Below, in pieces: positions 1 to 64,000 of a stretch of DNA of 64,000 bases. The translations under genes and the position numbers were made by a program. How positions within the stretch are numbered: the stretch's first letter is position 1; each line of letters opens with the position of its first letter. The stretch lies in NCBI RefSeq assembly GCF_000306785.1, contig NC_017955.1:2418001-2482000 (forward strand). The letters run 5' to 3'. The notes below the pieces were generated by a model. That model searched no databases, was not told where the DNA came from, and was given only the letters and a program-made list of their open reading frames with translations. Source of the DNA: Modestobacter italicus. Lineage in GTDB: Bacteria > Actinomycetota > Actinomycetes > Mycobacteriales > Geodermatophilaceae.

Positions 1-74
1 CTGGACATGTAGGCCCGGCCGCACGCCCCCCGGTCGACGACGGACGGGGGACCACCGAGAGGGAGGGGTGCCGG

Positions 75-3000
75 GTGTTCGACCGCATCGCCGTGATCAA
101 CCGGGGCGAGCCGGCCATGCGCCTGACCCGTGCCGTCCGCGAGCTCAACGCCGAGCACGGCACGCGCACCCGCGTCATCGCCCTGCACACCGAGTCCGAA
201 CGCCGGGCGACGTTCGTCCGCGCCGCCGACGAGGGCGTGCTGCTGCGCGAGACCGGGGCCGGCAACCCCTACCTCGACCACGACGAGCTCGCCCGGGCCC
301 TGCGCGCCAGCCGCGCCGACGCTGCCTGGGTGGGCTGGGGCTTCGTCGCCGAGGACCCGGCGTTCGCCGAGCTGTGCGCCTCGCTCGGCGTCGTCTTCAT
401 CGGGCCGCCGCCCGAGGCCATGCGGCTGCTCGGCGCCAAGATCGAGGCCAAGGTGCTCGCGGAGCAGGCCGGGGTGCCGGTCGCGCCGTGGAGCGGCGGT
501 CCGGTGGCCGGCCTCGAGGACGGGCGGCGGCACGCGGCGGCCATCGGCTACCCGCTCATCGTCAAGTCCCGGAGCGGCGGCGGCGGCCGGGGCATCCGGG
601 TCGTCCGGTCCGAGGGCGAGCTGGAGGAGGCGCTCACCCGCACCCAGGCGGAGGCCGGGCGCACCTTCGGCGACCCGACCGTCTTCATGGAGCGGCTGGT
701 GGAGGGCGGCCGGCACGTCGAGGTGCAGATCATCGCCGACCAGCACGGCGCGGTGTGGGCGCCCGGGGTCCGCGACTGCTCGGTGCAGCGGCGCAACCAA
801 AAGGTCCTGGAGGAGTCCAGCTCGCCCGCGCTGAGTCCGGAGCAGGACCGGTCGCTGCGCGAGTCCTCCGTCGCCCTGGTGAAGGCGGCCGGCTACGTCG
901 GTGCGGGCACCGTCGAGTTCCTCTACCAGCCGGAGGAGGAGCTGTTCACCTTCCTGGAGGTGAACACCCGGCTGCAGGTGGAGCACCCCGTCACCGAGGA
1001 GACCACCGGCCTGGACATCGTCAAGCTGCAGCTGCACGTGGCGGCCGGCGGCCGGCTCGAGGGCGACCCACCCCCCCGGTCCGGCCACGCGATCGAGGCC
1101 CGGCTGAACGCGGAGGACGCCGAGCAGGGCTTCGCCCCGGCTCCCGGCCAGGTCGTGCTCATGCGGCTGCCGACCGGCCCGGGGGTCCGCGTGGACACCG
1201 GGATCGGCGTCGGCGACGTCATCCCGCCGCTCTACGACTCGATGATCGCCAAGGTCATCGCCTGGGGCCGCGACCGGCCCGAGGCGCTCGCCCGGCTCAG
1301 GTGCGCGCTGCGGGAGACCACCGTCGTGCTGCGCGGGGGCACGACCACCAAGTCCTTCCTGCTCGACCTGCTGGACCGGCCCGAGGTGGCGAGCGGGACC
1401 GCCGACACCGGCTGGCTGGACCGCACGGGGGCGGGCAGCCGCGCCGAGACCGCCGGCAACGCCTGGGTGGCCCTGGTCCGGGTGGCCATCGACGTCGCGG
1501 ACGCGGAGGAGGCCCGGGAGCGGAGCGCCTTCCTGGCCTCCGCGCGGGGCGGGCGGCCACGGGCCCCGCACGAGGTGGGCCGGGTCGTGGAGCTGGGGTA
1601 CCGGGGCCAGGCCTACCGGCTGGGTGTGGCGAGGGTGGGGCACGACCGCTACCGGGTCGAGCTCGACGGCCGGTCCGCCGACGTCGACGTGGACCGGCTG
1701 AGCGGGCTGGAGAGCCGGCTGTCGGTGGGGGAGGACCGGTTCGCGGTCGTCGCGGTCGAGGGCACCGGGTCCTCCCTCGTCGAGGTCGACGGCGTCACCC
1801 ACCGGGTCGCGACCGACGTCGGCGGGGTGGTGCGGGCGCCGGCACCCGCGGTGGTCGTGGCGGTGCGGGCCACCGCCGGGCAGGAGGTCCAGGCCGGTCA
1901 GACGCTGCTGGTCCTGGAGAGCATGAAGATGGAGACGGCGGTCCGGGCGCCGTTCGCCGGCCGGGTGCGGGAGGTGCGCGCCGCCGCCAACGCCCAGGTC
2001 GACGCCGGCGCGCCGCTGCTCACCGTCGACCGGGCCGGCGGCGACGTCGAGGAGGTGTCCGGCGAGCGGGTCGAGCTCCCCGCGGGCGCCGGCCCGGCCG
2101 CGGGCGAGCCCCGGGAGCGGGCGCTGTCGCTGCTGGCGGCGCTCCGGTCGCTGATCACCGGGTACGACATCGGCGCGGGCCACGCCGGTGACCTGGTGGC
2201 GGGCTACCGCAGCGCACGGTCCGAGCTCCCGGGCGACGACCCGGAGCTGCTGCAGGCCGAGCTCGCGGTGCTCACCACCTTCGCCGACCTGTGCGAGCTG
2301 TCCCGCAACCGCCCCGCCAGCGAGGAGGAGGAGGCCGACCAGCAGGTCCACAGCCCGCGCGAGTACTTCCACGCCTACCTGCACTCGCTCGACGTCGACC
2401 GCGAGGGCCTGCCGGACAGCTTCCGGGTGCGGCTGTGCCGGGCGCTCGCGCACTACGGCGTCGGCGACGACCTGGAGCCGGGACCGGTCCTCGAGGACGC
2501 GGTGTACCGGGTCTTCCTGGCCCAGCAGCGCACCGGCGACCAGCTGCCCGCCGTGCTGGCCCTGCTGGACCGCTGGCTGACCACCGTCCTCCCGGCGTCG
2601 GACGCCGCGCGGTCGGAGGTGGCCGAGGTGCTCGACCGGCTGGTCGGGGCGACGCAGCTGCGCTACCCGTCGGCCGGTGACCTGGCCCGGGCCGTGCGGT
2701 ACCGCCACTTCGAGGAGCCGGTGGTCCTGCAGGCCCGGCAGGAGGTGCTCGACCAGGCGGAGCGGCTGCTGGCCGAGCTCGACGCCGCCGACGCGCCCGG
2801 GAGCACCAGCGACGGCCGTGCCGGCGACGACCGTGCCAGCGACGACGTGGCCCGGATCGAGGCCCTGGTCGCCAGCCCCGAGCCGCTGGTCCGGCTGCTG
2901 GCCCAGCGCTTCGACCGTCCGACGAGCAGGCCGGACCCGATCGTGGAGGTCCTCACCCGCCGCTACTACCGCAGCCGCAGCCTGCAGGACGTCCGGCCGT

Positions 3001-5597
3001 CGGTGCTCGGCGGGAACTCCGCGGTCACCGCCGACTACGACCTGCAGGGCACCCGGCTGCACCTGCTCGCCCTGATGGTGCGGATGCCCGACCTCCCCGC
3101 CGCGCTGGCCGAGGTGCGCCGGCTGGCCGACGGCGTGGCCGACCCGCACACCCTGCTGGTGGACCTCTACCTGTCCTGGCCGGACCGCCCGGCCGACCCC
3201 GACGAGATGGCCGCGCAGCTGCAGCAGCTGGTCGCCGAGCTGGCGCCGCTGCCGGCGCTCCGCCGGGTGACGGTCACCGTGACCACGCCGGACGGCGACG
3301 TCGACGCGGTCACCTTCCGGCCGACCCCCGACGGCCTGGCCGAGGAGCGCATCATCCGCGGGATGCACCCGCTGACCGCGCAGCGGCTCCACCTGTGGCG
3401 GCTCAAGGACTTCGACGGGCGCCGCCTGCCCTCGGCCGAGGACACCTACCTCCTGCACGTCGTCGCCCGGGACAACCCGAACGACGAGCGCCTCATCGCC
3501 ATGGCCGAGGTGCGGGACCTGACCCCGCTCCGCGACGAGGCCGGGGAGATCGTGGGCTTCCCGACCATCGAGCGGCTGCTGACCTCCTGCCTCGACGGGC
3601 TCCGCCGCGGGCAGGCGCAGCGACGCGCGCGCCGCCCGCTGGAGCACAACCGGATCCACCTGTACGCGTGGCCGTCGATCGAGGTGCCGCTGTCGGAGGT
3701 GGCCACGTTCGCCCGGATGGCCGCGCCGCTGACGGTCGGTTCCGGCGTCGACCAGATCGTGCTGCTGGCCCGGCTGCAGGACGAGGCGGGTGGTCCGCCG
3801 CGCGAGGTGGCGCTGCGCTTCTCCTACCGGCCGGGCACCGGTGTCCGGATGGAGGTGACCGACCGGCCGACCGAGCCGCTGCGCACCCTGGACGACTACG
3901 CCGAGAAGGTGCTGAGCTCGCGCGCCCGCGGCGCGATCTACCCCTACGAGCTCGCCCCGCTGCTGGCTGGTCCCGGGGGCACGTTCGTGGAGCACGACCT
4001 CGACGAGCAGGGCCGGCTGGCACCCGTCGACCGGCCGGCCGGGCGCAACACGGCCGGCATCATCGCCGGCGTCGTCAGCACGCCCACCGAACGCCACCCG
4101 GAGGGGATGACCCGGGTCGTGCTATTCGGTGACCCGACCAAGGCGCTGGGCACCGTCGCCGAGCCGGAGTGCGCGCGGGTCGTCGCCGCCCTCGACCTCG
4201 CCGAGCAGCGCGGCATCCCGGTGGAGTGGTTCGCGCTGTCCTCCGGGGCGCGCATCTCGATGGACAGCGGCACCGAGAACATGGACTGGGTCTCCCGGGC
4301 GCTGCGCCGCATCATCACGTTCACCCAGGCCGGCGGGGAGGTCAACGTCGTCGTCGCCGGGATCAACGTGGGCGCGCAGCCGTACTGGAACGCCGAGGCC
4401 ACCATGCTCATGCACACCAAGGGCATCCTGGTCATGACCCCGGACAGCGCGATGGTGCTCACCGGCAAGCACTCCCTGGACTACTCCGGTGGGGTGTCGG
4501 CGGAGGACAACTTCGGCATCGGCGGCTACGACCGGGTGATGGGCCCCAACGGGCAGGCCCAGTACTGGGCGCCGAACCTCACCGCCGCCTGCGAGCTGCT
4601 CTTCCAGCACTACGAGCACACCTACGTGGCACCGGGGGAGCGCTGGGCCCGGCCGGCGGGGACCGGTGACCCGCGGGACCGGGACGTCCGGTCGTTCCCG
4701 CACGAGCACCCGGCCAGCGACTTCACCACGGTCGGGGACATCTTCTCGGCGACCGCGAACCCCGAGCGGAAGAAGCCGTTCGACATCCGCACGCTGATGC
4801 GCGCGGTCACCGACCAGGACCACGCCGTCCTGGAGCGGTGGGCCGGCATGGCCGACGCCGACACGTCCGTCGTCGTCGACGCCCACCTGGGTGGGCACCC
4901 GGTCGCGCTGATCGGGATCGAGTCCCGGCCGGTCGCGCGCCGCGGCAGCCGTCCGGCCGACGGCCCGGACCAGTGGACGGCGGGCACGCTCTTCCCGCGG
5001 TCGTCGAAGAAGACCGCGCGGGCGATCAACGCGGCCAGCGGGAACCGGCCGCTGGTCGTGCTGGCCAACCTCTCCGGCTTCGACGGGTCACCGGAGTCGC
5101 TGCGCGCGCTGCAGCTGGAGTACGGCGCGGAGATCGGCCGGGCGATCACGAACTTCGACGGCCCGATCGTGTTCTGCGTCGTCTCCCGGTACCACGGCGG
5201 TGCGTTCGTGGTGTTCTCCGGCGTGCTCAACGAGGGCATGGAGGTCCTCGCCGTCGAGGGCTCCTACGCCTCGGTCCTGGGCGGCGCTCCTGCCGCCGCC
5301 GTCGTCTTCACCCGCGAGGTCGACAAGCGCACCGCCGCCGATCCGCGGGTGCGCGAGCTGGAGGCCGCGGTCGCCGCCGCCGACGGCACCGGGGCGGCCT
5401 CCCTGCGGGTCGAGCTGGCGACCCTCCGCGGCAGCGTCCGGTCGGAGAAGCTGGGCGAGGTGGCCGCGGAGTTCGAGGCGGTCCACGACATCGGACGGGC
5501 CCGCCGGATGGGCTCGGTCCACGACATCGTCCCCGCCGCCGAGCTGCGCCCGCGGCTCATCGCGGCCGTCGAGCGGGGGATGCAGCGCGCAGGCTGA
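75..5597 (+). CDS. Single-chain biotin-dependent acyl-CoA carboxylase (BC-BCCP-central-CT)
   Basis: Predicted ATP- and biotin-dependent carboxylation of an acyl-CoA, most likely acetyl- or propionyl-CoA, in the cytosol. The 1,840-residue chain reads as a biotin carboxylase (about 1-450; glycine-rich ATP-grasp loop at 167-173, NTRLQVEH near 297-304), a biotinyl carrier domain (ESMKM, biotin-accepting K618), a long central region (about 690-1230) and a carboxyltransferase to the C-terminus. Having all parts on one chain with a central domain resembles eukaryotic acetyl-CoA carboxylase; most actinobacteria use separate alpha and beta chains. The GTG start follows GAGGGAGGGG. It lies 41 nt before a KAS III gene, so it probably supplies a malonyl-type extender to that enzyme. 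Substrate is not readable from sequence. Confidence 0.93.
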   Translation: MFDRIAVINRGEPAMRLTRAVRELNAEHGTRTRVIALHTESERRATFVRAADEGVLLRETGAGNPYLDHDELARALRASRADAAWVGWGFVAEDPAFAELCASLGVVFIGPPPEAMRLLGAKIEAKVLAEQAGVPVAPWSGGPVAGLEDGRRHAAAIGYPLIVKSRSGGGGRGIRVVRSEGELEEALTRTQAEAGRTFGDPTVFMERLVEGGRHVEVQIIADQHGAVWAPGVRDCSVQRRNQKVLEESSSPALSPEQDRSLRESSVALVKAAGYVGAGTVEFLYQPEEELFTFLEVNTRLQVEHPVTEETTGLDIVKLQLHVAAGGRLEGDPPPRSGHAIEARLNAEDAEQGFAPAPGQVVLMRLPTGPGVRVDTGIGVGDVIPPLYDSMIAKVIAWGRDRPEALARLRCALRETTVVLRGGTTTKSFLLDLLDRPEVASGTADTGWLDRTGAGSRAETAGNAWVALVRVAIDVADAEEARERSAFLASARGGRPRAPHEVGRVVELGYRGQAYRLGVARVGHDRYRVELDGRSADVDVDRLSGLESRLSVGEDRFAVVAVEGTGSSLVEVDGVTHRVATDVGGVVRAPAPAVVVAVRATAGQEVQAGQTLLVLESMKMETAVRAPFAGRVREVRAAANAQVDAGAPLLTVDRAGGDVEEVSGERVELPAGAGPAAGEPRERALSLLAALRSLITGYDIGAGHAGDLVAGYRSARSELPGDDPELLQAELAVLTTFADLCELSRNRPASEEEEADQQVHSPREYFHAYLHSLDVDREGLPDSFRVRLCRALAHYGVGDDLEPGPVLEDAVYRVFLAQQRTGDQLPAVLALLDRWLTTVLPASDAARSEVAEVLDRLVGATQLRYPSAGDLARAVRYRHFEEPVVLQARQEVLDQAERLLAELDAADAPGSTSDGRAGDDRASDDVARIEALVASPEPLVRLLAQRFDRPTSRPDPIVEVLTRRYYRSRSLQDVRPSVLGGNSAVTADYDLQGTRLHLLALMVRMPDLPAALAEVRRLADGVADPHTLLVDLYLSWPDRPADPDEMAAQLQQLVAELAPLPALRRVTVTVTTPDGDVDAVTFRPTPDGLAEERIIRGMHPLTAQRLHLWRLKDFDGRRLPSAEDTYLLHVVARDNPNDERLIAMAEVRDLTPLRDEAGEIVGFPTIERLLTSCLDGLRRGQAQRRARRPLEHNRIHLYAWPSIEVPLSEVATFARMAAPLTVGSGVDQIVLLARLQDEAGGPPREVALRFSYRPGTGVRMEVTDRPTEPLRTLDDYAEKVLSSRARGAIYPYELAPLLAGPGGTFVEHDLDEQGRLAPVDRPAGRNTAGIIAGVVSTPTERHPEGMTRVVLFGDPTKALGTVAEPECARVVAALDLAEQRGIPVEWFALSSGARISMDSGTENMDWVSRALRRIITFTQAGGEVNVVVAGINVGAQPYWNAEATMLMHTKGILVMTPDSAMVLTGKHSLDYSGGVSAEDNFGIGGYDRVMGPNGQAQYWAPNLTAACELLFQHYEHTYVAPGERWARPAGTGDPRDRDVRSFPHEHPASDFTTVGDIFSATANPERKKPFDIRTLMRAVTDQDHAVLERWAGMADADTSVVVDAHLGGHPVALIGIESRPVARRGSRPADGPDQWTAGTLFPRSSKKTARAINAASGNRPLVVLANLSGFDGSPESLRALQLEYGAEIGRAITNFDGPIVFCVVSRYHGGAFVVFSGVLNEGMEVLAVEGSYASVLGGAPAAAVVFTREVDKRTAADPRVRELEAAVAAADGTGAASLRVELATLRGSVRSEKLGEVAAEFEAVHDIGRARRMGSVHDIVPAAELRPRLIAAVERGMQRAG

Positions 5598-5638
5598 CCC
5601 GGGTCTGCGCGACGACAGCACCGTCAGAGAGGAACCCC

Positions 5639-7594
5639 GTGAACGCCTTCGTGCTGAACCGACACGGTCGGTTGGTCTTCCCCTCGAGCGTCATGCCGCA
5701 GCTGGACTTCTCGACGATGGAGTCGCTGGACCAGCTCGACACCGTCATCCGCCGCGACTTCGAGACCAAGGCGCCGAGCGGGACCGACATCCTGGAGCGG
5801 ATCCGCACCGGGGGCTACGACGACCGGTACGCCCTGATGCGGGACATCGCGCTCAACCTGTTCTGGGCCAACCGCTTCTCGATCACCATGTACGACAAGC
5901 GGCCGACCCGGTGGGCGGACCTGCCGCGGACCCGCTCCGACGTCTTCCTGCCCGTGCTGGAGCCCTGGGAGGACGGCGAGACCAAGGTCGCCGCCGTCGA
6001 GCAGGCCTACCCGACGCTGCCGGCCCGGTGGGACGGCGAGGTCGAGGACCAGGTCTTCGGCGTCCTGTTCGACGTCTTCGGCAACCGCAGGAACCACGCG
6101 ACGACGCTGCCGGCCGTCAAGCCGACGGTGGCGGAGTTCCTCGCGGAGCCGGCCAATCTCACCTTCCGGCTGCCGCACTACGACCCGGACTACCCGGTCT
6201 ACGAGTACGACGACGTCCTCGACTGCCGGGAGGACGTGCCCGAGCTCGAGGCGCTGCACCGCTGGGCGATGGTGCTGCACAACCAGTACCCGTGGGACCG
6301 GTCGGCGGTGGAGCTGGCCCGGGCCGACCAGATCTCCGACGACGACTACGTGGTCGCCTTCCACCCCCGGGACCGGGAGGTGCGGGAGTTCCTGCGCCGC
6401 CTGGCCACCGGCGCCGTGCCCCGGCAGGCGCCGGCCCCGCGGGAGTCGCGGCCACCGGTCCGGCCGTTCCCGCCGGTGGACGTGCGCCGCGCGTTCACCG
6501 TGCTGCCGCGGCTGGAGTGCCTGGTCGCCGTGCACGGCGACCAGGTGTGCACCAACGACGACGTGGTGCGCAACTCCGCCTACAACTGGTCCCCGATGAG
6601 CGCCGCGGAGATCCAGGAGAAGACCGGGGTGGAGGAGCGCCGGTACACCTCGCTGAGCCTGGAGGAGCTGGCGCTGCAGGCGGCGGAGGCGGCGCTGGAG
6701 AAGGCCGGGCGCGGGCCGGAGGAGATCGGCGGCGTGGTGGTGTGCACCTGCACCAGCTCCCGGCTGATCCCGTCGCTGGCCACCTACATCTGCGGGCAGC
6801 TCGGCATCCACCAGACCCACGCCGCCTACGACCTGGTCGCCGCCTGCGCCGGGATGCCCTACGGGCTGGCCGAGGCGGCGCGGCTGCTGCAGGAGGTGGA
6901 GCGGCCGGTCCTGGTCGTGTGCGCCGAGAAGTTCTCGGACAAGATCGGCAACGTCCGCCCGTCGCGGATGCTGTTCGCCGACGGCGCGGCCGCGATGATC
7001 GTGGGCGTGGCCGGCGAGGGACAGGGCGGCGACTTCGACTACCTGCAGACCTACGCCAGCGGCCCGGCGAGCGAGGTGAACTCGATCATCTGGCCCAACC
7101 CCGAGTTCGACAACAACATCACCGTCTTCGGCCCGCAGGTGAAGGCGCTGGCCGGCCGCTACCTCGCGCAGATGATCGAGGAGATCGGGGCGCTGCCCGC
7201 CCCCGACGGCGCGGCCGGCTCGCTGCTGGACAGCATCGACCTGATCGTCCCGCACCAGGCGAACAAGACGATGGTGCTGCAGCTCGCCGAGCGGGCCGGG
7301 CTGCGCGCCGACCAGCTCTACTTCAACATCGAGACGACGGGGAACGCGTCGTCGGCGAGCATCCCGCTGGCCATCCACGACGCCGTCCGGGACGGCGTGA
7401 TCACCACCCCGGTCCGGGTGTTCGCGCCGGGCTTCGGTGCCGGGGCAGTGGCCGGCTACGCGGTGATGCGGGTCGACCCGGCGGTCGTCGACGTCCGGGA
7501 CGCCCGTGCCGCGGGCGTCGCGGCGGAGGCGCCGGCCACGGCGGCGGACGAGCCCCGGCCGGCGTCGGAGCAGCTGCGGGAGGCGTTCACCTGA
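5639..7594 (+). CDS. Beta-ketoacyl-ACP synthase III-like enzyme with a long N-terminal extension
   Basis: Thiolase-fold condensing enzyme, predicted to join an acyl-CoA to a malonyl-type unit. The C-terminal ~340 residues carry the KAS III triad: Cys403 (VAACAGM), His539 (PHQANK) and Asn569 (TGNASSAS). The first ~290 residues are not part of FabH (usual length ~330); I do not recognise this acidic, Trp/Tyr-rich domain. GTG start at 5639 preceded by GAGAGGAAC; the open frame extends further upstream, but that part is the out-of-frame shadow of the carboxylase. It is coupled to the next gene (overlap at 7591-7594). Function with the carboxylase in a dedicated acyl-chain or ketone pathway is inferred. 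Confidence 0.88.
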   Translation: MNAFVLNRHGRLVFPSSVMPQLDFSTMESLDQLDTVIRRDFETKAPSGTDILERIRTGGYDDRYALMRDIALNLFWANRFSITMYDKRPTRWADLPRTRSDVFLPVLEPWEDGETKVAAVEQAYPTLPARWDGEVEDQVFGVLFDVFGNRRNHATTLPAVKPTVAEFLAEPANLTFRLPHYDPDYPVYEYDDVLDCREDVPELEALHRWAMVLHNQYPWDRSAVELARADQISDDDYVVAFHPRDREVREFLRRLATGAVPRQAPAPRESRPPVRPFPPVDVRRAFTVLPRLECLVAVHGDQVCTNDDVVRNSAYNWSPMSAAEIQEKTGVEERRYTSLSLEELALQAAEAALEKAGRGPEEIGGVVVCTCTSSRLIPSLATYICGQLGIHQTHAAYDLVAACAGMPYGLAEAARLLQEVERPVLVVCAEKFSDKIGNVRPSRMLFADGAAAMIVGVAGEGQGGDFDYLQTYASGPASEVNSIIWPNPEFDNNITVFGPQVKALAGRYLAQMIEEIGALPAPDGAAGSLLDSIDLIVPHQANKTMVLQLAERAGLRADQLYFNIETTGNASSASIPLAIHDAVRDGVITTPVRVFAPGFGAGAVAGYAVMRVDPAVVDVRDARAAGVAAEAPATAADEPRPASEQLREAFT

Positions 7595-8451
7595 GCACCC
7601 GGACGGTGCGCGGTGCGGACGGCACCGCGCTGCGCGCCTGGTGCAACGACGGCACCGGGCCGCCGGTGCTGCTGTGCAACGGGCTGGGCGCCCCGGAGGC
7701 GGCCTGGCCGGGGCTCGTCGGCCGGTCCAGCGGCTACCGGGTGCTCAGCTGGTCCTACCGCGGCCTGACCGGGTCGGCGCGCCCGGCCGACCCGGCGCGG
7801 GTCCGCGTCGAGGACCACGCCGACGACGCCCGCGCGGTGCTCGACGCCTTCGACGTGCCGGCCGCGACCGTCATCGGCTGGTCGCTGGGGGTCAACGTGG
7901 CCTTCGAGCTGGCCCTGGAGGACCCGGCGCGGGTGCTCGGCGTGCTGGCGGTCGCCGGCGTGCCGGGCGGCTCCTTCTCCTCGATGTTCGCCCCCTACGG
8001 GGTGCCCCGCCGGCTGCGTGCCCCGGTCGGCCGGTGGAGCAGTGCCCTCCTGCTCGCGATCGGCCCGATGCTGCCGCCGATCGCGGCGAGCCTGCCGCCG
8101 TGGCCGGAGCTGCTGTCGCCCGGCGCGCTGCGGGGGCCGGCCAGCGAGATGGCGCACCCGGGCGCGCTGCGTGCGGTGCTGCAGGAGTTCTCCCGCCACG
8201 ACTGGCGCTGGTTCCGCCACCTGGCGCTGGCGATCGCCGAGCACGCACCGCTGGACATCTCGCGGGTGCGCGGCCCGGTCACCTTCGTGGCGGGCCGCTA
8301 CGACTCGCTGGTCGACGTCGCCGACGTCCGCCGCGCGGCAGGGAGCCTGCCGGGGGCGCGGCTGCGGGAGCTGCCGGGCACGCACTTCCTGCCGCTGCAG
8401 CACCCCGGGGTGCTGCTCGCGGAGCTGCGACGGATGGTGCCCGCCTCGTGA
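7591..8451 (+). CDS. Alpha/beta-hydrolase
   Basis: Alpha/beta-hydrolase fold protein of about 286 residues with nucleophile elbow GWSLG, acid in GRYDSLVD and a late histidine in GTHFLP. Best start appears to be a rare CTG at 7591 overlapping the upstream stop (CTGA), because CGGGAGG lies 7 nt before it and the first beta strand would be lost with the next in-frame start, GTG at 7606. It is the last gene of the carboxylase-KAS III operon and is convergent with the PHA synthase. Plausible roles are thioesterase or ketone/ester hydrolase acting on the condensing enzyme's product; substrate unknown. Confidence 0.85.
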   Translation: MSTRTVRGADGTALRAWCNDGTGPPVLLCNGLGAPEAAWPGLVGRSSGYRVLSWSYRGLTGSARPADPARVRVEDHADDARAVLDAFDVPAATVIGWSLGVNVAFELALEDPARVLGVLAVAGVPGGSFSSMFAPYGVPRRLRAPVGRWSSALLLAIGPMLPPIAASLPPWPELLSPGALRGPASEMAHPGALRAVLQEFSRHDWRWFRHLALAIAEHAPLDISRVRGPVTFVAGRYDSLVDVADVRRAAGSLPGARLRELPGTHFLPLQHPGVLLAELRRMVPAS

Positions 8452-8455
8452 CCGG

Positions 8456-10198
8456 TCAGGCCGGCCGGCGGTCGCGGACGTAGGAGCCGGGGGCCGGCTC
8501 CAGCGGCGGGTGGTCCGCGCTGCCCCGGGCCGCCGGTGCGGGGACCTCGTCACCGGACCGCTCGAGCATCCACTCCGCCCAGGGCTCCCACCAGCTGCCG
8601 GTGTGCCGCTCGGCGGACGCGCGCCACGCGTGGGGGTCCGGACCCGGCTCGCCGCCGGTCCAGTAGTGGGCCTTCGGGTTGCCCGGCGGGTTGACCAGGC
8701 TCTGGATGTGGCCGCTGTAGCTGAGCACGAAGGTGCTCGGCCCGGACAGCAGCTGGGTCGTCCGGTAGCAGCCGTCCCAGGGGGTGAGGTGGTCGGTCAG
8801 GGCCCCGGTCACGAAGGTGGGCACGGTGATCCGGCTCAGGTGCACCGGGCTGCCCAGCACGCGCATCGCCCCGGCCCGGACCAGCGCGTTGGTCCCGAAG
8901 ATCTCCAGGAACTGCTCGTGCAGCCGGGCCGGCAGGTTGGTGCCGTCGGCGTTCCAGGCCAGGATGTCGAACGCCGGCGGGTCCTCGCCCATCAGCCACT
9001 GGTTGACCAGGTAGTTGAAGATCAGGTCGTCGGGGCGCATCCAGCTGAACACCGCGCCCATCTCGCGGGCGCTGATGACCCCGCGCCGGCGCGAGTTGCG
9101 GCGGGCGAGCTCCAGCAGCCGGGGGCCGGAGAAGGCGCCGAGCGGCGCCCGGTTGGCGAAGTCCAGCAGCGTGACCGCGTAGCCGGCGGCGTGCACCCGG
9201 TCGTCGCCGGTCGCGGCCATGTGGTTCAGCGCCGTCGTCATCACCTGACCACCGGCGCACAGCCCGAGGGTCGTGACGTCCGGCGAGCCGGTGATCTCCG
9301 ACGCCACCCCGACCGCGTCGACGACGCGCTGGGCGTAGGTGTCCAGGCCCCAGTCCGCCTGCTCCTCGGTCGGGTTGCGCCAGCTGATCATGAACACCTG
9401 CAGGCCGCGGCTCACCGCGTACTCCACGAGGCTGCGCCCGGGACGCAGGTCCAGGAAGTAGAAGCGGCCGATCGGGGGCGGGACGATCACCACCGGCCGC
9501 TGCCGGACGTGCGCCGTGCTCGGCGTGTACTGGATCAGCTCGATGACCTCGTCGCGGTGCACGACCGCGCCCGGGGAGATGCCCAGGTCGGTGCCGACGG
9601 TGAAGGCGCTGCGGTCGGTCTGGGTGGGCAGGCCGCCGTTGTGCCGCAGGTCGGAGAGCAGGTGGCCCATGCCGCGCAGGACGCTGCGCCCGCCGGTGTC
9701 GAAGGCCCGCTTCACGGCGGCCGGGTTGCCGAGCAGGGTGTTGGTCGGCGCGAGCGCGCTGGTGAACGCGGTGATGACGAAGCGGGCCTGCTCCACCTCG
9801 CGCCAGTCGGCACCCCGGGCCTCGTAGGCCTCGACGAGGGCGTTCACCGACCCGGTCATCGCGAGGTAGGACTGGGCCAGCCGGCGGTAGGCGGGGTTGG
9901 TCGACCACGCCGGATCGGCGAAGCGCTTGTCCCGGGGGGAGGGCGCGATCTCGTCGGTGCCGCGCAGGATGCGGACCGCGTTCCACCCGAGGCGGCCGGC
10001 CTCCCGGGCGAGGGGGCCCGGCTGGGCGAGGGTGGAGAGGACCGCCCGGGCCATGCCGCGCGAGGACGGGACGCCGACCGGTTCGGCGTTCTCGACCGAG
10101 GCCAGCGCCTCGGACTCGTCCGCGGGCACCGGCGGCCCGGCCGCGGGCCGTGGCGTCCCGGACCGGGTGTCGCGTGGTGTCGACGTCGTGCTCGTCAC
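8456..10198 (-). CDS. phaC: Poly(3-hydroxyalkanoate) synthase
   Basis: Polymerises hydroxyacyl-CoA into polyhydroxyalkanoate granules. The 580-residue protein has the PhaC lipase-box variant GLCAGG with catalytic Cys314, a downstream aspartate in TDHLTPWD and the C-terminal histidine in YSGHIQS, plus the conserved PPPIGRFYFLDL and SWRNPT segments. Start is GTG at 10198 with an ideal AAGGAGG in front; the longer open frame up to 10264 lacks this. It is convergent with the hydrolase, only 4 nt between stops. A GTGACC-TGGGTCAC palindrome overlaps the leader at 10210-10225. No phaA, phaB or phasin gene is adjacent. Confidence 0.94.
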   Translation of the reverse strand: MTSTTSTPRDTRSGTPRPAAGPPVPADESEALASVENAEPVGVPSSRGMARAVLSTLAQPGPLAREAGRLGWNAVRILRGTDEIAPSPRDKRFADPAWSTNPAYRRLAQSYLAMTGSVNALVEAYEARGADWREVEQARFVITAFTSALAPTNTLLGNPAAVKRAFDTGGRSVLRGMGHLLSDLRHNGGLPTQTDRSAFTVGTDLGISPGAVVHRDEVIELIQYTPSTAHVRQRPVVIVPPPIGRFYFLDLRPGRSLVEYAVSRGLQVFMISWRNPTEEQADWGLDTYAQRVVDAVGVASEITGSPDVTTLGLCAGGQVMTTALNHMAATGDDRVHAAGYAVTLLDFANRAPLGAFSGPRLLELARRNSRRRGVISAREMGAVFSWMRPDDLIFNYLVNQWLMGEDPPAFDILAWNADGTNLPARLHEQFLEIFGTNALVRAGAMRVLGSPVHLSRITVPTFVTGALTDHLTPWDGCYRTTQLLSGPSTFVLSYSGHIQSLVNPPGNPKAHYWTGGEPGPDPHAWRASAERHTGSWWEPWAEWMLERSGDEVPAPAARGSADHPPLEPAPGSYVRDRRPA

Positions 10199-10209
10199 GG
10201 CGGCCTCCT

Positions 10210-10225
10210 TGTGACCTGGGTCACT
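10210..10225 (-). promoter_or_regulatory. CRP/FNR-like palindrome TGTGA-N6-TCACT before phaC
   Basis: TGTGACCTGGGTCACT lies 12 nt upstream of the phaC GTG and abuts the ribosome binding site. It matches the TGTGA-N6-TCACA layout of CRP-type sites with one mismatch and resembles the sites at 16929 and 20509. Position inside the leader would suit repression. The cognate regulator is not identified. Confidence 0.5.
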
Positions 10226-10289
10226 CGATGGTCCGACGGTAGCCGCTCCGGAGGCCGAGGTCACGGCCCCCCGGGAGTGGCCGCGCCCG

Positions 10290-10979
10290 TCACCGCAGGG
10301 CGGCGGCGACCTTCCCGGCAGCCGAGGTCACGGCCTGCCCGATGTGGTCGGCGTCGGCGTGCTGGTCGACGAAGACCACGGCGAGGGCGGCGCGGGCGCC
10401 GCCGTCCGGGCCGAGCACCGGCGCGGCGATCGACCGGATCCCCGGGATGACCTCGCCGTGCGAGCTGGCCCAGCCGGTCCGCCGGGCCTCGCGGAGGGCC
10501 GCGCGGTCCTCCGCGGTCGGGGGCCCGGGCATGAGCAGGGCCAGACCGGGTGCCCCGCGGTCGACCGGGTGCCGGGTGCCCGGCCGGTAGGTGACGTGCG
10601 CCGGGGTGTCCTGCGGCTCGATGCTGGTGATCGTCACGGCCTCGTCCCCGGCGCGCACCACGAGGAAGGCGGTCATGCCGAGCTCGGTCGCCAGTCCGGT
10701 CAGCCGCGGGAGGGCGGCGGCGTTGAGGTCGGTGCGCACGCCCCGGGACAGCACCGCGATGCCGAGGCCCAGGCCGTAGTGGCCCAGCGGGTCCCGCTCG
10801 ACCAGCTGGTGGTCCTCCAGCGTGCGCAGCAGGCGGTAGGTGATGGAGCGGTGCAGTCCCAGGGCCCTGCCGATCTCGGCCACCGGCTGCGGCACGCCCG
10901 CCGACGCGAGGTGCTCGAGGACGCGGACCCCGCGGTCCAGCGTCTGCGACTGCGGAGCTCCCGCGGCCTCCTCCGTCAC
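10290..10979 (-). CDS. IclR-family transcriptional regulator
   Basis: DNA-binding regulator of about 229 residues: N-terminal winged helix-turn-helix (about 10-70, with RALGLHRSITYRLLRTLE) and a C-terminal effector-binding domain. IclR proteins commonly control aromatic catabolism, and this one is the last gene of the homogentisate operon. Its GTG start (10979) overlaps the fumarylacetoacetase stop as GTGA, so translation is coupled. It probably senses an intermediate of this pathway; that is inference. Confidence 0.9.
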   Translation of the reverse strand: MTEEAAGAPQSQTLDRGVRVLEHLASAGVPQPVAEIGRALGLHRSITYRLLRTLEDHQLVERDPLGHYGLGLGIAVLSRGVRTDLNAAALPRLTGLATELGMTAFLVVRAGDEAVTITSIEPQDTPAHVTYRPGTRHPVDRGAPGLALLMPGPPTAEDRAALREARRTGWASSHGEVIPGIRSIAAPVLGPDGGARAALAVVFVDQHADADHIGQAVTSAAGKVAAALR

Positions 10980-12202
10980 CGCCGTCCCTCCTGCCGGTCG
11001 GTCGCCGTCCAGCGGGCCGGCTGGACGCGGCCGGTCACCTCGCCGAGGGCGATCCGGCTGCCGTCCGGGCCGGGAGCGCTGGCGGTGAGCGTGACGACGT
11101 CGCCGTCCTCCAGGAAGGTGCGGGTGCTGCCGTCGGCGAGGGTGATCGGTTCTCGACCGCCCCAGGACAGCTCGATGAGGGAGCCGCGCTGGTCCTCGCC
11201 CGGTCCGGAGACGGTGCCGGAGGCGAACAGGTCGCCGGTGCGCAGCGAGGCCCCGTTGACCGTCAGGTGCGCCAGCTGCTGGGCCGCCGTCCAGTACATC
11301 TCCCGGAACGGCGGGCAGCTGAGCAGCTCGCCGTTGAGCCGCACCTCGAGGGCGATGTCCAGTCCCCAGGGCCCGGCGTCGGCGTCGTCCAGGTAGGGCA
11401 GCAGCGGGACGTCGCGGGCCGGCGGGGGGACCCGGGCGTGCTCCAGCGCGGCGAGCGGCACCACCCAGGGGGAGACCGAGGTGAGGAACGACTTGCCGAG
11501 GAAGGGGCCCAGGGGGACGTACTCCCAGGCCTGCAGGTCCCGGGCGGACCAGTCGTTGACCAGGCACACGCCGAACACGTGCTGGCTGAAGTCGGCCAGC
11601 GGGACCCTGGCGCCGAGCACCGAGCCGACCCCGACCAGGAAACCGACCTCGGCCTCGATGTCCAGCCGCTGCGACGGCCCGAGGGTGGGCGCCTCGTCGG
11701 CCGGGGCCTTGCGCTGGCCGCACGGGCGGACGACGGGGGTGCCGGAGACGGCCACCGTGCCGGCGCGACCGTGGTACCCGATCGGCAGGTGCTGCCAGTT
11801 CGGCGTCAGCGGTGGCGAGTCCGGCCGGAACATCCGGCCGAGGTTCTCCGCGTGGTGCCGGGAGCTGTAGAAGTCCACGTAGTCGGCGACCTCGACGGGC
11901 AGGTGCAGCGAGACGTCGCGGCGGGGGAGCAGGTGCGGCTCGACCGCGCTGCGGTGCGCCTCGTCGGTGAGCCACGCCCGGAGCCGCTGCCGGAGCGCGG
12001 CCCAGGCCTCCGGGCCCTGGGCCATGAACGCGTTGAGCGACCCGGTGGCGTGCACCGGGTCCCCGGTCGCTGCGGCCAGGTCGAGCACGGAGTCGCCGAC
12101 CGCGACCCCGGTGCGGGGTGCCGTCCCGGGCGTGGAGAAGACGCCGTAGGGCAGGTTGGCCAGCCCGAAGCCGGTACCGGCGGGGAGGTCCGGCCAGCTC
12201 AC
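10976..12202 (-). CDS. fahA: Fumarylacetoacetase
   Basis: Hydrolyses fumarylacetoacetate to fumarate and acetoacetate, the last step of homogentisate degradation. The 408-residue length is typical. Recognisable family segments include YVDFYSSRHHAENLG, GYHGRAGTVAVSG, the metal-site region DIEAEVGF and VNDWSARDLQAWEYVPLGPF. GTG start at 12202 overlaps the stop of the preceding reading frame (GTGA), and its own stop overlaps the iclR start. Because the upstream gene is frameshifted, coupled translation of this gene may be reduced unless an internal ribosome entry exists; a GGGGAGGTCCGG stretch lies just downstream, not upstream, of the start. Confidence 0.95.
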   Translation of the reverse strand: MSWPDLPAGTGFGLANLPYGVFSTPGTAPRTGVAVGDSVLDLAAATGDPVHATGSLNAFMAQGPEAWAALRQRLRAWLTDEAHRSAVEPHLLPRRDVSLHLPVEVADYVDFYSSRHHAENLGRMFRPDSPPLTPNWQHLPIGYHGRAGTVAVSGTPVVRPCGQRKAPADEAPTLGPSQRLDIEAEVGFLVGVGSVLGARVPLADFSQHVFGVCLVNDWSARDLQAWEYVPLGPFLGKSFLTSVSPWVVPLAALEHARVPPPARDVPLLPYLDDADAGPWGLDIALEVRLNGELLSCPPFREMYWTAAQQLAHLTVNGASLRTGDLFASGTVSGPGEDQRGSLIELSWGGREPITLADGSTRTFLEDGDVVTLTASAPGPDGSRIALGEVTGRVQPARWTATDRQEGRR

Positions 12203-13037
12203 GCGGGGGTCCGATCCGGGGCGGGGAGCAGGCCGAGCGCGACCAGGTCCTCGACCGGCTCGAGGACGCTGCAGGTGCCGAAGGAGCGGAACACGGCCCG
12301 CGCCCGCGCGCCGCGGTCCGGGGACCAGGTCCGGACGGCGGTGGCCAGCGCGGCGCCGTCGTCCTCGGCCAGCCACCGCTCGGCCGACGCGGCGGGCTCC
12401 CCGGCGGCGAGCGCGTCGCAGGCGGCGAGCAGGTTGAGGAAGCCGTGGTGCCGGAAGCCGGTGGCCGGGTCGGTGTGCCGGACGGCGGAGTGCAGCCCGG
12501 CGGTGCACTTGACGGGCACCGCCCGGCGGACGCACGCCGACAGGGCCCGGCCAGCTCGGCGGGGTCCGGGAACAGCTCGGCGCGCAGGCCCCCGGTGCGG
12601 AGCTTGGCGCGGAGCCCGGCGGCCGCGAGCACGTCCAGGACGTCGTCCCGGGCGCGGGTCCGGGGCAGCTCCACGGCCGCCGGGACGCCGGCAGGGAGGA
12701 CCCCGGCCAGCACGCCGGTCAGCTGCCGGGCCGCCGCGGCGTCGGCCACGACCGGCACCTCCACCGCGGCGAGGGTCAGCCGCGGGTCGGCGGTCACCCG
12801 GTCGACCGCCGCCGGCAGCTCCGCGGCGCCGGCGATCACCGAGATCCCGAGCGGGGCCCCGTCGGCCAGGTGCCCGGCCAGCTCCGCCAGCCGGGCGGCC
12901 GGGACGACGAAGGGGCCGACCAGCCCGCCCAGCCGCGACCGCAGCTCCCGGTGGGCGGGCACCGCAGCCGCCATCGGCGCGTCGCCGGGTGGGAACAGCG
13001 CGGCGTCGTCGAACCACCCCTCGAACAGCGCGCTCAT
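12199..13037 (-). pseudogene. Conserved homogentisate-cluster protein of unknown function, frameshifted
   Basis: Encoded between hmgA and fahA with 4-bp overlaps at both ends (ATGA at 13034-13037, GTGA at 12199-12202). The first ~163 codons read MSALFEGWFDDAALFPP...; after about 12548 the reading continues only in the next frame (KCTAGLHSAVRH, HHGFLNLLAACDAL, FRSFGTCSVLEPV). Adding one G to the minus-strand GGG opposite plus 12546-12548 restores a single frame of about 279 residues. I know this as an uncharacterised protein seen in actinobacterial homogentisate clusters, probably an alpha/beta-barrel; function unknown. Either a true mutation or a homopolymer sequencing error. Confidence 0.75.
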
Positions 13038-14239
13038 GCCGACGGTCCCCGGCCCGACCAGGACCAGGCGTACCTGCCGTCGTCGACCGCGACACCGCCC
13101 TCGCCGAGGTCGAGCGGCCGGAAGGTGTCGACCATGACGGCCAGCTCGTCGAAGGACTCCGCCCCCAGGGACCGCTCCACCGCGCCGGGCTGCGGGCCGT
13201 GGGAGTGCCCGCCGGGGTGGACGGAGATCGAGCCCTTGCCGATGCCGGAGCCCTTGCGGGCCTCGTAGTCGCCGTCGACGTAGAACATGATCTCGTCGGA
13301 GTCGACGTTGGAGTGGTAGTAGGGCACCGGCACGGCGAGGGGGTGGTAGTCGACCTTGCGGGGCACGAAGTTGCAGATGACGAAGCCGCTGCCCTCGAAG
13401 ACCTGGTGCACCGGCGGGGGTTGGTGGACCCGGCCGGTGATCGGCTCGTAGTCGGCGACGTTGAAGGCGTAGGGGTAGAGGCAGCCGTCCCAGCCGACGA
13501 CGTCGAAGGGGTGCTCCGGGGTCACGTGGACCGTGCCGGTGAGCCCGCCCGGGCCGCTGCCGCGGTGCTTGACGTAGACCTCCACGTCGGTGCCCTCGGC
13601 GGTCAGCGGTTCGGCGGGGGCGCGCAGGTCCCGCTCGCAGTAGGGCGCGTGCTCCAGGAACTGCCCGTACCGGGACAGGTACCGCTTCGGCGGCGCGATG
13701 TGCGAGTTGGCCTCGATCGCGTAGGTGCGCAGCGGCTCGCCACCGGTGGGCACCCAGCGGTGCGTGGTGGCCCGCGGGATGACCACGTAGTCGCCCCGGC
13801 CGACGTCCAGGGCACCGAAGACCGTCTCGACGGTCGCGCTGCCGCGCTCGACGTAGACGCACTCGTCGCCGGTGGCGTTGCGGTAGTAGGGGCTGGTCAG
13901 GGACGAGACGGCGTAGGAGATCCGGACGTCGGCGTTGCCCAGCACCAGCCGGCGGCCGGTCACCGCGTCGACGGCCTTGTGCTCCTCGCCCGGGAACAGG
14001 TCGTGCAGCTTGAGGTGCCGCGGCACCAGCGGCGCGTTGGGCGTGAGCGTCTGGTCGGGGAGCTCCCAGGGCCGGGCGTCGACCAGCGCGGAGGGGATGC
14101 CGCGGTGGTAGAGCAGCGCGGAGTCGGAGGTGAAGCCCTCCTCGCCCATCAGCTCCTCGGCGTACAGCCCGCCGTCGGGACGGCGGTGCTGGGTGTGCCG
14201 CTTGGGCGGGACGCTGCCCACCTGCCGGTAGAACGCCAT
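13034..14239 (-). CDS. hmgA: Homogentisate 1,2-dioxygenase
   Basis: Opens the ring of homogentisate to maleylacetoacetate using a cupin-bound ferrous iron. The 401-residue protein has the double-cupin layout, with the iron-binding region YYHSNVDSDEIMFYVDG (His and Glu ligands) and SVHPGGHSHGPQPG (His ligand). ATG start at 14239 follows AAGGAACTCCG. The stop overlaps the next gene (ATGA). A maleylacetoacetate isomerase, the usual middle step, is not in this window. The 57-nt gap to the upstream monooxygenase holds no clear terminator, so it is probably co-transcribed. Confidence 0.95.
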   Translation of the reverse strand: MAFYRQVGSVPPKRHTQHRRPDGGLYAEELMGEEGFTSDSALLYHRGIPSALVDARPWELPDQTLTPNAPLVPRHLKLHDLFPGEEHKAVDAVTGRRLVLGNADVRISYAVSSLTSPYYRNATGDECVYVERGSATVETVFGALDVGRGDYVVIPRATTHRWVPTGGEPLRTYAIEANSHIAPPKRYLSRYGQFLEHAPYCERDLRAPAEPLTAEGTDVEVYVKHRGSGPGGLTGTVHVTPEHPFDVVGWDGCLYPYAFNVADYEPITGRVHQPPPVHQVFEGSGFVICNFVPRKVDYHPLAVPVPYYHSNVDSDEIMFYVDGDYEARKGSGIGKGSISVHPGGHSHGPQPGAVERSLGAESFDELAVMVDTFRPLDLGEGGVAVDDGRYAWSWSGRGPSA

Positions 14240-14296
14240 CGGAGTTCCTTCCTCTCGTGATCTCCGGGTCTCGGCGCCGAAACCTGGGGAGGGGGG

Positions 14297-15886
14297 TCAG
14301 GCAGGGACGGGGACAGGTCGGGCGAGCAGTCGGGCCACTGCGGCGGCGACGTCGGTGGGGCGGGTGAGCACGGCGGCGACGTGCGCGTCGGGGCGGAGCA
14401 CCCAGATCTCGTCGGGGCGGGCGCCGAGCGCCTCGCGCAGGGTCGGCGACGGGTCCAGGTCGCTGATCCGGTGGACTGCCAGCGGCAGATCGCCGGGCAG
14501 GGGCGCGGGCGGTGCGGCGTCGTCCCCGACGAGGACGGTCACGCCCTGCCGGGCGAGCTGGCGGAGCCGGACGACGTCCGGCCGGCCGGGCACGGTGACC
14601 GGCACGTCCGGGACCAGCACGCCGGGGGCGGGCACCGGGACGTCGCCGCGCGCGGGCCGGCCGGGGAAGGGGCGCCGCTCGTCCGGGGTGGTGAGCGGGG
14701 AGTCGACGTACCAGAAGGGCTCGGCCAGCCGGCCGGAGTCGACCTGCGCCCGGGCGGCCGGGTCGGTCGCCGCCCGTTCCAGCACCTCACGGCGGTGCCG
14801 CGCCTCCTCCGGCGTGCCCGGGACCAGGAAGCGCATGGTGGCGCCGGTGACGTCGAGGTTCTCCACGGCCGCGGCGTGCCGCTCGTCGGAGTAGCTGTCC
14901 AGCAGCGCCTCCGGTGCCCAGCCGCGGAGCACGAAGGCGAGCTTCCAGGCGGCGTTCTCCGCGTCCAGCACCCCGGAGTTCAGCCCGCGGGCACCGAACG
15001 GCGCGACCAGGTGGGCGGCGTCCCCGGCGACGAGCACCCGGCCGACCCGCATCCGGTCCACGACCCGGGAGTGGAACCGGTAGACCGACTTCCACACGAT
15101 CGCGTAGGGCCGCTCGCCGATGACCTGCCGGATCCGCCGGTCCAGCCCGCCGGAGGTCTCCTCGGCGGCCAGGTCGAAGTCCGGCGGGACCTGCCAGTCG
15201 ATCCGGAACGTGGAGTCGGGGCAGGGGTGGATGAGCACCTGCCGGCCGGGGTTCCACCCCGGGTCGAAGTAGAACCGCCGTTCGGTCTCCCAGCCAGGCA
15301 GGTCGGTGCGGATGTCGCAGATGAGGAACTGGTCGCCGAAGGTCTGCCCCGCGAAGGTCAGGCCCAGCGCGCTGCGGACGACGTCGGCCCGCGGGCCGGC
15401 GCAGGCCACCGCGCAGCTGCCGTCGACCGTCGTCCCGTCGGCGCAGGTGACGGAGACACCTGCCTCGTCCTGGTCGATGCCGGTGACCTGGTGGCCCCAG
15501 CGGACCTCGATCAGCGGCTGGGCCGCGATCGCGTCGTCCAGCAGCTCCTCGGTCAGGCACTGGGAGACGTTGACGAACGGCGGGAAGGGGGACCGGCCGC
15601 GGTCGGTGAATTCGAAGCTGAACAGCTCGTGGTCGCGGTGGAAGGTGCGGGCGGTGGTCCAGGTGACGCCGCGGCGGGCGATCTCGGCGCCGACGCCGAC
15701 GGAGTCCCAGACGTCGAGGACGTCGCGCTGCTGGCAGATCGCCCTGCTGCCGACCAGGTCCCGCTCGGGCCGGCCGTCGAGGACGACGACCCGCAGGCCC
15801 CACCGGGCCAGCAGCAGGGCGGTGGTCTGCCCGACCGGGCCGCAGCCGATGACGACGACCGGCGGCGGGCTCTCGGTGCTGGTCAT
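14297..15886 (-). CDS. Class A FAD-dependent aromatic monooxygenase (MhpA-like)
   Basis: Flavoprotein hydroxylase of 529 residues, predicted to use NAD(P)H and O2 to hydroxylate a phenolic acid. It has the N-terminal dinucleotide motif VIGCGPVGQTTA (about 11-22), the second FAD motif RVLVAGDAAHLVAPFGARGLN with downstream NSG, and a C-terminal thioredoxin-like tail as in MhpA/PHBH-type enzymes. It starts 7 nt after the metallo-beta-lactamase-fold gene and precedes hmgA, so a peripheral step feeding homogentisate, such as ring hydroxylation of a hydroxyphenylacetate, is plausible but unproven. Confidence 0.9.
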   Translation of the reverse strand: MTSTESPPPVVVIGCGPVGQTTALLLARWGLRVVVLDGRPERDLVGSRAICQQRDVLDVWDSVGVGAEIARRGVTWTTARTFHRDHELFSFEFTDRGRSPFPPFVNVSQCLTEELLDDAIAAQPLIEVRWGHQVTGIDQDEAGVSVTCADGTTVDGSCAVACAGPRADVVRSALGLTFAGQTFGDQFLICDIRTDLPGWETERRFYFDPGWNPGRQVLIHPCPDSTFRIDWQVPPDFDLAAEETSGGLDRRIRQVIGERPYAIVWKSVYRFHSRVVDRMRVGRVLVAGDAAHLVAPFGARGLNSGVLDAENAAWKLAFVLRGWAPEALLDSYSDERHAAAVENLDVTGATMRFLVPGTPEEARHRREVLERAATDPAARAQVDSGRLAEPFWYVDSPLTTPDERRPFPGRPARGDVPVPAPGVLVPDVPVTVPGRPDVVRLRQLARQGVTVLVGDDAAPPAPLPGDLPLAVHRISDLDPSPTLREALGARPDEIWVLRPDAHVAAVLTRPTDVAAAVARLLARPVPVPA

Positions 15887-15893
15887 CGCCGGG

Positions 15894-16856
15894 TCAGCCC
15901 TGCAGCTCGTCCCAGACCTGGCGGTCCCGCTCCGCGGTCCAGATCACCGGGCGCTCGATGCCGTCGAGCTCGTCCCAGATGCGCTGGACGTCGAAGGGCA
16001 GGCAGTGCTCGAAGATCGGCCACGAGCCGTACTGCGGGGCCAGGGCCGCGTGGGTGGCGGTGAAGGCGTCCTTCAGCGTGCCGCCGGAGCGGTGGGCCTC
16101 GCCGACCGTGCGCTGCATGGTGAGCAGGAAGTCGCGGGTCTGCTCGACCGCGGCGTCCACCTCCGCGCGCCCGCGGGCGATCTTCCCGCGGCCGCCGATG
16201 AGCTGCTGGGCGCCGAGGGCCTTGACCCGGTCCAGGGTGCCGGCGGCCCAGTCGAAGTGGAACGCGTCGCCGGTGTAGAGGGCCGCCTGGGACTCCACCA
16301 GGTCGCCGGCGAACAGGATCTCCTGCTTCGGCAGCCACGCGACGATGTCGCCCTCGGTGTGCCCGCGGCCGAGGAACTCCAGGACCAGCTCACCCCGGTC
16401 CCCGCCGAGTGAGATGGTCAGCCTGTCGCGGAAGGTCAGCGTGGGCCAGGTCAGCCCGGGGATGGACTCGGGCTCCTCGAACAGCCGCGGCATGCGGCCG
16501 TACTCGCTCTCCCAGTCCTGCTGACCGCGCTCGGCGATGAGGTGCCTGGTCTGCTCCGAGCTCACGATGACGTCGGCGTCGAAGGCGCTGGCGCCGAGCA
16601 CGCGGACGGCGTGGTAGTGGCTGAGCACCAGGTAGCGGACCGGCTTGTCGGTGTGCTCGCGCAGCTTCGCGAGCCAGCGCCGGGCGGCGACCGGGGTGGC
16701 CAGCGCCTCGAAGCAGACGAGGAAGTCCTCGCCCTCGATGGCGCCGAGGTTCGGGTCGCCCTCCGCGGTGAGCGCGTACACGCCGTCGGCGAGGACCTCG
16801 AGGGTCTGCTCCTTGACGCCGAGGTCAGCGGAGGAGGCGAAGGGCTTGGCTGCCAT
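15894..16856 (-). CDS. Metallo-beta-lactamase-fold hydrolase with a degenerate metal motif
   Basis: 320-residue protein of the MBL superfamily. The first metal motif reads SHYHAVRVLGAS in place of HxHxDH, so the Asp and following His are missing; later signatures GHTEGDIVAWLP and LFAGDLVES are intact. It may bind a single metal or act in another role. ATG start at 16856, GGGAG 5 nt upstream. It is the first gene after a 107-nt gap that contains a TGTGACGCACG half-palindrome (16929-16944), so the gap probably holds the promoter for this gene and the downstream monooxygenase, hmgA and fahA. Confidence 0.85.
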   Translation of the reverse strand: MAAKPFASSADLGVKEQTLEVLADGVYALTAEGDPNLGAIEGEDFLVCFEALATPVAARRWLAKLREHTDKPVRYLVLSHYHAVRVLGASAFDADVIVSSEQTRHLIAERGQQDWESEYGRMPRLFEEPESIPGLTWPTLTFRDRLTISLGGDRGELVLEFLGRGHTEGDIVAWLPKQEILFAGDLVESQAALYTGDAFHFDWAAGTLDRVKALGAQQLIGGRGKIARGRAEVDAAVEQTRDFLLTMQRTVGEAHRSGGTLKDAFTATHAALAPQYGSWPIFEHCLPFDVQRIWDELDGIERPVIWTAERDRQVWDELQG

Positions 16857-16928
16857 GGGGGCTCCCGGCTCGATGGCGCGCTCGGATATCGAACGCCTCG
16901 CTCACTTACCGATGGAGCCTACGAGGTG

Positions 16929-16944
16929 AGTGGCGTGCGTCACA
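16929..16944 (-). promoter_or_regulatory. CRP-like half-palindrome before the MBL gene
   Basis: Read on the minus strand: TGTGACGCACGCCACT, identical over its first 11 bases to the site at 20509-20524. It is 73 nt upstream of the ATG at 16856, a normal promoter distance. Confidence 0.45.
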
Positions 16945-16963
16945 AGCGGCCGAGCGGTGGCCC

Positions 16964-18298
16964 TCACGCGGCGGTCCAGCGCAGCGGCAGCCGCTTCACC
17001 CCGCGCTGGAAGTTCGACCGGAGCAGGGCCGGTGGGCCGTCGAGCTCGAGGGTGCCGGTGCGGCGGAGCAGGGCGCCGAACAGCGCCCGCATCTGCACCC
17101 GGGCCAGCTGGGCGCCGAGGCAGAAGTGCGGGCCGTGCCCGAAGGAGAGCTGCGGGTTCGGTTCCCGCCGCACGTCGAAGCGGTCCGGATCGCGGAACAC
17201 CCGCTCGTCCCGGTTGGCCGAGGTGAAGGAGACGACCACCTTGTCCCCGGCCCGCACCGGGGCACCGGCCAGGTCGACGTCCCGGGTCGCCGTCCGGCGG
17301 AACACCATGACCGGTGTCCACCAGCGCAGCATCTCCTCCACCGCGCCGGGCAGCAGGTCGGGGTCGGCCCGGACCGCGGCCAGCTCCGCCGGATGGGTGA
17401 GCAGGGCGATCAGCCCGCCGGGCAGGCCGTTGCGCAGCGTCTCGTTGCCGGCGACCGCGAAGAGCCAGAACATGTTCTCGAACTCCGCGTCGCTGACCCG
17501 GCCGCCGTCCTCGTCGGTCTGGGCCAGCAGCACCGACATGACGTCCCGCCCCGGCGCCCGGCGCTTCTCCTCGGCCAGCAGGCGCGCGTAGCTGTAGAGG
17601 TCGGGCATCCCGGCGCGGGTGCGCGGGTCGGGCATCCGGCCGGCGGCGTCCGGCACCGGGCGCAGCGCGACCGCCCGGTGGGCCAGCGCGGTGCCGCCGC
17701 CGCCGTCGAAGGCGGCCGACGACGCGTAGTCCGGGTCCTGCCAGCCGATCACCCGGTTCGACCAGTCGAACATCAGCCAGCGGTCCTCCGCGGGCACGCC
17801 CAGGACGTCAGCGAGGGTGACCAGCGGCAGGTCCGCGGCGACGTCCTTGGCGAAGTCGCACCGCCCCTCGGCGTCCCCGTCGAGCATCCGGTCCACCAGG
17901 CCGGTCGCCGTCGTCTCGATCGCGGCGGTCAGGGCGGCCACCGCGCGGGGGGTGAAGGACCGGGACAGCAGCCGGCGCAGCCGGGAGTGGTCCGGCGGGT
18001 CCATGTTGAGCATCATCCGGCGCACCCAGTCCAGGTCGGCCGCGTCGCGGACCTGGGTGGCGCCCAGCCACGAGGAGAAGGTGGCCGGGTCGCGGAGCAC
18101 GTGCTCGACCTCCGCGTGCCGCAGCACCAGCCAGAAGCCGGGGCCGGCGGGGAAGCCGTGCAGCGCGGGCTCGTCGACCCAGACGACGGGACCCTCGGCG
18201 CGCAGCCGGCGCAGGGCCGCCAGCGGGGGGCCGCTCTCGTAGGTCGCCGGGTCCACCACGGCGAGGGTGTCGGCCGCGCGGGCCCCGGTGGCGGTCAC
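16964..18298 (-). CDS. Cytochrome P450
   Basis: Haem monooxygenase of 444 residues. Seen: I-helix motif VAGNETLRNG, the ExxR pair in VEEMLRWW, and the haem-binding loop FGHGPHFCLG with thiolate Cys393. The AGNET I-helix is typical of the CYP124/125/142 group, which oxidises steroids and branched lipids, but the neighbourhood points to an aromatic or arylalkanoate substrate. GTG start at 18298 overlaps the upstream hydrolase stop (GTGA), so the two are translationally coupled. Ferredoxin and reductase partners are not adjacent. Confidence 0.93.
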   Translation of the reverse strand: MTATGARAADTLAVVDPATYESGPPLAALRRLRAEGPVVWVDEPALHGFPAGPGFWLVLRHAEVEHVLRDPATFSSWLGATQVRDAADLDWVRRMMLNMDPPDHSRLRRLLSRSFTPRAVAALTAAIETTATGLVDRMLDGDAEGRCDFAKDVAADLPLVTLADVLGVPAEDRWLMFDWSNRVIGWQDPDYASSAAFDGGGGTALAHRAVALRPVPDAAGRMPDPRTRAGMPDLYSYARLLAEEKRRAPGRDVMSVLLAQTDEDGGRVSDAEFENMFWLFAVAGNETLRNGLPGGLIALLTHPAELAAVRADPDLLPGAVEEMLRWWTPVMVFRRTATRDVDLAGAPVRAGDKVVVSFTSANRDERVFRDPDRFDVRREPNPQLSFGHGPHFCLGAQLARVQMRALFGALLRRTGTLELDGPPALLRSNFQRGVKRLPLRWTAA

Positions 18299-19053
18299 AG
18301 CTGGTCGAGGAAGCTCTCGACGGTCGTCAGCAGCGCGACCGGTGTCTCGTACATGGCGTAGTGCCCGGCGTTGTGCAGCACCTCCAGCGAGGCGTTCGGG
18401 TACTGCGCCAGGAACGTCTGCTCCATCACCGCAGCGCCCAGGGCCGGGTCGTGCTCGCCCACGACCACCCGCACCGGGACGGGGTGGCCCTGCACCTCGG
18501 CGGAGAAGTCCGTCCCCGCCCAGGCGTCCAGGTAGGCGCCGAAGGCGGTCTCGTCGGACTGGTCGAGGGAGAACTGCACCATCCGGTCCACCCACGTGCG
18601 GCTGAGCCGGTTGCCGGTGGTGAGGTCGATGATCGCGTACCGCTTGCCGCGGTCGGCCGCGGCGCCGCCGAAGAGCTGCCCCGCCTGCTCGTCGAAGGGG
18701 ACGCCGGTGGACGGCACGGGGCTGACCCCGATCAGCCCGGTCACCCGGTCCCCGGCGTCGAGCAGCACCCGCTGCATCGCGCTGCCGCCCATCGAGTGCC
18801 CGAGCACGGCGAAGCTCGACCAGCCGAGGGAGTCGACGGCAGCCAGGGCGTCGGCGGAGATCTCGGCGAGGGAGAACTCACCGGTCTCACCGCGCCGTGC
18901 GCCGTAGCCCCGGTAGTCCAGGAACAGGTAGCTGTACCGGTCCTCGTGCACGAGCTCGGGCAACGACCCCCAGCCCGTGGCGGAGCCGAACCAGCCGTGC
19001 AGGGCGAGGACCTTGACCGGGCCGGAACCGACCACCACGGGAGCGCTGACCAT
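18295..19053 (-). CDS. Alpha/beta-hydrolase
   Basis: 252-residue alpha/beta-hydrolase with oxyanion HGWFG, nucleophile elbow GHSMGG, acid in GEHDPAL and histidine in NAGHYAMYE. It is coupled by a 4-bp overlap to the P450, so it probably opens an ester or lactone before or after P450 oxidation. ATG at 19053; the ribosome binding site is weak. First gene of the minus-strand catabolic run. Confidence 0.88.
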   Translation of the reverse strand: MVSAPVVVGSGPVKVLALHGWFGSATGWGSLPELVHEDRYSYLFLDYRGYGARRGETGEFSLAEISADALAAVDSLGWSSFAVLGHSMGGSAMQRVLLDAGDRVTGLIGVSPVPSTGVPFDEQAGQLFGGAAADRGKRYAIIDLTTGNRLSRTWVDRMVQFSLDQSDETAFGAYLDAWAGTDFSAEVQGHPVPVRVVVGEHDPALGAAVMEQTFLAQYPNASLEVLHNAGHYAMYETPVALLTTVESFLDQL

Positions 19054-19188
19054 GCCGCAGTCTGGCGCGGCGCCGGGGAGCCGACAAGGCTGCTGCCGAC
19101 CGCAGCCACAGACGGAACAGCTCCCCGCGACGGCGTCGTCGGGGGAGCTGGCTGCGCTGGCGCTCGGCCCGGTGGGCGGGCCGGTGGC

Positions 19189-19353
19189 TCAGGCTCCGAC
19201 GCGCTCCCGGGCGGCACGCTCGGTGGCGAAGGCCGGGTGCTGCGCGGCCAGTTCGCTGGCCTGGCCGAGCCCGGTGAGGGGGCTGCTCGGCAGGTACGCG
19301 TCGAGGTTCCGGCGGGTGGCCTCGACGAGGTGGGTGGTCAGACGGGACAGCAT
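19189..19353 (-). CDS. Small protein, 54 residues, unknown
   Basis: A short reading frame in the 450-nt space between the hydrolase and the stress-type gene. It starts ATG at 19353 with AGAAGAGG 7 nt upstream and encodes a basic then acidic helical peptide (MLSRLTTHLVEATRRNLDAY to the end ARERVGA). Third-position G/C use is high, as in real genes here. I do not recognise a family. Nothing else is visible in 19054-19188 or 19354-19503. Confidence 0.5.
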   Translation of the reverse strand: MLSRLTTHLVEATRRNLDAYLPSSPLTGLGQASELAAQHPAFATERAARERVGA

Positions 19354-19503
19354 GCTGGCACCTCTTCTCCGTGTGGTCGATCAGTGACACCGAGGGCAGC
19401 GACGGAGGCGCGAGGGGTGTTCCGGTCGCCGCCGTGAGGTCGCGCACGCCGCGGCGGATCCGCAGAGCTCAGGCAGGAGCCGAGGTCGTGGACCGGTTCG
19501 GGC

Positions 19504-19965
19504 TCACACGTCCCGGGCGAGCACGTGGGTGACCGGCAGGTGGAACTCGTGCTCCAGGCGACCGGGCAGGTCCTGGTGCAGCCAGCGGGACACCCGCGCC
19601 GGGAGCGTCGACACGATGATCTCGTCGAACTCGCCGGCGGCCACGGCGTCCCCGACGGCCCGCAGCGGATCGGGGTCGCCCACCACGCCGTCGGCGCGCA
19701 CCCCCGCAGCGGTCAGCTTCGCCAGGGCGCTGTCCAGCTTGGCCTGGGCCAGCCGCCGCGCCTCCTTCGGCGGGCCCGGCAGGGTGGGCGAGCCACCCAT
19801 GACCGGCATCGGGACCGGCATGGCGTTCGACACGAGGTCCTTCACCGGCGTCGCCGGCACGACGAGCCGGAACTCGGCGGGGCCGGCGGCCACGCGCTCA
19901 CGGACGAGGCCCATGAGCTCGTCGCTGTCGAGCGACTGGTTCGCCACCACGAGGTACCGGTGCAT
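19504..19965 (-). CDS. Universal-stress-like small protein
   Basis: 153 residues with an alternating beta/alpha pattern starting HRYLVVANQSLDSDEL and ending FDEIIVSTLPARVSRWLHQDLPGRLEHE. This resembles the Rossmann-like UspA fold (terminal strand followed by a helix) but lacks an obvious ATP-binding G-x2-G-x9-G(S/T). ATG at 19965 with GGAGG 5 nt upstream supports the start. Monocistronic on the minus strand; divergent from the ABM gene at 20129. Role unknown, probably stress-related. Confidence 0.7.
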   Translation of the reverse strand: MHRYLVVANQSLDSDELMGLVRERVAAGPAEFRLVVPATPVKDLVSNAMPVPMPVMGGSPTLPGPPKEARRLAQAKLDSALAKLTAAGVRADGVVGDPDPLRAVGDAVAAGEFDEIIVSTLPARVSRWLHQDLPGRLEHEFHLPVTHVLARDV

Positions 19966-20128
19966 GGTGTCCTCCGGACCGACGGTCGGACGTGCGAGAC
20001 GGAACCGTACCGCTGATCCGGGGCCGTGAGCGGGGCTGCGGCCCGGGCCGGCAGCCGTCGGTCCCGGCCGGACCCGACGACGTCCGGCACCCCGCCGCAG
20101 GCCCCGGCGCGGGTGTAGGAACGCGCCC

Positions 20129-20431
20129 ATGACCGAACCGGAGAGCGGGCTCTTCCTCGTCGTCACCATCAAGCCGCGCAAGGACCGGCTCGCCGAGGCC
20201 GAGGCGCAGCTGCAGTCCATGCGTCGGCAGACGCTCACCGAGCCGGGGTGCGTCTTCATGCACCTGGTGCAGCCGCGGGACGACCCGGACAACTGGGTCA
20301 TGCTGGAGATGTTCCGGTCGCAGGCTGCGTGGGACGAGCACATGCAGCAGCCTTACAACACCGAGGGCAACCGCATCCTCGAGGACCTGCTCCGCGAACC
20401 GTCGGACCTGCGGCTGATGGACGAGAGGTAG
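20129..20431 (+). CDS. Antibiotic-biosynthesis-monooxygenase (ABM) domain protein
   Basis: 100-residue ferredoxin-like dimeric alpha/beta-barrel protein. Family features: LFLVVTIKPRKDRLAE strand-helix start, EPGCVFMHLVQ, WVMLEMFRSQAAWDEHMQ. Members include cofactor-free quinol monooxygenases (YgiN) and haem-degrading enzymes; the Asn/Trp/His set for haem degradation is not clear here. ATG start at 20129. Stands alone between the USP-like gene and the sugar gene cluster. Confidence 0.82.
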   Translation: MTEPESGLFLVVTIKPRKDRLAEAEAQLQSMRRQTLTEPGCVFMHLVQPRDDPDNWVMLEMFRSQAAWDEHMQQPYNTEGNRILEDLLREPSDLRLMDER

Positions 20432-20508
20432 CGGCTCCCCGGATCCCCGCGCCGGGGTGCGGGTCGGGTGGATCGGGGCCCGGCGGGGGCTAGTCTCCCG
20501 GTACCGAC

Positions 20509-20524
20509 TGTGACGCACGTCACA
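20509..20524 (+). promoter_or_regulatory. Perfect CRP-type site TGTGA-N6-TCACA before the sugar transporter
   Basis: TGTGACGCACGTCACA is a perfect match to the TGTGA-N6-TCACA consensus and lies 38 nt upstream of the transporter ATG at 20562. Placement before a sugar permease, kinase and glgC suits a cAMP-receptor-type regulator, but a different family with a similar palindrome cannot be excluded. Confidence 0.65.
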
Positions 20525-20561
20525 AGTCGCGTCCCGACCGCCTCGGTGAGGGGTGGACCGC

Positions 20562-21899
20562 ATGGCCCGACCGTCCCAGCTCCAGGAGCAACCGAACGTC
20601 GGAGGCCCGGCCAAGGCGGGGCTGGTCTACCCGGGCTTCGCCGTCCCGTTCGTCCTGCTGGTGGCCTGCTTCGCCGCCTGGGGATCGGCCGCGAACCTCA
20701 CCGACGTCCTCGTGGGCGTGTTCCGGCACATCTTCACCATGTCGAACTTCCAGTCAGCGCTGGTGCAGTTCGCCTACTACGGGGCCTACTTCGCGCTGGC
20801 CATCCCCGCAGCCCTGATCAACCGGCGGTTCGGGTACAAGACCGGGGTGCTCACCGGCCTGGGGCTGGCCACGCTCGGCGGTCTGCTGTTCATCCCGGCG
20901 AGCCAACTGCTCGTCTACGGGTTCTTCCTCGTCGCGCTGTTCGTGCTCGCTGCGGGGCTGTCCATCCTGGAGACCTCGGCCAACCCCTTCGTGATCGCGA
21001 TGGGGCCCGAGATCAGCGCCACCCAGCGGCTGAACCTCGCCCAGGCGTTCAACCCGGTGGGGGCGAACATCGGCGTCCTGCTGGGCGCCGTGCTCATCCT
21101 GCCCAACATCACGACGGAGACCGAGAAGGCCTCCATGACGGCGGCCGAGCTCGAACGTGCCCAGGAGCAGGACCTGTCCCTGGTGCTCGGGCCCTACCTC
21201 GGCATCGCCGCCGCGCTCGCCCTCATCTGGCTGCTCATCGCCTTCCGGAAGATCGACACACCCGACGAGCACGCCCACTTCGGGTTGGAGCAGGCGTCCG
21301 GCGGGGCGATGAGCCGCCTCTGGCACAACCGGCACTACCGCTTCGGGGTGCTCGCGCAGTTCGCCAACGTCGGTGCCCAGGTCTGCGCGTGGTCGTTCAC
21401 CATCCAGTACGCCCAGGACGTCGCGGGTGTCTCCACCGACGACTCGGGGTGGTACCTGCAGGCGAGCCTGATCCTCTTCCTGGTCGCCCGCTTCCTCATG
21501 ACCTACCTGCTCGGGATCTTCCGGCCGACGAAGCTGCTCCTGGCCATGGCGGGGCTGGGGGTGGCGCTCTGCCTGGTGGCCGTGTTCGTGCCCAACATGC
21601 TCGGTCTCATCGCGGTCGTCGGCATCTCGCTGAGCCTGTCGCTGATGTTCCCGACGATCTACGGGGTGGCGCTGCAGGGGCTGGGTCCGGACACCAAGTT
21701 CGGCGCCGCCGGTCTGGTCATGGCGATCCTGGGAGGCGCGCTGGTGACCCCGGTCATGGGCCTGGTGATGGACCGGGCCGACACGAACGTCGGCTTCGTG
21801 GTGCCGGCGGTCTGCCTCGCGGTCGTGGCGGCGTACGCCCTGTTCGACCTCCGGTCCGCACGTCACGGCGGTCCGCTGGTCGCCGAGGGGGCGCACTGA
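20562..21899 (+). CDS. MFS sugar transporter, FucP type
   Basis: About 445 residues with twelve predicted membrane helices. The FucP-subfamily patterns FAAWGSAANLTDVLVGVF and LETSANPFV...RLNLAQAFNPVGA are present, indicating proton-coupled import of a monosaccharide such as fucose, glucose or fructose. ATG at 20562 is preferred, since GAGGGG sits 8 nt before it; an in-frame GTG at 20553 would overlap that site. A CRP-like palindrome lies just upstream. It is followed after 60 nt by a PfkB kinase, so the pair probably imports and phosphorylates a ketose. Confidence 0.92.
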   Translation: MARPSQLQEQPNVGGPAKAGLVYPGFAVPFVLLVACFAAWGSAANLTDVLVGVFRHIFTMSNFQSALVQFAYYGAYFALAIPAALINRRFGYKTGVLTGLGLATLGGLLFIPASQLLVYGFFLVALFVLAAGLSILETSANPFVIAMGPEISATQRLNLAQAFNPVGANIGVLLGAVLILPNITTETEKASMTAAELERAQEQDLSLVLGPYLGIAAALALIWLLIAFRKIDTPDEHAHFGLEQASGGAMSRLWHNRHYRFGVLAQFANVGAQVCAWSFTIQYAQDVAGVSTDDSGWYLQASLILFLVARFLMTYLLGIFRPTKLLLAMAGLGVALCLVAVFVPNMLGLIAVVGISLSLSLMFPTIYGVALQGLGPDTKFGAAGLVMAILGGALVTPVMGLVMDRADTNVGFVVPAVCLAVVAAYALFDLRSARHGGPLVAEGAH

Positions 21900-21959
21900 C
21901 CGGCGCACCCGCCGGCGCCGGGTACCGGCGACACCCTTCTCGTCGACAGGAGCAGGCGG

Positions 21960-22916
21960 ATGTTCGTGGTGGTCGGGGAAGCGCTCGTGGACCTCGTGGG
22001 GCAGCGCGGCAGCCGGACGCTGGTCGCGCACCCGGGCGGGAGCCCGGCCAACGTCGCGCTGGGTCTGGCCCGGCTCGGTGACCCGGTCTCGCTGATCACG
22101 AGCCTCGGGCGGGACTCCCTCGGGGAGATGGTCGCCGGGCACCTGACGGCGAGCGGCGTCCGGGTCGACCGGGGGCCCGACGCGGGCACGAAGACCAGCC
22201 TGGCCGTGGCCAGCCTGGCCGCGGGGGTCGCCGCCTACGACTTCCGCATCGAGTGGGACATCGGTGACCTGGCGCCCCTCCCGGTCGAGACGCGGTGCCT
22301 GCACACCGGCTCGCTGGCCACCGCCCTGGCGCCCGGCGCGGCCCACGTGCGGGACCTGCTCGAACGGGAGCGCGAGCGGGGCAGGGTCACCATCTCCTAC
22401 GACCCCAACGTGCGCCCCGGCCTGCTGGGGCAGCCGGAGGACGCCAGGCCCGGGATCGAGCACCTGGTGTCCCTGTCCGACGTGGTCAAGGTGAGCGACG
22501 AGGACCTGCGCTGGCTCCACCCCGACCGCCGGGACGTCGACGTGGCCAGGGACTGGCTGGCCCTGGGCGCCCCGCTCGTGGTGGTGACCCGCGGTGGCGA
22601 CGGTGTCCTCGCGCTCACCGCCGGCCTGGAGCTGGACCGCCCCGCCACGCCGATCGACCTCGTCGACACCGTCGGTGCGGGTGACTCCTTCACCGCGGGA
22701 CTGCTGGACGGGCTGGGGCGTGCCGACCTCATCGGCGGCGCCCGGCGGGACGCGCTCGCGGCCATCGACGAGGCGAGCCTGATCAGCGTCCTGGACGACG
22801 CCAGCCTGATCGCGTCGATCACCTGCTCGCGTCCGGGTGCCGACCCGCCGACCCGGGCGGAGGTGGAGACCGCCCGGTCAGCCCGGCCGTCGACGCGGCA
22901 GTCCACCCCGGGCTGA
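21960..22916 (+). CDS. PfkB-family carbohydrate kinase (fructokinase-like)
   Basis: 318-residue ribokinase-fold sugar kinase. N-terminal [11 protein letters not shown] and the substrate region [15 protein letters not shown] are those of fructokinase-type PfkB enzymes; the C-terminal signature [17 protein letters not shown] contains the catalytic aspartate. AGGAGCAGGCGG precedes the ATG. Placed between a sugar permease and GlgC, it likely phosphorylates the imported sugar. The C-terminal ~20 residues are low-complexity. Confidence 0.9.
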
Positions 22917-22979
22917 CCGCGCAGCGCCGGCCGGCGGGTCACCGAGGTCGGCCGCACACAGGAGGGTGAGGTCCCGCGC

Positions 22980-24212
22980 GTGGCGACTGACGTGCTCGCG
23001 ATGGTGCTGGCCGGTGGCGAGGGCAAGCGGCTGATGCCGCTGACCGAGGACCGGGCCAAGCCGGCCGTCCCGTTCGGCGGCATGTACCGCATGATCGACT
23101 TCGTCCTGTCCAACCTGGTCAACGGCGGCCACCGCAAGCTGGTGGTGCTGACCCAGTACAAGAGCCACTCGCTGGACCGGCACATCAGCAAGACGTGGCG
23201 GCTGTCGACGCTGCTGGGCGGCTACGTCGCGCCGGTGCCCGCGCAGCAGCGGCTCGGCCCCCGGTGGTTCGCCGGGTCCGCCGACGCCGTCCACCAGAGC
23301 ATGAACCTCATCAACGACGAGCAGCCCGGGTACGTCGTGGTGTTCGGGGCGGACAACATCTACCGGATGGACCCGCAGCAGATGCTCGACCAGCACATCG
23401 AGTCCGGCGCGGGGGTGACGGTCGCGGCCATCCGCCAGCCGCTGGCCATGGCGGACCAGTTCGGGGTGATCGACGTCGACGCGGGCGGTCGGAGGATCGC
23501 GGCGTTCCGCGAGAAGCCGGCCGACGCGCAGGGCCTGCCGGACGCGCCGCACGAGGTCTTCGCCTCGATGGGCAACTACGTGTTCACCACCAGCGTCCTC
23601 GTCGACGCGGTGACCCGGGACGCCCAGGACCCCGACAGCAAGCACGACATGGGCGGCAGCATCGTCCCGATGCTGGTCGGACGCGGCGAGGCGGCCGTGT
23701 ACGACTTCCGGGACAACGACGTCCCGGGGCAGCGTGAGTCCGAGCGCGGGTACTGGCGCGACGTCGGGACGCTGGACAGCTTCTACGACGCGCACATGGA
23801 CCTGATCTCCGTCGACCCCGAGTTCAGCCTGGCCAACCCGGACTGGCCGATCTTCACCGATCCCCAGACCTTCCCCCCGGCCCGCACCGTGCACGGCTCG
23901 CACGGCCGCGTGGGCACCGCGATGGAGTGCCTGCTGGCGCCCGGCTCGGTCGTGTCGGGCGCCACCGTGAGCCGGTCCGTCCTGTCCCCGGGCGCGCACG
24001 TGCACTCCTGGGCGCAGGTGGACGCCTCGGTGCTCATGCACGGCGTCCAGATCGGGCGGAACGCCATCGTGCGCAACGCGATCCTGGACAAGGACGTCGT
24101 GGTGCACGAGGGCGCGAAGGTCGGGGTCGACCTGGACCGGGACCGGGAGCGGTACACCGTCACCGACAACGGGGTCGTGGTCATCGGCAAGGGCCACCAG
24201 GTCCGGCCCTGA
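22980..24212 (+). CDS. glgC: Glucose-1-phosphate adenylyltransferase
   Basis: Makes ADP-glucose from glucose-1-phosphate and ATP for glycogen or alpha-glucan synthesis. The 410-residue protein has the nucleotide-binding loop [22 protein letters not shown], the FREKP sugar-binding segment and a C-terminal left-handed beta-helix with hexapeptide repeats ([23 protein letters not shown]). GTG start at 22980 after CAGGAGGGTGAGG. Same strand as the transporter and kinase, so imported sugar may flow to storage polymer. Also an allosteric control point in the family. Confidence 0.95.
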
Positions 24213-24224
24213 GCTCAGGCTCCC

Positions 24225-25652
24225 TCACACACCGGGTTCGCACGGGACGGCGCCCCGCGCCACCGCGTCGACGAGGCGCTGGTGGTCCCGCTCGGTCTGG
24301 TCGGCGTACACCCTGGCGAAGGCGCAGAGCGCCTGGTCCACCTTGTCCGACCTGCCCAGGTAGCCGGCGATCATCGAGGCGCCGCTGGTGCGCGCGTGCC
24401 CCTTGGCCAGCAGCTGGCCGCAGATCCCCGCGTAGTCGGCCAGCGCCCGGGGGTCGATGGCGTCCAGCGCGACGCTGCCCTTCATGTTGCGGAACTGGCG
24501 CACGTAGTACTGCCGCTCACCCACCGTGGCCCAGCCGAGCAGCGGGTCGCTCACGGTCTGCAGCGCCTGCTGGTACTCCACCACGCGTTCGCCCTGGTGG
24601 GCGTGCCAGGCGGAGTCGCCGTGGACGAACGGGGCGACGACGGAACGCCGGGCCTGCTTGAGCTGGAGGAACAGCACGTCCTCGGGGTCGGACCCCTCGC
24701 ACAGGACGACGTAGGCCCGCAGCCCCACGCTGCCCACGCCGACCACCTTGTGGGCGATGTCGATGATCGTGTAGCCGCCGAGGATCCGGCGCCAGTGCGG
24801 GGCCAGCGTCGCCAGGTAGCCGTCGAGGGCCTCGGCCAGCTCGTCCGCCTCGGCGGCGCCCACCCGGGTGATCAGCGGCGGCTCCTCGACGATGCGCCGT
24901 CGTCCCCGGTGCTGCTCGGTGAAGCGGGGGAGCGCCCGGTCGCTCGTCCGGGACCGCGCCTTCCTCGCCGCCCGGTCCAGCTCCTGGCGCAGCGCGTCGT
25001 CGGACGCCGCCGTCTGCAGCCGGTCGAGGTCGAGCCGCTGGAACGAGCGCCAGAGCAGCGGTTGAGCCGACAGCTCCCACAGCTGCTCGCGGTAGGAGGC
25101 CACGCACGAGGTCACCGCGTCGGCGCAGGTGTCCTCGCTCATGGAGTTCTGCCGCCCGGCGACCCAGACGCTCGCGACGAGGCGGCGCAGGTCCCACTCC
25201 CAGCTGCCCGGGTGGGCCTCGTCGAAGTCGTTGAGGTCGAGCACGAGCTCCTGCTCCGGGGAGCCGTAGAAGCCGATGTTGCCCACGTGGGCGTCGCCGC
25301 AGATGACCGGGGTGATGCCGGTGGCCGGCAACCGGGCGAAGTCCTCGGCCATCACCACGGCGGCGCCGCGCAGGAACCCGTACGGCGAGGCGGTCATCCG
25401 CCCGATCCGCACCGGCACCAGCCAGCTGATCCGGCCCTCGTGCGACTCCGCGAGCAGGTCGAGCACGTCCCGTCGGTCGTCCGGCGGGCTCCACTCCGAC
25501 AGCGACGACCGGGGCACCTGCTTGCGCAGGCTGCGGCCGAGGGCGTAGCGCTCCGCGCGCGGGGTGCCCGGCGTGCGCAGGGAGCCGTAGGCCTGGCCGT
25601 CGACGGTGGCCAGCACCGTCGGGGCGGGGCCGTGCGGGCGGACGCCTGTCAT
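24225..25652 (-). CDS. DUF2252 protein (protein-kinase-like fold)
   Basis: 475 residues. DUF2252 is uncharacterised, but the segments VICGDAHVGNIGFYG and LDLNDFDEAHPGSWEWDLRRL follow the GDxHxxN and DxND(F/W)D pattern of aminoglycoside-phosphotransferase/maltokinase-like enzymes, so a small-molecule phosphotransferase is plausible. GGGAGG lies 6 nt before the ATG at 25652; the longer open frame upstream is a shadow of the VOC gene. Convergent with glgC, 12 nt between stops. Genomic closeness to sugar storage genes may or may not be meaningful. Confidence 0.82.
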   Translation of the reverse strand: MTGVRPHGPAPTVLATVDGQAYGSLRTPGTPRAERYALGRSLRKQVPRSSLSEWSPPDDRRDVLDLLAESHEGRISWLVPVRIGRMTASPYGFLRGAAVVMAEDFARLPATGITPVICGDAHVGNIGFYGSPEQELVLDLNDFDEAHPGSWEWDLRRLVASVWVAGRQNSMSEDTCADAVTSCVASYREQLWELSAQPLLWRSFQRLDLDRLQTAASDDALRQELDRAARKARSRTSDRALPRFTEQHRGRRRIVEEPPLITRVGAAEADELAEALDGYLATLAPHWRRILGGYTIIDIAHKVVGVGSVGLRAYVVLCEGSDPEDVLFLQLKQARRSVVAPFVHGDSAWHAHQGERVVEYQQALQTVSDPLLGWATVGERQYYVRQFRNMKGSVALDAIDPRALADYAGICGQLLAKGHARTSGASMIAGYLGRSDKVDQALCAFARVYADQTERDHQRLVDAVARGAVPCEPGV

Positions 25653-25777
25653 CGTGACCTCCCGGCAGCCCGGTGTGCTCGCCGTCGATCCTGGCACGGT
25701 CGGCGCGGAGCCGGGGGAGGACGGGAACGGACGCTGCGCGGGCTCCTGCCGTGCCGGTGATCGGAACCCGGCCGGGA

Positions 25778-26170
25778 TCACCGCTGATCGCGGCGGAGCG
25801 GGTGGTCCTCGGGGACCTGCACCACGGCGATCCGCACGCCGTCGGGGTCCTCGATCCACATCTCGACCAGCCCCCAGGGCTCCCGTCGGGGCGGTCGGGT
25901 CACGGTGACCCCGGCGCCGGCCAGCCGCTCGTGCTCCCGGGCGACGTCCCGCACCTGGAGCCAGAGCGCGAGGCCGCCCGGTGGCCGCTCGGCGCGACCG
26001 GAGACCTCGAGCAGGCCGTTGCCGAGGAAGTAGACGACGCCGCGGTGCTCCGGCGGGCCGAACTCCCGGGAGACGGCCAGGCCGAGGACGTCGCCGTAGA
26101 ACGCGTGTGACCGGGCCGGGTCCGTCGGGCGCAGCAGGATGCGGCTGCTCAGCACGTCCATCCGCGGCAT
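25778..26170 (-). CDS. VOC-superfamily (glyoxalase/bleomycin-resistance fold) protein
   Basis: 130 residues starting MPRMDVLSSRILL. The two beta-alpha-beta-beta-beta modules are visible (DPARSHAFYGDVLGLAV; EMWIEDPDGVRIAVVQVPEDHPL), typical of VOC metalloenzymes or binding proteins. ATG at 26170 is chosen because GGTGGAAG abuts it; ATG at 26161 is the alternative. Substrate unknown. Confidence 0.82.
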   Translation of the reverse strand: MPRMDVLSSRILLRPTDPARSHAFYGDVLGLAVSREFGPPEHRGVVYFLGNGLLEVSGRAERPPGGLALWLQVRDVAREHERLAGAGVTVTRPPRREPWGLVEMWIEDPDGVRIAVVQVPEDHPLRRDQR

Positions 26171-26289
26171 CTTCCACCCGCCGGCCGTCCGTGGTCGCTG
26201 ATCACCGCTGCGAAGGCGGCACACCCGTGCGACGCTGCTGCTCGACGGCTGACGCCGGGGATCGGCCGTCAGGACGGAGGGAGCGACCC

Positions 26290-27090
26290 GTGCCGGTCAT
26301 CGAGCGTCCTGACACCGCCCGCATCGCATGGGAGTCCGACGGGCCGGAGGACGCACCCGCCGTCCTGCTGGTGATGGGGCTCGCCTACCCGGCCGCGATG
26401 TGGTTCCGGCTGGTGCCCGCGCTGGCCGAGGGCCACCGGGTCATCCGCGTCGACAACCGGGGTGCCGGCCGCACCGGGGACGTCCCCGGGGCGCCGTACA
26501 CGGTCGGGACCATGGCGGCGGACTGCCTGGCCGTGCTGGACGCGGCGGGCGTGGACACCGCCCACGTCGTCGGCATCTCGATGGGCGGCCTGATCGCGCA
26601 GGAGATCGTGCACACCGCCCCGGAGCGGGTGCGCTCGCTGTGCCTGATCGCCACCCACCCGGGCATCCCGCACGCCGTTCTGAACCCGCAGGCGATGGCG
26701 ATGCTGACGCAGCGCGGGCCGATGACGCCCCAGGAGGCAGCGGAGGCCTCCATCCCGTTCAACTACGCGCCGAGGACGCCGCGCGAGCGCATCGAGGAGG
26801 ACTGGGCGGTGCGGTTGCCGCTCGCCGCCACGAACCGGGGTAACCTGGCGCAGGTGATGGGGACGTCGCAGTGGGACGGCCACGACCGCCTGCCGGGCAT
26901 CACCGCACCGACGCTGGTCGTGCACGGGGAGCTGGATGCGCTCGTCCCGCCGGAGAACGGCCGCATCATCGCCCGCCGCATCCCCGGCGCCGAGCTCGTG
27001 GTGGTCCCGGACGCAAACCACGTGCTGATGACCGACCAGCCCGGCCACGTGTCGGAGGTGCTCGTCGACTGGCTGGACCGGAACCGCTGA
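26290..27090 (+). CDS. Alpha/beta-hydrolase
   Basis: 266-residue alpha/beta-hydrolase: nucleophile elbow GISMGGLIAQE, acid in GELDALVPP, histidine in DANHVLM. GTG start at 26290 with GGAGGGAG 5 nt upstream. Resembles the esterase/lactonase group of 3-oxoadipate enol-lactonase and AclR-type hydrolases; no pathway partner is adjacent. Convergent with another hydrolase gene 13 nt away. Confidence 0.87.
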   Translation: MPVIERPDTARIAWESDGPEDAPAVLLVMGLAYPAAMWFRLVPALAEGHRVIRVDNRGAGRTGDVPGAPYTVGTMAADCLAVLDAAGVDTAHVVGISMGGLIAQEIVHTAPERVRSLCLIATHPGIPHAVLNPQAMAMLTQRGPMTPQEAAEASIPFNYAPRTPRERIEEDWAVRLPLAATNRGNLAQVMGTSQWDGHDRLPGITAPTLVVHGELDALVPPENGRIIARRIPGAELVVVPDANHVLMTDQPGHVSEVLVDWLDRNR

Positions 27091-27103
27091 CCGTCGACCC
27101 CGC

Positions 27104-28069
27104 TCAGCCCGTGGCTCGCGGCAGCCGCTGCTCTACCCGGTCCAGCAGGGTCTCGAAGGCGCTGTCGACGACCTCGGGTCGGCTGAGGTTGACGCTGTGC
27201 CCCGCGCCGGGCACGACGACCAGCTCGGCGCCGGACCCGAGGACCTCGGCGATCCGCCGGCTGTGCACGGCGGGGGTGAGCCGGTCGTGGGTGCCGACCA
27301 CCACCGTGACCGGCACGCGCCTCAGCACCTCGAGCGCCGCCGTCTCGTCGTGGTCGAGGATGCTCGCATAGAAGGCCGTGGTGACCGGCAGCGGCGTCTC
27401 CTCGAGCATGTCCTGGACCAAGCGCACCGTGGCCGGGTCGGCGTCGTCACGGCCGAAGAGGTACTGCCGGGTGTACCACCGGCCCAGTGCGGTGCCCCGC
27501 CGGCGGAACCGCTCCAGGAGCGGGGCGATCAGCCGCAGCCAACGGAGGTAGAGAGCCACCAGCCCGAGCCGCCGCGCCAGCTCGAACGCCCGGCCGACCA
27601 CGCCGTCCGGGACCAGCCCATCGGCGGAGGTGGCGAGGAGGAAGGCGCCGACGACCCGGGTGCCGAACAGCTCCGGCCGCTGGCGGGCCAGCGCCAGCAC
27701 GCTCATGCCGCCCAGGGAGTGCCCCGCCAGGACGACGGGGCCCGACGGCGTGGTGGCGTCCAGGACCTCACCGAGATCCCGGCCGGTCCGGTCGATCGTC
27801 GCGTTGTGCCGGCGGTCCCAGGCCGACCGCCCGTGGCCGCGGTGGTCCCACAGGACCAGCCGCGCCCGTCCGTGCAGCGCCGCCCGCTGGCCGTCCCACT
27901 CGCCCAGGCGCGCGGTGAAGCCGTGGGTCAGCAGCACGGTCAGCGGTGCGTCCGAGGTGCCGTCGACCTCGACGTGCAGGTCCACGCCGTCGTCGGTGCG
28001 TACCCTCCGCGACCCGGGCGCGGGTGACCCGGCGGGTGCGGAGCGAGCAGAGCGACGGGGGATGCGCAC
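27104..28069 (-). CDS. Alpha/beta-hydrolase (lipase/peroxidase-like)
   Basis: 321-residue alpha/beta-hydrolase with HGFTARLGEW, WDHRGHGRS, nucleophile elbow GHSLGGMSV, acid in GTHDRLTP and histidine in GAGHSVN. A basic helical insertion (about 170-205, LYLRWLRLIAPLLERFRRR) could form a lid or membrane contact. GTG start at 28069 is the best available, preceded by GGACGG; the start is not certain. Not closely similar to the neighbour at 26290. Confidence 0.84.
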   Translation of the reverse strand: MRIPRRSARSAPAGSPAPGSRRVRTDDGVDLHVEVDGTSDAPLTVLLTHGFTARLGEWDGQRAALHGRARLVLWDHRGHGRSAWDRRHNATIDRTGRDLGEVLDATTPSGPVVLAGHSLGGMSVLALARQRPELFGTRVVGAFLLATSADGLVPDGVVGRAFELARRLGLVALYLRWLRLIAPLLERFRRRGTALGRWYTRQYLFGRDDADPATVRLVQDMLEETPLPVTTAFYASILDHDETAALEVLRRVPVTVVVGTHDRLTPAVHSRRIAEVLGSGAELVVVPGAGHSVNLSRPEVVDSAFETLLDRVEQRLPRATG

Positions 28070-28137
28070 CCGTCCATCTCAGGGGCCGTCGACCCCGGCC
28101 GCCACTCCAGGGGGCCGGGCACTCCAGCCCCCGGTGT

Positions 28138-28410
28138 TCAGGGTCGTCCAGACGGGGAGCCCAGCATCTCGCACGCCCGGCATCGAGCGACGGCCATGAC
28201 CTCGGCCCAGCTCAGGGCCAGCCGTTCGAGCTGCTGCTGGGTGAACGCCTCGCACAGCGAGGCGCCGTCCCCGTCGACGAGGTGGAAGCGACGGTCCCCG
28301 GTCCTCCTGCCGATCGACCGGGCGACCGGGAAGGGAGCGGCGCGGGAGCCGACTCCTGCGGGGACCCGCGAGTCGATGACCGCGGTCGGGACGATGGTGG
28401 GACTCGGCAT
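28138..28410 (-). CDS. Small conserved protein, 90 residues, with C-terminal CxxC
   Basis: Starts MPSPTIVPTAVIDSRVPAG; a central FHLVDGDGASLCEAF and C-terminal helix end in ARCRACEM, a potential metal- or redox-active Cys pair. Acidic/aromatic pattern and high third-position GC support a real gene. The ribosome binding site is weak, and GTG at 28422 is an alternative. I do not know a function. Confidence 0.62.
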   Translation of the reverse strand: MPSPTIVPTAVIDSRVPAGVGSRAAPFPVARSIGRRTGDRRFHLVDGDGASLCEAFTQQQLERLALSWAEVMAVARCRACEMLGSPSGRP

Positions 28411-28561
28411 GGGTCGATCCACTTCGCACGTGCTGCGTGGCGTCGCCGTGGACCGGAGCGACCGGGTTCCGCCAGGGACCGGAGCGGAGGGCCGCGGGGC
28501 GGCCGAACACAAGGCTAGTTGCCCCGCCGGGGCCGGACCAGCCCGCCGGGTGAGTTCGAGC

Positions 28562-29503
28562 TCAGGGGGACAGACCGAGCGTGACCACCGCGGTCGCCAC
28601 GTCCTGCAGGGATGCGTTGTGGTGCCGGGCGTGCTTGCGGAGCGACTGGAACGCCTCCTCGACGGAGATCCCGCGGCGTTCGGCCAGCATGCCCTTGGCC
28701 TGCTCGATGACGACCCGCGAGGTGAGGGCCGTCTCCAGCTGCTCGTTCAGCTCGGCCAGCCGCTCCTGCGCGCTCCGTCGCTCGGTGACGTCCCGGATGT
28801 TGCAGATCCGGCCCCGGACCGCGGGGTCGTCGAGCAGGTCGGAGACGACCATCTCGACCCAACGCCAGGAGTCGTCCGAGCAGCGGAGGCGGCACTCGAG
28901 AGCGGGGGAGTCGTGGCGTCCCTCCCGGGCGGCCGGTGGCATGACGACCGACCGGTCGTCGGGGTGCACGAGGTCCCACAGGCGCATCCCGAGGACCCTC
29001 TCCTCGGGCCAGTCGAACAACCGGGTGAACGCGGGGCTGGCGTAGGAGACGGTGCCGCTGCCCGACGTGACCAGGACCGCGTCCGACGAGCGGGCGAGCA
29101 GTGGGCGGAGCGCATCGCCGAGGTCCGTGGAGACCCCCACGATGCCGGCCAGGCGACCGTCGTCGGTCCGCACCCCGACGTCGGTCACGAGCGCGGAGAA
29201 GGTCGAGCCGTCCTTGCGGACGACGCTGAAGCTCCCGGACCACGGCCTGCCCTCGCGCAGCGCCCGCATGATCTCGTCGCCGTGTTCCTTCCCGGCCTCG
29301 GAGACGGTCACGTCCGCGATGTGTCGGCCCAGGATCTCCTCGGCGGTCCAGCCGTACAGCCGCTCGGCCGCGGCGTTCCACCGGACGATGGAGCCGCCCA
29401 GGTCCGTGGCGATGACCGCGTGGCCCAGGGAGTCGAGCAGTCGGTCGGCATCCGCCCAGTTGCTCGGCACCGCGCCGGAGGCGAGGTCCTCGTCCGGAGC
29501 CAC
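28562..29503 (-). CDS. PAS-PAS-ANTAR sensor protein
   Basis: 313 residues: PAS 1 (about 20-130; WNAAAERLYGWTAEEILGR), PAS 2 (about 135-245; FDWPEERVLGMRLWDLVHPDDR, ending in a PAC segment CNIRDVTERR), a short coiled-coil linker and a C-terminal ANTAR RNA-binding domain (VVIEQAKGMLAERRGISVEEAF). ANTAR proteins bind paired hexaloop RNA hairpins to antiterminate transcription. PAS domains would sense light, redox or a ligand; no cofactor residue such as the LOV cysteine is seen. GTG start 29503. Target RNAs are not evident nearby. Confidence 0.9.
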   Translation of the reverse strand: MAPDEDLASGAVPSNWADADRLLDSLGHAVIATDLGGSIVRWNAAAERLYGWTAEEILGRHIADVTVSEAGKEHGDEIMRALREGRPWSGSFSVVRKDGSTFSALVTDVGVRTDDGRLAGIVGVSTDLGDALRPLLARSSDAVLVTSGSGTVSYASPAFTRLFDWPEERVLGMRLWDLVHPDDRSVVMPPAAREGRHDSPALECRLRCSDDSWRWVEMVVSDLLDDPAVRGRICNIRDVTERRSAQERLAELNEQLETALTSRVVIEQAKGMLAERRGISVEEAFQSLRKHARHHNASLQDVATAVVTLGLSP

Positions 29504-29656
29504 GCGTCACCACCCGACCGGATCAGTGGGCCGGGGATCCTCCCCGAGACGATCGTGACGCCGCCGTCCGTCTGAGGCAATCGCAACCCCGTTCCCCGCC
29601 GCACCTCCGCGCCCTGCGGGCAGCAGAGGAGCCGTCCATGTCACCGCGGTCCGGAG

Positions 29657-30001
29657 TCAGTGCCCCGTGTCGGCTCCGTCCGGGCCTCGTCCCTCGCCCT
29701 CGGGCCGCCGGTCGGAGGCCTGCGCGTCCACGCGCTCGAGGCGCTGGCGGATCGCCGCGACGTTGAGCGCGAGGTCCTCGAGTGCCTCGACGGCCCGCGT
29801 CGCCAGCGCGAACGTGAGGTTCTCCCGCTGCTCCTCGGCGCTGGGCTCGCGGTGACCCTGCGGGGTCTGGGGGCGTTCGCCCAGTCGACGCGTCACCTCC
29901 CCCCACGGGTCGTCACTGCTCCGCAGATCGGTGAACAGCTCGTGCAGCATCCGCTGCGCCCGCTCCAGGAACTCGGCCGGATCAGGCCCGTTGGTCGCCA
30001 T
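29657..30001 (-). CDS. Small helical protein, 114 residues, unknown
   Basis: Mostly alpha-helical, charged protein (DPAEFLERAQRMLHELF; VEALEDLALNVAAIRQRLER) ending in a disordered acidic tail. GGGGAGA 4 nt before ATG 30001 supports the start. The heptad-like pattern suggests a coiled coil. No family recognised. Confidence 0.65.
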   Translation of the reverse strand: MATNGPDPAEFLERAQRMLHELFTDLRSSDDPWGEVTRRLGERPQTPQGHREPSAEEQRENLTFALATRAVEALEDLALNVAAIRQRLERVDAQASDRRPEGEGRGPDGADTGH

Positions 30002-30315
30002 CGGTCTCCCCTCTCAGCTCATGTCGAACGTGCCGCACAGGTCGGGAGACGGCCGGTTCACGAGCCCCGGTGAGCTGCCCGACTGCGCCCGGCTCCCGAT
30101 GTGATGACGGTGGTCCACCATTCGTGCCGACACGAGGGTCCACCCCCGTCCCGGTGCAGGGCCAGCGCGTCGAAGCCCATCTCCGTGGTCGCACCCACCG
30201 ACAGCATCCCGAGCCCGTACTCGCCGGCCTGCCGCGGACCGGTGGGTGAGGCGGTGGCGGCGACGGTGACCTCGGGGTGACGGCCCTGTGACGGTCCCTG
30301 GAGTTGGCTCCGGTC
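30002..30315. other. Intergenic space with a possible small minus-strand reading frame
   Basis: 314 nt between divergent genes. It should carry promoters for both. The only coding-like content is the minus-strand stretch 30058-30207 described separately. No clear -35/-10, operator or hairpin was recognised. Confidence 0.5.
30058..30207 (-). CDS. Possible small protein or gene remnant
   Basis: Minus-strand frame from ATG 30207 (MLSVGATTEMGFDALALHRD) to TGA at 30058, 49 residues. The codon pattern is coding-like and remains open upstream without a better start (EYGLGMLSV), so it may be the 3' remnant of a larger gene rather than a small gene. No ribosome binding site stands out. Confidence 0.3.
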   Translation of the reverse strand: MLSVGATTEMGFDALALHRDGGGPSCRHEWWTTVITSGAGRSRAAHRGS

Positions 30316-31008
30316 ATGACACAACTCGTGGGGGAAGCGATGTCGGCCAGCCTGACGCCGGGCCCGGTCATCGACGTGCAGGAGGCGATCGGCCAGGCCC
30401 GGCTCGTCCGCGTCCGGGCGGGCCGCAACAAGGACTTCGACCGTCTGGTGTTCGACTTCGAGGGGCCCGCTCCGGGCGTCCGGGTCCAGTACGTGGACCA
30501 GCTGCTGCAGGACGGCTCGGGCGATCCCGTCCCGCTCCGCGGCCGCGCCGTCGTCGAGATCGTCATCCGTCCGGCCGTGGCACACCGGGACGACGGGACG
30601 TCGACCCTCACCGGTCCGCTGCCTGACCTGACCGGCTTCGCGGCCTTCCGCCAGGTGGCGGATGCCGGGGACTTCGAGGCCGTGCTCACCTGGGGGATCG
30701 GTGTGGCGGCCCGGACCGGCCTGCGCAGCCTCATCCTCACCGGACCCAGCCGCGTGGCCGTCGACGTGGTGCACGCCGAACCGGGAACGGGCACCCAGCT
30801 GCTGCGCCGGGGGGACAGCGGTGCGGCGGTGGCCACCTGGCAGTGGCGGCTGGTCCAGGCGCTGGGCAGGCCCCTCACCGTCGACGAGGCCTTCGGACCC
30901 GCGACCGAGCAGGCCACGCGTGACTTCCAGTCCGCCCGGGGAGTGGCCGTCGACGGCATCGTCGGTCCGGACACCCGCGCGGCGATGGTGCGCGCCCTGG
31001 GCCTGTGA
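30316..31008 (+). CDS. AMIN-like domain plus peptidoglycan-binding domain protein
   Basis: About 230 residues in two parts: an AMIN-like beta-sandwich (RVRAGRNKDFDRLVFDFEG... to SRVAVDVVH) and a PG_binding_1 helical domain (LLRRGDSGAAVATWQ... FGPATEQATRDFQSARGVAVDGIVGPDTRAAM). Both bind cell-wall material in known families, yet no signal peptide is visible. Start could be ATG 30316, or ATG 30340, which has GGGGGAAG directly in front. Monocistronic; the next gene is a membrane protein 86 nt downstream. Confidence 0.82.
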   Translation: MTQLVGEAMSASLTPGPVIDVQEAIGQARLVRVRAGRNKDFDRLVFDFEGPAPGVRVQYVDQLLQDGSGDPVPLRGRAVVEIVIRPAVAHRDDGTSTLTGPLPDLTGFAAFRQVADAGDFEAVLTWGIGVAARTGLRSLILTGPSRVAVDVVHAEPGTGTQLLRRGDSGAAVATWQWRLVQALGRPLTVDEAFGPATEQATRDFQSARGVAVDGIVGPDTRAAMVRALGL

Positions 31009-31094
31009 GACGGCTGCGACGAGGGACGCAGGCCGTGGCGCCGGTGACGCCTGGCCACCCCCGGCCACGAGTGACCGAGGGCAGGTGACCACCC

Positions 31095-32255
31095 GTGGCA
31101 CCCACGGAGACACCCGACCCGCGAGCAGGACTGCTCGACACCATCCGGGCCAGACGGGTCGGCATCGAGGCCTACGTCCGGAGGAAGGCCCCGGTGAGCA
31201 GGCGGCTGTCGACCGTGAGCATCCTCAGCAGTGCCGTCATCGTCGCGCTGATGGCAGGCCCTGCCCTGGGCGGCCCCACCTTCGCGGAGAGGGTCCAGGA
31301 CGGGCTGTCGCTCGACGCCTCGCAGCCGGTGTGGCAGGTGCTGTGCTCCGCCGCGCTGGTGGTGTCGATGACGGCGGCCGTGTCGGCCCACCTGGAGAAG
31401 ACGAGTGACCTGAGAGCGCGGGTGGGCGCCGCTGAGGCGGCAGGGGTGATGCTCGCCGGGTTGCAGGCGCGGCTGGAGTACGGCGGGCTCCCCGTGCAGG
31501 AGGCTGCCCAGGAGTACCGGGACGTCCTGGCCGGCATCCCCTTCGTCCCCGAGGCGCAGGGTGGGACGACGTCGCCCGCCGGACGCCGCGAGCACGGGCC
31601 CGCGGTGCAGCTGACGGTCGTCGTCCTGGCAGCGCTGCTGCTGGCTGTCACCTTCGTGGGACTCTTCCGGGGCGCGGCTGCCGAGCCGGGCGGCGAGGAC
31701 ACGGGTGCTGCGCCGACGGCGTCGGAGGTGCCGGCGCCCACACCGGCACCGTCGCCCGGCCCGACCTCCGCCACGCCCTCGCCACCCGCAGCGGCGACGC
31801 AGGGCGTCTTCGGAGGTGAGACGCGGGACGGTGGTGCCAGCCTGGCCATCGTCATCGACGCGGACCGGGCCATGGCCTACGTCTGCGACGGGCGGCAGTT
31901 CGAGGCCTGGTTGACGGGTTCCGTCGTCGACGGCCGGTTGCAGCTGAGCTCGCCGAGCGGGGCCAGCCTGACGGGCGCCTTCGGGAACGGCGCCATCTCC
32001 GGCGAACTCCGGACCCCCACGTCGAGCACACCGTTCACGGCCACGGTGGCCGCCGAACCCGCCGGGGTGTACGAGGCGAGGATCCCGGTCGACGGCAGCC
32101 AGGCCCGGATCGGCTGGGCCGTTCTCCCGGACGGCAGTCAGGTCGGCGTCCTGGCCGTCGGAGACACGCGCCGAGGCGCGCCCACGCTGGACCTGGCCGA
32201 CCTCACCTTCGAGCACGACGGCAGACTGTTCACCGCCTGGAGGGCGGGACCGTGA
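31095..32255 (+). CDS. Membrane protein with N-terminal 2TM unit and extracytoplasmic C-terminal domain
   Basis: 386 residues. Basic N-terminus, two membrane helices (about 41-59 and 80-97) followed by a helical segment, a third helix at about 170-190, a Pro/Ala/Thr linker (200-235) and a ~150-residue beta-rich domain (YVCDGRQFEAWLTGSV). The paired helices with a soluble helix resemble SLATT-like two-helix units, but that is only a resemblance. The C-terminal codons overlap the LuxR gene on the other strand by 118 bp. Function unknown. Confidence 0.75.
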   Translation: MAPTETPDPRAGLLDTIRARRVGIEAYVRRKAPVSRRLSTVSILSSAVIVALMAGPALGGPTFAERVQDGLSLDASQPVWQVLCSAALVVSMTAAVSAHLEKTSDLRARVGAAEAAGVMLAGLQARLEYGGLPVQEAAQEYRDVLAGIPFVPEAQGGTTSPAGRREHGPAVQLTVVVLAALLLAVTFVGLFRGAAAEPGGEDTGAAPTASEVPAPTPAPSPGPTSATPSPPAAATQGVFGGETRDGGASLAIVIDADRAMAYVCDGRQFEAWLTGSVVDGRLQLSSPSGASLTGAFGNGAISGELRTPTSSTPFTATVAAEPAGVYEARIPVDGSQARIGWAVLPDGSQVGVLAVGDTRRGAPTLDLADLTFEHDGRLFTAWRAGP

Positions 32256-33058
32256 CGTGGCTCCTCACCCTCGGGAGGCGGTGCCAGGAGGCCCGCCTCA
32301 CGAGCTCGCTGGACCGCCACGAGGCGGTCGCGCACGCCGAGCTTGCGGTAGAGGTGCTCGAGGTGCTTGTGCACCGTCCGGGGAGAGGTCCGCAGTCGGC
32401 GCGCCATCGCATCAGCAGTGAGACCTTCCCCGAGCAACGTGAGCACGGCCAGCTCGCGCTCGGTCAGGCCGAGGCTGCGCACGGGGTCGTACCGCGCCGC
32501 GGAGATGCCGTCGAGCACGGCCCGCTGGCGGAAGAGCGCACCGAGCGCCGGGAGGACCAGGCCGGCCAGCTCCAGGTCGGCGTCGGCGTAGTCGTCGTCG
32601 GGGCGGCTGAGGACGTAGGCCTCGATGCCACCACGCATCGCCAGCGGCAGGGCCAGCTGGTGCGTGATCCCGAACGGACGGGCGAAGGCCGTCCACTCCT
32701 CGACCATCTGCGGCGGGGCGATGGCGCTGGGCACCCGGCCGAGGACCTGCGGTGCTGAGCTGCGGGTGGTCGCGTACCAGCGCAGCAGTGGGTGCGTCGT
32801 CGCGTCGACGTGGCGTCCGGACGGCGGTGCTGCCGGCAGGTGGGCGACGGGCCAGCAGCCGGCGATGTGGTCGACCCACGTCCGGTCGACGACGTGGCGC
32901 GAGCAGCAGGCGGCGTGGACGGACTCGCGCAGGAGGTCGGCCACCCGCTCGTGGGGGAAGGGCTGCGTGCCGGCGGGGCTCGTCAGGATGTCCCCCACGA
33001 GCTCCAACCAGGCTGTCGAACAGGTGACAGCGCGCGCCACCCACCTCACGGTAACCAT
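32138..33058 (-). CDS. LuxR-family transcriptional regulator
   Basis: About 306 residues. N-terminal ~210 residues form an unassigned sensory region rich in Trp/His/Cys; the LuxR-type helix-turn-helix is near the C-terminus (LTERELAVLTLLGEGLTADAMARRL, TVHKHLEHLYRKLG). A ~45-residue tail after the HTH is encoded antisense to the end of the membrane-protein gene. ATG at 33058 preferred; GTG at 33175 would place the start inside a perfect palindrome (33168-33185) that looks like an operator. Possible regulator of the divergent SARP gene or itself. Confidence 0.85.
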   Translation of the reverse strand: MVTVRWVARAVTCSTAWLELVGDILTSPAGTQPFPHERVADLLRESVHAACCSRHVVDRTWVDHIAGCWPVAHLPAAPPSGRHVDATTHPLLRWYATTRSSAPQVLGRVPSAIAPPQMVEEWTAFARPFGITHQLALPLAMRGGIEAYVLSRPDDDYADADLELAGLVLPALGALFRQRAVLDGISAARYDPVRSLGLTERELAVLTLLGEGLTADAMARRLRTSPRTVHKHLEHLYRKLGVRDRLVAVQRAREAGLLAPPPEGEEPRHGPALQAVNSLPSCSKVRSARSSVGAPRRVSPTARTPT

Positions 33059-33454
33059 CCGCTGCGCCGCGGTGAAGGCGTTCGCGGCTGAGGGCACCGG
33101 GAGTCCCGATCCCAGCACACCCGAGCTCCGTACGGGCGTCGTCGAGCCCTGGGAGGACGTGGCGCGGGTACGCACTCCTGCGTACTTCCGCGGCGGCTCG
33201 GGTCTGCCTACGGTTGGTGTTCTCGCAGCTCACGCGACGTCTGGGGGGATCATGCCGAACTCCTGCGTGCACAGACGCTGACGCACCACCGGCGGATCAG
33301 GTGTACAGGGCATCGCCGGGCCTCCGCGGGACGTCGGTCGTCCGCCGACCGAGCGCGGCCGGTCGTCCCGAGACCCCGACGGCCACGGGCCGGGATGTCC
33401 GCCCGGTCGCCGTCCCACCGCCATTGCTCCTTCCAGAGGGGAAGGGCGAGTTCC
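33059..33454. other. Divergent regulatory region between LuxR and SARP genes
   Basis: 396 nt with no convincing gene. It holds the palindrome at 33168-33185 and a 9-codon reading frame (33252-33281, MPNSCVHRR) preceded by GGGGGGAT, which could be a leader peptide for the downstream SARP. No terminator-like hairpin was recognised. Confidence 0.45.
33168..33185. promoter_or_regulatory. Perfect palindrome GTACGCA-N4-TGCGTAC
   Basis: Seven-base arms separated by CTCC, 110 nt upstream of the LuxR ATG and about 270 nt upstream of the SARP GTG. Likely operator for one of the two divergent regulators. Confidence 0.4.
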
Positions 33455-34252
33455 GTGGATGCTGCACCGCCCACCCAGGTCACCCTGCTGGACGGCTTCC
33501 GACTCGACGTCCAGGGGGTCGACCGGTGTTCGACCGGAGGCCTCCCACCTGGCGTGCAGCGGCTGGTCGCACACCTGTGTCTGTCCGGGAGAGCGGGCCG
33601 GACGGCCACAGCCGGCCGGCTGTGGCCTGACGTCTCCGAGTGCCGTGCGCACGGGAGCCTGCGGTCGGCCCTCTGGCGACTGCACAAGGCTGCGCCGGGC
33701 GTCATCGAGGTCTGCGGCGAGGTCCTCCGGCTGTCCCAGGACGTGCGGGTCGACGTGCGAGAGCTGAGCGCCTGGGCGCGGCGGGCGATCGCCCCGCCAG
33801 GAGACGACGCCGAGATCGCGGTGCCGGCCGCCGCGCTCGGGGGTGACCTGCTCCCCGGCTGGTACGACGACTGGGTGCTCGTCGAACGTGAGCGGTTGCA
33901 CCAGCTCCGGCTGCACGCCCTGGAGGCGACCGCAGCCAGGCTCGCCGTCCACGGCCGCCACTGGGAGGCGCTCCAGGCCGCCTATGCAGCAGTTCGTGCC
34001 GAGCCGCTCCGGGAGAGCGCTCACCGCACCATCGTGCGGGTCCACCTGGCCGAGGGGAACCTGGCCGAGGCCGCCCGGGCCTACGAGCTGTTCCGGAGCC
34101 TGGTGGAGAGCGAACTGGGCGTGCTCCCCACTCCGCGGATGACCCGGCTCGTCCAGGGGATCCCACCGCGCTGCTGCTCCTCGGCCGTGGCGGCCGTGCC
34201 CACGGGCGCCGTCCCGTGGGGGTCGACGGTGTCCGCAGTGCGCGTGCCCTGA
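33455..34252 (+). CDS. SARP-type regulator (winged-helix-like plus BTAD), paralog 1
   Basis: 265-residue member of the AfsR/SARP group: N-terminal OmpR-like winged-helix region (VTLLDGFRLDVQG, GSLRSALWRLHKAAPGV) and a bacterial transcriptional activator domain of TPR-like helices (LPGWYDDWVLVERERLHQLRL, VRAEPLRESAHRTIVRVHLAEGNL). GTG at 33455 with GGGCGAG 4 nt upstream. Two paralogs lie at 34819 and 59705, all sharing the GWYDDWV segment. SARPs activate secondary-metabolite or developmental genes by binding direct repeats near -35; likely targets are genes of this island. Confidence 0.88.
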   Translation: MDAAPPTQVTLLDGFRLDVQGVDRCSTGGLPPGVQRLVAHLCLSGRAGRTATAGRLWPDVSECRAHGSLRSALWRLHKAAPGVIEVCGEVLRLSQDVRVDVRELSAWARRAIAPPGDDAEIAVPAAALGGDLLPGWYDDWVLVERERLHQLRLHALEATAARLAVHGRHWEALQAAYAAVRAEPLRESAHRTIVRVHLAEGNLAEAARAYELFRSLVESELGVLPTPRMTRLVQGIPPRCCSSAVAAVPTGAVPWGSTVSAVRVP

Positions 34253-34424
34253 CCGCGGACGAGCCGATCCCGTACCCGGCAGACGACGTCGACCCTCATC
34301 CGTTCGAGGGAGTGCGCTCACGCACTGTCACGGGGACCATGAGCTCCACGATCGATGCCCTGCACACGGACGTCGACCCCTGCGCAGCCCCTACGCTGCG
34401 TGATGACTGGAGTGAAGGGTGGCC

Positions 34425-34628
34425 GTGGCCGACGACCGAAGCGCAGCACTGCTCCTCCGCGTGTGGATCGAGGAGGGGTCCGACCAGTTCCGGGCCCGCG
34501 TGATGGCGGTCGGCCCGGGCGCGGAGAGCGAGCGGACGGTCGCGGTGGCCTCGACGCCGGACGAGGTGCTGGAGGCGGTCGGTCACTGGCTCGGCGAGTA
34601 CCTCCGGCGCGGGACCCCGACGGACTGA
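34425..34628 (+). CDS. Small conserved protein, 67 residues, unknown
   Basis: Compact alpha/beta protein (LLLRVWIEEGSDQFRARVMAVG... TPDEVLEAVGHWLGEYL). GTG 34425 is chosen since GAAGG lies 6 nt before it; GTG at 34419 is the alternative. Located between two SARP genes. I recall similar small proteins in related actinobacteria but no function. Confidence 0.65.
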   Translation: MADDRSAALLLRVWIEEGSDQFRARVMAVGPGAESERTVAVASTPDEVLEAVGHWLGEYLRRGTPTD

Positions 34629-34721
34629 CCCCGGGTCCGACGCCGTCGTCGCTGTCCGGCGTGGTGCCTCTCGTGCGCGGGTGGAGTCGGAGCCGACGTG
34701 TCCGGCCGGTGCGGGAGGTGA

Positions 34722-34761
34722 TTGACGCCGCGATCGGAACTCGCCAGTATCGGAACTGGCG
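34722..34761 (+). promoter_or_regulatory. Promoter with nested direct and inverted repeats before SARP 2
   Basis: TTGACG (34722-34727), 17 nt, then CAGTAT (34745-34750) resembles a housekeeping promoter. It is overlaid by a direct repeat of ATCGGAACT (34733-34741, 34749-34757) and an inverted repeat CGCCAGT/ACTGGCG (34742-34748, 34755-34761). It sits 58 nt upstream of the GTG at 34819. SARPs bind direct repeats at -35, so autoregulation is possible. Confidence 0.5.
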
Positions 34762-34818
34762 ACCCATCCTGCGGCGTCTCGTCGCCGACCAGTCGGGCGC
34801 CCCTCGGGGGGACATCTC

Positions 34819-35571
34819 GTGGACGGTTCCGCTGGAGTCCGCGTCGGACTGCTCGATGGCTTCGCGCTCGAGCGCGGTCGTGGCGGCGCGTACCGGGTCG
34901 TCGAGGGCCTCCCGAGGCACGCGCAGCGCCTGATCGCCCATCTGAGCCTGCGCGGCCGGTCCACCCGGGCGGCCGTGGCGGGTGAGCTGTGGCCGGAGGT
35001 GCCGGAGGACCACGCACACGGCAGCCTGAGGTCGGCGTTGTGGCGCGTGCAGAAGGTCGCCCCCGGGCTGGTGGACGCCTCCGGCGGGGCTCTTGCGCTC
35101 GCCACCGGCGTACGGGTGGACGTCTGGGAGTTCGCGGAGTGGGCCCAGCGGACCCTGGACCCGACCGCCGACGTCGATGGCGCGACGGCACCCGAGTCGG
35201 CGCTCGCCGGCGAGCTGCTGCCCGGTTGGTACGACGACTGGGTGGTGCTGGAACGCGAGCGGCTCCGCCAGTTGCGGCTGCACGCCCTGGAGGTGCTGGC
35301 GGACAAGCTGGCGAGCGCAGGACGCCACGGTGAAGCGGTCCAGGCGGCCTGTGCCGCGGTGCGCGCCGAGCCGCTGCGGGAGAGCGCCCACCGCGCGCTC
35401 GTCCGGGTGCACCTCGCCGAGGGCAACCTCGCCGAAGCGGTACGCGCGTACCGGTGCTTCCGGGACCTGGTCGCCCACGAACTGGGAGTCGCCCCGACCG
35501 AGCACATGGAGGTGTTGATGTCCGAGGTGTGCCTCAGCGGTCGGTGGGCGGGACGCGCCGCACCCCACTGA
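34819..35571 (+). CDS. SARP-type regulator, paralog 2
   Basis: 250 residues with the same plan as the gene at 33455: winged-helix-like N-terminus (VGLLDGFAL, GSLRSALWRVQKVAPGL) and BTAD helices (LPGWYDDWVVLERERLRQLRL). GGGGGGAC precedes the GTG by 7 nt. It directly precedes the sigma-54 gene (78-nt gap), so it may control it. No ATPase or TPR extension as in AfsR. Confidence 0.88.
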   Translation: MDGSAGVRVGLLDGFALERGRGGAYRVVEGLPRHAQRLIAHLSLRGRSTRAAVAGELWPEVPEDHAHGSLRSALWRVQKVAPGLVDASGGALALATGVRVDVWEFAEWAQRTLDPTADVDGATAPESALAGELLPGWYDDWVVLERERLRQLRLHALEVLADKLASAGRHGEAVQAACAAVRAEPLRESAHRALVRVHLAEGNLAEAVRAYRCFRDLVAHELGVAPTEHMEVLMSEVCLSGRWAGRAAPH

Positions 35572-35649
35572 TCGAGCCTCCCGCCGTACAGGGGCCCGGC
35601 AGCACGACGCCGGCGCCCCCCTCGGGTCTCGGGATGGTGGCGGTCGGGG

Positions 35650-36987
35650 TTGTCCGTCGCGGAGTCGCGGCGGGACACTCCGGTCGTGGTGGGACCATCC
35701 GCCGCTCTCGCGCCGGGCCTCCAGATGGCACAGGGGTTCGCCCACCGGCAGCTCCTGTCCCCGCTGGCCGTCCAGGTGTTGGCGAGCCTGACCCTGACCC
35801 AGGCTGAGCTCGACTCCCTGGTGGCCGCACGTCTGGCGGCGAACCCGGTGCTCGTCGCGGGGACACCGCGTCGATGCCGGTGGTGTGCGTGCACCCTGCA
35901 GCTCGGCCGGTGCCCGCGGTGCGCGGGACAGGTGACGCTGGTACACGAACCCGTCGCGGTCGAGGACGAGATCGAGGAGCTGCGGCGGGAGGCGCGGCTG
36001 ATGGTCCGCCCGGCCCTCGCCCCGATGGTCGACCTCGTGGTGGCGCAGTTGGACGAGCGAGGCCTGCTGCCTGGACCGTCGTCGTCCGTCGAGGCCGGCG
36101 CACGGGCGTCCGACGAGTGGGCGGAGGCGGTCCGGGCGGTGCGGGCCGCGGGTCCGCCCGGAGTCGCGGCTCCGGACGTCCGGAGCTGCCTCCTCGACCA
36201 GGCCCGGTGGCACGCGTCGAACGGGGGACCGGCTCTCCTCGTCCCGATCGTCGCCGGGCACCTCGGCCGGGTCGCCGTGGGCGACCACGCCGAGATCGCC
36301 GGGGACCTCGGTGTGAGCACCTCGGCGGTCGACGACGCGGTGGCGTTCCTGCGGGCGAGACTGCGGCCCTCGGTCCTGACCACCGGGGCAGTGGCCGCCC
36401 CGGTAGGGGCTCCTCCGGACGTCATCGTCCGGCGCCGGGGAGACGGCCTGGAGGTGGTCGTGCTCGACGGCGCCGACCTCGGACTGGGCCTCGATCCGGA
36501 GCTCGATGCGCTCCGGCTGGCAGGCGACAGCGGTGAGTGGCTGGCCGACCGGTGCGCTGACGCCCGGGCCCTGCTGGACGTCGTCGACCGACGCGCCGGT
36601 GCGCTGCGCAGGGTGGCCACTGCGGTGGTGCACGCCCAGCGGGACTTCGTCCTGCACGGCCGCGCCGCGCACCGGCCGTTGACCCGCGCGGCCGTCGCGG
36701 CCGCCCTGGGAGTGCACCCGTCGACGGTGAGCCGCGCCGTGCAGGGCGCCGTCGTCGCGCTGCCGGACGGCGGCGTCCTGCCGCTCGCCGCGTTCTTCGG
36801 CAAGGCCGTGGCGGTCGTCGACTGCCTGGCCCGGATGCTCGCGTCGCCGGACCCGCCCCGCAGCGATGCCGACGCCGTGGCCCGGTTGGGCGTCGCCGGG
36901 CACGTCGTCGCCCGGCGGACGGTGACGAAGTACCGCCACCTGCTCGACACCGCCGCTGCCGGCCGTGCGAAGCGATCTTCTCCCTGA
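35650..36987 (+). CDS. rpoN: Divergent RNA polymerase sigma-54 factor (RpoN)
   Basis: 445 residues with all RpoN hallmarks. Region I activator-interacting domain at about 24-69 (LQM...Q.LLSPLAVQVLASLTLTQAELDSLV...NPVLV), core-binding middle, a helix-turn-helix (RPLTRAAVAAALGVHPSTVSRAVQG) and the RpoN box ARRTVTKYRH at 421-430 (consensus ARRTVAKYRE). In place of the acidic region II it carries a zinc-knuckle-like CxxC-CxxC (C76, C79, C88, C91), which I do not know from standard RpoN. Sigma-54 is classically held to be absent from Actinobacteria. TTG start at 35650 is uncertain; GTG 35686 is an alternative. A matching promoter and activator are in the same locus. Confidence 0.88.
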   Translation: MSVAESRRDTPVVVGPSAALAPGLQMAQGFAHRQLLSPLAVQVLASLTLTQAELDSLVAARLAANPVLVAGTPRRCRWCACTLQLGRCPRCAGQVTLVHEPVAVEDEIEELRREARLMVRPALAPMVDLVVAQLDERGLLPGPSSSVEAGARASDEWAEAVRAVRAAGPPGVAAPDVRSCLLDQARWHASNGGPALLVPIVAGHLGRVAVGDHAEIAGDLGVSTSAVDDAVAFLRARLRPSVLTTGAVAAPVGAPPDVIVRRRGDGLEVVVLDGADLGLGLDPELDALRLAGDSGEWLADRCADARALLDVVDRRAGALRRVATAVVHAQRDFVLHGRAAHRPLTRAAVAAALGVHPSTVSRAVQGAVVALPDGGVLPLAAFFGKAVAVVDCLARMLASPDPPRSDADAVARLGVAGHVVARRTVTKYRHLLDTAAAGRAKRSSP

Positions 36988-37043
36988 CCCCTACCCCGAC
37001 GAAGGCCGCTTCCGTCCCGTGGCCGTCCTGCCCACCGCGTGAC

Positions 37044-37059
37044 TGGCACGTTCCGTGCA
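37044..37059 (+). promoter_or_regulatory. Sigma-54 promoter (-24/-12)
   Basis: TGGCACG-TTCC-GTGCA: the GG (37045-37046) and GC (37057-37058) are separated by exactly 10 nt as sigma-54 requires, and 13 of the consensus positions TGGCACG-N4-TTGCA are met except one T. Predicted transcription start near 37070, leaving a ~26-nt leader with GGGAGG before ATG 37096. It lies 57 nt after the rpoN stop. Confidence 0.82.
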
Positions 37060-37095
37060 TGGAGAAGTGCACAGCCACTGGCGGGAGGACGAGTC

Positions 37096-37731
37096 ATGCA
37101 CGACATCGACCGGGCGCTCTTCGAGATGGACGGCGAGGACGAGTGGGGAGAGGCGGAGGGAGGGATGTACGAGTCCACGGAGATGGAGCTGGCCGGCGAG
37201 TTCCTGGAACTGGCCGGCGAGCAGGAACTCGATCGTTTCCTGGGCAAGCTGCTGTCGTCCGCCGTCGGCGCCGGGAAGGCGTTCCTCGGCTCGGACGCCG
37301 GCAAGGCGGTCGGTGGCCTGTTGAAGGGTGCCGCCAAGCAGGTGCTGCCCCAGATCGGGCGTGCGGTGGGCGACTTCATCGCTCCGGGCACCGGCGGTCA
37401 GATCGGCGGTCAGCTGGCCTCCTCGGTCGGCGCCAAGCTGGGGCTGGAACTCGAGGGTCTGTCCGCCGAGGACCGCGAGCTCGAAGCCGCGCGGGCCTTC
37501 GTCCGGTTCGCCGACGAGACCGCCCAGATCGCCGAGGCCGCGCCGCCGTCCGTGCCCCCGACGACCGCCGCCGCCCATGCGGCCACGGTGGCCGCGCAGC
37601 ACCAGCTGCCCGGCCTCGCGCCGGTGGTCCGCGCCCTGCGGCCTCCCGGCTCCGGCGGCGGGCCCCGCCCCGGCGCCGCGACCGGCCGCTGGGTGCGGCG
37701 CGGTTCCACCATCGTCCTGCACAACGTCTAG
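37096..37731 (+). CDS. Acidic/glycine-zipper protein 1 of the sigma-54 operon
   Basis: 211 residues, function unknown. Layout: acidic-aromatic N-terminus (DEWGEAEGGMYESTEMEL), a short helix ELDRFLGKLLSSAV, a Gly/Ala hydrophobic stretch with GxxxG spacing (GKAVGGLLKGAAKQVLPQIG to GGQLASSVG, about 68-118), a helix ELEAARAFVRFADETA and a Pro/Gly-rich basic tail. The glycine-zipper stretch could insert in a membrane or pack into a multimer. No signal peptide. GGGAGG 7 nt before ATG. First gene behind the sigma-54 promoter; the next gene is a paralog. Confidence 0.78.
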   Translation: MHDIDRALFEMDGEDEWGEAEGGMYESTEMELAGEFLELAGEQELDRFLGKLLSSAVGAGKAFLGSDAGKAVGGLLKGAAKQVLPQIGRAVGDFIAPGTGGQIGGQLASSVGAKLGLELEGLSAEDRELEAARAFVRFADETAQIAEAAPPSVPPTTAAAHAATVAAQHQLPGLAPVVRALRPPGSGGGPRPGAATGRWVRRGSTIVLHNV

Positions 37732-37739
37732 GAGCCCAG

Positions 37740-38759
37740 ATGTCCAGGTACGGGTCGTACGAGACGGAGTACGAGAACGGCGAGACGCCGCTGCAGGAAT
37801 GGGAGCTGGCGGGGGAGGCGGAGCAGTACGAGGAGGAGGCCGAGTACGAGACGGAGGGTGAGTACGAGACGGAGGGCGAGGAGGAGGCGCTCGAGTACGA
37901 GCTCACCAACGAGCTGCTGGCCGTCCGAAACGAGGCCGAGCTCGACCGCTTCCTCGGCAAGCTCATGAAGAGCGCCGGGACGTTCCTCAACTCCGGCGTC
38001 GGCAAGGCCGTCGGCGGCGTCCTGAAGAACGTCGCGAAGACGGTCCTCCCGGTCGCGGGCGCGGCGCTCGGGAGCGCTCTGCTGCCCGGGGTGGGCACCG
38101 CGCTCGGCGGCAAGCTGGGTTCGCTCGCCGGCGGGCTCCTGGAGGTGGAGGAGGCCGAGATGATGAGCGAGGACGAGGCCGAGTTCGAAGCCGCCCACCG
38201 CTTCGTGCAGTTCGGCAGGGCGACCAGCCGCACCGCCGGCCTGGCATCACCGAAGGTGCCGCCGAAGACCGTCGCCCGCGCGGCCGCCGTCGCCGCGGCC
38301 CGCAAGCACGCCCCTGGCCTCGTGCGCCCACGTCCCCAGTCGTCCCGTGACCGACGCCAACCAGGGCGTCCCGGACCGCAGGCGGGCACCGGACGGCGCC
38401 GCCCCTCGGGATCGGACCGCGGTCAGCCGCGACGTCGTCCCGCAGGGTCCGACGGCGGCCGACCGCGACGTCGTCCCGCACCCGGGGACGACGATCAGCC
38501 GCGCCGTCGGCCCCGACCGCCGTGGCAGCCCGCACCGTGGCTGCCCGCACCGTGGCCGCCGGCGCCGTGGCCGCCGGGACAGTGGCAGCCCAGCGACGCG
38601 TGGGCGGGGTGGGCCGGGGAGCCCGGCGCACGGAGCGCCGGTGCCCCGCCCGAGGACGCCGCCGGCCGGGGTCCCGGTCCCGCGGACGACGACCCCGGTC
38701 CCGAGCCCGGTCCCGCTGACGACGGTGGAGCCGACGAGTTCAGCGGGTTCGAGTTCTAG
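37740..38759 (+). CDS. Acidic/glycine-zipper protein 2 of the sigma-54 operon
   Basis: 339 residues, paralog of the preceding protein in its first ~200: repetitive acidic start with YETEGEYETEGEEE, ELDRFLGKLMKSAGTFL, the zipper GKAVGGVLKNVAKTVLPVAG...GTALGGKLG, then FEAAHRFVQFGRATS. The C-terminal third is low-complexity: Arg/Pro/Gly repeats (QPRRRP type), a WxPAPWxP repeat run and an acidic end GGADEFSGFEF. TAGGAG formed by the upstream stop provides its ribosome binding site, so the two are coupled. Function unknown; repeats suggest a surface or scaffold role. Confidence 0.75.
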   Translation: MSRYGSYETEYENGETPLQEWELAGEAEQYEEEAEYETEGEYETEGEEEALEYELTNELLAVRNEAELDRFLGKLMKSAGTFLNSGVGKAVGGVLKNVAKTVLPVAGAALGSALLPGVGTALGGKLGSLAGGLLEVEEAEMMSEDEAEFEAAHRFVQFGRATSRTAGLASPKVPPKTVARAAAVAAARKHAPGLVRPRPQSSRDRRQPGRPGPQAGTGRRRPSGSDRGQPRRRPAGSDGGRPRRRPAPGDDDQPRRRPRPPWQPAPWLPAPWPPAPWPPGQWQPSDAWAGWAGEPGARSAGAPPEDAAGRGPGPADDDPGPEPGPADDGGADEFSGFEF

Positions 38760-40069
38760 TGGACGTCGTGGGTGAGGACGGCACGCGGTGGGCGACGGGG
38801 TTGATCGACCAGGAGGCCCTCGCCCTGCTGACCCGACTGGGCCAGCACCGGCCGTTCGTCCTCACCGAGACGATGGTGCTCGCGGCCGCTCTGCCCTACA
38901 GCGCGCACCGGCGCATCGAACGGTTCCTCCACGAGAGCCGGACCACCCTCCGCGACGAGGTGGAGGGCTTCCTCCGCTGGCTCCACGGCCCGGGCCGGCA
39001 CGTCCCCCCTGCCGAGCAGCAGCGCAGGTTCGTCGCGATCCGCATCCACTTCAACGACGTGCTCTCCCAGGTCGACCTCTTCGCCGAGGTGATCACCCAG
39101 CGCAGCGAGAGCGGGACCGGGGTGTGGTTGTCGGGGCTCGACCGCCTGGCTGCCGAGGCGCTGGAACTGCCCGGGAGCTGGTTCGACCCGCCTCCGGTCG
39201 TCTGCTACCTGACGCGAGGGCCGGGTGCTGCCATCCGGCGGGCCCGTACCCGACTACCCGGCGGCCGACCGAATCCGGTGGCCATCGTGCGGGTGCCGCG
39301 GGAGCGCATGGTGGGTCACGGGATCGCCTCGTCCCTCGTCCACGAGGTCGGCCATCAGGGCGCGGCGCTGCTCGGGCTCGTGGAGTCGCTGCGTGCGGAG
39401 ATCCGTGAGCGCGGCCGACGGGACCGGAGCGCCACCCCCTGGGCCAGCTGGGAGCGCACCGTCTCGGAGTGCGTCGCCGACTTCTGGTCGGTCGGCAAGC
39501 TCGGCATCGCCTCGACGCTGGGCCTCCTGGCCGTCGTCAGCCTGCCGCGCTTCTTCGTGTTCCGTCCCCCCGGCGAGGACCCGCACCCCATGCCCTACGT
39601 CCGGGTCCTGCTGAGCGCCAGTGTCGGGGACACCCTCTACCCGCATCCGCAGTGGGCGGCGCTGGCCGACGCGTGGCGTGCCTGCTACCCGATGCGCGAC
39701 CTCCCGGTGGAGCGCCGGCGGGAGATCGACCGGCTGGAGGAGAGCCTGCCCGCGATGGCCGAGCTGATGGCCTCGCACCGGTCGGCGGCGCTGCGGGGTC
39801 GCCGCCTCGCCGATCTGATGCCGGTGGGGGAACGGCGGCCGGAACAGCTGATCGCACTGCACACGTCGTGGGGGGACGACGTCGGCGTGCTGGCTCGGCA
39901 GTCGCCCACGCTCGTCTTCGCCGTCCTCGGTCAGGCCAGGGCCACGGGCCGGATCGACCCGGTCCACGAGAGCCGGGTGCTCTCCGACGTCCTCACGGCC
40001 TGGGCGGTGCGCGGCAGCCTCGACGTCCTCGAACGAGACGCGCTGCCGACGCCGTCCCCGCGCCCATGA
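38759..40069 (+). CDS. Zinc metallopeptidase-like protein (HEVGH)
   Basis: 436 residues. A zincin motif HEVGH is at 195-199 (SSLVHEVGHQGAALLG) and a plausible third ligand Glu237 lies in VSECVADFW, giving an HExxH...E gluzincin pattern. No signal peptide or pro-domain recognised. GTG start overlaps the upstream TAG by one base, so it is part of the sigma-54 operon. It may process the two zipper proteins or an external target; that is inference. Confidence 0.75.
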   Translation: MDVVGEDGTRWATGLIDQEALALLTRLGQHRPFVLTETMVLAAALPYSAHRRIERFLHESRTTLRDEVEGFLRWLHGPGRHVPPAEQQRRFVAIRIHFNDVLSQVDLFAEVITQRSESGTGVWLSGLDRLAAEALELPGSWFDPPPVVCYLTRGPGAAIRRARTRLPGGRPNPVAIVRVPRERMVGHGIASSLVHEVGHQGAALLGLVESLRAEIRERGRRDRSATPWASWERTVSECVADFWSVGKLGIASTLGLLAVVSLPRFFVFRPPGEDPHPMPYVRVLLSASVGDTLYPHPQWAALADAWRACYPMRDLPVERRREIDRLEESLPAMAELMASHRSAALRGRRLADLMPVGERRPEQLIALHTSWGDDVGVLARQSPTLVFAVLGQARATGRIDPVHESRVLSDVLTAWAVRGSLDVLERDALPTPSPRP

Positions 40070-40099
40070 CCGCCCACCAGTCCTGAGAGAGGTACTCCC

Positions 40100-41665
40100 A
40101 TGCCCATCACCATCGAAATCAGCAGTGTCACGTCCGCGCTGGTCCAGGTCTCGGTGCGAGGCCTGGAGGGCGACGGCGGCTTCCGCTACACGGTCAACGA
40201 CAACGCCGGCAGGCAGATCGGTCACGGGAACCTCAAGGGGAGGGGCCCGGACCGCTACGTCGACATCCTGGACGTCCTCGAGGGCAAGCCGGCGGGCATG
40301 TACGAGTTCCGGGTCCACGAGGCGGCCGGCAGCGACCCCGAGACCTCGGCGGCTCGAGCCGATGCGGTGCTGGCCAGTCTGCGGTTCCAGTTCATCCCGA
40401 GCGCTCCGGCACCGATCACCCCGGCGGTGCCGCCGACGGTGGTCCGGCTGGACCGCGCCGCCTCCACCCCAACCACCGACGAGGTGCTGTCAACCCTGGT
40501 GCTGACGGCCACGACCGCCCGGTCCTTCGCCGCCTACAAGGCGTTCGTCGACCCGATCGTCTGCCGTCCCAGGACCGGCAGCCCCTTCGGTGCCGATGCC
40601 TACGAGCGGCTCGTACGGGCGACCCGGGAGTTCCTCGAGCAGGTGCGCGGCCCGGTCGTCGACCCGGGTGGGGTCGCCGGCGCCTACCTGACCGCGGACG
40701 GGCTCCTGCCCTACGTGGACACCATCGTGCAGCGCTTCCCCGATGCGCTGCGCGGCGACCCCTGCTCGGACCTCGACCCCGACCTGCTCGCCGAACCGTT
40801 CCCGCTCGAGCTGATCTGGAGCTACTGGGAGGAGCAGGCCGGCCTGGTCCAGACGCTCAACCACATCCTCGCCCGGTTCCAGAACCGACGCGTGACGAGC
40901 GGACCGGACCCGCTCGCTCGTCTGGACCTCAGTCCGCTGCGGCCGCTGCGGCACTTCCTCTGGTCGTGGGCGGAGGACGAGTCGTCGCGGCTCACCGTGC
41001 GCCATCGCGCGGCCGAGTACCGGTACGAGTACGGACTGGTCCTGGTGGGCCGTGCGGTCCCGGATCCCGGCTACTTCGTGGAGGCGAACAGCCGGTTCCT
41101 GGAGTCCTTCCACACGTTGCTGCACGAGGCGTTGGTGTTCTTCACCCTGGACGACGACACGACGGTGAACGCCGATGCCTTCCCGGTGTACAACGCGCTC
41201 CGCGACACGCACCTGGTCCTCGCCGAGGGCGCCAGCAACTCCTTCGGTGACCTGCCCACCCAGGCCCGCATGGAGATGCTCGTCATGCAGTGGCTGGCCA
41301 GCCAGCCCGAGGTGCGTGACTTCCTGGGCGGCAAGCCGATGGTCCCGTACGAGGAGCCGTGGATGGACCGCATCGACACGATGAAGTCGCTCGCCGGATG
41401 GACGCCGACCAGCGTGACCCACTTCCACGAACTCGCGGTGCGGGGTGAGCAGCTGCTCCTGACGATCCGCTGGGGCAACTGGAACAGCACCGCGGTGACC
41501 GCCGACAGCGCCCGGAACTGGGCGCGGACGTGGCGCAACCAGATCCAGCGCTACGTCCACGCCTACCGGGCCGCGACCGGGGTGGACCTCACGGTCGCAG
41601 CGGACGCCCGGCAGCCCGGTCACCTGCTCGCCCGGCGGGTGGCGGAACGGAGCCGGCGGCGATGA
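40100..41665 (+). CDS. Unknown protein with N-terminal beta-sandwich, sigma-54 operon
   Basis: 521 residues. The first ~105 look like an immunoglobulin-like beta-sandwich (ITIEISSVTSALVQVSVRG, YEFRVHEAAG); the rest (about 140-510) is a helical, Trp/His-rich region (LLHEALVFFTLDDDT, MEMLVMQWLASQPEVRDFL, THFHELAVRGEQLLL) that I cannot assign. GAGAGG precedes the ATG. Its stop overlaps the next start (ATGA), so the product of the next gene is probably a partner. Confidence 0.7.
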   Translation: MPITIEISSVTSALVQVSVRGLEGDGGFRYTVNDNAGRQIGHGNLKGRGPDRYVDILDVLEGKPAGMYEFRVHEAAGSDPETSAARADAVLASLRFQFIPSAPAPITPAVPPTVVRLDRAASTPTTDEVLSTLVLTATTARSFAAYKAFVDPIVCRPRTGSPFGADAYERLVRATREFLEQVRGPVVDPGGVAGAYLTADGLLPYVDTIVQRFPDALRGDPCSDLDPDLLAEPFPLELIWSYWEEQAGLVQTLNHILARFQNRRVTSGPDPLARLDLSPLRPLRHFLWSWAEDESSRLTVRHRAAEYRYEYGLVLVGRAVPDPGYFVEANSRFLESFHTLLHEALVFFTLDDDTTVNADAFPVYNALRDTHLVLAEGASNSFGDLPTQARMEMLVMQWLASQPEVRDFLGGKPMVPYEEPWMDRIDTMKSLAGWTPTSVTHFHELAVRGEQLLLTIRWGNWNSTAVTADSARNWARTWRNQIQRYVHAYRAATGVDLTVAADARQPGHLLARRVAERSRRR

Positions 41666-42285
41666 CGGTCACCGCTCCGCTGGAGCCACCGACGATCTCC
41701 CCCCTCGCCTTCCCGAAGCACAAGGGGCCGGGATACGTCGAGATCAAGCCGCACGACGTGGACGGCATCCGGGACGGTCTGGAACAGCTCTACAAGAACA
41801 AGAAGGGCTTCACCCAGACCTGGCGGAAGAAGAAGACGAGGCACCCCGCCGTCACGGTCTACCTGCTGACCTACATCTACGAGCCGTCGTCGGCACCGGG
41901 GACGAGCAGGCTCACGGCTCACCTCCTGGCGCCCACCGACAAGGCGCTGGACGACAACATCCCGGTTGCCGGACAACGCAGAGGGTCGATCCCTCCGGGG
42001 GGCCGCAAGCAGTGGCTGGACGACCTGGGTACCTGGTGGCTGCTGGCCCACCGACAGCCCATCGAGGAGCAGTCCTTCGGGCAGTGGGTGAGCCACGCCG
42101 GGCCGTCGGCAGCAGGGTTGATGCTGGAGGACCAGCTGCGGAAGGAGTTCCTGAAGAAGCACCAGGTACCCGCCGGCCGTCAGGGGAAGGTCAAGACGGC
42201 CAGCGCGAGGGGCGCCGACATCGACTTCAACGAACTGGCGGAGTTCTTCTACGAGTTGGACGCCGCGTCGGGTCGCGCGGCCTGA
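41662..42285 (+). CDS. Unknown protein, 207 residues, last gene of the sigma-54 operon
   Basis: Basic central part (YKNKKGFTQTWRKKKTRHP), a beta segment AVTVYLLTYIYE and a C-terminal helix DFNELAEFFYEL. ATG overlaps the upstream stop, and the 3' end overlaps the convergent activator gene by 37 bp. No family recognised. Obligate coupling with the upstream gene suggests a complex. Confidence 0.7.
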   Translation: MTVTAPLEPPTISPLAFPKHKGPGYVEIKPHDVDGIRDGLEQLYKNKKGFTQTWRKKKTRHPAVTVYLLTYIYEPSSAPGTSRLTAHLLAPTDKALDDNIPVAGQRRGSIPPGGRKQWLDDLGTWWLLAHRQPIEEQSFGQWVSHAGPSAAGLMLEDQLRKEFLKKHQVPAGRQGKVKTASARGADIDFNELAEFFYELDAASGRAA

Positions 42286-43661
42286 TCCGGCTCGGCCGCG
42301 CCCCCGGCCGTCCGGTAGTCCAGTGCGCGGCGGCTGATGCCGAGCATGCGGGCTGCGGCGGCCGGGCCGTCGGTCTCCGCCATCGCGATGTCGGTGGCGA
42401 TCTCCGGCACCAGCGACTTCAGCTGCTTGATCCCGATGCCCGCTCGCAGCGACAGCCGGATCGCCTGCTCCAGTCGCTCGTCCCAGGTGTCCGGGTCTCG
42501 GCCACCGGCCACTGCTTCCTGCGTGGGGGCCCCAGCGCCGTCCGAAAGCCCAGGGCGGTCGTCGGGCGAGATGTCCCCGGGGCTCACCGGCCCGTCACCG
42601 ACGTGCCGGGTGCCCACCCGCACTGCCAGCTGGCTGAGGTCGCGCACGTTCCCGGGGTAGGGCCGTCGCTGGAGCAGGTCGACCACGGCGGGGTCGAGCG
42701 CGAGCGGCTGCTGCCCCGGTCGCGCCTGGGACAGGAAGTGGTGGAACAGCGGGACGACGTCCTCCCGGCGCTCGCGCAGCGGTGGGAGGCGGACCGTGAC
42801 GGCGGCCAGCCGGAAGTAGAGGTCGCGGCGGAAGCGCCCGGCGTCGGACTCGGCGCGCAGGTCCCGGTTCGTCGCGGCCAGCAGACGGAAGGAGGTGTGC
42901 TGCCACTGGCTGCCGCCGACCGGCTTGTAGGTGCCCTCCTGGACGACGCGCAGCAGCGCGGCCTGCAGCTCGGCGGGCAGCTCGCCGACCTCGTCGAGGA
43001 ACAGCGTGCCGTGGTCGGCCATCCCGAAGGCACCGGACCGGGCGCCGCTGGCGCCGGTGAACGCCCCCTTCTCGTGCCCGAAGAACTCACTGCCCGACAG
43101 CGACGGGACGATGGTGGTGCAGTCGAGGAGCACGAGCTCACGGCGCCGGGGGCGCGGGTCGAGGTCGTGGACCAGGCGGGCCACCACCTCCTTGCCGGTC
43201 CCCGTCTCGCCGGTGAGCAGCATCGAGGAGGTGGTGAACCGGGCCATCTCGACGACCTCGCGGAGCACCGCCTTCCAGCGGTGCGCGGACCCCAGCGCCA
43301 CGGACCGGACCGCGTCGGACTCCACGATCGCGTCCACGGCCGCCCAGCGCTCGAGCCGGGCGAGCAGGTGGTCGGCGTCGTCCTCGGAAGAAAGGGGGAC
43401 GACGTCCTCGGCACCGCACTCGAGCAGCCGCCACGGATCGGCCCGGGCGCCGGCGCCCAGGGCGACGAGGACCCGGCCGCCGGACGCGGCAGCGTGCACC
43501 ACGTCCTCGGCGCGCGCGGGGTCACCGGCGACGAGGACGACGCCCGGCTCGCCGGCGGACACGGGTCGACCCTCGTGCAGACCCCGGTCGCGGAGACCGG
43601 CGGCGACGTCCTGGACCGCGCTCTCACCGGTGCGGCTGCCGCTGACCGTGAACCACGCCAT
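42249..43661 (-). CDS. Sigma-54-dependent AAA+ transcriptional activator
   Basis: 470-residue bacterial enhancer-binding protein. N-terminal ~110 residues look like a receiver-fold domain without a clear phospho-aspartate (VVLVAGD, LLECGAEDVVPL). The AAA+ core has Walker A GETGTGKE (151-158), the sigma-54 contact loop GAFTGA (199-204), Walker B GTLFLDE (218-224) and an arginine-finger region FRRDLYFRLA. The C-terminus has a Fis-type HTH (AAARMLGISRRALDYR). It remodels the sigma-54 closed complex using ATP. Convergent with the operon it presumably activates; no partner histidine kinase is nearby. Confidence 0.92.
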   Translation of the reverse strand: MAWFTVSGSRTGESAVQDVAAGLRDRGLHEGRPVSAGEPGVVLVAGDPARAEDVVHAAASGGRVLVALGAGARADPWRLLECGAEDVVPLSSEDDADHLLARLERWAAVDAIVESDAVRSVALGSAHRWKAVLREVVEMARFTTSSMLLTGETGTGKEVVARLVHDLDPRPRRRELVLLDCTTIVPSLSGSEFFGHEKGAFTGASGARSGAFGMADHGTLFLDEVGELPAELQAALLRVVQEGTYKPVGGSQWQHTSFRLLAATNRDLRAESDAGRFRRDLYFRLAAVTVRLPPLRERREDVVPLFHHFLSQARPGQQPLALDPAVVDLLQRRPYPGNVRDLSQLAVRVGTRHVGDGPVSPGDISPDDRPGLSDGAGAPTQEAVAGGRDPDTWDERLEQAIRLSLRAGIGIKQLKSLVPEIATDIAMAETDGPAAAARMLGISRRALDYRTAGGAAEPDQAARPDAASNS

Positions 43662-43831
43662 CGGTCAGCCCCGATCCTGGACTGGACGAGCCGGGCGCCC
43701 GGGGACACTCAGCAGCGCGGCCGGTCGCCGAACCCGGAGGACGGCGTTGTCGTCCACTGCTCCGTGCGCGACACCCAGCGTGCCCGGAGCCCGTCACGAC
43801 AGCGTCACCTCCGGGGACGTGAGCCGGTCGG

Positions 43832-44359
43832 TCAGGCGACGGTCCGCGGTCCGCGGGCCTCCCGCCCGACGAGCACGAGGGCCGCGCTGATCAGGACCAG
43901 GTTCTTCAGGACGAACTCGCCGTCGGCGGTCAGCAGCAGCGGGTTGCCGTCGGTGACCATGAGCCCGGGCGCGGTCACGAAGGTCAGGAACGTCCCGGCG
44001 AGGTGCCCCGCCAGGACGAGGAGCACGACCGGGAGCGCCCTGCCGACCGCCACGGCGAGGCCGAGGCCGATCTCCACCAGGCCGAGGACGGGCACGGTGA
44101 CGTCCGAGCTGAGGAACGGCAGCGTCGCGCCGATGAGCCCTTCGACGGGCGTGTCACCGGTGACCTTCAGGGCGCCGAACCACACGAACACCAGTGCCAG
44201 GGAGAGGCGCAGAGCGGTCGGACCGCAGCGCCCGCACCCGGCCGAGATGCCCGTCAGGACGTCGTCGACCCGCGACCGCAGCCCGGCCGGCTCTCCGTCC
44301 GGTGTCATCGGCGACCACGGCCGGGTCCGGACGGCCGGGAGTTCCTGAGTGGGTGGCAT
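43832..44359 (-). CDS. DoxX/DUF417-like membrane protein
   Basis: 175 residues with four predicted membrane helices after a ~45-residue cytosolic start (ALRLSLALVFVWFGALKVTG; VPVLGLVEIGLGLAVAVG; VLLVLAGHLAGTFLTFV; LKNLVLISAALVLVG). The pattern and the FVTAPGLM...LTADGEFVLKN segment match the YkgB/DUF417-DoxX family, often oxidative- or reactive-chlorine-stress linked. ATG 44359 chosen as AGGAG lies 6 nt before it. A repeat element at 44410-44439 lies in its upstream region. Confidence 0.84.
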   Translation of the reverse strand: MPPTQELPAVRTRPWSPMTPDGEPAGLRSRVDDVLTGISAGCGRCGPTALRLSLALVFVWFGALKVTGDTPVEGLIGATLPFLSSDVTVPVLGLVEIGLGLAVAVGRALPVVLLVLAGHLAGTFLTFVTAPGLMVTDGNPLLLTADGEFVLKNLVLISAALVLVGREARGPRTVA

Positions 44360-44409
44360 GACCATCTCCTGTTCGCGCGGGTCGTCGCCGGAGCGGCGTC
44401 GTGCCAGGG

Positions 44410-44439
44410 AGGAGGTCCTCGAGGAGCTCGTGATACGGG
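44410..44439 (-). repeat. Upstream repeat element, copy A (GTATCAC...GAGGACCTCCT)
   Basis: On the minus strand GTATCAC, a 7-nt spacer, then TCGAGGACCTCCT, 51-80 nt before the DoxX ATG. Copy B at 44709-44741 has the same two blocks with an 8-nt spacer. Confidence 0.45.
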
Positions 44440-44458
44440 CTCCGCGGCGATGCGCTCG

Positions 44459-44653
44459 TCACGGCCGGTGGTCGCCGGAGGCGGTGTACCAGTCCAGCAC
44501 CTCGTCGATCTCGGCGCGGCAGCGTGCAACGGCGGCCCGGTTCTCCGCAGTGTCCTTCTCCGAGTGCCGCACCCGGGCGCGGGCGAGGTCGATGCAGGCC
44601 TGGGAGAAGACGACGTTGATCTCCTCGGCGAGCGTGTCGTGCATGGTGTCCAT
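44459..44653 (-). CDS. Small helical protein, 64 residues, unknown
   Basis: A charged amphipathic helix throughout (MDTMHDTLAEEINVVFSQAC to EIDEVLDWYTASGDHRP), likely an oligomeric coiled-coil or adaptor. AGGAAAG lies 6 nt before ATG 44653. Same strand and upstream element as the DoxX gene 99 nt downstream, so the two may be co-regulated. No family recognised. Confidence 0.6.
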   Translation of the reverse strand: MDTMHDTLAEEINVVFSQACIDLARARVRHSEKDTAENRAAVARCRAEIDEVLDWYTASGDHRP

Positions 44654-44979
44654 CGCCGTCTTTCCTGCCGGTTCTGCACCGTGGTGCGGGACATGGGCGT
44701 GCTGTGGGCAGGAGGTCCTCGACCTCCCCGGTGATACCGGGGAGGTCGAGCCGTACCGCGGCCGGAGCACCGGGAGGGCGCGCAGCGCCCGGCGGACAGG
44801 GAGTCCCGCCGATCCGGTATCTGCGGCCGCGCAGCCACCTCCTCCCAGTGGGGCGCGCGACGGGTCGCCGTGCACGGAGTCCGTCGAGCGGGAAGTGGGT
44901 CCGCGGCATCGCCTGGCCACCGCGGTAGCTGGAGGGGGACGATGCGGACGACAGCCGGCCCGGTGGAGGAGCGATCCCG
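44654..44979. other. Divergent intergenic region
   Basis: 326 nt without a supported gene, between the 64-residue protein and the gene at 44980. It contains the 15-bp perfect hairpin (44717-44749) and repeat copy B. The plus-strand gene is served by GGAGGAGCGATCCCG before ATG 44980. Confidence 0.5.
44709..44749 (-). promoter_or_regulatory. Repeat copy B with perfect 15-bp hairpin
   Basis: Arms 44717-44731 and 44735-44749 are exact reverse complements with a GAT loop; the GTATCAC block straddles the loop. About 64-96 nt upstream of the 64-residue protein start. There is no T-tract, so a regulatory structure or operator is more likely than a terminator. Confidence 0.5.
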
Positions 44980-45432
44980 ATGACGACAGCAGCGTGGGAC
45001 GACGACGAGCGGTTGCTGGGCGAGCTGCGGGCGGCGGTGCAGCAGGCCGGGACACCGACCCCCGGCATGACGGCTGCCGCGGAGGCCGCGTTCTCGTGGC
45101 GCACCGTCGACGCGGAGCTCGCCGTCCTCTCCGAGGAGGCTGCGACCTCGGAGGCGACCCTGGTCCGGGGGACCTCGACGGCACCCCGCATCCTCGAGTT
45201 CCACACCGCGCAGCTGTCGGTCGAGCTGGAACAGACCGAGAGCGGCCTGGTCGGTCAGCTGGTCCCGCCCACGCCGGGGCTGATCCTCCTCGTCGGGCGC
45301 GGGGGAGAGCTCGCGCGGACGGACGCCGACGAGCTCGGCTGCTTCACCCTCCAGCACACCCCCGGGGACCTCGTCCGGGTGCGCTGCGACACGGCGTCCG
45401 GGGCCCTGGTCACGGAGTGGTTCCGGCTGTAG
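44980..45432 (+). CDS. Conserved partner protein of ECF sigma factor, 150 residues
   Basis: N-terminal helical part with a conserved-looking AAFSWRTVDAELAVLSEE, then a beta-rich C-terminus (LEFHTAQLSVELE, LILLVGRGGELARTDADELGCF) like a small carboxypeptidase-regulatory-type sandwich. I have seen such proteins beside ECF sigma and CHAT-TPR genes in actinobacteria, as here. It could be a cytosolic sensor or anti-sigma-like partner; that is inference. Convergent with the sigma factor, 21 nt apart. Confidence 0.7.
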   Translation: MTTAAWDDDERLLGELRAAVQQAGTPTPGMTAAAEAAFSWRTVDAELAVLSEEAATSEATLVRGTSTAPRILEFHTAQLSVELEQTESGLVGQLVPPTPGLILLVGRGGELARTDADELGCFTLQHTPGDLVRVRCDTASGALVTEWFRL

Positions 45433-45453
45433 CCGGGTGGCCGGGCGGATCGC

Positions 45454-46029
45454 TCACGCCCGGAGCAGCGCCTGCATCGTCGGGTTGGACCGGATGCGAT
45501 CGAGTGCACGGGCGCGCGTGGGGCCGATGCTCCCCACCGGGATGCCGAGCCGCTGGCTGACCTCCTCGTAGGGCAGCGGGGGGTCGTGCAGCAGCACCAG
45601 CAGCAGCGCCCGCTGCCGCTCGGGGAGCTCGGCCAGGGCCGCGAGCAGTGCCTCGTGCCGCTCGGCGGCCAGCAGGTCGGTGTCGACCGGCGGGTCCCCG
45701 GCACCGTCCGGCCAGCCCTGGTCGGCGAGGTCCGTGGGCGCGACCCGACGCCGTCCGTCGAGCACGTGCAGGCACTCGTGCCGGGCCGTGGTGACGATCC
45801 AGCCGGGCAGCGCCTGGGCCTCGCGGATGCGGCCGAGCTGCTCGACCAGCCTCAGCCAGACCGTCTGGACGACGTCCTCGGCGTCGCTGCCGTCGAGCCG
45901 GAACCGGCGGACGACGGACAGCAGCAGGGGCGTGTACCGCTGGACGAGGCTGTTCCAGCACCGGACGTCACCGGCCAGCGCGGCAGCGACCAGTTCCCCG
46001 ACCGGACTGTCGTCCCCGTCGCCGTCCAA
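45454..46029 (-). CDS. ECF-type RNA polymerase sigma factor
   Basis: 191 residues with sigma region 2 (WNSLVQRYTPLLLSVVRRF, GSDAEDVVQTVWLRLVEQL) and region 4 (LPERQRALLLVLL, PYEEVSQRLGIPVGSIGPTRARALDRIR). TTG start at 46029 after GAGGGGGTGA. No classical anti-sigma factor with a membrane segment is adjacent; the 150-residue protein on the other strand is the nearest candidate partner. Probably controls this hydrolase island. Confidence 0.92.
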   Translation of the reverse strand: MDGDGDDSPVGELVAAALAGDVRCWNSLVQRYTPLLLSVVRRFRLDGSDAEDVVQTVWLRLVEQLGRIREAQALPGWIVTTARHECLHVLDGRRRVAPTDLADQGWPDGAGDPPVDTDLLAAERHEALLAALAELPERQRALLLVLLHDPPLPYEEVSQRLGIPVGSIGPTRARALDRIRSNPTMQALLRA

Positions 46030-46100
46030 GCGGTCACCCCCTCGGCCACCGGGCGGTGCTCGGCCCGGTCAGCCTAGTGCCGCCGGCCCGGCCAGGTCTC

Positions 46101-46107
46101 GTATCAC
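46101..46107 (+). promoter_or_regulatory. GTATCAC motif upstream of the IDO-cytochrome b5 gene
   Basis: CGTATCACCG, 114 nt before ATG 46221; the same core occurs at 44430, 44730 and 59626 in front of other genes of the island. Confidence 0.3.
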
Positions 46108-46220
46108 CGAGCCGATCGCGGCCTCTCCCCACCGACCGGTCCGCCCGGGCCACGGTCCCAGCAGGTGCGCCTGCTGGCCCAGCGGACTCCAGGACCCCGT
46201 GGTCCGGACAGGGGACGGCG

Positions 46221-48215
46221 ATGGCACCGCTGTGCGGCCCGACGCCCCGGCAGGTGATCGCCGAGGCGGAGCGGACCAACGCACGACTCGGGCACGACAA
46301 CCTGGGGTCGCTGTCGACCAGCCGGGGCTTCGTCCCGCTGCAGCCGCCACGGCTGTCCTTCGCTCCTCCCCACGCGGCCTGGGACGAGCTGACCGCCCAG
46401 CTGCCGGCCCTCTACCGTGACCTGGCGGTGCGCGCCGCACTCGACGCGATGCCCGTGCTCCCGGCCGGTCCGGCCGCGCTGCCGGATGCGGACCTGCAGC
46501 GAGCCGCCACGGTCCTGGGGGTCCTCGGCCACGCCTGGGTGCACGGCACCCCGGACGGGCGGACCGACCTGCCGGACAGCGTCGCCCGGCCCTGGGCACA
46601 GGTGCGACACCGGCTGGGGCGGTCGCCGGAACCGGTCCTGTCCTACCTCGACCTGATCGTGCACAACTGGCGCCTCGTGGGCGACGGTGCGGCTGCGCCT
46701 CTCCGGCTGCCCCACCTCCGACTGCTGGTCCCGGCAGTCGACAACCAGGAGGAGCAGGTCTTCTACCTGAGCCAGCTCGAGATCCTCGCCGGCTGCGCCC
46801 CGATCGTCCCGCTGGTCGCGGATGCCCAGGACGCGGTGCTGGCCGACGAGCCGCAGGCGTTGCGGGCAGCGCTGGACGGCATCGCCGACGTCCTCAGGAC
46901 GACCCGCAGGTCGTTGTCCTCGATCGACCCGCGTCCGCACAGCGCCACGCACGTCGACCCGGTCGTGTGGGCCAAGACCGTCGCGCCGTTCGCCGTGCCG
47001 TGGCGGCCCGGTGTCCTCGGTCCGAGCGGTACCGCCTCGCCCGTCGTCAACCTGCTGGACTCGTTCCTCGGCAGGTCGTCGCACGCCAGCCAGCTGGGGC
47101 GCGAGATCGAGCTCCACCGGCGGAGCTACCCGCGGCACTGGCGGAGCCTGCTCGACGCGGTCGACCGGGTGTCCGTCGCCGACCACGTGGCGGCGCACGG
47201 CCGACCGGACCTGACCGCGTCGTGGGAGGCCGTCCGCGCCGCCTACGCGGGGGACGACGGCTTCCTGGGCCGGCACCGCCGCAAGGTGTACGGCTACCTG
47301 TCGGTGGCGTTCACGGTCGGCCGTTCGGTGACGATCGGCGGCTTCGCCGGCTCCCCCCGCGAGCACGCGTGGGACGAGGTCGACGCGGCGCTGAGGCAGT
47401 CGCAGGCCGAGCGCCGGGCCGACGTCCGGGGCGGGCCGCCGGTCCCGCCGCGCGCACCCGCCGCGGGGCCGGCATGCCCAGCAGCGCCGGCCCGGTGCCG
47501 GCAGCTCTCGGTCGCCGACCTGGCCCTGCACAACGACGACCGGCACGGGTGGTGGACGGCGATCGGTGGGCGCGTGCACGACGTCACCGGGCTGCTCCAG
47601 CACCATCCCGGTGGACGGGCCGTCCTGCAGGCGCACGCCGGCCTCGAGGCGTCCGATGCGTTCCTGCGGGCGCACGTCGGCCGCCCGGGGGTCGAACGGC
47701 TGCTGCGGTCCACCGAGATCGGCCGCCTGACCCGGCCGGCGACGACGTGTGGCGCGTACCCGGCCTGGGTCCGGGCTCTCGGAGCGGTCGTCGAGCTGCA
47801 GAACACCTACCGGCTGGACCGGAGCCTGGGCCGCGGGACCGACCTGTGCGTCCCCGACGGCCGGCGCGCGTCCGCCTTCCAGACCGACCGGGTGGCCGAC
47901 ACCCACGACCGGTTCGTGGACGGGTACCTGCCCCAGCTGGCGGTCGAGCTCCTCCTCCCGCTGACCGGCGCGGCGGCGGCCCCGGCCGGTCGACGCCCGA
48001 CCGGCACACCCGTCGCCACCTGCTATCGCGACCGCATGGACGACCTCGATCGCCGGGTCGCCACGGTGAAACGGCTGCTCTGCGTCGGGGTGCGCCGGTG
48101 CGAGGCCGGTGGGGACGCAGACCGCGTCGCGCGGGAGCTGTCCCGGGTCGCCGGTCGTGCGGTGGCCGTGTGCCTCGAGGAGTCGACGTGCTCCACGCCC
48201 CGATGCAGGCGGTGA
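46221..48215 (+). CDS. Indoleamine-2,3-dioxygenase-like protein fused to cytochrome b5 domain
   Basis: 664 residues. Positions about 20-415 resemble indoleamine 2,3-dioxygenases (EEQVFYLSQLEILAGCAPIV; proximal haem His candidate H352 in GRHRRKVYGYLSVAF; GRSVTIGGFAGSP). A linker is followed by a cytochrome b5-like domain (about 430-505) with HHPGG (haem ligand H462) and a second ligand H485, the normal ~23 spacing. Cytochrome b5 is a known electron donor for IDO in animals, so this looks like a self-contained dioxygenase acting on tryptophan or an indole. The C-terminal ~150 residues are unassigned, with several Cys. ATG 46221 after GGGGAC. A LysE exporter follows by 6 nt. Confidence 0.8.
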   Translation: MAPLCGPTPRQVIAEAERTNARLGHDNLGSLSTSRGFVPLQPPRLSFAPPHAAWDELTAQLPALYRDLAVRAALDAMPVLPAGPAALPDADLQRAATVLGVLGHAWVHGTPDGRTDLPDSVARPWAQVRHRLGRSPEPVLSYLDLIVHNWRLVGDGAAAPLRLPHLRLLVPAVDNQEEQVFYLSQLEILAGCAPIVPLVADAQDAVLADEPQALRAALDGIADVLRTTRRSLSSIDPRPHSATHVDPVVWAKTVAPFAVPWRPGVLGPSGTASPVVNLLDSFLGRSSHASQLGREIELHRRSYPRHWRSLLDAVDRVSVADHVAAHGRPDLTASWEAVRAAYAGDDGFLGRHRRKVYGYLSVAFTVGRSVTIGGFAGSPREHAWDEVDAALRQSQAERRADVRGGPPVPPRAPAAGPACPAAPARCRQLSVADLALHNDDRHGWWTAIGGRVHDVTGLLQHHPGGRAVLQAHAGLEASDAFLRAHVGRPGVERLLRSTEIGRLTRPATTCGAYPAWVRALGAVVELQNTYRLDRSLGRGTDLCVPDGRRASAFQTDRVADTHDRFVDGYLPQLAVELLLPLTGAAAAPAGRRPTGTPVATCYRDRMDDLDRRVATVKRLLCVGVRRCEAGGDADRVARELSRVAGRAVAVCLEESTCSTPRCRR

Positions 48216-48221
48216 GGGCCC

Positions 48222-48851
48222 GTGGACCAGCTGTGGGCGTTCGCGGCGTTGGCGCTGGTCCTGTCGGTGACCCCCGGTCCCGATGACGCGCTGGTGCTGA
48301 GCAGCTGCCTGCGTGGCGGCCCCAGGCTGGCGGCGGCGACGGCCCTGGGAGTCGCGGCCGGATCGCTGTTGTGGGGAGCCGCGGCCGCGGTCGGCCTGGC
48401 CGCCGTCGTCTCGCGGTCCCCGGGCGTGTACGGCTGCCTGCGGATCGCCGGTGCGGCGTACCTGGTCGTCCTGGGCGGTGCGATCCTGCGCGCGCAGGCG
48501 TCCGGACGGCGGCCATCGGGTGACCGTGGCGAGGTGCCCCACCGGCGGTCCGGGGGAGCGGGTGCGGCGTTCGCCGCCGGGCTGGCCAGCGACGTGCTGA
48601 ACCCGAAGATCGGCGTCTTCTACCTGGCCGTCCTGCCCCAGTTCATCCCGGCCGGTGAGCCCGTCCTCGGGTACACGATGCTGCTGTGCTCCGTCGACGT
48701 CGCGGTGGCGATGGTCTGGTTCGCCGCCCTCACCGGGCTCGCGCAGGCCGCGGTCGGCTGGTGTCGCCGACCGGCCGTCGTCCTGTGGAGCCAGCGGCTC
48801 ATGGGCGCCGCCCTGATCGGCGTCGGCACCTCGGTCGCCCTGCCGCTGTAG
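48222..48851 (+). CDS. LysE/RhtB-family amino-acid exporter
   Basis: 209 residues with six membrane helices and the LysE start VLSVTPGPDDALVLSSCLRGG. GTG start 6 nt after the IDO-like gene, so co-translated. It could export kynurenine-type products or relieve amino-acid excess; inference from position. A strong hairpin terminator follows. Confidence 0.88.
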   Translation: MDQLWAFAALALVLSVTPGPDDALVLSSCLRGGPRLAAATALGVAAGSLLWGAAAAVGLAAVVSRSPGVYGCLRIAGAAYLVVLGGAILRAQASGRRPSGDRGEVPHRRSGGAGAAFAAGLASDVLNPKIGVFYLAVLPQFIPAGEPVLGYTMLLCSVDVAVAMVWFAALTGLAQAAVGWCRRPAVVLWSQRLMGAALIGVGTSVALPL

Positions 48852-48893
48852 GCGCGGTCAGCCTGTGGAGCAGCACGAGCAGTCGGCGCGACA

Positions 48894-48932
48894 GCGCACC
48901 GCCGGGAGCATGGGTTGCTCCCGGCGGTGCGC
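48894..48932. terminator. Bidirectional hairpin terminator
   Basis: GCGCACCGCCGGGAGCA, TGGGT loop, then its exact reverse complement: a 17-bp perfect stem between the convergent exporter and peroxidase genes. No U-tract, as is usual in high-GC actinobacteria. Confidence 0.8.
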
Positions 48933-48951
48933 CGGTCCGACCGCTGGTCGA

Positions 48952-50703
48952 TCAGGGGTGCATGCCGGCGAACCGGAGGAACGTGATGATGGAGTCCACG
49001 ACGTCGTCGCTGCCCGGGCCGGTGCTGACGCCCAGAGTCGGGTTCCAGCCCTGGTTGAGGAACGACGTCGGGTCCGCGCGCAGCTGGCCGATGATCGTCT
49101 CGGCCACGATCCGGCTGCCGACCGGGCCGAGGCGTTCGCCGTCGCCGATCACCTCCGCCTCCCGGAGCACGTAGAACCACAGCGGCGTGGACTCGAGGAA
49201 CGCACCGTCGACCAGGGCGTCGTCGACCGGGCTCGGTGCCTGGCCGTCCTGCGCGGAGAGCAGCTGCGCCCTGGTCAGCGGCGGGATGCCGAGCGAGCGG
49301 GCCACCGCCTGGCCGGTCGGGATCGCGAGGCGGTATCCGCGGAGCAGGTTGCGGACGGCGAGCCGCCGGAGGATCCGCTTGATCCGGTCGGCCGTCTCGG
49401 TGCTGCCCTCGTTGGACAGGTCCGCCAGCGGCGGCGCGAGATGGGTGTCGATCTTGCGGGCGAATCGCGGCGGCGTGGGCTCCACCGCGCCGGGGGGCGT
49501 CGCCGCTGACCCGGTGAGCCGTTCGAACTGCGCCGGCCAGTTGTCCGGCAGGGTGGGGTTGCCGAAGAAGCCGCCGTTGCCGGTGAACCGGAAGAGCAGG
49601 GCGAACGACGACGAGGGCGACCGGTCACCCGGGAAGCCGAAGTTCTCGTTCCAGTCGTACGCGCCGCGGACCATGCTGTGCCCGAACCGGTAGGCGGCGA
49701 TCGAGAACTCCAGCGGCATGAACACCTCGTCGGTCGGGGTGTCCTTGTCCACCTTGAAGAGGTGCTCGTCGGAGTTGAGCACGTCGTCCACGACGGTGCT
49801 GTCCGCGATCCGCTCGAGGAAGTCGTGGACGGTGATCCACTGGTAGTGCCACTCGACCAGCTGCCGCGCCCGCGCGAAGCTCCCGTCGCCGGTGACCTTG
49901 TGGTCCGGGTTGGCGGCGAACCAGTCCAGGACGGCGTTGTGGAACTTCAGGAAGCTGAGGTGCAGCTGGGCGATGACGAGGTTCTCGTCGTTGCGGCCGT
50001 CACCGATCTGCGCCTTCTGCGCGACCCGGTACAGGTCGTGGGCGTCGTCGGCCTTGATGGCCACGTTGCCCGGCGGGTGCGCGGCCGTGGTCCTGCCGAT
50101 CCGCAGGCGGTCCCCGTCATAGGGGACCTGGTCGGGCTGCCCAGAGAACTGAGGCCCGTTGCCGTAGACCGAGTCCAGGTTGAGGCGGGGCTCGCGCAGG
50201 TTGCGCAGGTCGCGCTCCACCTTCTCGGGCTGCAGCGGTTCCAGTGGCAGGTCGGTGATGCTGACGTCGTCGTTGCGGTCGGTGTTGGCCGTCAGGTCGT
50301 GGTCGACGAACTGGCCCCAGTACGTGAGGATCGGCGGGATGGTCGAGTCCGCGGTGGCCGCGTCCCCGGGCTGCTCGACCATGGCCGTGCCGAGCGCCTT
50401 CAGCGACGCGACGACGGCCGCGGCGGGCTCGATCGGCAGGTGCGCCTCGGGGTAGATGTCCTGCAGGTCGTCGAACATGTACCGGAACGGCGTGGAGGTC
50501 CGCTTGACCCTCGCCCATTCGATGCTGTCCTCGGCGCGGCTCGTGGGATCGACGCTGCTCACGTCGTCCCCGGCGACGTGGTCACCGTGCCGCAAGTTGG
50601 TCAGCACGCGGGGCAGCTCCGAGGCGGTCGGGGGCACCTCCGCCTCTCCGGAGCGCGGGACGGGCAGGTCGCCGACCTCCGTGCCTTGCGATGTCCGAGT
50701 CAC
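48952..50703 (-). CDS. Animal-type haem peroxidase
   Basis: 583 residues of the peroxidase-cyclooxygenase superfamily. Distal haem region WGQFVDHDLT, the RLNLDSVYGNGP segment, FLKFHNAVLDW and proximal histidine in YRFGHSMVRGAY are all present. No Sec signal or membrane helix at the N-terminus, unlike most family members. GTG 50703 with GGAGG 7 nt upstream. Would oxidise halides, phenols or lipids with H2O2. A second, distinct family member is at 62460. Confidence 0.92.
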   Translation of the reverse strand: MTRTSQGTEVGDLPVPRSGEAEVPPTASELPRVLTNLRHGDHVAGDDVSSVDPTSRAEDSIEWARVKRTSTPFRYMFDDLQDIYPEAHLPIEPAAAVVASLKALGTAMVEQPGDAATADSTIPPILTYWGQFVDHDLTANTDRNDDVSITDLPLEPLQPEKVERDLRNLREPRLNLDSVYGNGPQFSGQPDQVPYDGDRLRIGRTTAAHPPGNVAIKADDAHDLYRVAQKAQIGDGRNDENLVIAQLHLSFLKFHNAVLDWFAANPDHKVTGDGSFARARQLVEWHYQWITVHDFLERIADSTVVDDVLNSDEHLFKVDKDTPTDEVFMPLEFSIAAYRFGHSMVRGAYDWNENFGFPGDRSPSSSFALLFRFTGNGGFFGNPTLPDNWPAQFERLTGSAATPPGAVEPTPPRFARKIDTHLAPPLADLSNEGSTETADRIKRILRRLAVRNLLRGYRLAIPTGQAVARSLGIPPLTRAQLLSAQDGQAPSPVDDALVDGAFLESTPLWFYVLREAEVIGDGERLGPVGSRIVAETIIGQLRADPTSFLNQGWNPTLGVSTGPGSDDVVDSIITFLRFAGMHP

Positions 50704-50987
50704 TGAGGGACCTCCGTGTTCACGGGCGAGCGGGACGCACACCCAGTGGCGTGGTGCCTGGTGACAGACATCGTGTGGACCCGCCGTCACCGCCGCGTCA
50801 CCGTGGCGCGGCCGATCCGGGCCGTGGCCGCCACCGGTCTCGCCCGCTCGATGGCGGGGGAGGGCGGGGACTGCCCACGCCATCACCGCCGGCCGACCAC
50901 CGGCAGAGGCTGCGCCGGTGGACCTGTTCGGTCGTCCTGGTCACCGGTCGGGTGGGTCTCTGACGGCGCCTACCGGATCGGCCCGGT

Positions 50988-52337
50988 CTACGTCCCGACC
51001 TGCCCACCGGGAGCGTCGAGGAGTGGGAGGAACGGCGGGTCGGGCGCCGACGCCTTCGTGGCCGTCGCGGGGGCATGCTCCTCGAGGAGCTGCTGCCAGG
51101 CGCGCCGCGCGGACACCGATCCCGGCTTCGTCCGGGCGGCGATGGCCCCGCTGACGAGCGCGGCGGCGAAGGAGCTGCCGGACCAGCTGACGAAGCCCTG
51201 GAACCGTGCGTCCGGCTGTCCCTCCGGCGGAGGCACGACGGCGTTCTCCGGATAGGTGCTCGACACCTCCACTCCGTTCGACACGACGTCCATCCACGGG
51301 ACGTCCCTCGGCGTGAACGGGGCGAGGGATCCGTCGTCCCGGGCGGCGCCGACCGCGATGACGTCGTCCAGTGCCGCCGGCCAGTTCGGTCTGCGTTCGT
51401 CGTCGACGGTCAGGTGGGGGCCGGGATGGTCCTCGGGAGGCGGGCCGATCCGAGTGTGGTTGACGTTGCCGTGGTTGCCGGCGGCGGCCACGACGACGAT
51501 GTCGGGGTCCAGGCGGTCGATCGCGGTGGCGAGCACCAGCGGCGGCTGGCCGTCCTCGGTGAAGCAGCCGAGCGACAGGTTGAGCACGTCCACCCCGGCG
51601 CGACCGAGTTCCACGATCTTCGTGGCGACCGCCCACGACGAGGCCGTCCCGTCGCGGTCGCTCAGGACCCGGCGGAACTCGACGACGCAGCCGGGTGCCT
51701 GGCGCAGCACCAACCCCGTGACGAAGGTGCCGTGCCCGGCCAGAGCCGGATACGGGGGCTGCAGCTGCAGGCGGTCCGCGGCCGGGCCGACCCAGCCACC
51801 GGTGAGCCAGGACTGAGGGCCGATCGACGTGTCCAGCACCCCGACCCGTACGCCCAGACCGGGCTCCGTCCCGCGGAGTTCCGGGTCCGGCTTCCAGCCG
51901 GACACCGCGGGGTCGGCCACGGCGTGCGAGATGTGCCCACCACCGCCCTCCACGTTCCCGAGGAGCCGGTTCTTGCCCAGCGTGGGCGTCCACCCCTGGT
52001 AGCGCCCGGCGAAGACGGCGCGCAGCCCCCGCAGGAAAGCGTCCAGGCCGGTCGCGCCGGCGGCTTCGATCTGCTGCACGGCGGCCTTCGCGGCCCGACC
52101 TCCTGCGTCGGTCTGCCTCTCCTTCTCCCGGAGATGCGAGACCACCTTCTCCGCCGCCAGGACCTCGTCGGGGACGTCCAGGAGCGTGAGGCCGAGGTCC
52201 ACGCTGTCCGCCACGGGGGCGAAGTAGACGCCGAGTTCGTGCAGCGCAGTGAGCACGGACCCGACATGCTCGGAGGCGACGACGAGGTTGCCCTTCTCCA
52301 CCGAGCCAGGCGTCGCCTGGCGATCGTCCGGGTCCAT
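50988..52337 (-). CDS. Subtilisin-like serine protease (S8), leaderless
   Basis: 449 residues. The catalytic triad is intact: Asp169 (VGVLDTS), His202 (AGHGTFVTG), Ser389 (SGSSFAA), with oxyanion Asn288 (AAAGNHGN). The first ~160 residues form a charged helical prodomain-like region (VVASEHVGSVLTALHELGV). No signal peptide, so probably cytosolic. It is divergent (119 nt) from the TPR-CHAT gene, and such S8-CHAT pairs suggest one protease activates the other. 50704-50987, between it and the peroxidase gene, shows nothing recognisable. Confidence 0.9.
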   Translation of the reverse strand: MDPDDRQATPGSVEKGNLVVASEHVGSVLTALHELGVYFAPVADSVDLGLTLLDVPDEVLAAEKVVSHLREKERQTDAGGRAAKAAVQQIEAAGATGLDAFLRGLRAVFAGRYQGWTPTLGKNRLLGNVEGGGGHISHAVADPAVSGWKPDPELRGTEPGLGVRVGVLDTSIGPQSWLTGGWVGPAADRLQLQPPYPALAGHGTFVTGLVLRQAPGCVVEFRRVLSDRDGTASSWAVATKIVELGRAGVDVLNLSLGCFTEDGQPPLVLATAIDRLDPDIVVVAAAGNHGNVNHTRIGPPPEDHPGPHLTVDDERRPNWPAALDDVIAVGAARDDGSLAPFTPRDVPWMDVVSNGVEVSSTYPENAVVPPPEGQPDARFQGFVSWSGSSFAAALVSGAIAARTKPGSVSARRAWQQLLEEHAPATATKASAPDPPFLPLLDAPGGQVGT

Positions 52338-52456
52338 GGGTCCCCCATCCGATGGGTCGCTGGGTGCGGTGAGTGTCGCGGTCCGTGGGTGCCCGGCGGA
52401 CCGGCCGCGGTCCCCGACCCGTTGACTCCCGAAAGCCGGGGGCGGACCGTCGTCGT

Positions 52457-55141
52457 GTGACTCCCGTCCGTGAGCTCCCCACGGACCACACGCCCGTCCT
52501 CGAGCCGGACCTGGCGGCCGCGGCGGACCAGGCGCTCCAGTGGGCCCGGCTCCGGCCCACGCAGGCGCGGGCGATGGGGGAGTCGGTCCTCGGACCGGCC
52601 CGGCGCAGCGGTGCGTGGGACGTGGTGAGCAAGGTCGAGCGGGCCCTGGGCGTCGCGGCGATGAACCTCAGCGAGATCGAGGCCGCGCTCACCCATCTCC
52701 GCGCCGCCGTCGCGGCCGGCCGCCGGGCCGGCTCCCGGTCTGCGGTCGGCCAGGCGCGGATGAGCCTGGCCGCCGCGCTGGTCCTGCGCGGGCAGTCCGG
52801 CCGAGCGCTGCGCGAGATGGAGGCGGCGCTGCCGGACCTGGAGGGGGTGGAGGCGATCCGGGCGCGGGTCCAGGCGGCCGCGATCCTGCAGGAGCTCGGC
52901 CGGGACGACGCCGCGCTCGACGAGCTGCGCCGCGTCCTGCCGGCCCTCCGGCAGGCCGGGGAGGTGGAGTGGGCCGCCCGCGCGCTGTCCAACCGCAGCC
53001 TGATCCACACCGGCCGCCGGGCCTTCGCCGCCGCCGAGGCGGACCTGCTGGACGCACGCCGGTTGTGCCTCGACCACGACCTGGACCTCCTGGCCGCCTT
53101 CGCCGAGCAGAACCTCGGCTGGGTCAGGGCCTGCCGCGGCGACGTGCCCTCCTCGCTGCGGCACTACGACGCCGCGGACGCGCGCTACCGGAGGCTCGGG
53201 CTGGTCGAGCCGTCGTTGCTGGTCGATCGCGCGGAGGTGTTGCTGTCCGTGCGGCTCCTGACCGAGGCGCGGGCCACCGCGCAGGCGGCCGTGGACGCCT
53301 ACCGGCAGCAGAAGCGCGACGTCCACCTCCCCGAGGCGCAGCTGCTGTTGTCGACGGTCGCCCTGGTCCAGGGAGACACCGTCACCGCGGGGGAGAGCGC
53401 CGCGGCGGCCGTCCGGGGCTTCCGCCGACTGCGCCGCACGAGCTCGGTGGCGCTGGCTCGGTATGCCTGCCTGCAGGCCGAGGTGGCGACCGACCTGACC
53501 CGGGTGGACCCGACCCGTGCGGCGCACGTCGCCGACGAGCTGGCGGCAGTCGGCTGGAGGATCCCCGCCCTAGAGGCCCGGGTCCTGGCGGGCCGGGTCG
53601 CGCTCGACCAGGGGCGGCGCGCGACGGCGGCGCGGCACCTGTCGATGGCGAGCCGCGCGCGGCTCGCCGGCCGGGCGGACGCCCGCGCCCGGGCCTGGCT
53701 GGCCGAGGCGCTCCTCCGCCGGGCCGACGGGCGGCGGAGCGCCGCGCTCGCCGCCCTGCGGGCCGGGCTGCGGGTCGTCGAGGACCACCAGGCGACCCTG
53801 GGAGCCACCGAACTGAGAGCGCACGTGAGCCTGCTGCGGGGCGCACTGGCCCGGTGGGGACTGCGCATGGCGCTGGAGGACCAGGATCCCCGGCGGGTGC
53901 TCTGGTGGGCGGAACGGGGACGCGCCAGTGCGTTGCTGACCCGCCCCGCCCAGCCACCGGAGAACCAGGAGCTGGCCGGTGACCTGGCGGACCTGCGTTC
54001 GACGATGGCCGAGATCGAGGAGACCCGTGCGGCGGGCGGCTCCGACGAGGCCCTGGTCGCGCGCCAGGTCCTGCTGGAGCGCCGCGTCCGGGACCGCTGC
54101 CGGACGTTGAACGCGGCGGCCGGCGACCAGCCCCAGAGGCTGCGGCAGTCCGTGGCCGAGGTGATCGCGCCCCTGGGCGACGCGGCACTGGTCGAGTACG
54201 TCGAGGTGGACGGGCAGGTCCACGCCGTGACGGTGGCCGGTGGGCGCGTCCGCCTCCACGCACTGGGGTCGGCGGACGCCATCCCCCAGGCACTGACGCA
54301 CGTGCCGTTCGCGCTCCACCGGCTGGCCGAGCGCCGGGTGGACCGGGTCGGTCGGGAGGCGGCCGCCGGGGCCGTCCTGCGGCGCGCGGCCACTGCCGTC
54401 GACGACCTGCTGCTCCGCCCGTTGCAGCGCGAGGTGGGTGATCGCCCGTTGGTCGTGGTGCCGATCGGAGCCCTGCAGTCGCTCCCGTGGTCCCTGCTGC
54501 CGTCGTGCCGGGGCCGGTCCACCACGGTGAGCCCCTCGGCCACGATCTGGCACCAGGCGGTCACCCGCCCGCCGCCCGCTGCTCCGGCGTCCGTGGTCGT
54601 GGTCGCCGGGCCCGGCCTCCCCGGGGCAGCGGCCGAGGCGGCCACGGTCGCGCAGCTCCACCCGGGCTCCACGCTGCTGTCGGGGCGGGCCGCGACCGTC
54701 CCGGAGGTGACCGCCCGCGTGGACGGTGCCGCCCTCCTGCACCTGGCGGCGCACGGGAACGTGCGGTCGGACAACCCCCTGTTCTCGTCCGTGACGCTCG
54801 CCGACGGTCCGTTGACCGTCTACGAGCTCGAGCGCCTGACCCGCGCCCCCCACCACGTCGTCCTCGCCGCGTGCGACACCGGCCGGCCGTCCGTGGTCGC
54901 CGGTGAGGAGACCCTCGGCTTCGCGGCCGCGCTGCTCGGAGGCGGCACGGCCACCCTGGTCGCGCCGGTCGTGCCCGTGCCCGACGCCGCCACCGTGCCC
55001 CTCATGCGGGCCTACCACGAGGGGCTGCGGGCGGGGCACCCGCCGGCCCAGGCGCTGGCGGCCGCCCAGTGCGGGCTCGACCCAGCGGACACCGTGTCGT
55101 GGGCGGCCGCCGCGGCGTTCATCTGCGTCGGCGCGGGTTAG
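52457..55141 (+). CDS. TPR-CHAT protein (caspase-fold protease)
   Basis: 894 residues: about 15 TPR-like helical pairs in the first ~500 (AALTHLRAAVAAGRRAG, AHVADELAAVGWRIPALEARV), a coiled linker, then a C-terminal CHAT domain with the catalytic dyad His766 (LHLAAHGN) and Cys806 (LAACDTG). CHAT proteases are separase/caspase relatives; in the Craspase system such an enzyme is switched on by a sensor through its TPRs. GTG at 52457 is preferred; open frame extends to 52373. Cytosolic. Likely executes regulated cleavage of an unknown target in this island. Confidence 0.93.
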   Translation: MTPVRELPTDHTPVLEPDLAAAADQALQWARLRPTQARAMGESVLGPARRSGAWDVVSKVERALGVAAMNLSEIEAALTHLRAAVAAGRRAGSRSAVGQARMSLAAALVLRGQSGRALREMEAALPDLEGVEAIRARVQAAAILQELGRDDAALDELRRVLPALRQAGEVEWAARALSNRSLIHTGRRAFAAAEADLLDARRLCLDHDLDLLAAFAEQNLGWVRACRGDVPSSLRHYDAADARYRRLGLVEPSLLVDRAEVLLSVRLLTEARATAQAAVDAYRQQKRDVHLPEAQLLLSTVALVQGDTVTAGESAAAAVRGFRRLRRTSSVALARYACLQAEVATDLTRVDPTRAAHVADELAAVGWRIPALEARVLAGRVALDQGRRATAARHLSMASRARLAGRADARARAWLAEALLRRADGRRSAALAALRAGLRVVEDHQATLGATELRAHVSLLRGALARWGLRMALEDQDPRRVLWWAERGRASALLTRPAQPPENQELAGDLADLRSTMAEIEETRAAGGSDEALVARQVLLERRVRDRCRTLNAAAGDQPQRLRQSVAEVIAPLGDAALVEYVEVDGQVHAVTVAGGRVRLHALGSADAIPQALTHVPFALHRLAERRVDRVGREAAAGAVLRRAATAVDDLLLRPLQREVGDRPLVVVPIGALQSLPWSLLPSCRGRSTTVSPSATIWHQAVTRPPPAAPASVVVVAGPGLPGAAAEAATVAQLHPGSTLLSGRAATVPEVTARVDGAALLHLAAHGNVRSDNPLFSSVTLADGPLTVYELERLTRAPHHVVLAACDTGRPSVVAGEETLGFAAALLGGGTATLVAPVVPVPDAATVPLMRAYHEGLRAGHPPAQALAAAQCGLDPADTVSWAAAAAFICVGAG

Positions 55142-55193
55142 GACCGTCGACGTCCGGCCACCCGCGGTCGTCGAGACCAGTGCGGGGAGCTCG

Positions 55194-55385
55194 TCAGCCG
55201 GCCGTCGATCCGGAGCGGATGTCGGACTGCAGGCTCGTCATCAGTTCTGCCCGCGCTGCGCGTGCCCGTGCCAGCTGGTCCTCGATGTCCCAGATGCTCT
55301 CGGACAGGAGTGTCAGGTGGCGGCGCTTCTCCTGGCTGCTGAGCGTGCGGAGGACCGCATCGGCACTGATGAGCTGGTGGTGCAT
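55194..55385 (-). CDS. Small coiled-coil protein, 63 residues
   Basis: Almost entirely helical (MHHQLISADAVLRTLSSQEK; SESIWDIEDQLARARAARAELM), with heptad spacing. GAGG 5 nt before ATG 55385. It lies convergent to the CHAT gene and may be a regulator or adaptor for it. No family recognised. Confidence 0.55.
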   Translation of the reverse strand: MHHQLISADAVLRTLSSQEKRRHLTLLSESIWDIEDQLARARAARAELMTSLQSDIRSGSTAG

Positions 55386-55709
55386 GGCAGCCTCGATCGG
55401 GTGTGCGGGGCGGTGCGTCCGGTGGGACGCAGGACGACCCGGTGCGTGCCGGACCTGTGGAGGAGAGCGGTCGCGCTCCGGCAGATACACCGCGGGCGAG
55501 GACCACGCTGCAGCGTTCCCCGTCTCCGTCCTGTGTCCCGCCGAGCTGTGACGCCGCCGTGACGCCGGTCGACGACCTTTCGGAGGGGAACGGGACACGG
55601 CCGGACCCGTCGCGCCTCCGTGCGACGTACCGGGACCGGACGGCGGTCCGCAGCAGCGCACCAGGTCGCCCATCGCCCCGCACGCGCCACACCACGGACA
55701 GGAGTCGGC
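55386..55709. other. Divergent intergenic region with heptamer repeats
   Basis: 324 nt between the coiled-coil protein and the M36 peptidase. It contains GTGACGC at 55548-55554 and 55559-55565, an 11-bp direct repeat typical of SARP operators (see the separate entry). No gene is supported. Confidence 0.5.
55548..55565 (+). promoter_or_regulatory. Direct heptamer repeat GTGACGC-N4-GTGACGC
   Basis: Two identical heptamers at 11-bp spacing (one helical turn), the layout SARPs recognise, about 145 nt before the M36 start. Three SARP genes occur in the window. Confidence 0.4.
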
Positions 55710-57809
55710 ATGACCACTCGCGACGTACCGCAGGACTTCCATGCGCTCTACGACACCGGCGCTCGCCGCGCACGCGGTGTCTCGCTGCCGGCGAGCGAGG
55801 CGGCCGAGACCGCCGAGACCGCCGGCCAGAGCCGGCTGGCCGCCGACGTCGGCGGCCTCCAGGTCGACTACGACGAGGCCACCGGTCTGCCCAACCGGGT
55901 CACCGGCCTGTCGCCGTCCGCACGTCTCTCACCGAGCGCGGAGGGATCGGCCGAAGAGGCGGTCGAGCGGTTCATCGCCGGGCGCGCCGATCTGTGGGGC
56001 CTCTCGCCGCAGGACGCGGCCGGCATCGAGATCGCGTCGGTGAGCGGGTCCCGGCTGCGCACCGCCCACCTGGTGCAACGGGTCGACGGCGTGGAGGTCT
56101 TCAACTCCGACGTCACGGCCGCGCTCACCCCCGCCAACGAGGTCGTCTCCGTGGCGGGCCAGTTCTTCCCCGGTGCGGCAACGGCAGGCCGTGCCCGTCG
56201 GACCGCCGGGACCACCGCCGAGGAGGCGGTCGCCGTCGCGGCCTTCGACCTGACGGGACAGCAGTACCCCGCGGCGTCCTTCGCCGTCGAGGAGGACGGG
56301 GAGGCGGACAGGGCAGGGGGCTACCGGACCTACCGGTTCGAAGAGCCCGCACCGGGCTCCCGGCCGCCGTTCGACCGTCCCGTGCGGGTCAAGGAGGTGC
56401 TGTTCCCGCTCGGGCAGGGGCAGTTCGTCCCTGCCTTCTACCTGGAGCTGTGGATCAGGACCCTCCCGGCCTTCAGCTACGTCGTCGACGCGGTCGGCGC
56501 CCCCGACGTGCTGTTCCGGCGGAACCTCCGCGCGGACGCGGCGTTCACGTACCGGGTGCACAACACCGGTGATGCCGTCTGCCGGCCGGAGGACGGGCCG
56601 GCGCCCGGCTCGCCGCACCCGACCGGCATCCCCGACGGGTTCCAGGCCCCGACCATCGACCAGCGGCTGGTCACGGTGGAGAGCCTCGACGGCCGCGACC
56701 CGTGGCTCCCCGCGGACGCGACGACCACCGCCGGCAACAACTGCGTGGCGTACGCGGACCTGGCCGGGCCCGACGGCCTCGGCCCCGGCGACGTCCTCGG
56801 TACCGTGACGGGGCCGCGCACCTTCGACCACGTCTACGACCACACGAAGCCGGCGAGCGACCCGACGAACCTGCAGTCGAGCGTGGTCGGCATGTTCTTC
56901 CACGTGAACTGGCTGCACGACCGCTGGTACGAGGCCGGGTTCGACGAGGCCGCCGGGAACGCCCAGCGGGACGACCTCGGACGGGGCGGGATCGGCGGGG
57001 ACCCGGTCCTGGCCGAGGGCAACGACTTCAGCGGCACCGACAACGCGAACATGCAGACACCGGCGGACGGCGCCAGCCCCCGCATGCAGATGTTCGAGTT
57101 CCGCGGCGTCGCCCCGCGGCCCTCCCGCACCAGCAACTTCGAGGCCCTGATCACCTTCCACGAGATGGGTCACTACGTGACCAACCGCCTCGTCGGGAAC
57201 GCCGCCGGGCTCCTCAACCGTCAGGGCGGGGCGATGGGGGAGGGCTGGGGCGACTTCTTCGCCATCTGCATGACCTCCCAGCCCAGCGACCCCTTCACGT
57301 CCGGGGTCTTCCCGGTCGGCGGCTGGACCGATCTGACGCCCACGTTCGACGACAACTACTACTTCTCGATCCGCCGGTACCCGTACTCGGTCGACCTGTC
57401 CAAGAACCCGCTGACGTTCCGGCACATCAGCAACGGCGTCGTCCTCCCGATCGGCCCGTCGCGCAACCCCGACGCCGGTGGCGCGAACAGCGAGGTGCAC
57501 AACGCCGGCGAGGTCTGGTGTGCAGCCCTGTGGGAGGTGTTCGTCGACCTCGTCGTCGCGCACGGTCACGCGGAGGCGGAGCGGCGCGTGCTCGAGTACG
57601 TCATCGGCGGCCTCAAGCTGACGCCGTCTATGCCGACCTTCACGCAGGCCCGCGACGGGGTCCTCAGCGCCGTCAGCGCACTCGACCCCGGTGACCTGCC
57701 CGTCGTCTGGCAGGGGTTCGCCAAGCGCGGCATGGGCGTCGGCGCGGTGTCCCCGCCCTCGACGTCGACGTCCCTCGCCGGCGTGGTCGAGGACTTCACC
57801 ACCCCCTGA
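55710..57809 (+). CDS. M36 (fungalysin)-family metallopeptidase, leaderless
   Basis: 699 residues. Propeptide-like N-terminal half (FTP/PepSY pattern: LRTAHLVQRVDGVEVFNSDV) and a thermolysin-like catalytic half with HEMGH at 484-488 and third zinc ligand Glu511 (GAMGEGWGDFF). Fungalysins are normally secreted, but no signal peptide is present here. ATG 55710 after CAGGAG. Followed 19 nt later by the HAD-M28 gene, so co-transcribed. Confidence 0.92.
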   Translation: MTTRDVPQDFHALYDTGARRARGVSLPASEAAETAETAGQSRLAADVGGLQVDYDEATGLPNRVTGLSPSARLSPSAEGSAEEAVERFIAGRADLWGLSPQDAAGIEIASVSGSRLRTAHLVQRVDGVEVFNSDVTAALTPANEVVSVAGQFFPGAATAGRARRTAGTTAEEAVAVAAFDLTGQQYPAASFAVEEDGEADRAGGYRTYRFEEPAPGSRPPFDRPVRVKEVLFPLGQGQFVPAFYLELWIRTLPAFSYVVDAVGAPDVLFRRNLRADAAFTYRVHNTGDAVCRPEDGPAPGSPHPTGIPDGFQAPTIDQRLVTVESLDGRDPWLPADATTTAGNNCVAYADLAGPDGLGPGDVLGTVTGPRTFDHVYDHTKPASDPTNLQSSVVGMFFHVNWLHDRWYEAGFDEAAGNAQRDDLGRGGIGGDPVLAEGNDFSGTDNANMQTPADGASPRMQMFEFRGVAPRPSRTSNFEALITFHEMGHYVTNRLVGNAAGLLNRQGGAMGEGWGDFFAICMTSQPSDPFTSGVFPVGGWTDLTPTFDDNYYFSIRRYPYSVDLSKNPLTFRHISNGVVLPIGPSRNPDAGGANSEVHNAGEVWCAALWEVFVDLVVAHGHAEAERRVLEYVIGGLKLTPSMPTFTQARDGVLSAVSALDPGDLPVVWQGFAKRGMGVGAVSPPSTSTSLAGVVEDFTTP

Positions 57810-57828
57810 GCCATCGGAGAGGCACGCC

Positions 57829-59565
57829 GTGAAGCTGATCCTGTTCGACCTCGGCCAGACCCTCGAGGACGGGGACGTGCTCCTCCCGGGCGCCCGGGAG
57901 GTGCTCGAGGCGATCTCCGCACTCCGCGACGGGAACGGAGCGGCCGCGCTGCTCGGGCTGGTCTCCGACTTCGACATGCCGACCGAGCCGTCGGAGGTCC
58001 CGGAGATCCAGCAGCGGTACCACGCGCTGCTCGACCACCTCGGCATCCGGCCGTTCTTCGAGCCGGTCGCCGAGCGGGTGACGTTGTCCACCGAGGTGGG
58101 CGCGTTCAAGCCCGACGAGGCGGTGTTCCGCGCGGCGGTCACGAAGGCCGATCCGGCGCTGGCGTTCTCCGACGTGCTCTTCGTGACCGAGAACCGCGGT
58201 CACGTCCTGGCCGCCCGGCGTCTCGGCCTGGCGGCCGCGCACCTGCGCGGGCCGGGTCAGACGGACGGCGAGGTGGACTCGCTCGCGGACCTCGTCCCGG
58301 TGGTGCGGGAGTTCGTCAGCGATGCGGGCGCCCAGGTGGCGACCGTCGTCGTGGTCGCCGCGGACGGTGACGCAGGAGCGGCGGCCGCGGCCGCCGGCCT
58401 GGCGTGGACGATGCTCGGCGAGGTCCTGGTGGTCACTGGCCCCGCTGCTCGCGTCCAGCAGTTCGTCGCCACGGCCGGCGCGGCGCCACCGGTGCCCTGC
58501 ACCGTGGACCGGCAGCACCTGCGGCTGGTCATCCAGATCGGTCGGCTGTTCCAGGAGGAGCACCCCGAGGTGCCGGTGGTCGTCGACAAGGGGCGCTACC
58601 TCGTCGTCGCTCTCGAACCGGGTGCCGGCGCGCTCCTCGACCGACCCGAGGACGGTCACTACGCCGTCCGTCCGCTGCCCACCGACGCCGTGGTCTTCGC
58701 GCAGCGCGCCGCCGGGCCGCGGCAGGGGGCGGCTCCCGCGGTCGATCGCCGAGGTCCGGTCGCGGCTCTCTCGCGGGCGACCTTCGCGGCCGACCTGGGC
58801 ACCCTGGCCGGCTCCCGCACCCGGCACTCGACGGGGGATGGGTTCCTCGCCGCCGTCGACTGGGCGCGGACCGAGTTGGCGGCGCACGGTTACGCCACCC
58901 AGGTGCAGACGCTGCCGGTGGGCGCCGGGACGACGCAGAACCTCATCGCCGACCGCCCAGGAGGTGCGGACGGGCGCGGCGTCGTGATCGTCACCGCCCA
59001 CCTCGACTCGGTGAACCTGCGGGGCGGCCCGGCGGCGGCCGCGCCCGGCGCCGACGACAACGCCTCCGGTGCCGCCGGCGTGCTGGCGATCGGGCGGGCA
59101 CTGGCCGGGCACACGGGCGGGCACGACCTGCGGCTGATCCTGTTCGGCGGCGAGGAGCAGGGGCTGATCGGCAGCCGTCACTACGTCGCCGGGCTCTCCC
59201 CGGCCGAGCGCGCCCGCATCCGGGCCGTGGTGAACATGGACATGATCGCCGGGCGCAACACCGACACACCGACGGTCCTGCTCGAGGGAGCGGCCGTGTC
59301 GCAGGAGGTCATCGACGCCCTGGCCGCGGTGGCTGCTGCACACACGTCGCTCGTCGTCCAGACGAGCCTCACCCCGTTCAACAGCGACCACGTGCCGTTC
59401 CTCGACCGGGGTGTCCCGACCGTCCTGACCATCGAGGGGGCAGACGGAGCCAATGCCAGGGTGCACACCGAGCTCGACACCGTGGAGTCGTGCGACGTCG
59501 ACCTGGCACTGGAGATCCTGCGGATGAACGTCGCCTTCGTCGCGCAGGTCCTCGACGAGCGCTGA
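57829..59565 (+). CDS. HAD-like domain fused to M28 aminopeptidase
   Basis: 578 residues. Residues 1-160 are a HAD-type phosphatase fold (LFDLGQTLEDGD with nucleophile Asp7 but Gly9 in place of the second Asp; motif III lysine in VGAFKPDE). About 165-300 is a linker domain. From ~320 a bizinc M28 peptidase: His391/Asp393 (AHLDS), Asp410 (GADDNASG), Glu442/Glu443 (GGEEQG), NMDM, and SDHVPF. GTG start after GGAGAGG. No signal peptide. The loss of the HAD acid/base Asp suggests binding rather than hydrolysis. Same operon as the M36 enzyme. Confidence 0.9.
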   Translation: MKLILFDLGQTLEDGDVLLPGAREVLEAISALRDGNGAAALLGLVSDFDMPTEPSEVPEIQQRYHALLDHLGIRPFFEPVAERVTLSTEVGAFKPDEAVFRAAVTKADPALAFSDVLFVTENRGHVLAARRLGLAAAHLRGPGQTDGEVDSLADLVPVVREFVSDAGAQVATVVVVAADGDAGAAAAAAGLAWTMLGEVLVVTGPAARVQQFVATAGAAPPVPCTVDRQHLRLVIQIGRLFQEEHPEVPVVVDKGRYLVVALEPGAGALLDRPEDGHYAVRPLPTDAVVFAQRAAGPRQGAAPAVDRRGPVAALSRATFAADLGTLAGSRTRHSTGDGFLAAVDWARTELAAHGYATQVQTLPVGAGTTQNLIADRPGGADGRGVVIVTAHLDSVNLRGGPAAAAPGADDNASGAAGVLAIGRALAGHTGGHDLRLILFGGEEQGLIGSRHYVAGLSPAERARIRAVVNMDMIAGRNTDTPTVLLEGAAVSQEVIDALAAVAAAHTSLVVQTSLTPFNSDHVPFLDRGVPTVLTIEGADGANARVHTELDTVESCDVDLALEILRMNVAFVAQVLDER

Positions 59566-59625
59566 GTCCACCCGCCCTCCACCGCCCGGGCCGACCGGAC
59601 GTCCCGGCGTCGGTCGACACCGCAC

Positions 59626-59632
59626 GTATCAC
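59626..59632 (+). promoter_or_regulatory. GTATCAC motif upstream of SARP 3
   Basis: CGTATCACCG, 73 nt before ATG 59705; same core as at 44430, 44730 and 46101. Confidence 0.3.
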
Positions 59633-59704
59633 CGTCCCCGAGCGGGGCTCCTACGAGCAGGGCCCGGGGTGCAGCTCCGGACCAGGGTGTCGAGGGGGCG
59701 TGAC

Positions 59705-60556
59705 ATGGGTTCCACCACGGCGCGACTGGACCTGCTGGGCGGGTTCAGGCTCCAGGTCAGCGGTGCGCACCCGCGCGCTGCGGCGGACGACCTGCCCAGG
59801 GGAGTGCAGCGGCTGGTCGCGCACCTGGGTCTGTCCCACCGTCCGGCGCGCTCCGCCGTCGCCGGCCTCCTGTGGCCCGAGGTCCCCGAGTCCCAGGCCC
59901 AGGGCAGTCTGCGTTCGGCCCTCTGGCGGCTGCAGAAGATGGCGCCGGGGGTCATCGAGGTGTCCGGCGGGGTGCTCGCGCTGGCGCCCGCCGTCCGGGT
60001 CGACGTCCGGGAGTTCGACGTGTGGGCGCACGCCTCGATCGACCCGCGGGTCGACGTCGACCGGTCCGTGCTGGCCGAGGTCGGCCTGTCCGGGGAGCTC
60101 CTGCCGGGCTGGTACGACGACTGGGTGCTGCTGGAGCGCGACCGGCTGCGCCAGCTGCGCCTGCACGCCCTGGAGGCCCTGGCCGACAAGCTGACCGCGG
60201 TCGGGCGCCATGGGGAGGCGCTGCAGGCGGCGCACGCCGCCGTCCGGGCCGAACCGCTCAGGGAGACCGCCCGCCGAGCGCTCATGCGCATCCAGCTCGC
60301 GCAGGGCAACGTCGCGGAGGCCCTTCGCACCTACGAGTCCTTCCGTCGGTACCTCTTCGACGAGCTGGGCGTCGCCCCGTCGTCGCAGATGGACGACCTG
60401 GTCGCGGGCATCCGCCGTCCACGGCGGGTCCCCGCGCTGGTGTCGGTGCCCAGCGGCGGTGCGTCGGCGGCCCACCGCACCGGCTGGACCGTCGGGTCCC
60501 AGGACGTGTCGTCAGGCAGCGGTAGGTCCGGGCACGTCGCCCGGGGACGGCAGTGA
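59705..60556 (+). CDS. SARP-type regulator, paralog 3
   Basis: 283 residues, same plan as the genes at 33455 and 34819: DLLGGFRLQVSG, GSLRSALWRLQKMAPGV, LPGWYDDWVLLERDRLRQLRL, with an extra Ser/Gly-rich tail of ~40 residues. ATG 59705 preferred, with GAGGGGG 7-8 nt upstream; GTG at 59669 is possible. Convergent with the trypsin-NUC gene, 10 nt between stops. Likely regulator of the peptidase genes around it. Confidence 0.88.
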   Translation: MGSTTARLDLLGGFRLQVSGAHPRAAADDLPRGVQRLVAHLGLSHRPARSAVAGLLWPEVPESQAQGSLRSALWRLQKMAPGVIEVSGGVLALAPAVRVDVREFDVWAHASIDPRVDVDRSVLAEVGLSGELLPGWYDDWVLLERDRLRQLRLHALEALADKLTAVGRHGEALQAAHAAVRAEPLRETARRALMRIQLAQGNVAEALRTYESFRRYLFDELGVAPSSQMDDLVAGIRRPRRVPALVSVPSGGASAAHRTGWTVGSQDVSSGSGRSGHVARGRQ

Positions 60557-60566
60557 GCGGTCGCGA

Positions 60567-62447
60567 TCACCAGCGGATGTCGTCGGTCCCCTCCAGCGGC
60601 GCCCGGCGATCCAGCGCCTCCGGCACGGTGAGTGTGTCGGCGTCCCTGAGGACGTCCGGGAACCGCAGTCCGGTGCGCTCCTCGAGCTCGCGTACCGCGG
60701 TCTGGAAGACCCGGAACTCGTCGAGCTCCAGGGCCTCGAGCTGGTCGAGGCCCTGGGTCAGCAGGAACGCGCGGGCGCGGAGCGTCCCGCCCTCGCGGAA
60801 GACGAGCACCTTCCAGTACTCGCGCGGCAGCTGCACCCCGCGGTAGACGCGGTCGTCGTCCTGGAAGACCGGCCCACCGAACACGCTGATCCGCAGGTCC
60901 TCCACGTCGACGTCGGCGAAGACGGCGTCCTCCAACCGACCCCACACACCGGCGCGGGCGCTCTGGTTGAAGTCGTCCATCTGCGGCGTGATGTTGGTGA
61001 AGAAGAAGGAGTCGGTGTTGGCCTTCTTCGCGACCGGGAGGCTGCCCCAGAGCAGGTCCGCGCGCCGGGCCAGGTGTCCCCGGTCGAGGTCGTTGTCCGA
61101 GTAGAGCTCGTCACCGACCTGGAGGTCCTCGGGTATCCGGGGGTCCTTGACGAACTTGATGCCCTTGCGGCTCAGCTCCTTCAGGGCACCCCCGTCGACG
61201 TTCCACGCCACCCAGGACGCGAACCGCCGTGAGGCCCGCACCTGCAGGGAGAAGTGGGTGTGCCGGACGACCTGCTGACCGTCGACGGTGGCGGCCACGT
61301 CGTCGCGCAGGGAGGCGCCGGGCACCGGGACGTCGATCCGCACGCCGAGGAAGTCCCTGTCGTAGCCGCCGGGCTCCTCGATCTCCTGCACGGTAGGGGG
61401 GCGGAGCGAGATCGCGAGCTTCTCGAAGACCGAGGCCGGGAGACACGCCAGCGCGTGGTCGTCGGGGCTGGTGTCGCTCTCCCCGCCGAAGTGCAGACCG
61501 GCCACGACCGTCTGGGTCCGGCCGGCCCGGGTGAACATCCACAGTGAACCGGAATCGCCGCCGCGGCTGATCTGGAGGGCGGCCGCCGGTTGATCGGGAT
61601 CGGGCCCGATCTCGAAGCAGCCGATGGCCCGGACGCCCACGGTGCCGCCGTAGTCGAGCTCGACGATGGTGTCGACCCGCCGCACGACGCCGTGGGTGAC
61701 ACCCGTCGTGCGCCCGGACTTGACGACGGTGTCGCCCAGCTCGGGTTCGCCCAACTGGTCCGGCACCACGTCCAGCTCGATGGTGGCGGGGTCGAACTCG
61801 CGGTCCTCGATGCTGGCGACGGCGCAGTCCCCGGCGATGCCCAGGTGCGAGCGGACGAGGCGGCCCAGCCGGTTGCGGTCGGTGCGGTTGTCGTCGTGCG
61901 TCCCGGGCTGCACGACGTCGTCGCCCAGCGCACCGTCCGGGCCGTGCAGGACGTGCCAGTTGCTCAGGACGTACGGCGTGCCGTCGGCCCGGTCGTAGAC
62001 GATGCCGCCGAGGGTGCCCGCGCTGACGTGCACGTTCCCCACGCTGACGCCGGGGACGACGGGGTCGATCCGGGCCTTGCGCTGCACCGGGACCGGCTCG
62101 GGCACCACCTTGAAGGCGGGCTCGTACCGCCGCTCGAGGACGTCCGTGGGGACCTCCACCCCGTCGACCGTGATCGACCTCGGTACCGCGGCGGTACCCA
62201 GCGCTCGGAGCGCGTCCGGCGCCGAGCGCTTCTCGTTGACGGTGAACTGCACGGAGAGCTCCGGCGTCCGCCGACCGTCGGTCACCTTGTAGCCGATGCC
62301 GATGGAGGTGATGTTCGGGTCCCGCAGGTAGTCCTCACCCTTGGTCCGGATGAACTGCCGCAGCGCGGCGAGCAGGTCCTGCTCCCTGGCGTTGCCGTCC
62401 CTTCCTGTGTCCTCGGCGGACGTCGCGGACGCCTCATCGGCAGGCAT
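60567..62447 (-). CDS. Trypsin-like protease fused to DNA/RNA non-specific endonuclease (NUC)
   Basis: 626 residues. A chymotrypsin-like protease (about 130-340) with His165 (SNWHVL), a candidate Asp in AGDCAVASI and Ser299 (GGDSGSLW), then a beta-beta-alpha-metal NUC endonuclease (about 380-610) with DRGHLARR (catalytic His458) and metal-binding Asn in TNITPQMDDFNQ. An N-terminal ~120-residue region is unassigned. No signal peptide, so it would be toxic to its own host if active; autoproteolytic release or inhibition is likely. ATG 62447, after GGGAGGACC. Followed 13 nt upstream by the peroxidase gene, on the same strand. Confidence 0.9.
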   Translation of the reverse strand: MPADEASATSAEDTGRDGNAREQDLLAALRQFIRTKGEDYLRDPNITSIGIGYKVTDGRRTPELSVQFTVNEKRSAPDALRALGTAAVPRSITVDGVEVPTDVLERRYEPAFKVVPEPVPVQRKARIDPVVPGVSVGNVHVSAGTLGGIVYDRADGTPYVLSNWHVLHGPDGALGDDVVQPGTHDDNRTDRNRLGRLVRSHLGIAGDCAVASIEDREFDPATIELDVVPDQLGEPELGDTVVKSGRTTGVTHGVVRRVDTIVELDYGGTVGVRAIGCFEIGPDPDQPAAALQISRGGDSGSLWMFTRAGRTQTVVAGLHFGGESDTSPDDHALACLPASVFEKLAISLRPPTVQEIEEPGGYDRDFLGVRIDVPVPGASLRDDVAATVDGQQVVRHTHFSLQVRASRRFASWVAWNVDGGALKELSRKGIKFVKDPRIPEDLQVGDELYSDNDLDRGHLARRADLLWGSLPVAKKANTDSFFFTNITPQMDDFNQSARAGVWGRLEDAVFADVDVEDLRISVFGGPVFQDDDRVYRGVQLPREYWKVLVFREGGTLRARAFLLTQGLDQLEALELDEFRVFQTAVRELEERTGLRFPDVLRDADTLTVPEALDRRAPLEGTDDIRW

Positions 62448-62459
62448 GGCCGGTCCTCC

Positions 62460-64000
62460 CTACGGTGTCGTTGCTGCGGCGGTCGCGCCGGGACGCTGCC
62501 ACGGCTGGAAGGCGTTGGGCGCCGAGCGCATGGCCGGCCGCAGCTCCGGGTGGTGCCGCAGGATCACCGACGTCATCGTGGTGTCGGCCAGCCACCGCAT
62601 CCCGGCGGCGGTGTACACCGCCGGGGTGAAGTCCTCGGTGAGGAACCGGTCGCTGTCCAGCCGGCGGGATGCCATGACGATGAAGATCCGGAACGCCGTG
62701 TCGCTGAACGCGAAGCCCTCCGGTCGGCGCTCGGCGAACAGCCCGACCATCAGGTCCACCTTCTCGATGTCTCCGCCGTAGACCCGGGACATCTCGGAGG
62801 CGAGCTCGGCGTCGCCGGTGAGCTCCTCGAAGCCGGCCGGGGCCCGGAGCCGCAACTGCCGCCGGAACTCGCAGTACCGGGGGACGCCGAGCTCCCGGTG
62901 CCGCAGGATGTCGACGGCGGCCAGGTCCATGACCTGCCCGTCCGGCCGTACGAACTGCTGCAGGGACGCCGGGAAGTTGTGCAGGGTCACCAGCCCGGGG
63001 TGCTCGGTGCCGAGTGAGTACAGGAAGTCGGCCATCGGCAGCGTCTCCAGCAACGCCAGCGACTTCGGCCCGGACAGCTCCTGCAGCGAGTACGGCTCCT
63101 CCCGGAAGCGCCGGTCGTCGGTGTGCGACCGCAGGTCGAACAGGTCGGGGACCAGGGGGTGCATCCGGTAGACGGCGGCGAACTCCTCGGTCAGGGAGTA
63201 GGGCACCCCGTACCCCCGCATCGGTGATCCCGGGATGCCGCTGATCACCTCGCTGTCGCTCAGCCGGCCGAATGCGGTGCCCAGCCGCTCACCGGCCAGC
63301 CCCCACCAGTTCGCCCGCATGGCGACGACCGTCGCCGGGTGGCTGATCACGGCCGGCGTCCACTCCACCGTGTGGATCTTGGCGATCAGCGCGGCGATGA
63401 CCAGCCGCGCCCGTTGGAAGAGCTCCTCGTCGCCCCAGTTCGGGAAGCTGTCCGCCAGCATGTCGCACACGGCGTTGTGCTCCCGGGTGAACAGGGTCTG
63501 CAGGGGGACCAGCCCGAGCCAGAACCCCGGCTCCGCCATCGTCGGGTGGTCGCTCTTCGGCGTCGGCAGCATCCCGTTGGCCTCGACGCGGAGCCGGCCG
63601 CCCTCGAAGGTCCGGGCCTCGCGCTGGTGCTCCGGCGTGCTGCCGTAGATCTGGGAGGCGTCCCACCAGTGGGTGCTGGTGTTCAGCGACGTCCTCGGGG
63701 ACCGGCCGGCATCCGGCCGCGTCGGGTCCTCGGGCGTGCGCATGACGAGCATGGGTCGCTCCGGCCACGGGTCGTCCTCGGCCAGCTCGATCCGCCACGG
63801 GTCCTCGGTGGGGCTCTTCCCGTGGCTGAACCAGTCCCGGATCATCCACTGCAGCCACGGCGCGACCAGTGCGTTGACCGAGGTGGCGGGGATGAGCCCG
63901 TGGCGGGTCATCAGCTGCCGGCTGACCTCCCGCGGGCTCGGTTCGACGACCTCGGCCCGCGTCGGCCGGCCGGCCGACGCGAGGGGGAGGTTCCGCCCGA
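62460..64000 (-). CDS. Haem peroxidase / fatty-acid dioxygenase-like, 5' end outside window
   Basis: C-terminal ~513 residues of an animal-haem-peroxidase-superfamily protein, running off the right edge; the frame stays open and homologous-looking upstream of ATG 63911 (PSPREVSRQLMTRHGLIPA). Seen: WLQWMIRDWFSHG (distal His), STHWWDASQIYGST, FTREHNAVCDML, and IHTVEWTPAV with the candidate proximal His, patterns of the alpha-dioxygenase/linoleate-oxygenase branch. Distinct from the peroxidase at 48952. Same strand and only 12 nt before the trypsin-NUC gene, so an operon. A lipid oxygenase is the most likely function. Confidence 0.85.
   Translation of the reverse strand, partial: GRNLPLASAGRPTRAEVVEPSPREVSRQLMTRHGLIPATSVNALVAPWLQWMIRDWFSHGKSPTEDPWRIELAEDDPWPERPMLVMRTPEDPTRPDAGRSPRTSLNTSTHWWDASQIYGSTPEHQREARTFEGGRLRVEANGMLPTPKSDHPTMAEPGFWLGLVPLQTLFTREHNAVCDMLADSFPNWGDEELFQRARLVIAALIAKIHTVEWTPAVISHPATVVAMRANWWGLAGERLGTAFGRLSDSEVISGIPGSPMRGYGVPYSLTEEFAAVYRMHPLVPDLFDLRSHTDDRRFREEPYSLQELSGPKSLALLETLPMADFLYSLGTEHPGLVTLHNFPASLQQFVRPDGQVMDLAAVDILRHRELGVPRYCEFRRQLRLRAPAGFEELTGDAELASEMSRVYGGDIEKVDLMVGLFAERRPEGFAFSDTAFRIFIVMASRRLDSDRFLTEDFTPAVYTAAGMRWLADTTMTSVILRHHPELRPAMRSAPNAFQPWQRPGATAAATTP

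Follow-up and report, generated by a model that had tools for sequence, protein, structure and literature searches.

Comparison of related loci established that a divergent, mostly Cys4 sigma-54, one predicted activator, a pair of in-register palindromes and a putative −24/−12 promoter co-occur before a conserved operon, a member of which lies in Modestobacter italicus. Judging from the sequences, it is highly probable that this is a mobile operon whose regulatory part forms a complete private sigma-54 switch.

Organization of the cassette

The sigma-54 gene, the promoter, five co-directed genes (g1–g5) and the activator all lie in one block (35650–43661) of the window, as we call the whole 64-kb stretch of DNA analysed (Table 1). 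The first-pass annotation had described a sigma factor, a promoter, a five-gene operon and a GAFTGA activator within a single 8-kb block; all of these were confirmed, and the reading of the block as a cassette is supported. Successive operon genes are separated by 8, −1, 30 and −4 bp, and the tail of the activator gene overlaps g5 by 37 bp. In a profile search of the genome, the window sigma-54 gene was the sole sigma-54 gene, and the activator alone matched PF00158, the domain of sigma-54 activators, over its full length; four further PF00158 matches exceed the Pfam cut-off but are partial (22.7–32 bits). No tRNA was found in the 64 kb.

Table 1 Features of the cassette and its flanks.
Feature	Length	Position	Strand	Characteristics
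BTAD/SARP-type regulator (left flank)	250 aa	34819..35571	+	Cassette membership uncertain
Cassette sigma-54	445 aa	35650..36987	+	TTG start (uncertain); region I, CRWC and CPRC, core-binding domain, DNA-binding domain with RpoN box
Palindrome 1, GAAGCGATCTTC		36969..36980	.	In last codons of sigma-54 gene; putative activator-binding site
Palindrome 2, GAAGGCCGCTTC		37001..37012	.	32 bp from palindrome 1; putative activator-binding site
−24/−12 sigma-54 promoter, TGGCACGTTCCGTGCA		37044..37059	+	Consensus match and position; predicted transcription start near 37070
g1	211 aa	37096..37731	+	MHDIDR N-terminus, glycine zipper, GRWxRRG C-terminal motif
g2	339 aa	37740..38759	+	g1 paralog (46% over 169 aa) with a long acidic head and a glycine zipper
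g3	436 aa	38759..40069	+	HEVGH (195–199) and ExxAD (237–241); gluzincin-like metallopeptidase candidate
g4	521 aa	40100..41665	+	Ig/FN3-like N-terminal domain, all-helical C-terminal domain
g5	207 aa	41662..42285	+	ExKP motif in 6/6 aligned relatives; accessory gene of several actinobacterial cassettes
Sigma-54 activator (EBP)	470 aa	42249..43661	−	AAA+ with GAFTGA, candidate Fis-type HTH; convergent with operon
DoxX-like protein (right flank)		43832..44365	−	Outside cassette

The sigma-54 and its activator

The window sigma-54 carries two domains of the family, a DNA-binding domain (PF04552, E = 4.6e-26) whose RpoN box reads ARRTVTKYR and a core-binding domain (PF04963, E = 3.9e-13). Against the NCBIfam equivalog model TIGR02395 it scored 151.5 bits, below the curated cut-off of 277.35, and it is therefore a divergent sigma-54, a subfamily member rather than an equivalog. 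The Pfam search of this single sequence returned no row for region I (PF00309) at E ≤ 1; a profile–profile comparison of the cassette rows with reference sigma-54 rows recovered region I with a probability of 97.7 over 45 of 50 columns. The NPxL anchor of region I is present in 19 of the 21 cassette rows, and paired CxxC motifs stand between region I and the core-binding domain in 14 of 21; L119 counts as lacking both region I and the pair only because the N-terminus of its row was clipped, the gene being intact with a 482-aa frame. In the window protein the two CxxC motifs (CRWC, CPRC) would form a zinc ribbon.

The activator has the AAA+ domain of bacterial enhancer-binding proteins (PF00158, E = 2.8e-53, 183.6 bits) with GAFTGA, a motif that 49 of 57 family members carry unaltered; strict Walker A, Walker B and R-finger patterns occur in 43, 33 and 28 of these 57. 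Its candidate Fis-type HTH falls below the Pfam cut-off of 22 (PF02954, E = 0.0014, 18.7 bits), and a palindrome pair that it may bind lies upstream of g1. Pfam recognised nothing in the N-terminal domain, and no receiver family matched the activator at E ≤ 1, a threshold that a very divergent receiver may escape. The ntrC model covers residues 123–447 only and the RtcR models residues 123–351 only, that is, the AAA+ part; neither an NtrC-type response regulator nor a CARF domain was thus identified. Similarly, PADLOC models matched the activator alone among nine proteins, through its AAA+ part, and no anti-phage defence system was recognised.

Promoter and upstream palindromes

The putative promoter TGGCACGTTCCGTGCA agrees with the consensus at 10 of 12 positions, GG and GC being correctly spaced, and none of 500 first-order resamples of the gap between the sigma-54 gene and g1 equalled its score. 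The −24/−12 consensus is unexceptional across the window (10 matches with at most two mismatches against 15 expected) and is not enriched in the genome (10 matches against 34 in a reversed control). We therefore gave the consensus by itself no statistical weight, and the promoter claim is carried by position and cross-species conservation. Indeed, a promoter was detected at p ≤ 0.01 in 16 of 21 sigma-54 loci, a count that includes duplicates and one locus (L066) scored over the wrong region, whose promoter is visible in separate upstream-region and spacing analyses; scores reached at least 9/12 in 16 of 18 non-duplicate sigma-54 loci. Among loci without a cassette sigma-54, 41 of 56 had a promoter at p < 0.05 (uncorrected), and at this level none was found in 11 of the 52 loci outside Actinomycetota.

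The palindrome pair of the window is an element that the first-pass annotation had not included. The 64 kb contain three GAAN6TTC sites in total, two of which are GAAGCGATCTTC and GAAGGCCGCTTC. Across loci, pairs of CGAA-N6-TTCG palindromes precede the sigma-54 promoter, typically about 42 bp apart. Of single palindromes, 31 were seen against 0.46 expected in 20 sigma-54 loci (three of them duplicates or near-duplicates), and 114 against 8.6 in 56 loci without a cassette sigma-54. With bins set after seeing the data, 57 of 67 palindrome spacings fall at 20–21, 31–32 or 41–43 bp and 34 of 60 palindrome–promoter distances at 38–40, 49–52 or 60–62 bp; the spacing table omits L013, L038 and L039 as duplicate or short. 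The combined module of upstream sites and TGGCAC has a single match in the 5.58-Mb genome, at g1, and the reversed-pattern control also gave one. Exceptions were seen as well. No CGAA-N6-TTCG site was found in three sigma-54 loci (L014, L066 and L113), of which L014 bears a different paired palindrome, and two loci of Geodermatophilaceae (L052 and L053) have one palindrome site only and no canonical −24 element.

Distribution and transfer of the cassette

That the genes are conserved together elsewhere was borne out by a neighbourhood comparison of loci retrieved through g3 (the best 80 of 135): g1/g2, g3 and g4 occur together in 72 of these 80, 55 of them with the activator, over 12 named phyla. 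The same best 80 include 21 actinobacterial loci, 16 of which hold both sigma-54 and activator in the cassette. In one more (L045), the activator is in the locus and the sigma-54 lies on another contig of the same genome, adjoining a g1 copy, so that a sigma-54 accompanies all 17 activator-bearing actinobacterial loci, within the locus itself in 16 cases and at another place of the genome in 1. The remaining four lack both activator and sigma-54 in the fetched stretch, and their genomes gave no PF04552 match. These four operons also lack the promoter and the palindrome pair; their promoter scores are 5, 6, 8 and 7, and none is among the 41 loci with p < 0.05. Outside Actinomycetota, sigma-54 is encoded elsewhere in 26 of 28 genomes searched, no match being found in the other two operon-bearing genomes, both MAGs. 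In Chloroflexota, contigs of two genomes carry a sigma-54 beside the activator.

Within the class, 3 of 394 genomes encode sigma-54 (E ≤ 2.2e-22) and 3 encode a close g3 (>700 bits), and these are the identical three. Four further genomes with PF04552 at E values of 2.6e-4 to 7.2e-4 were treated as noise, including one (G363) whose 23.4 bits lie just above the Pfam cut-off of 22.8. In the genus, sigma-54 is present in 3 of 18 genomes, the window's own included; the sigma-54 of one of these (G840) has the same sequence as its Modestobacter excelsi counterpart. The cassette sigma-54s form one clade of 19 rows (17 different; SH-aLRT 99), in a tree flagged for long branches and composition bias, from which L013 (same contig as L047) and L119 (for its clipped N-terminus) were omitted and nine reference sequences thinned. 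Here the window sigma-54 groups with Georgenia/Cellulomonas, apart from the two other copies of its genus, and in a sister genome the same flanks enclose different genes. The earlier description of the cassette as transferable is thus supported by its presence in few genomes of the genus, this grouping and the differing content between the flanks. Pairwise distances of sigma-54, activator, g3 and g4 correlate over 18 loci (r 0.79–0.88, Mantel p 0.0005; L013, L038 and L039 omitted as duplicate or short), which partly reflects species relatedness. Carriage by plasmids or phages was considered and rejected: g3 relatives occur on just 5 of 72,556 plasmid records (Rhizobium, Ensifer, Paraburkholderia) and in 0 of 50,697 phage records.

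Operon proteins and cargo

As the first-pass annotation had stated, the operon proteins lack an assignment; searches of Pfam, NCBIfam, PADLOC and PHROGs yielded no convincing match for g1–g5. The glycine zipper of g2 matched PF13488 below the cut-off (E = 0.0086). For g3, to which no Pfam family matched, H195, E196, H199, E237 and D241 are invariant in 52 sequences, giving the HEXXH plus ExxAD arrangement of a zinc site, and 4982 of 7996 scored candidates belong to its family at E ≤ 0.001. A sequence search found no PDB chain match at E ≤ 1 for g3 or g4. In a fold search, the N-terminal domain of g4 looks Ig/FN3-like, and its helical C-terminal domain was barely covered, which gives no ground for claiming a new fold; one g4 relative is fused to a PLP enzyme domain. 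A weak Tox-REase-9 match of one g5 relative (E = 0.0042, below the cut-off) was not adopted for g5.

Exchangeable cargo was found in other loci, not in the window copy: 76 accessory ORFs from 51 loci, called by a simple longest-frame rule and some possibly spurious, include 16 Pfam families, with peptidoglycan-binding domains, wall hydrolases, papain-like and trypsin-like proteases, and weak GIY-YIG and HNH matches. No recognisable wall hydrolase was found in the window, and the family scans made recognised no secretion or immunity genes. Because the cargo of other loci comprises peptidoglycan-binding domains, wall hydrolases and proteases, we tentatively suggest, at somewhat less than an even chance, that the product may be an envelope-directed effector module with glycine-zipper g1/g2, a gluzincin-type g3 and cargo exchanged elsewhere.

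Discussion

In the mechanism that we propose, the cassette sigma-54 would bind core RNA polymerase and close on TGGCAC-N5-KTGCA ahead of g1, while activator dimers would occupy the two palindromes. Upon a signal, these dimers would assemble into an AAA+ ring and, through its GAFTGA loops, use ATP to remodel region I of the sigma-54, turning on g1–g5; effector cargo, if this is the product, would stay silent until triggered. Phyla with their own RpoN would use the same operon, activator and palindromes without a cassette sigma-54, and in Actinomycetota and part of the Chloroflexota, in which RpoN is seldom or never encoded, the cassette would bring along a sigma-54 that it had captured. The near-zero basal expression and the toxic or costly product envisaged by the first-pass annotation are both plausible for such a switch.

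The available part of a 2025 paper (PMC12316311) reports that functional RpoN is effectively lacking in Actinomycetota. It judges odd rpoN genes of Modestobacter marinus, Citricoccus SGAir0253 and Alloactinosynnema L-07 non-functional and, in that part, does not mention the cassette. These genes are very probably members of the cassette family, because a close g3 (P0062) is present in Citricoccus sp. SGAir0253 and the cassette in Modestobacter excelsi (L053); their sigma-54s are likened to ours through such g3 or genus relatives only. If, following that paper as far as available, the actinobacterial genes were functionless, decaying remnants of horizontal transfer, the window copy's score below the TIGR02395 cut-off, its missing PF00309 row and the lack of sigma-54 genes in most of the class and family genomes would be expected. 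We nevertheless regard this as highly improbable, since frames are open in many families, the region I profile and the core- and DNA-binding domains are retained, promoter and palindromes recur in loci as distant as Micrococcaceae, Kribbella and Kibdelosporangium, the proteins form one clade with correlated distances, and sigma-54, promoter and palindrome pair are jointly absent from four operons. Very unlikely, too, is that the five genes are read from upstream BTAD/SARP regulators by sigma-70-type transcription through the sigma-54 gene. BTAD genes do adjoin the window cassette and two distinct Micrococcaceae cassettes (L013, on the same contig as L047, and L049), but the other fetched loci searched gave no BTAD match at E ≤ 1e-4, and a consensus scan of 36850–37150, to which SARP promoters would be invisible, found no sigma-70-like site. 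We rejected BTAD genes as cassette members: outside the window they lie near three fetched loci in two genomes only, and they occur in same-genus genomes without sigma-54.

With respect to the product, the operon might instead be the host's ordinary envelope-stress or wall-remodelling regulon (phage-shock-like) rather than an effector against other cells, which is possible if rather doubtful: with a close g3 in 3 of the 394 genomes of the class, the distribution is patchy and accessory, and both the variable cargo (papain-like, trypsin-like, weak GIY-YIG and HNH matches) and the spread over 12 named phyla, among the best 80 of 135 loci, look less housekeeping-like. We consider it unlikely that g3 processes g1/g2 as precursor-like or scaffold proteins, with a PLP enzyme and an amidohydrolase decorating them, in a new modified-peptide or surface-assembly pathway where wall hydrolases only aid release. 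The small, often duplicated g1/g2 with recurring MHDIDR and GRWxRRG end motifs, the HEXXH and ExxAD of g3 and the frequent partnership with PLP-enzyme and Amidohydro_2 genes would fit; against it, we identified neither a cleavage motif nor a known modifying enzyme, and the window cassette lacks both of these partner genes between g4 and the activator.

The cassette shares with RpoN and its NtrC/PspF/RtcR-type activators region I, the core- and DNA-binding domains, the RpoN box, a GAFTGA AAA+ domain, a putative −24/−12 promoter and paired in-register upstream sites predicted to bind the activator. It differs in that its sigma-54 sits inside the target cassette as the sole copy of the genome, in the paired CxxC of 14 of 21 rows, and in an activator N-terminal domain that matched neither receiver nor CARF families. 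Additional, specialised copies of RpoN have been reported from Cereibacter (RpoN3, PMC11999139) and a Bradyrhizobium megaplasmid (RpoNp, PMC13207237); these likewise serve a gene subset, but stand beside an existing RpoN, whereas the cassette sigma-54 is the sole copy and accompanies one operon across families and phyla. M48 gluzincins (BepA, 6ait/6sar) have no sequence match at E ≤ 1 to g3, which has large extra helical parts. Polymorphic effector and toxin systems resemble the cassette family in their exchangeable enzymatic cargo, several items of it wall-directed, but the family scans identified neither a secretion apparatus nor an immunity gene, and no delivery signal common to the cargo was identified.

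Taken together, we give just short of an even chance to an undescribed cross-phylum effector module whose switch grammar, two CGAA-N6-TTCG sites about four helical turns apart plus the −24/−12 promoter, is kept over many of the 12 phyla, whose zinc-ribbon sigma-54 was captured once on entering sigma-54-poor phyla, and whose promoter, sigma, activator and payload move as one orthogonal unit. The findings point to a large, functionally undescribed operon family. They oppose the published view, in the available part of PMC12316311, that Actinomycetota have effectively no functional RpoN, by linking such divergent sigma-54s to a probable target, activator and promoter, and the cassette might serve actinobacteria as an orthogonal, ATP-gated switch for gene expression. 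A whole transcription system of sigma, activator, operator, promoter and payload looks to move as a unit, with the sigma aboard where the host has none and omitted where the host has one.

Organization of the cassette

The first-pass annotation had proposed a single ~8-kb block holding a sigma-54 gene, its promoter, a five-gene operon and an activator, and we confirmed this block with its elements in the order listed below. The window's own genome (G000; one contig, 5.58 Mb) contains one sigma-54 match and one full-length match to the activator domain (PF00158), four other PF00158 matches being partial and weak.

Elements of the cassette and neighbouring regulator genes, in window coordinates
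Element	Position	Strand	Remark
BTAD/SARP-type regulator gene	33395–34252		
BTAD/SARP-type regulator gene	34819–35571		
Sigma-54 gene	35650–36987	+	first element of the 8-kb block
Two palindromes	36969 and 37001		upstream of the promoter
−24/−12 promoter	37044–37059		ahead of g1
Five co-directed genes, g1–g5	37096–42285	+	
g5	41662–42285	+	ExKP motif
Activator gene	42249–43661	−	convergent with g1–g5
BTAD/SARP-type regulator gene	59708–60409		

Conservation of the operon across phyla

A scan of the GTDB contig collection with g3, the metallopeptidase candidate, returned 135 relatives; we retained the best 80 and mapped these loci using proteins of the window, Pseudarthrobacter and Nocardiopsis. 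These best 80 of 135 loci span 12 named phyla (Pseudomonadota 38, Actinomycetota 21, Chloroflexota 5, Planctomycetota 3, plus others), and one locus carries no phylum name. Among them, g3 is accompanied by g4 in 78/80, by the glycine-zipper genes g1/g2 in 74/80 and by both in 72/80, so the cassette genes are indeed conserved together elsewhere. The activator is present in 55 of the same 80 loci, many contigs stopping early. The fuller operon reads g1/g2, g3, g4, a PLP enzyme, variable cargo and an amidohydrolase, followed in most cases by the activator on the opposite strand. In the window, neither the PLP enzyme nor the amidohydrolase lies between g4 and the activator, and g5 occupies that place. 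The ExKP motif is common to g5 relatives, including that of L013 (15711–16346), which also shows a weak likeness to Tox-REase-9 (E 0.0042, below cut-off). One 887-aa protein, P0144, unites a g4 relative with a PLP-dependent aminotransferase domain (PF00155), linking two genes that adjoin in other loci.

Within the class, sigma-54 was detected at E ≤ 2.2e-22 in 3/394 genomes, belonging to three different families, and a close g3 (>700 bits) likewise in 3/394, the same three; 14 further g3 matches (18.7 to 131 bits) were weak and left out of this count. Four further PF04552 matches (E 2.6e-4 to 7.2e-4) were taken as noise, including that of G363, which at 23.4 bits lies just above the Pfam cut-off of 22.8.

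A divergent sigma-54 and its activator

The window sigma-54 scores above the Pfam thresholds of both its core-binding and its DNA-binding domain and does not reach the NCBIfam equivalog cut-off; judged by its domains, it is a sigma-54 of a divergent subfamily. Profile comparison matched region I of the cassette proteins to ordinary sigma-54 region I over 45/50 columns (probability 97.7), and the region I anchor motif occurs in 19/21 cassette and 34/42 reference rows. In 14/21 cassette rows, region I is followed by a paired CxxC ahead of the core-binding domain. Of the 42 reference sequences, Chloroflexota L171 alone shares this motif; the sigma-54 of Chloroflexota L180 likewise has it. By the same pattern, L048 has no CxxC and L014, L038, L039, L052 and L053 have one each; the L119 row is an extract with its N-terminal end missing. 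In a tree of 52 sigma-54 rows, where long branches and compositional bias are flagged, a single clade (SH-aLRT 99) takes in the 19 cassette rows, 17 of them different; the three Chloroflexota sequences come nearest and the 30 other reference rows stand apart.

By its domains, the window activator is a sigma-54 activator. GAFTGA is exact in 49/57 activators examined, five read GAYTGA or GSFTGA and three are unresolved; strict Walker A, Walker B and R-finger patterns matched in 43, 33 and 28 of the 57, respectively. They share an N-terminal domain with invariant W77, G83, R105 and G124 (43 aligned), for which family-model scans gave no receiver or CARF match. Judged by this N-terminal domain, the activator is neither NtrC-type nor an RtcR. 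Both parts of the switch, sigma-54 and activator, look functional at the level of sequence.

Promoter and activator sites

A promoter site at p ≤ 0.01 lies between sigma-54 and g1 in 16/21 sigma-54 loci, and a GG-N10-GC site with at least 9/12 consensus matches in 16/18 non-duplicate ones; the window promoter has 10/12 matches, equalled in 0/500 resamples. Among loci without a cassette sigma-54, 41/56 have a promoter at p < 0.05, uncorrected, and the other 15 include every actinobacterial operon that lacks sigma-54 (four operons, with scores 5, 6, 8 and 7).

Repeats of the form GAA-N6-TTC, usually CGAA-N6-TTCG, lie 5' of the promoter. In 20 sigma-54 loci, a set that takes in the duplicates L013, L038 and L039 and leaves out the window, we observed 31 palindromes versus 0.46 expected, with at least one in 17 loci and at least two in 13; the sigma-54 loci L066 and L113 have none. 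In the 56 loci without a cassette sigma-54, 114 were observed versus 8.6 expected, and 51 loci have at least one. The five site-less loci are the sigma-54-less L101, L102 and L110, together with L079 and L114, the last having a palindrome pair just beyond the scanned 500-bp stretch; L118, the fourth sigma-54-less locus, has one palindrome. Palindromes are spaced 20–21, 31–32 or 41–43 bp apart in 57/67 cases, and the inner one lies 38–40, 49–52 or 60–62 bp from the promoter in 34/60, which is what binding on one helix face would give; the bins were set after the data were seen. The corresponding window values are 32 for the spacing and 37 for the distance to the promoter. A palindrome followed after 20–50 bp by TGGCAC occurs once in the whole genome, at g1, and a reversed control likewise gave one occurrence.

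In L052 and L053, which have one palindrome, the −24 element is CGCAC in place of GGCAC and the RpoN box SRSAVRKYR in place of ARRTVxKYR, possibly a co-evolutionary change of sigma-54 and promoter in one clade. Before g1 of L014 (Nocardiopsis), where g1 and g2 form one open frame, two copies of another palindrome, GCGCAGCCGGCTGCGC, were read by eye 42 bp apart, giving the usual geometry in other letters.

Mobility and flanks

Sigma-54 is carried by 3/18 same-genus genomes, the window's own included, and by 0/78 other genomes of the family. The window sigma-54 clusters with Georgenia and Cellulomonas proteins and not with the other two copies of its genus, which suggests that it was acquired separately. 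Over 18 loci, sigma-54, activator, g3 and g4 diverge in step (distance correlations r 0.79–0.88), as parts moving together would, in part through shared descent. In G813, a same-genus genome without sigma-54, relatives of the BTAD and DoxX genes that border the window cassette on its left and right, respectively, bracket ~10.7 kb of other genes, suggesting that this interval is a site of variable content; in that stretch (L178 1917–13915), one ORF resembles a haem peroxidase on inspection by eye. Similar BTAD genes, some paired, are found in genomes of the genus whether or not these have sigma-54, and BTAD genes adjoin the activator in two Micrococcaceae genomes.

Distribution of sigma-54 and the published view

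Sigma-54 and activator both lie in the locus in 16/21 actinobacterial loci. In L045 (Agromyces) the activator is in the locus and sigma-54 on another contig, adjoining a g1 copy. Both are absent from the fetched stretches (14, 5, 21 and 21 kb) of L101 (Actinomadura) and L102, L110 and L118 (Streptomyces), whose genomes gave no PF04552 match. These four loci have g1/g2-g3-g4 and lack sigma-54, the promoter and the palindrome pair.

Outside Actinomycetota, 0/59 loci have sigma-54 within the fetched stretch. Genomes of 28 of these loci were searched: sigma-54 is encoded in 26, with E ≤ 2.5e-54 in 24, and the remaining two, both MAGs, gave no match. Two further Chloroflexota genomes have one match each (E 4.0e-29 and 2.1e-35). 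In Chloroflexota G881 and G883, sigma-54 adjoins a cassette-type activator and an amidohydrolase on contigs other than that of g3; the cassette sigma-54 is therefore not confined to Actinomycetota.

Extra specialised RpoN copies are known. Searches of open-licence PubMed Central papers brought up no sigma-54 that is the only one of its genome, lies in a cassette and has activator sites of its own. Ordinary sigma-54s were found in other classes of Actinomycetota; those of L029 and L030 (E 6.5e-38 and 1.3e-36) fall outside the cassette clade, and both fetched stretches also hold an EBP-like gene.

PMC3162934 describes Actinobacteria as having no sigma-54 system, and PMC12316311 (2025) reports three true actinobacteria with odd rpoN genes and judges the phylum effectively without functional RpoN. 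Citricoccus sp. SGAir0253, one of the three, encodes a close g3, and Modestobacter excelsi has the cassette. Judged from this carriage, the three odd rpoN genes are very probably cassette sigma-54s. The sigma factor accompanies the operon where the host has none of its own.
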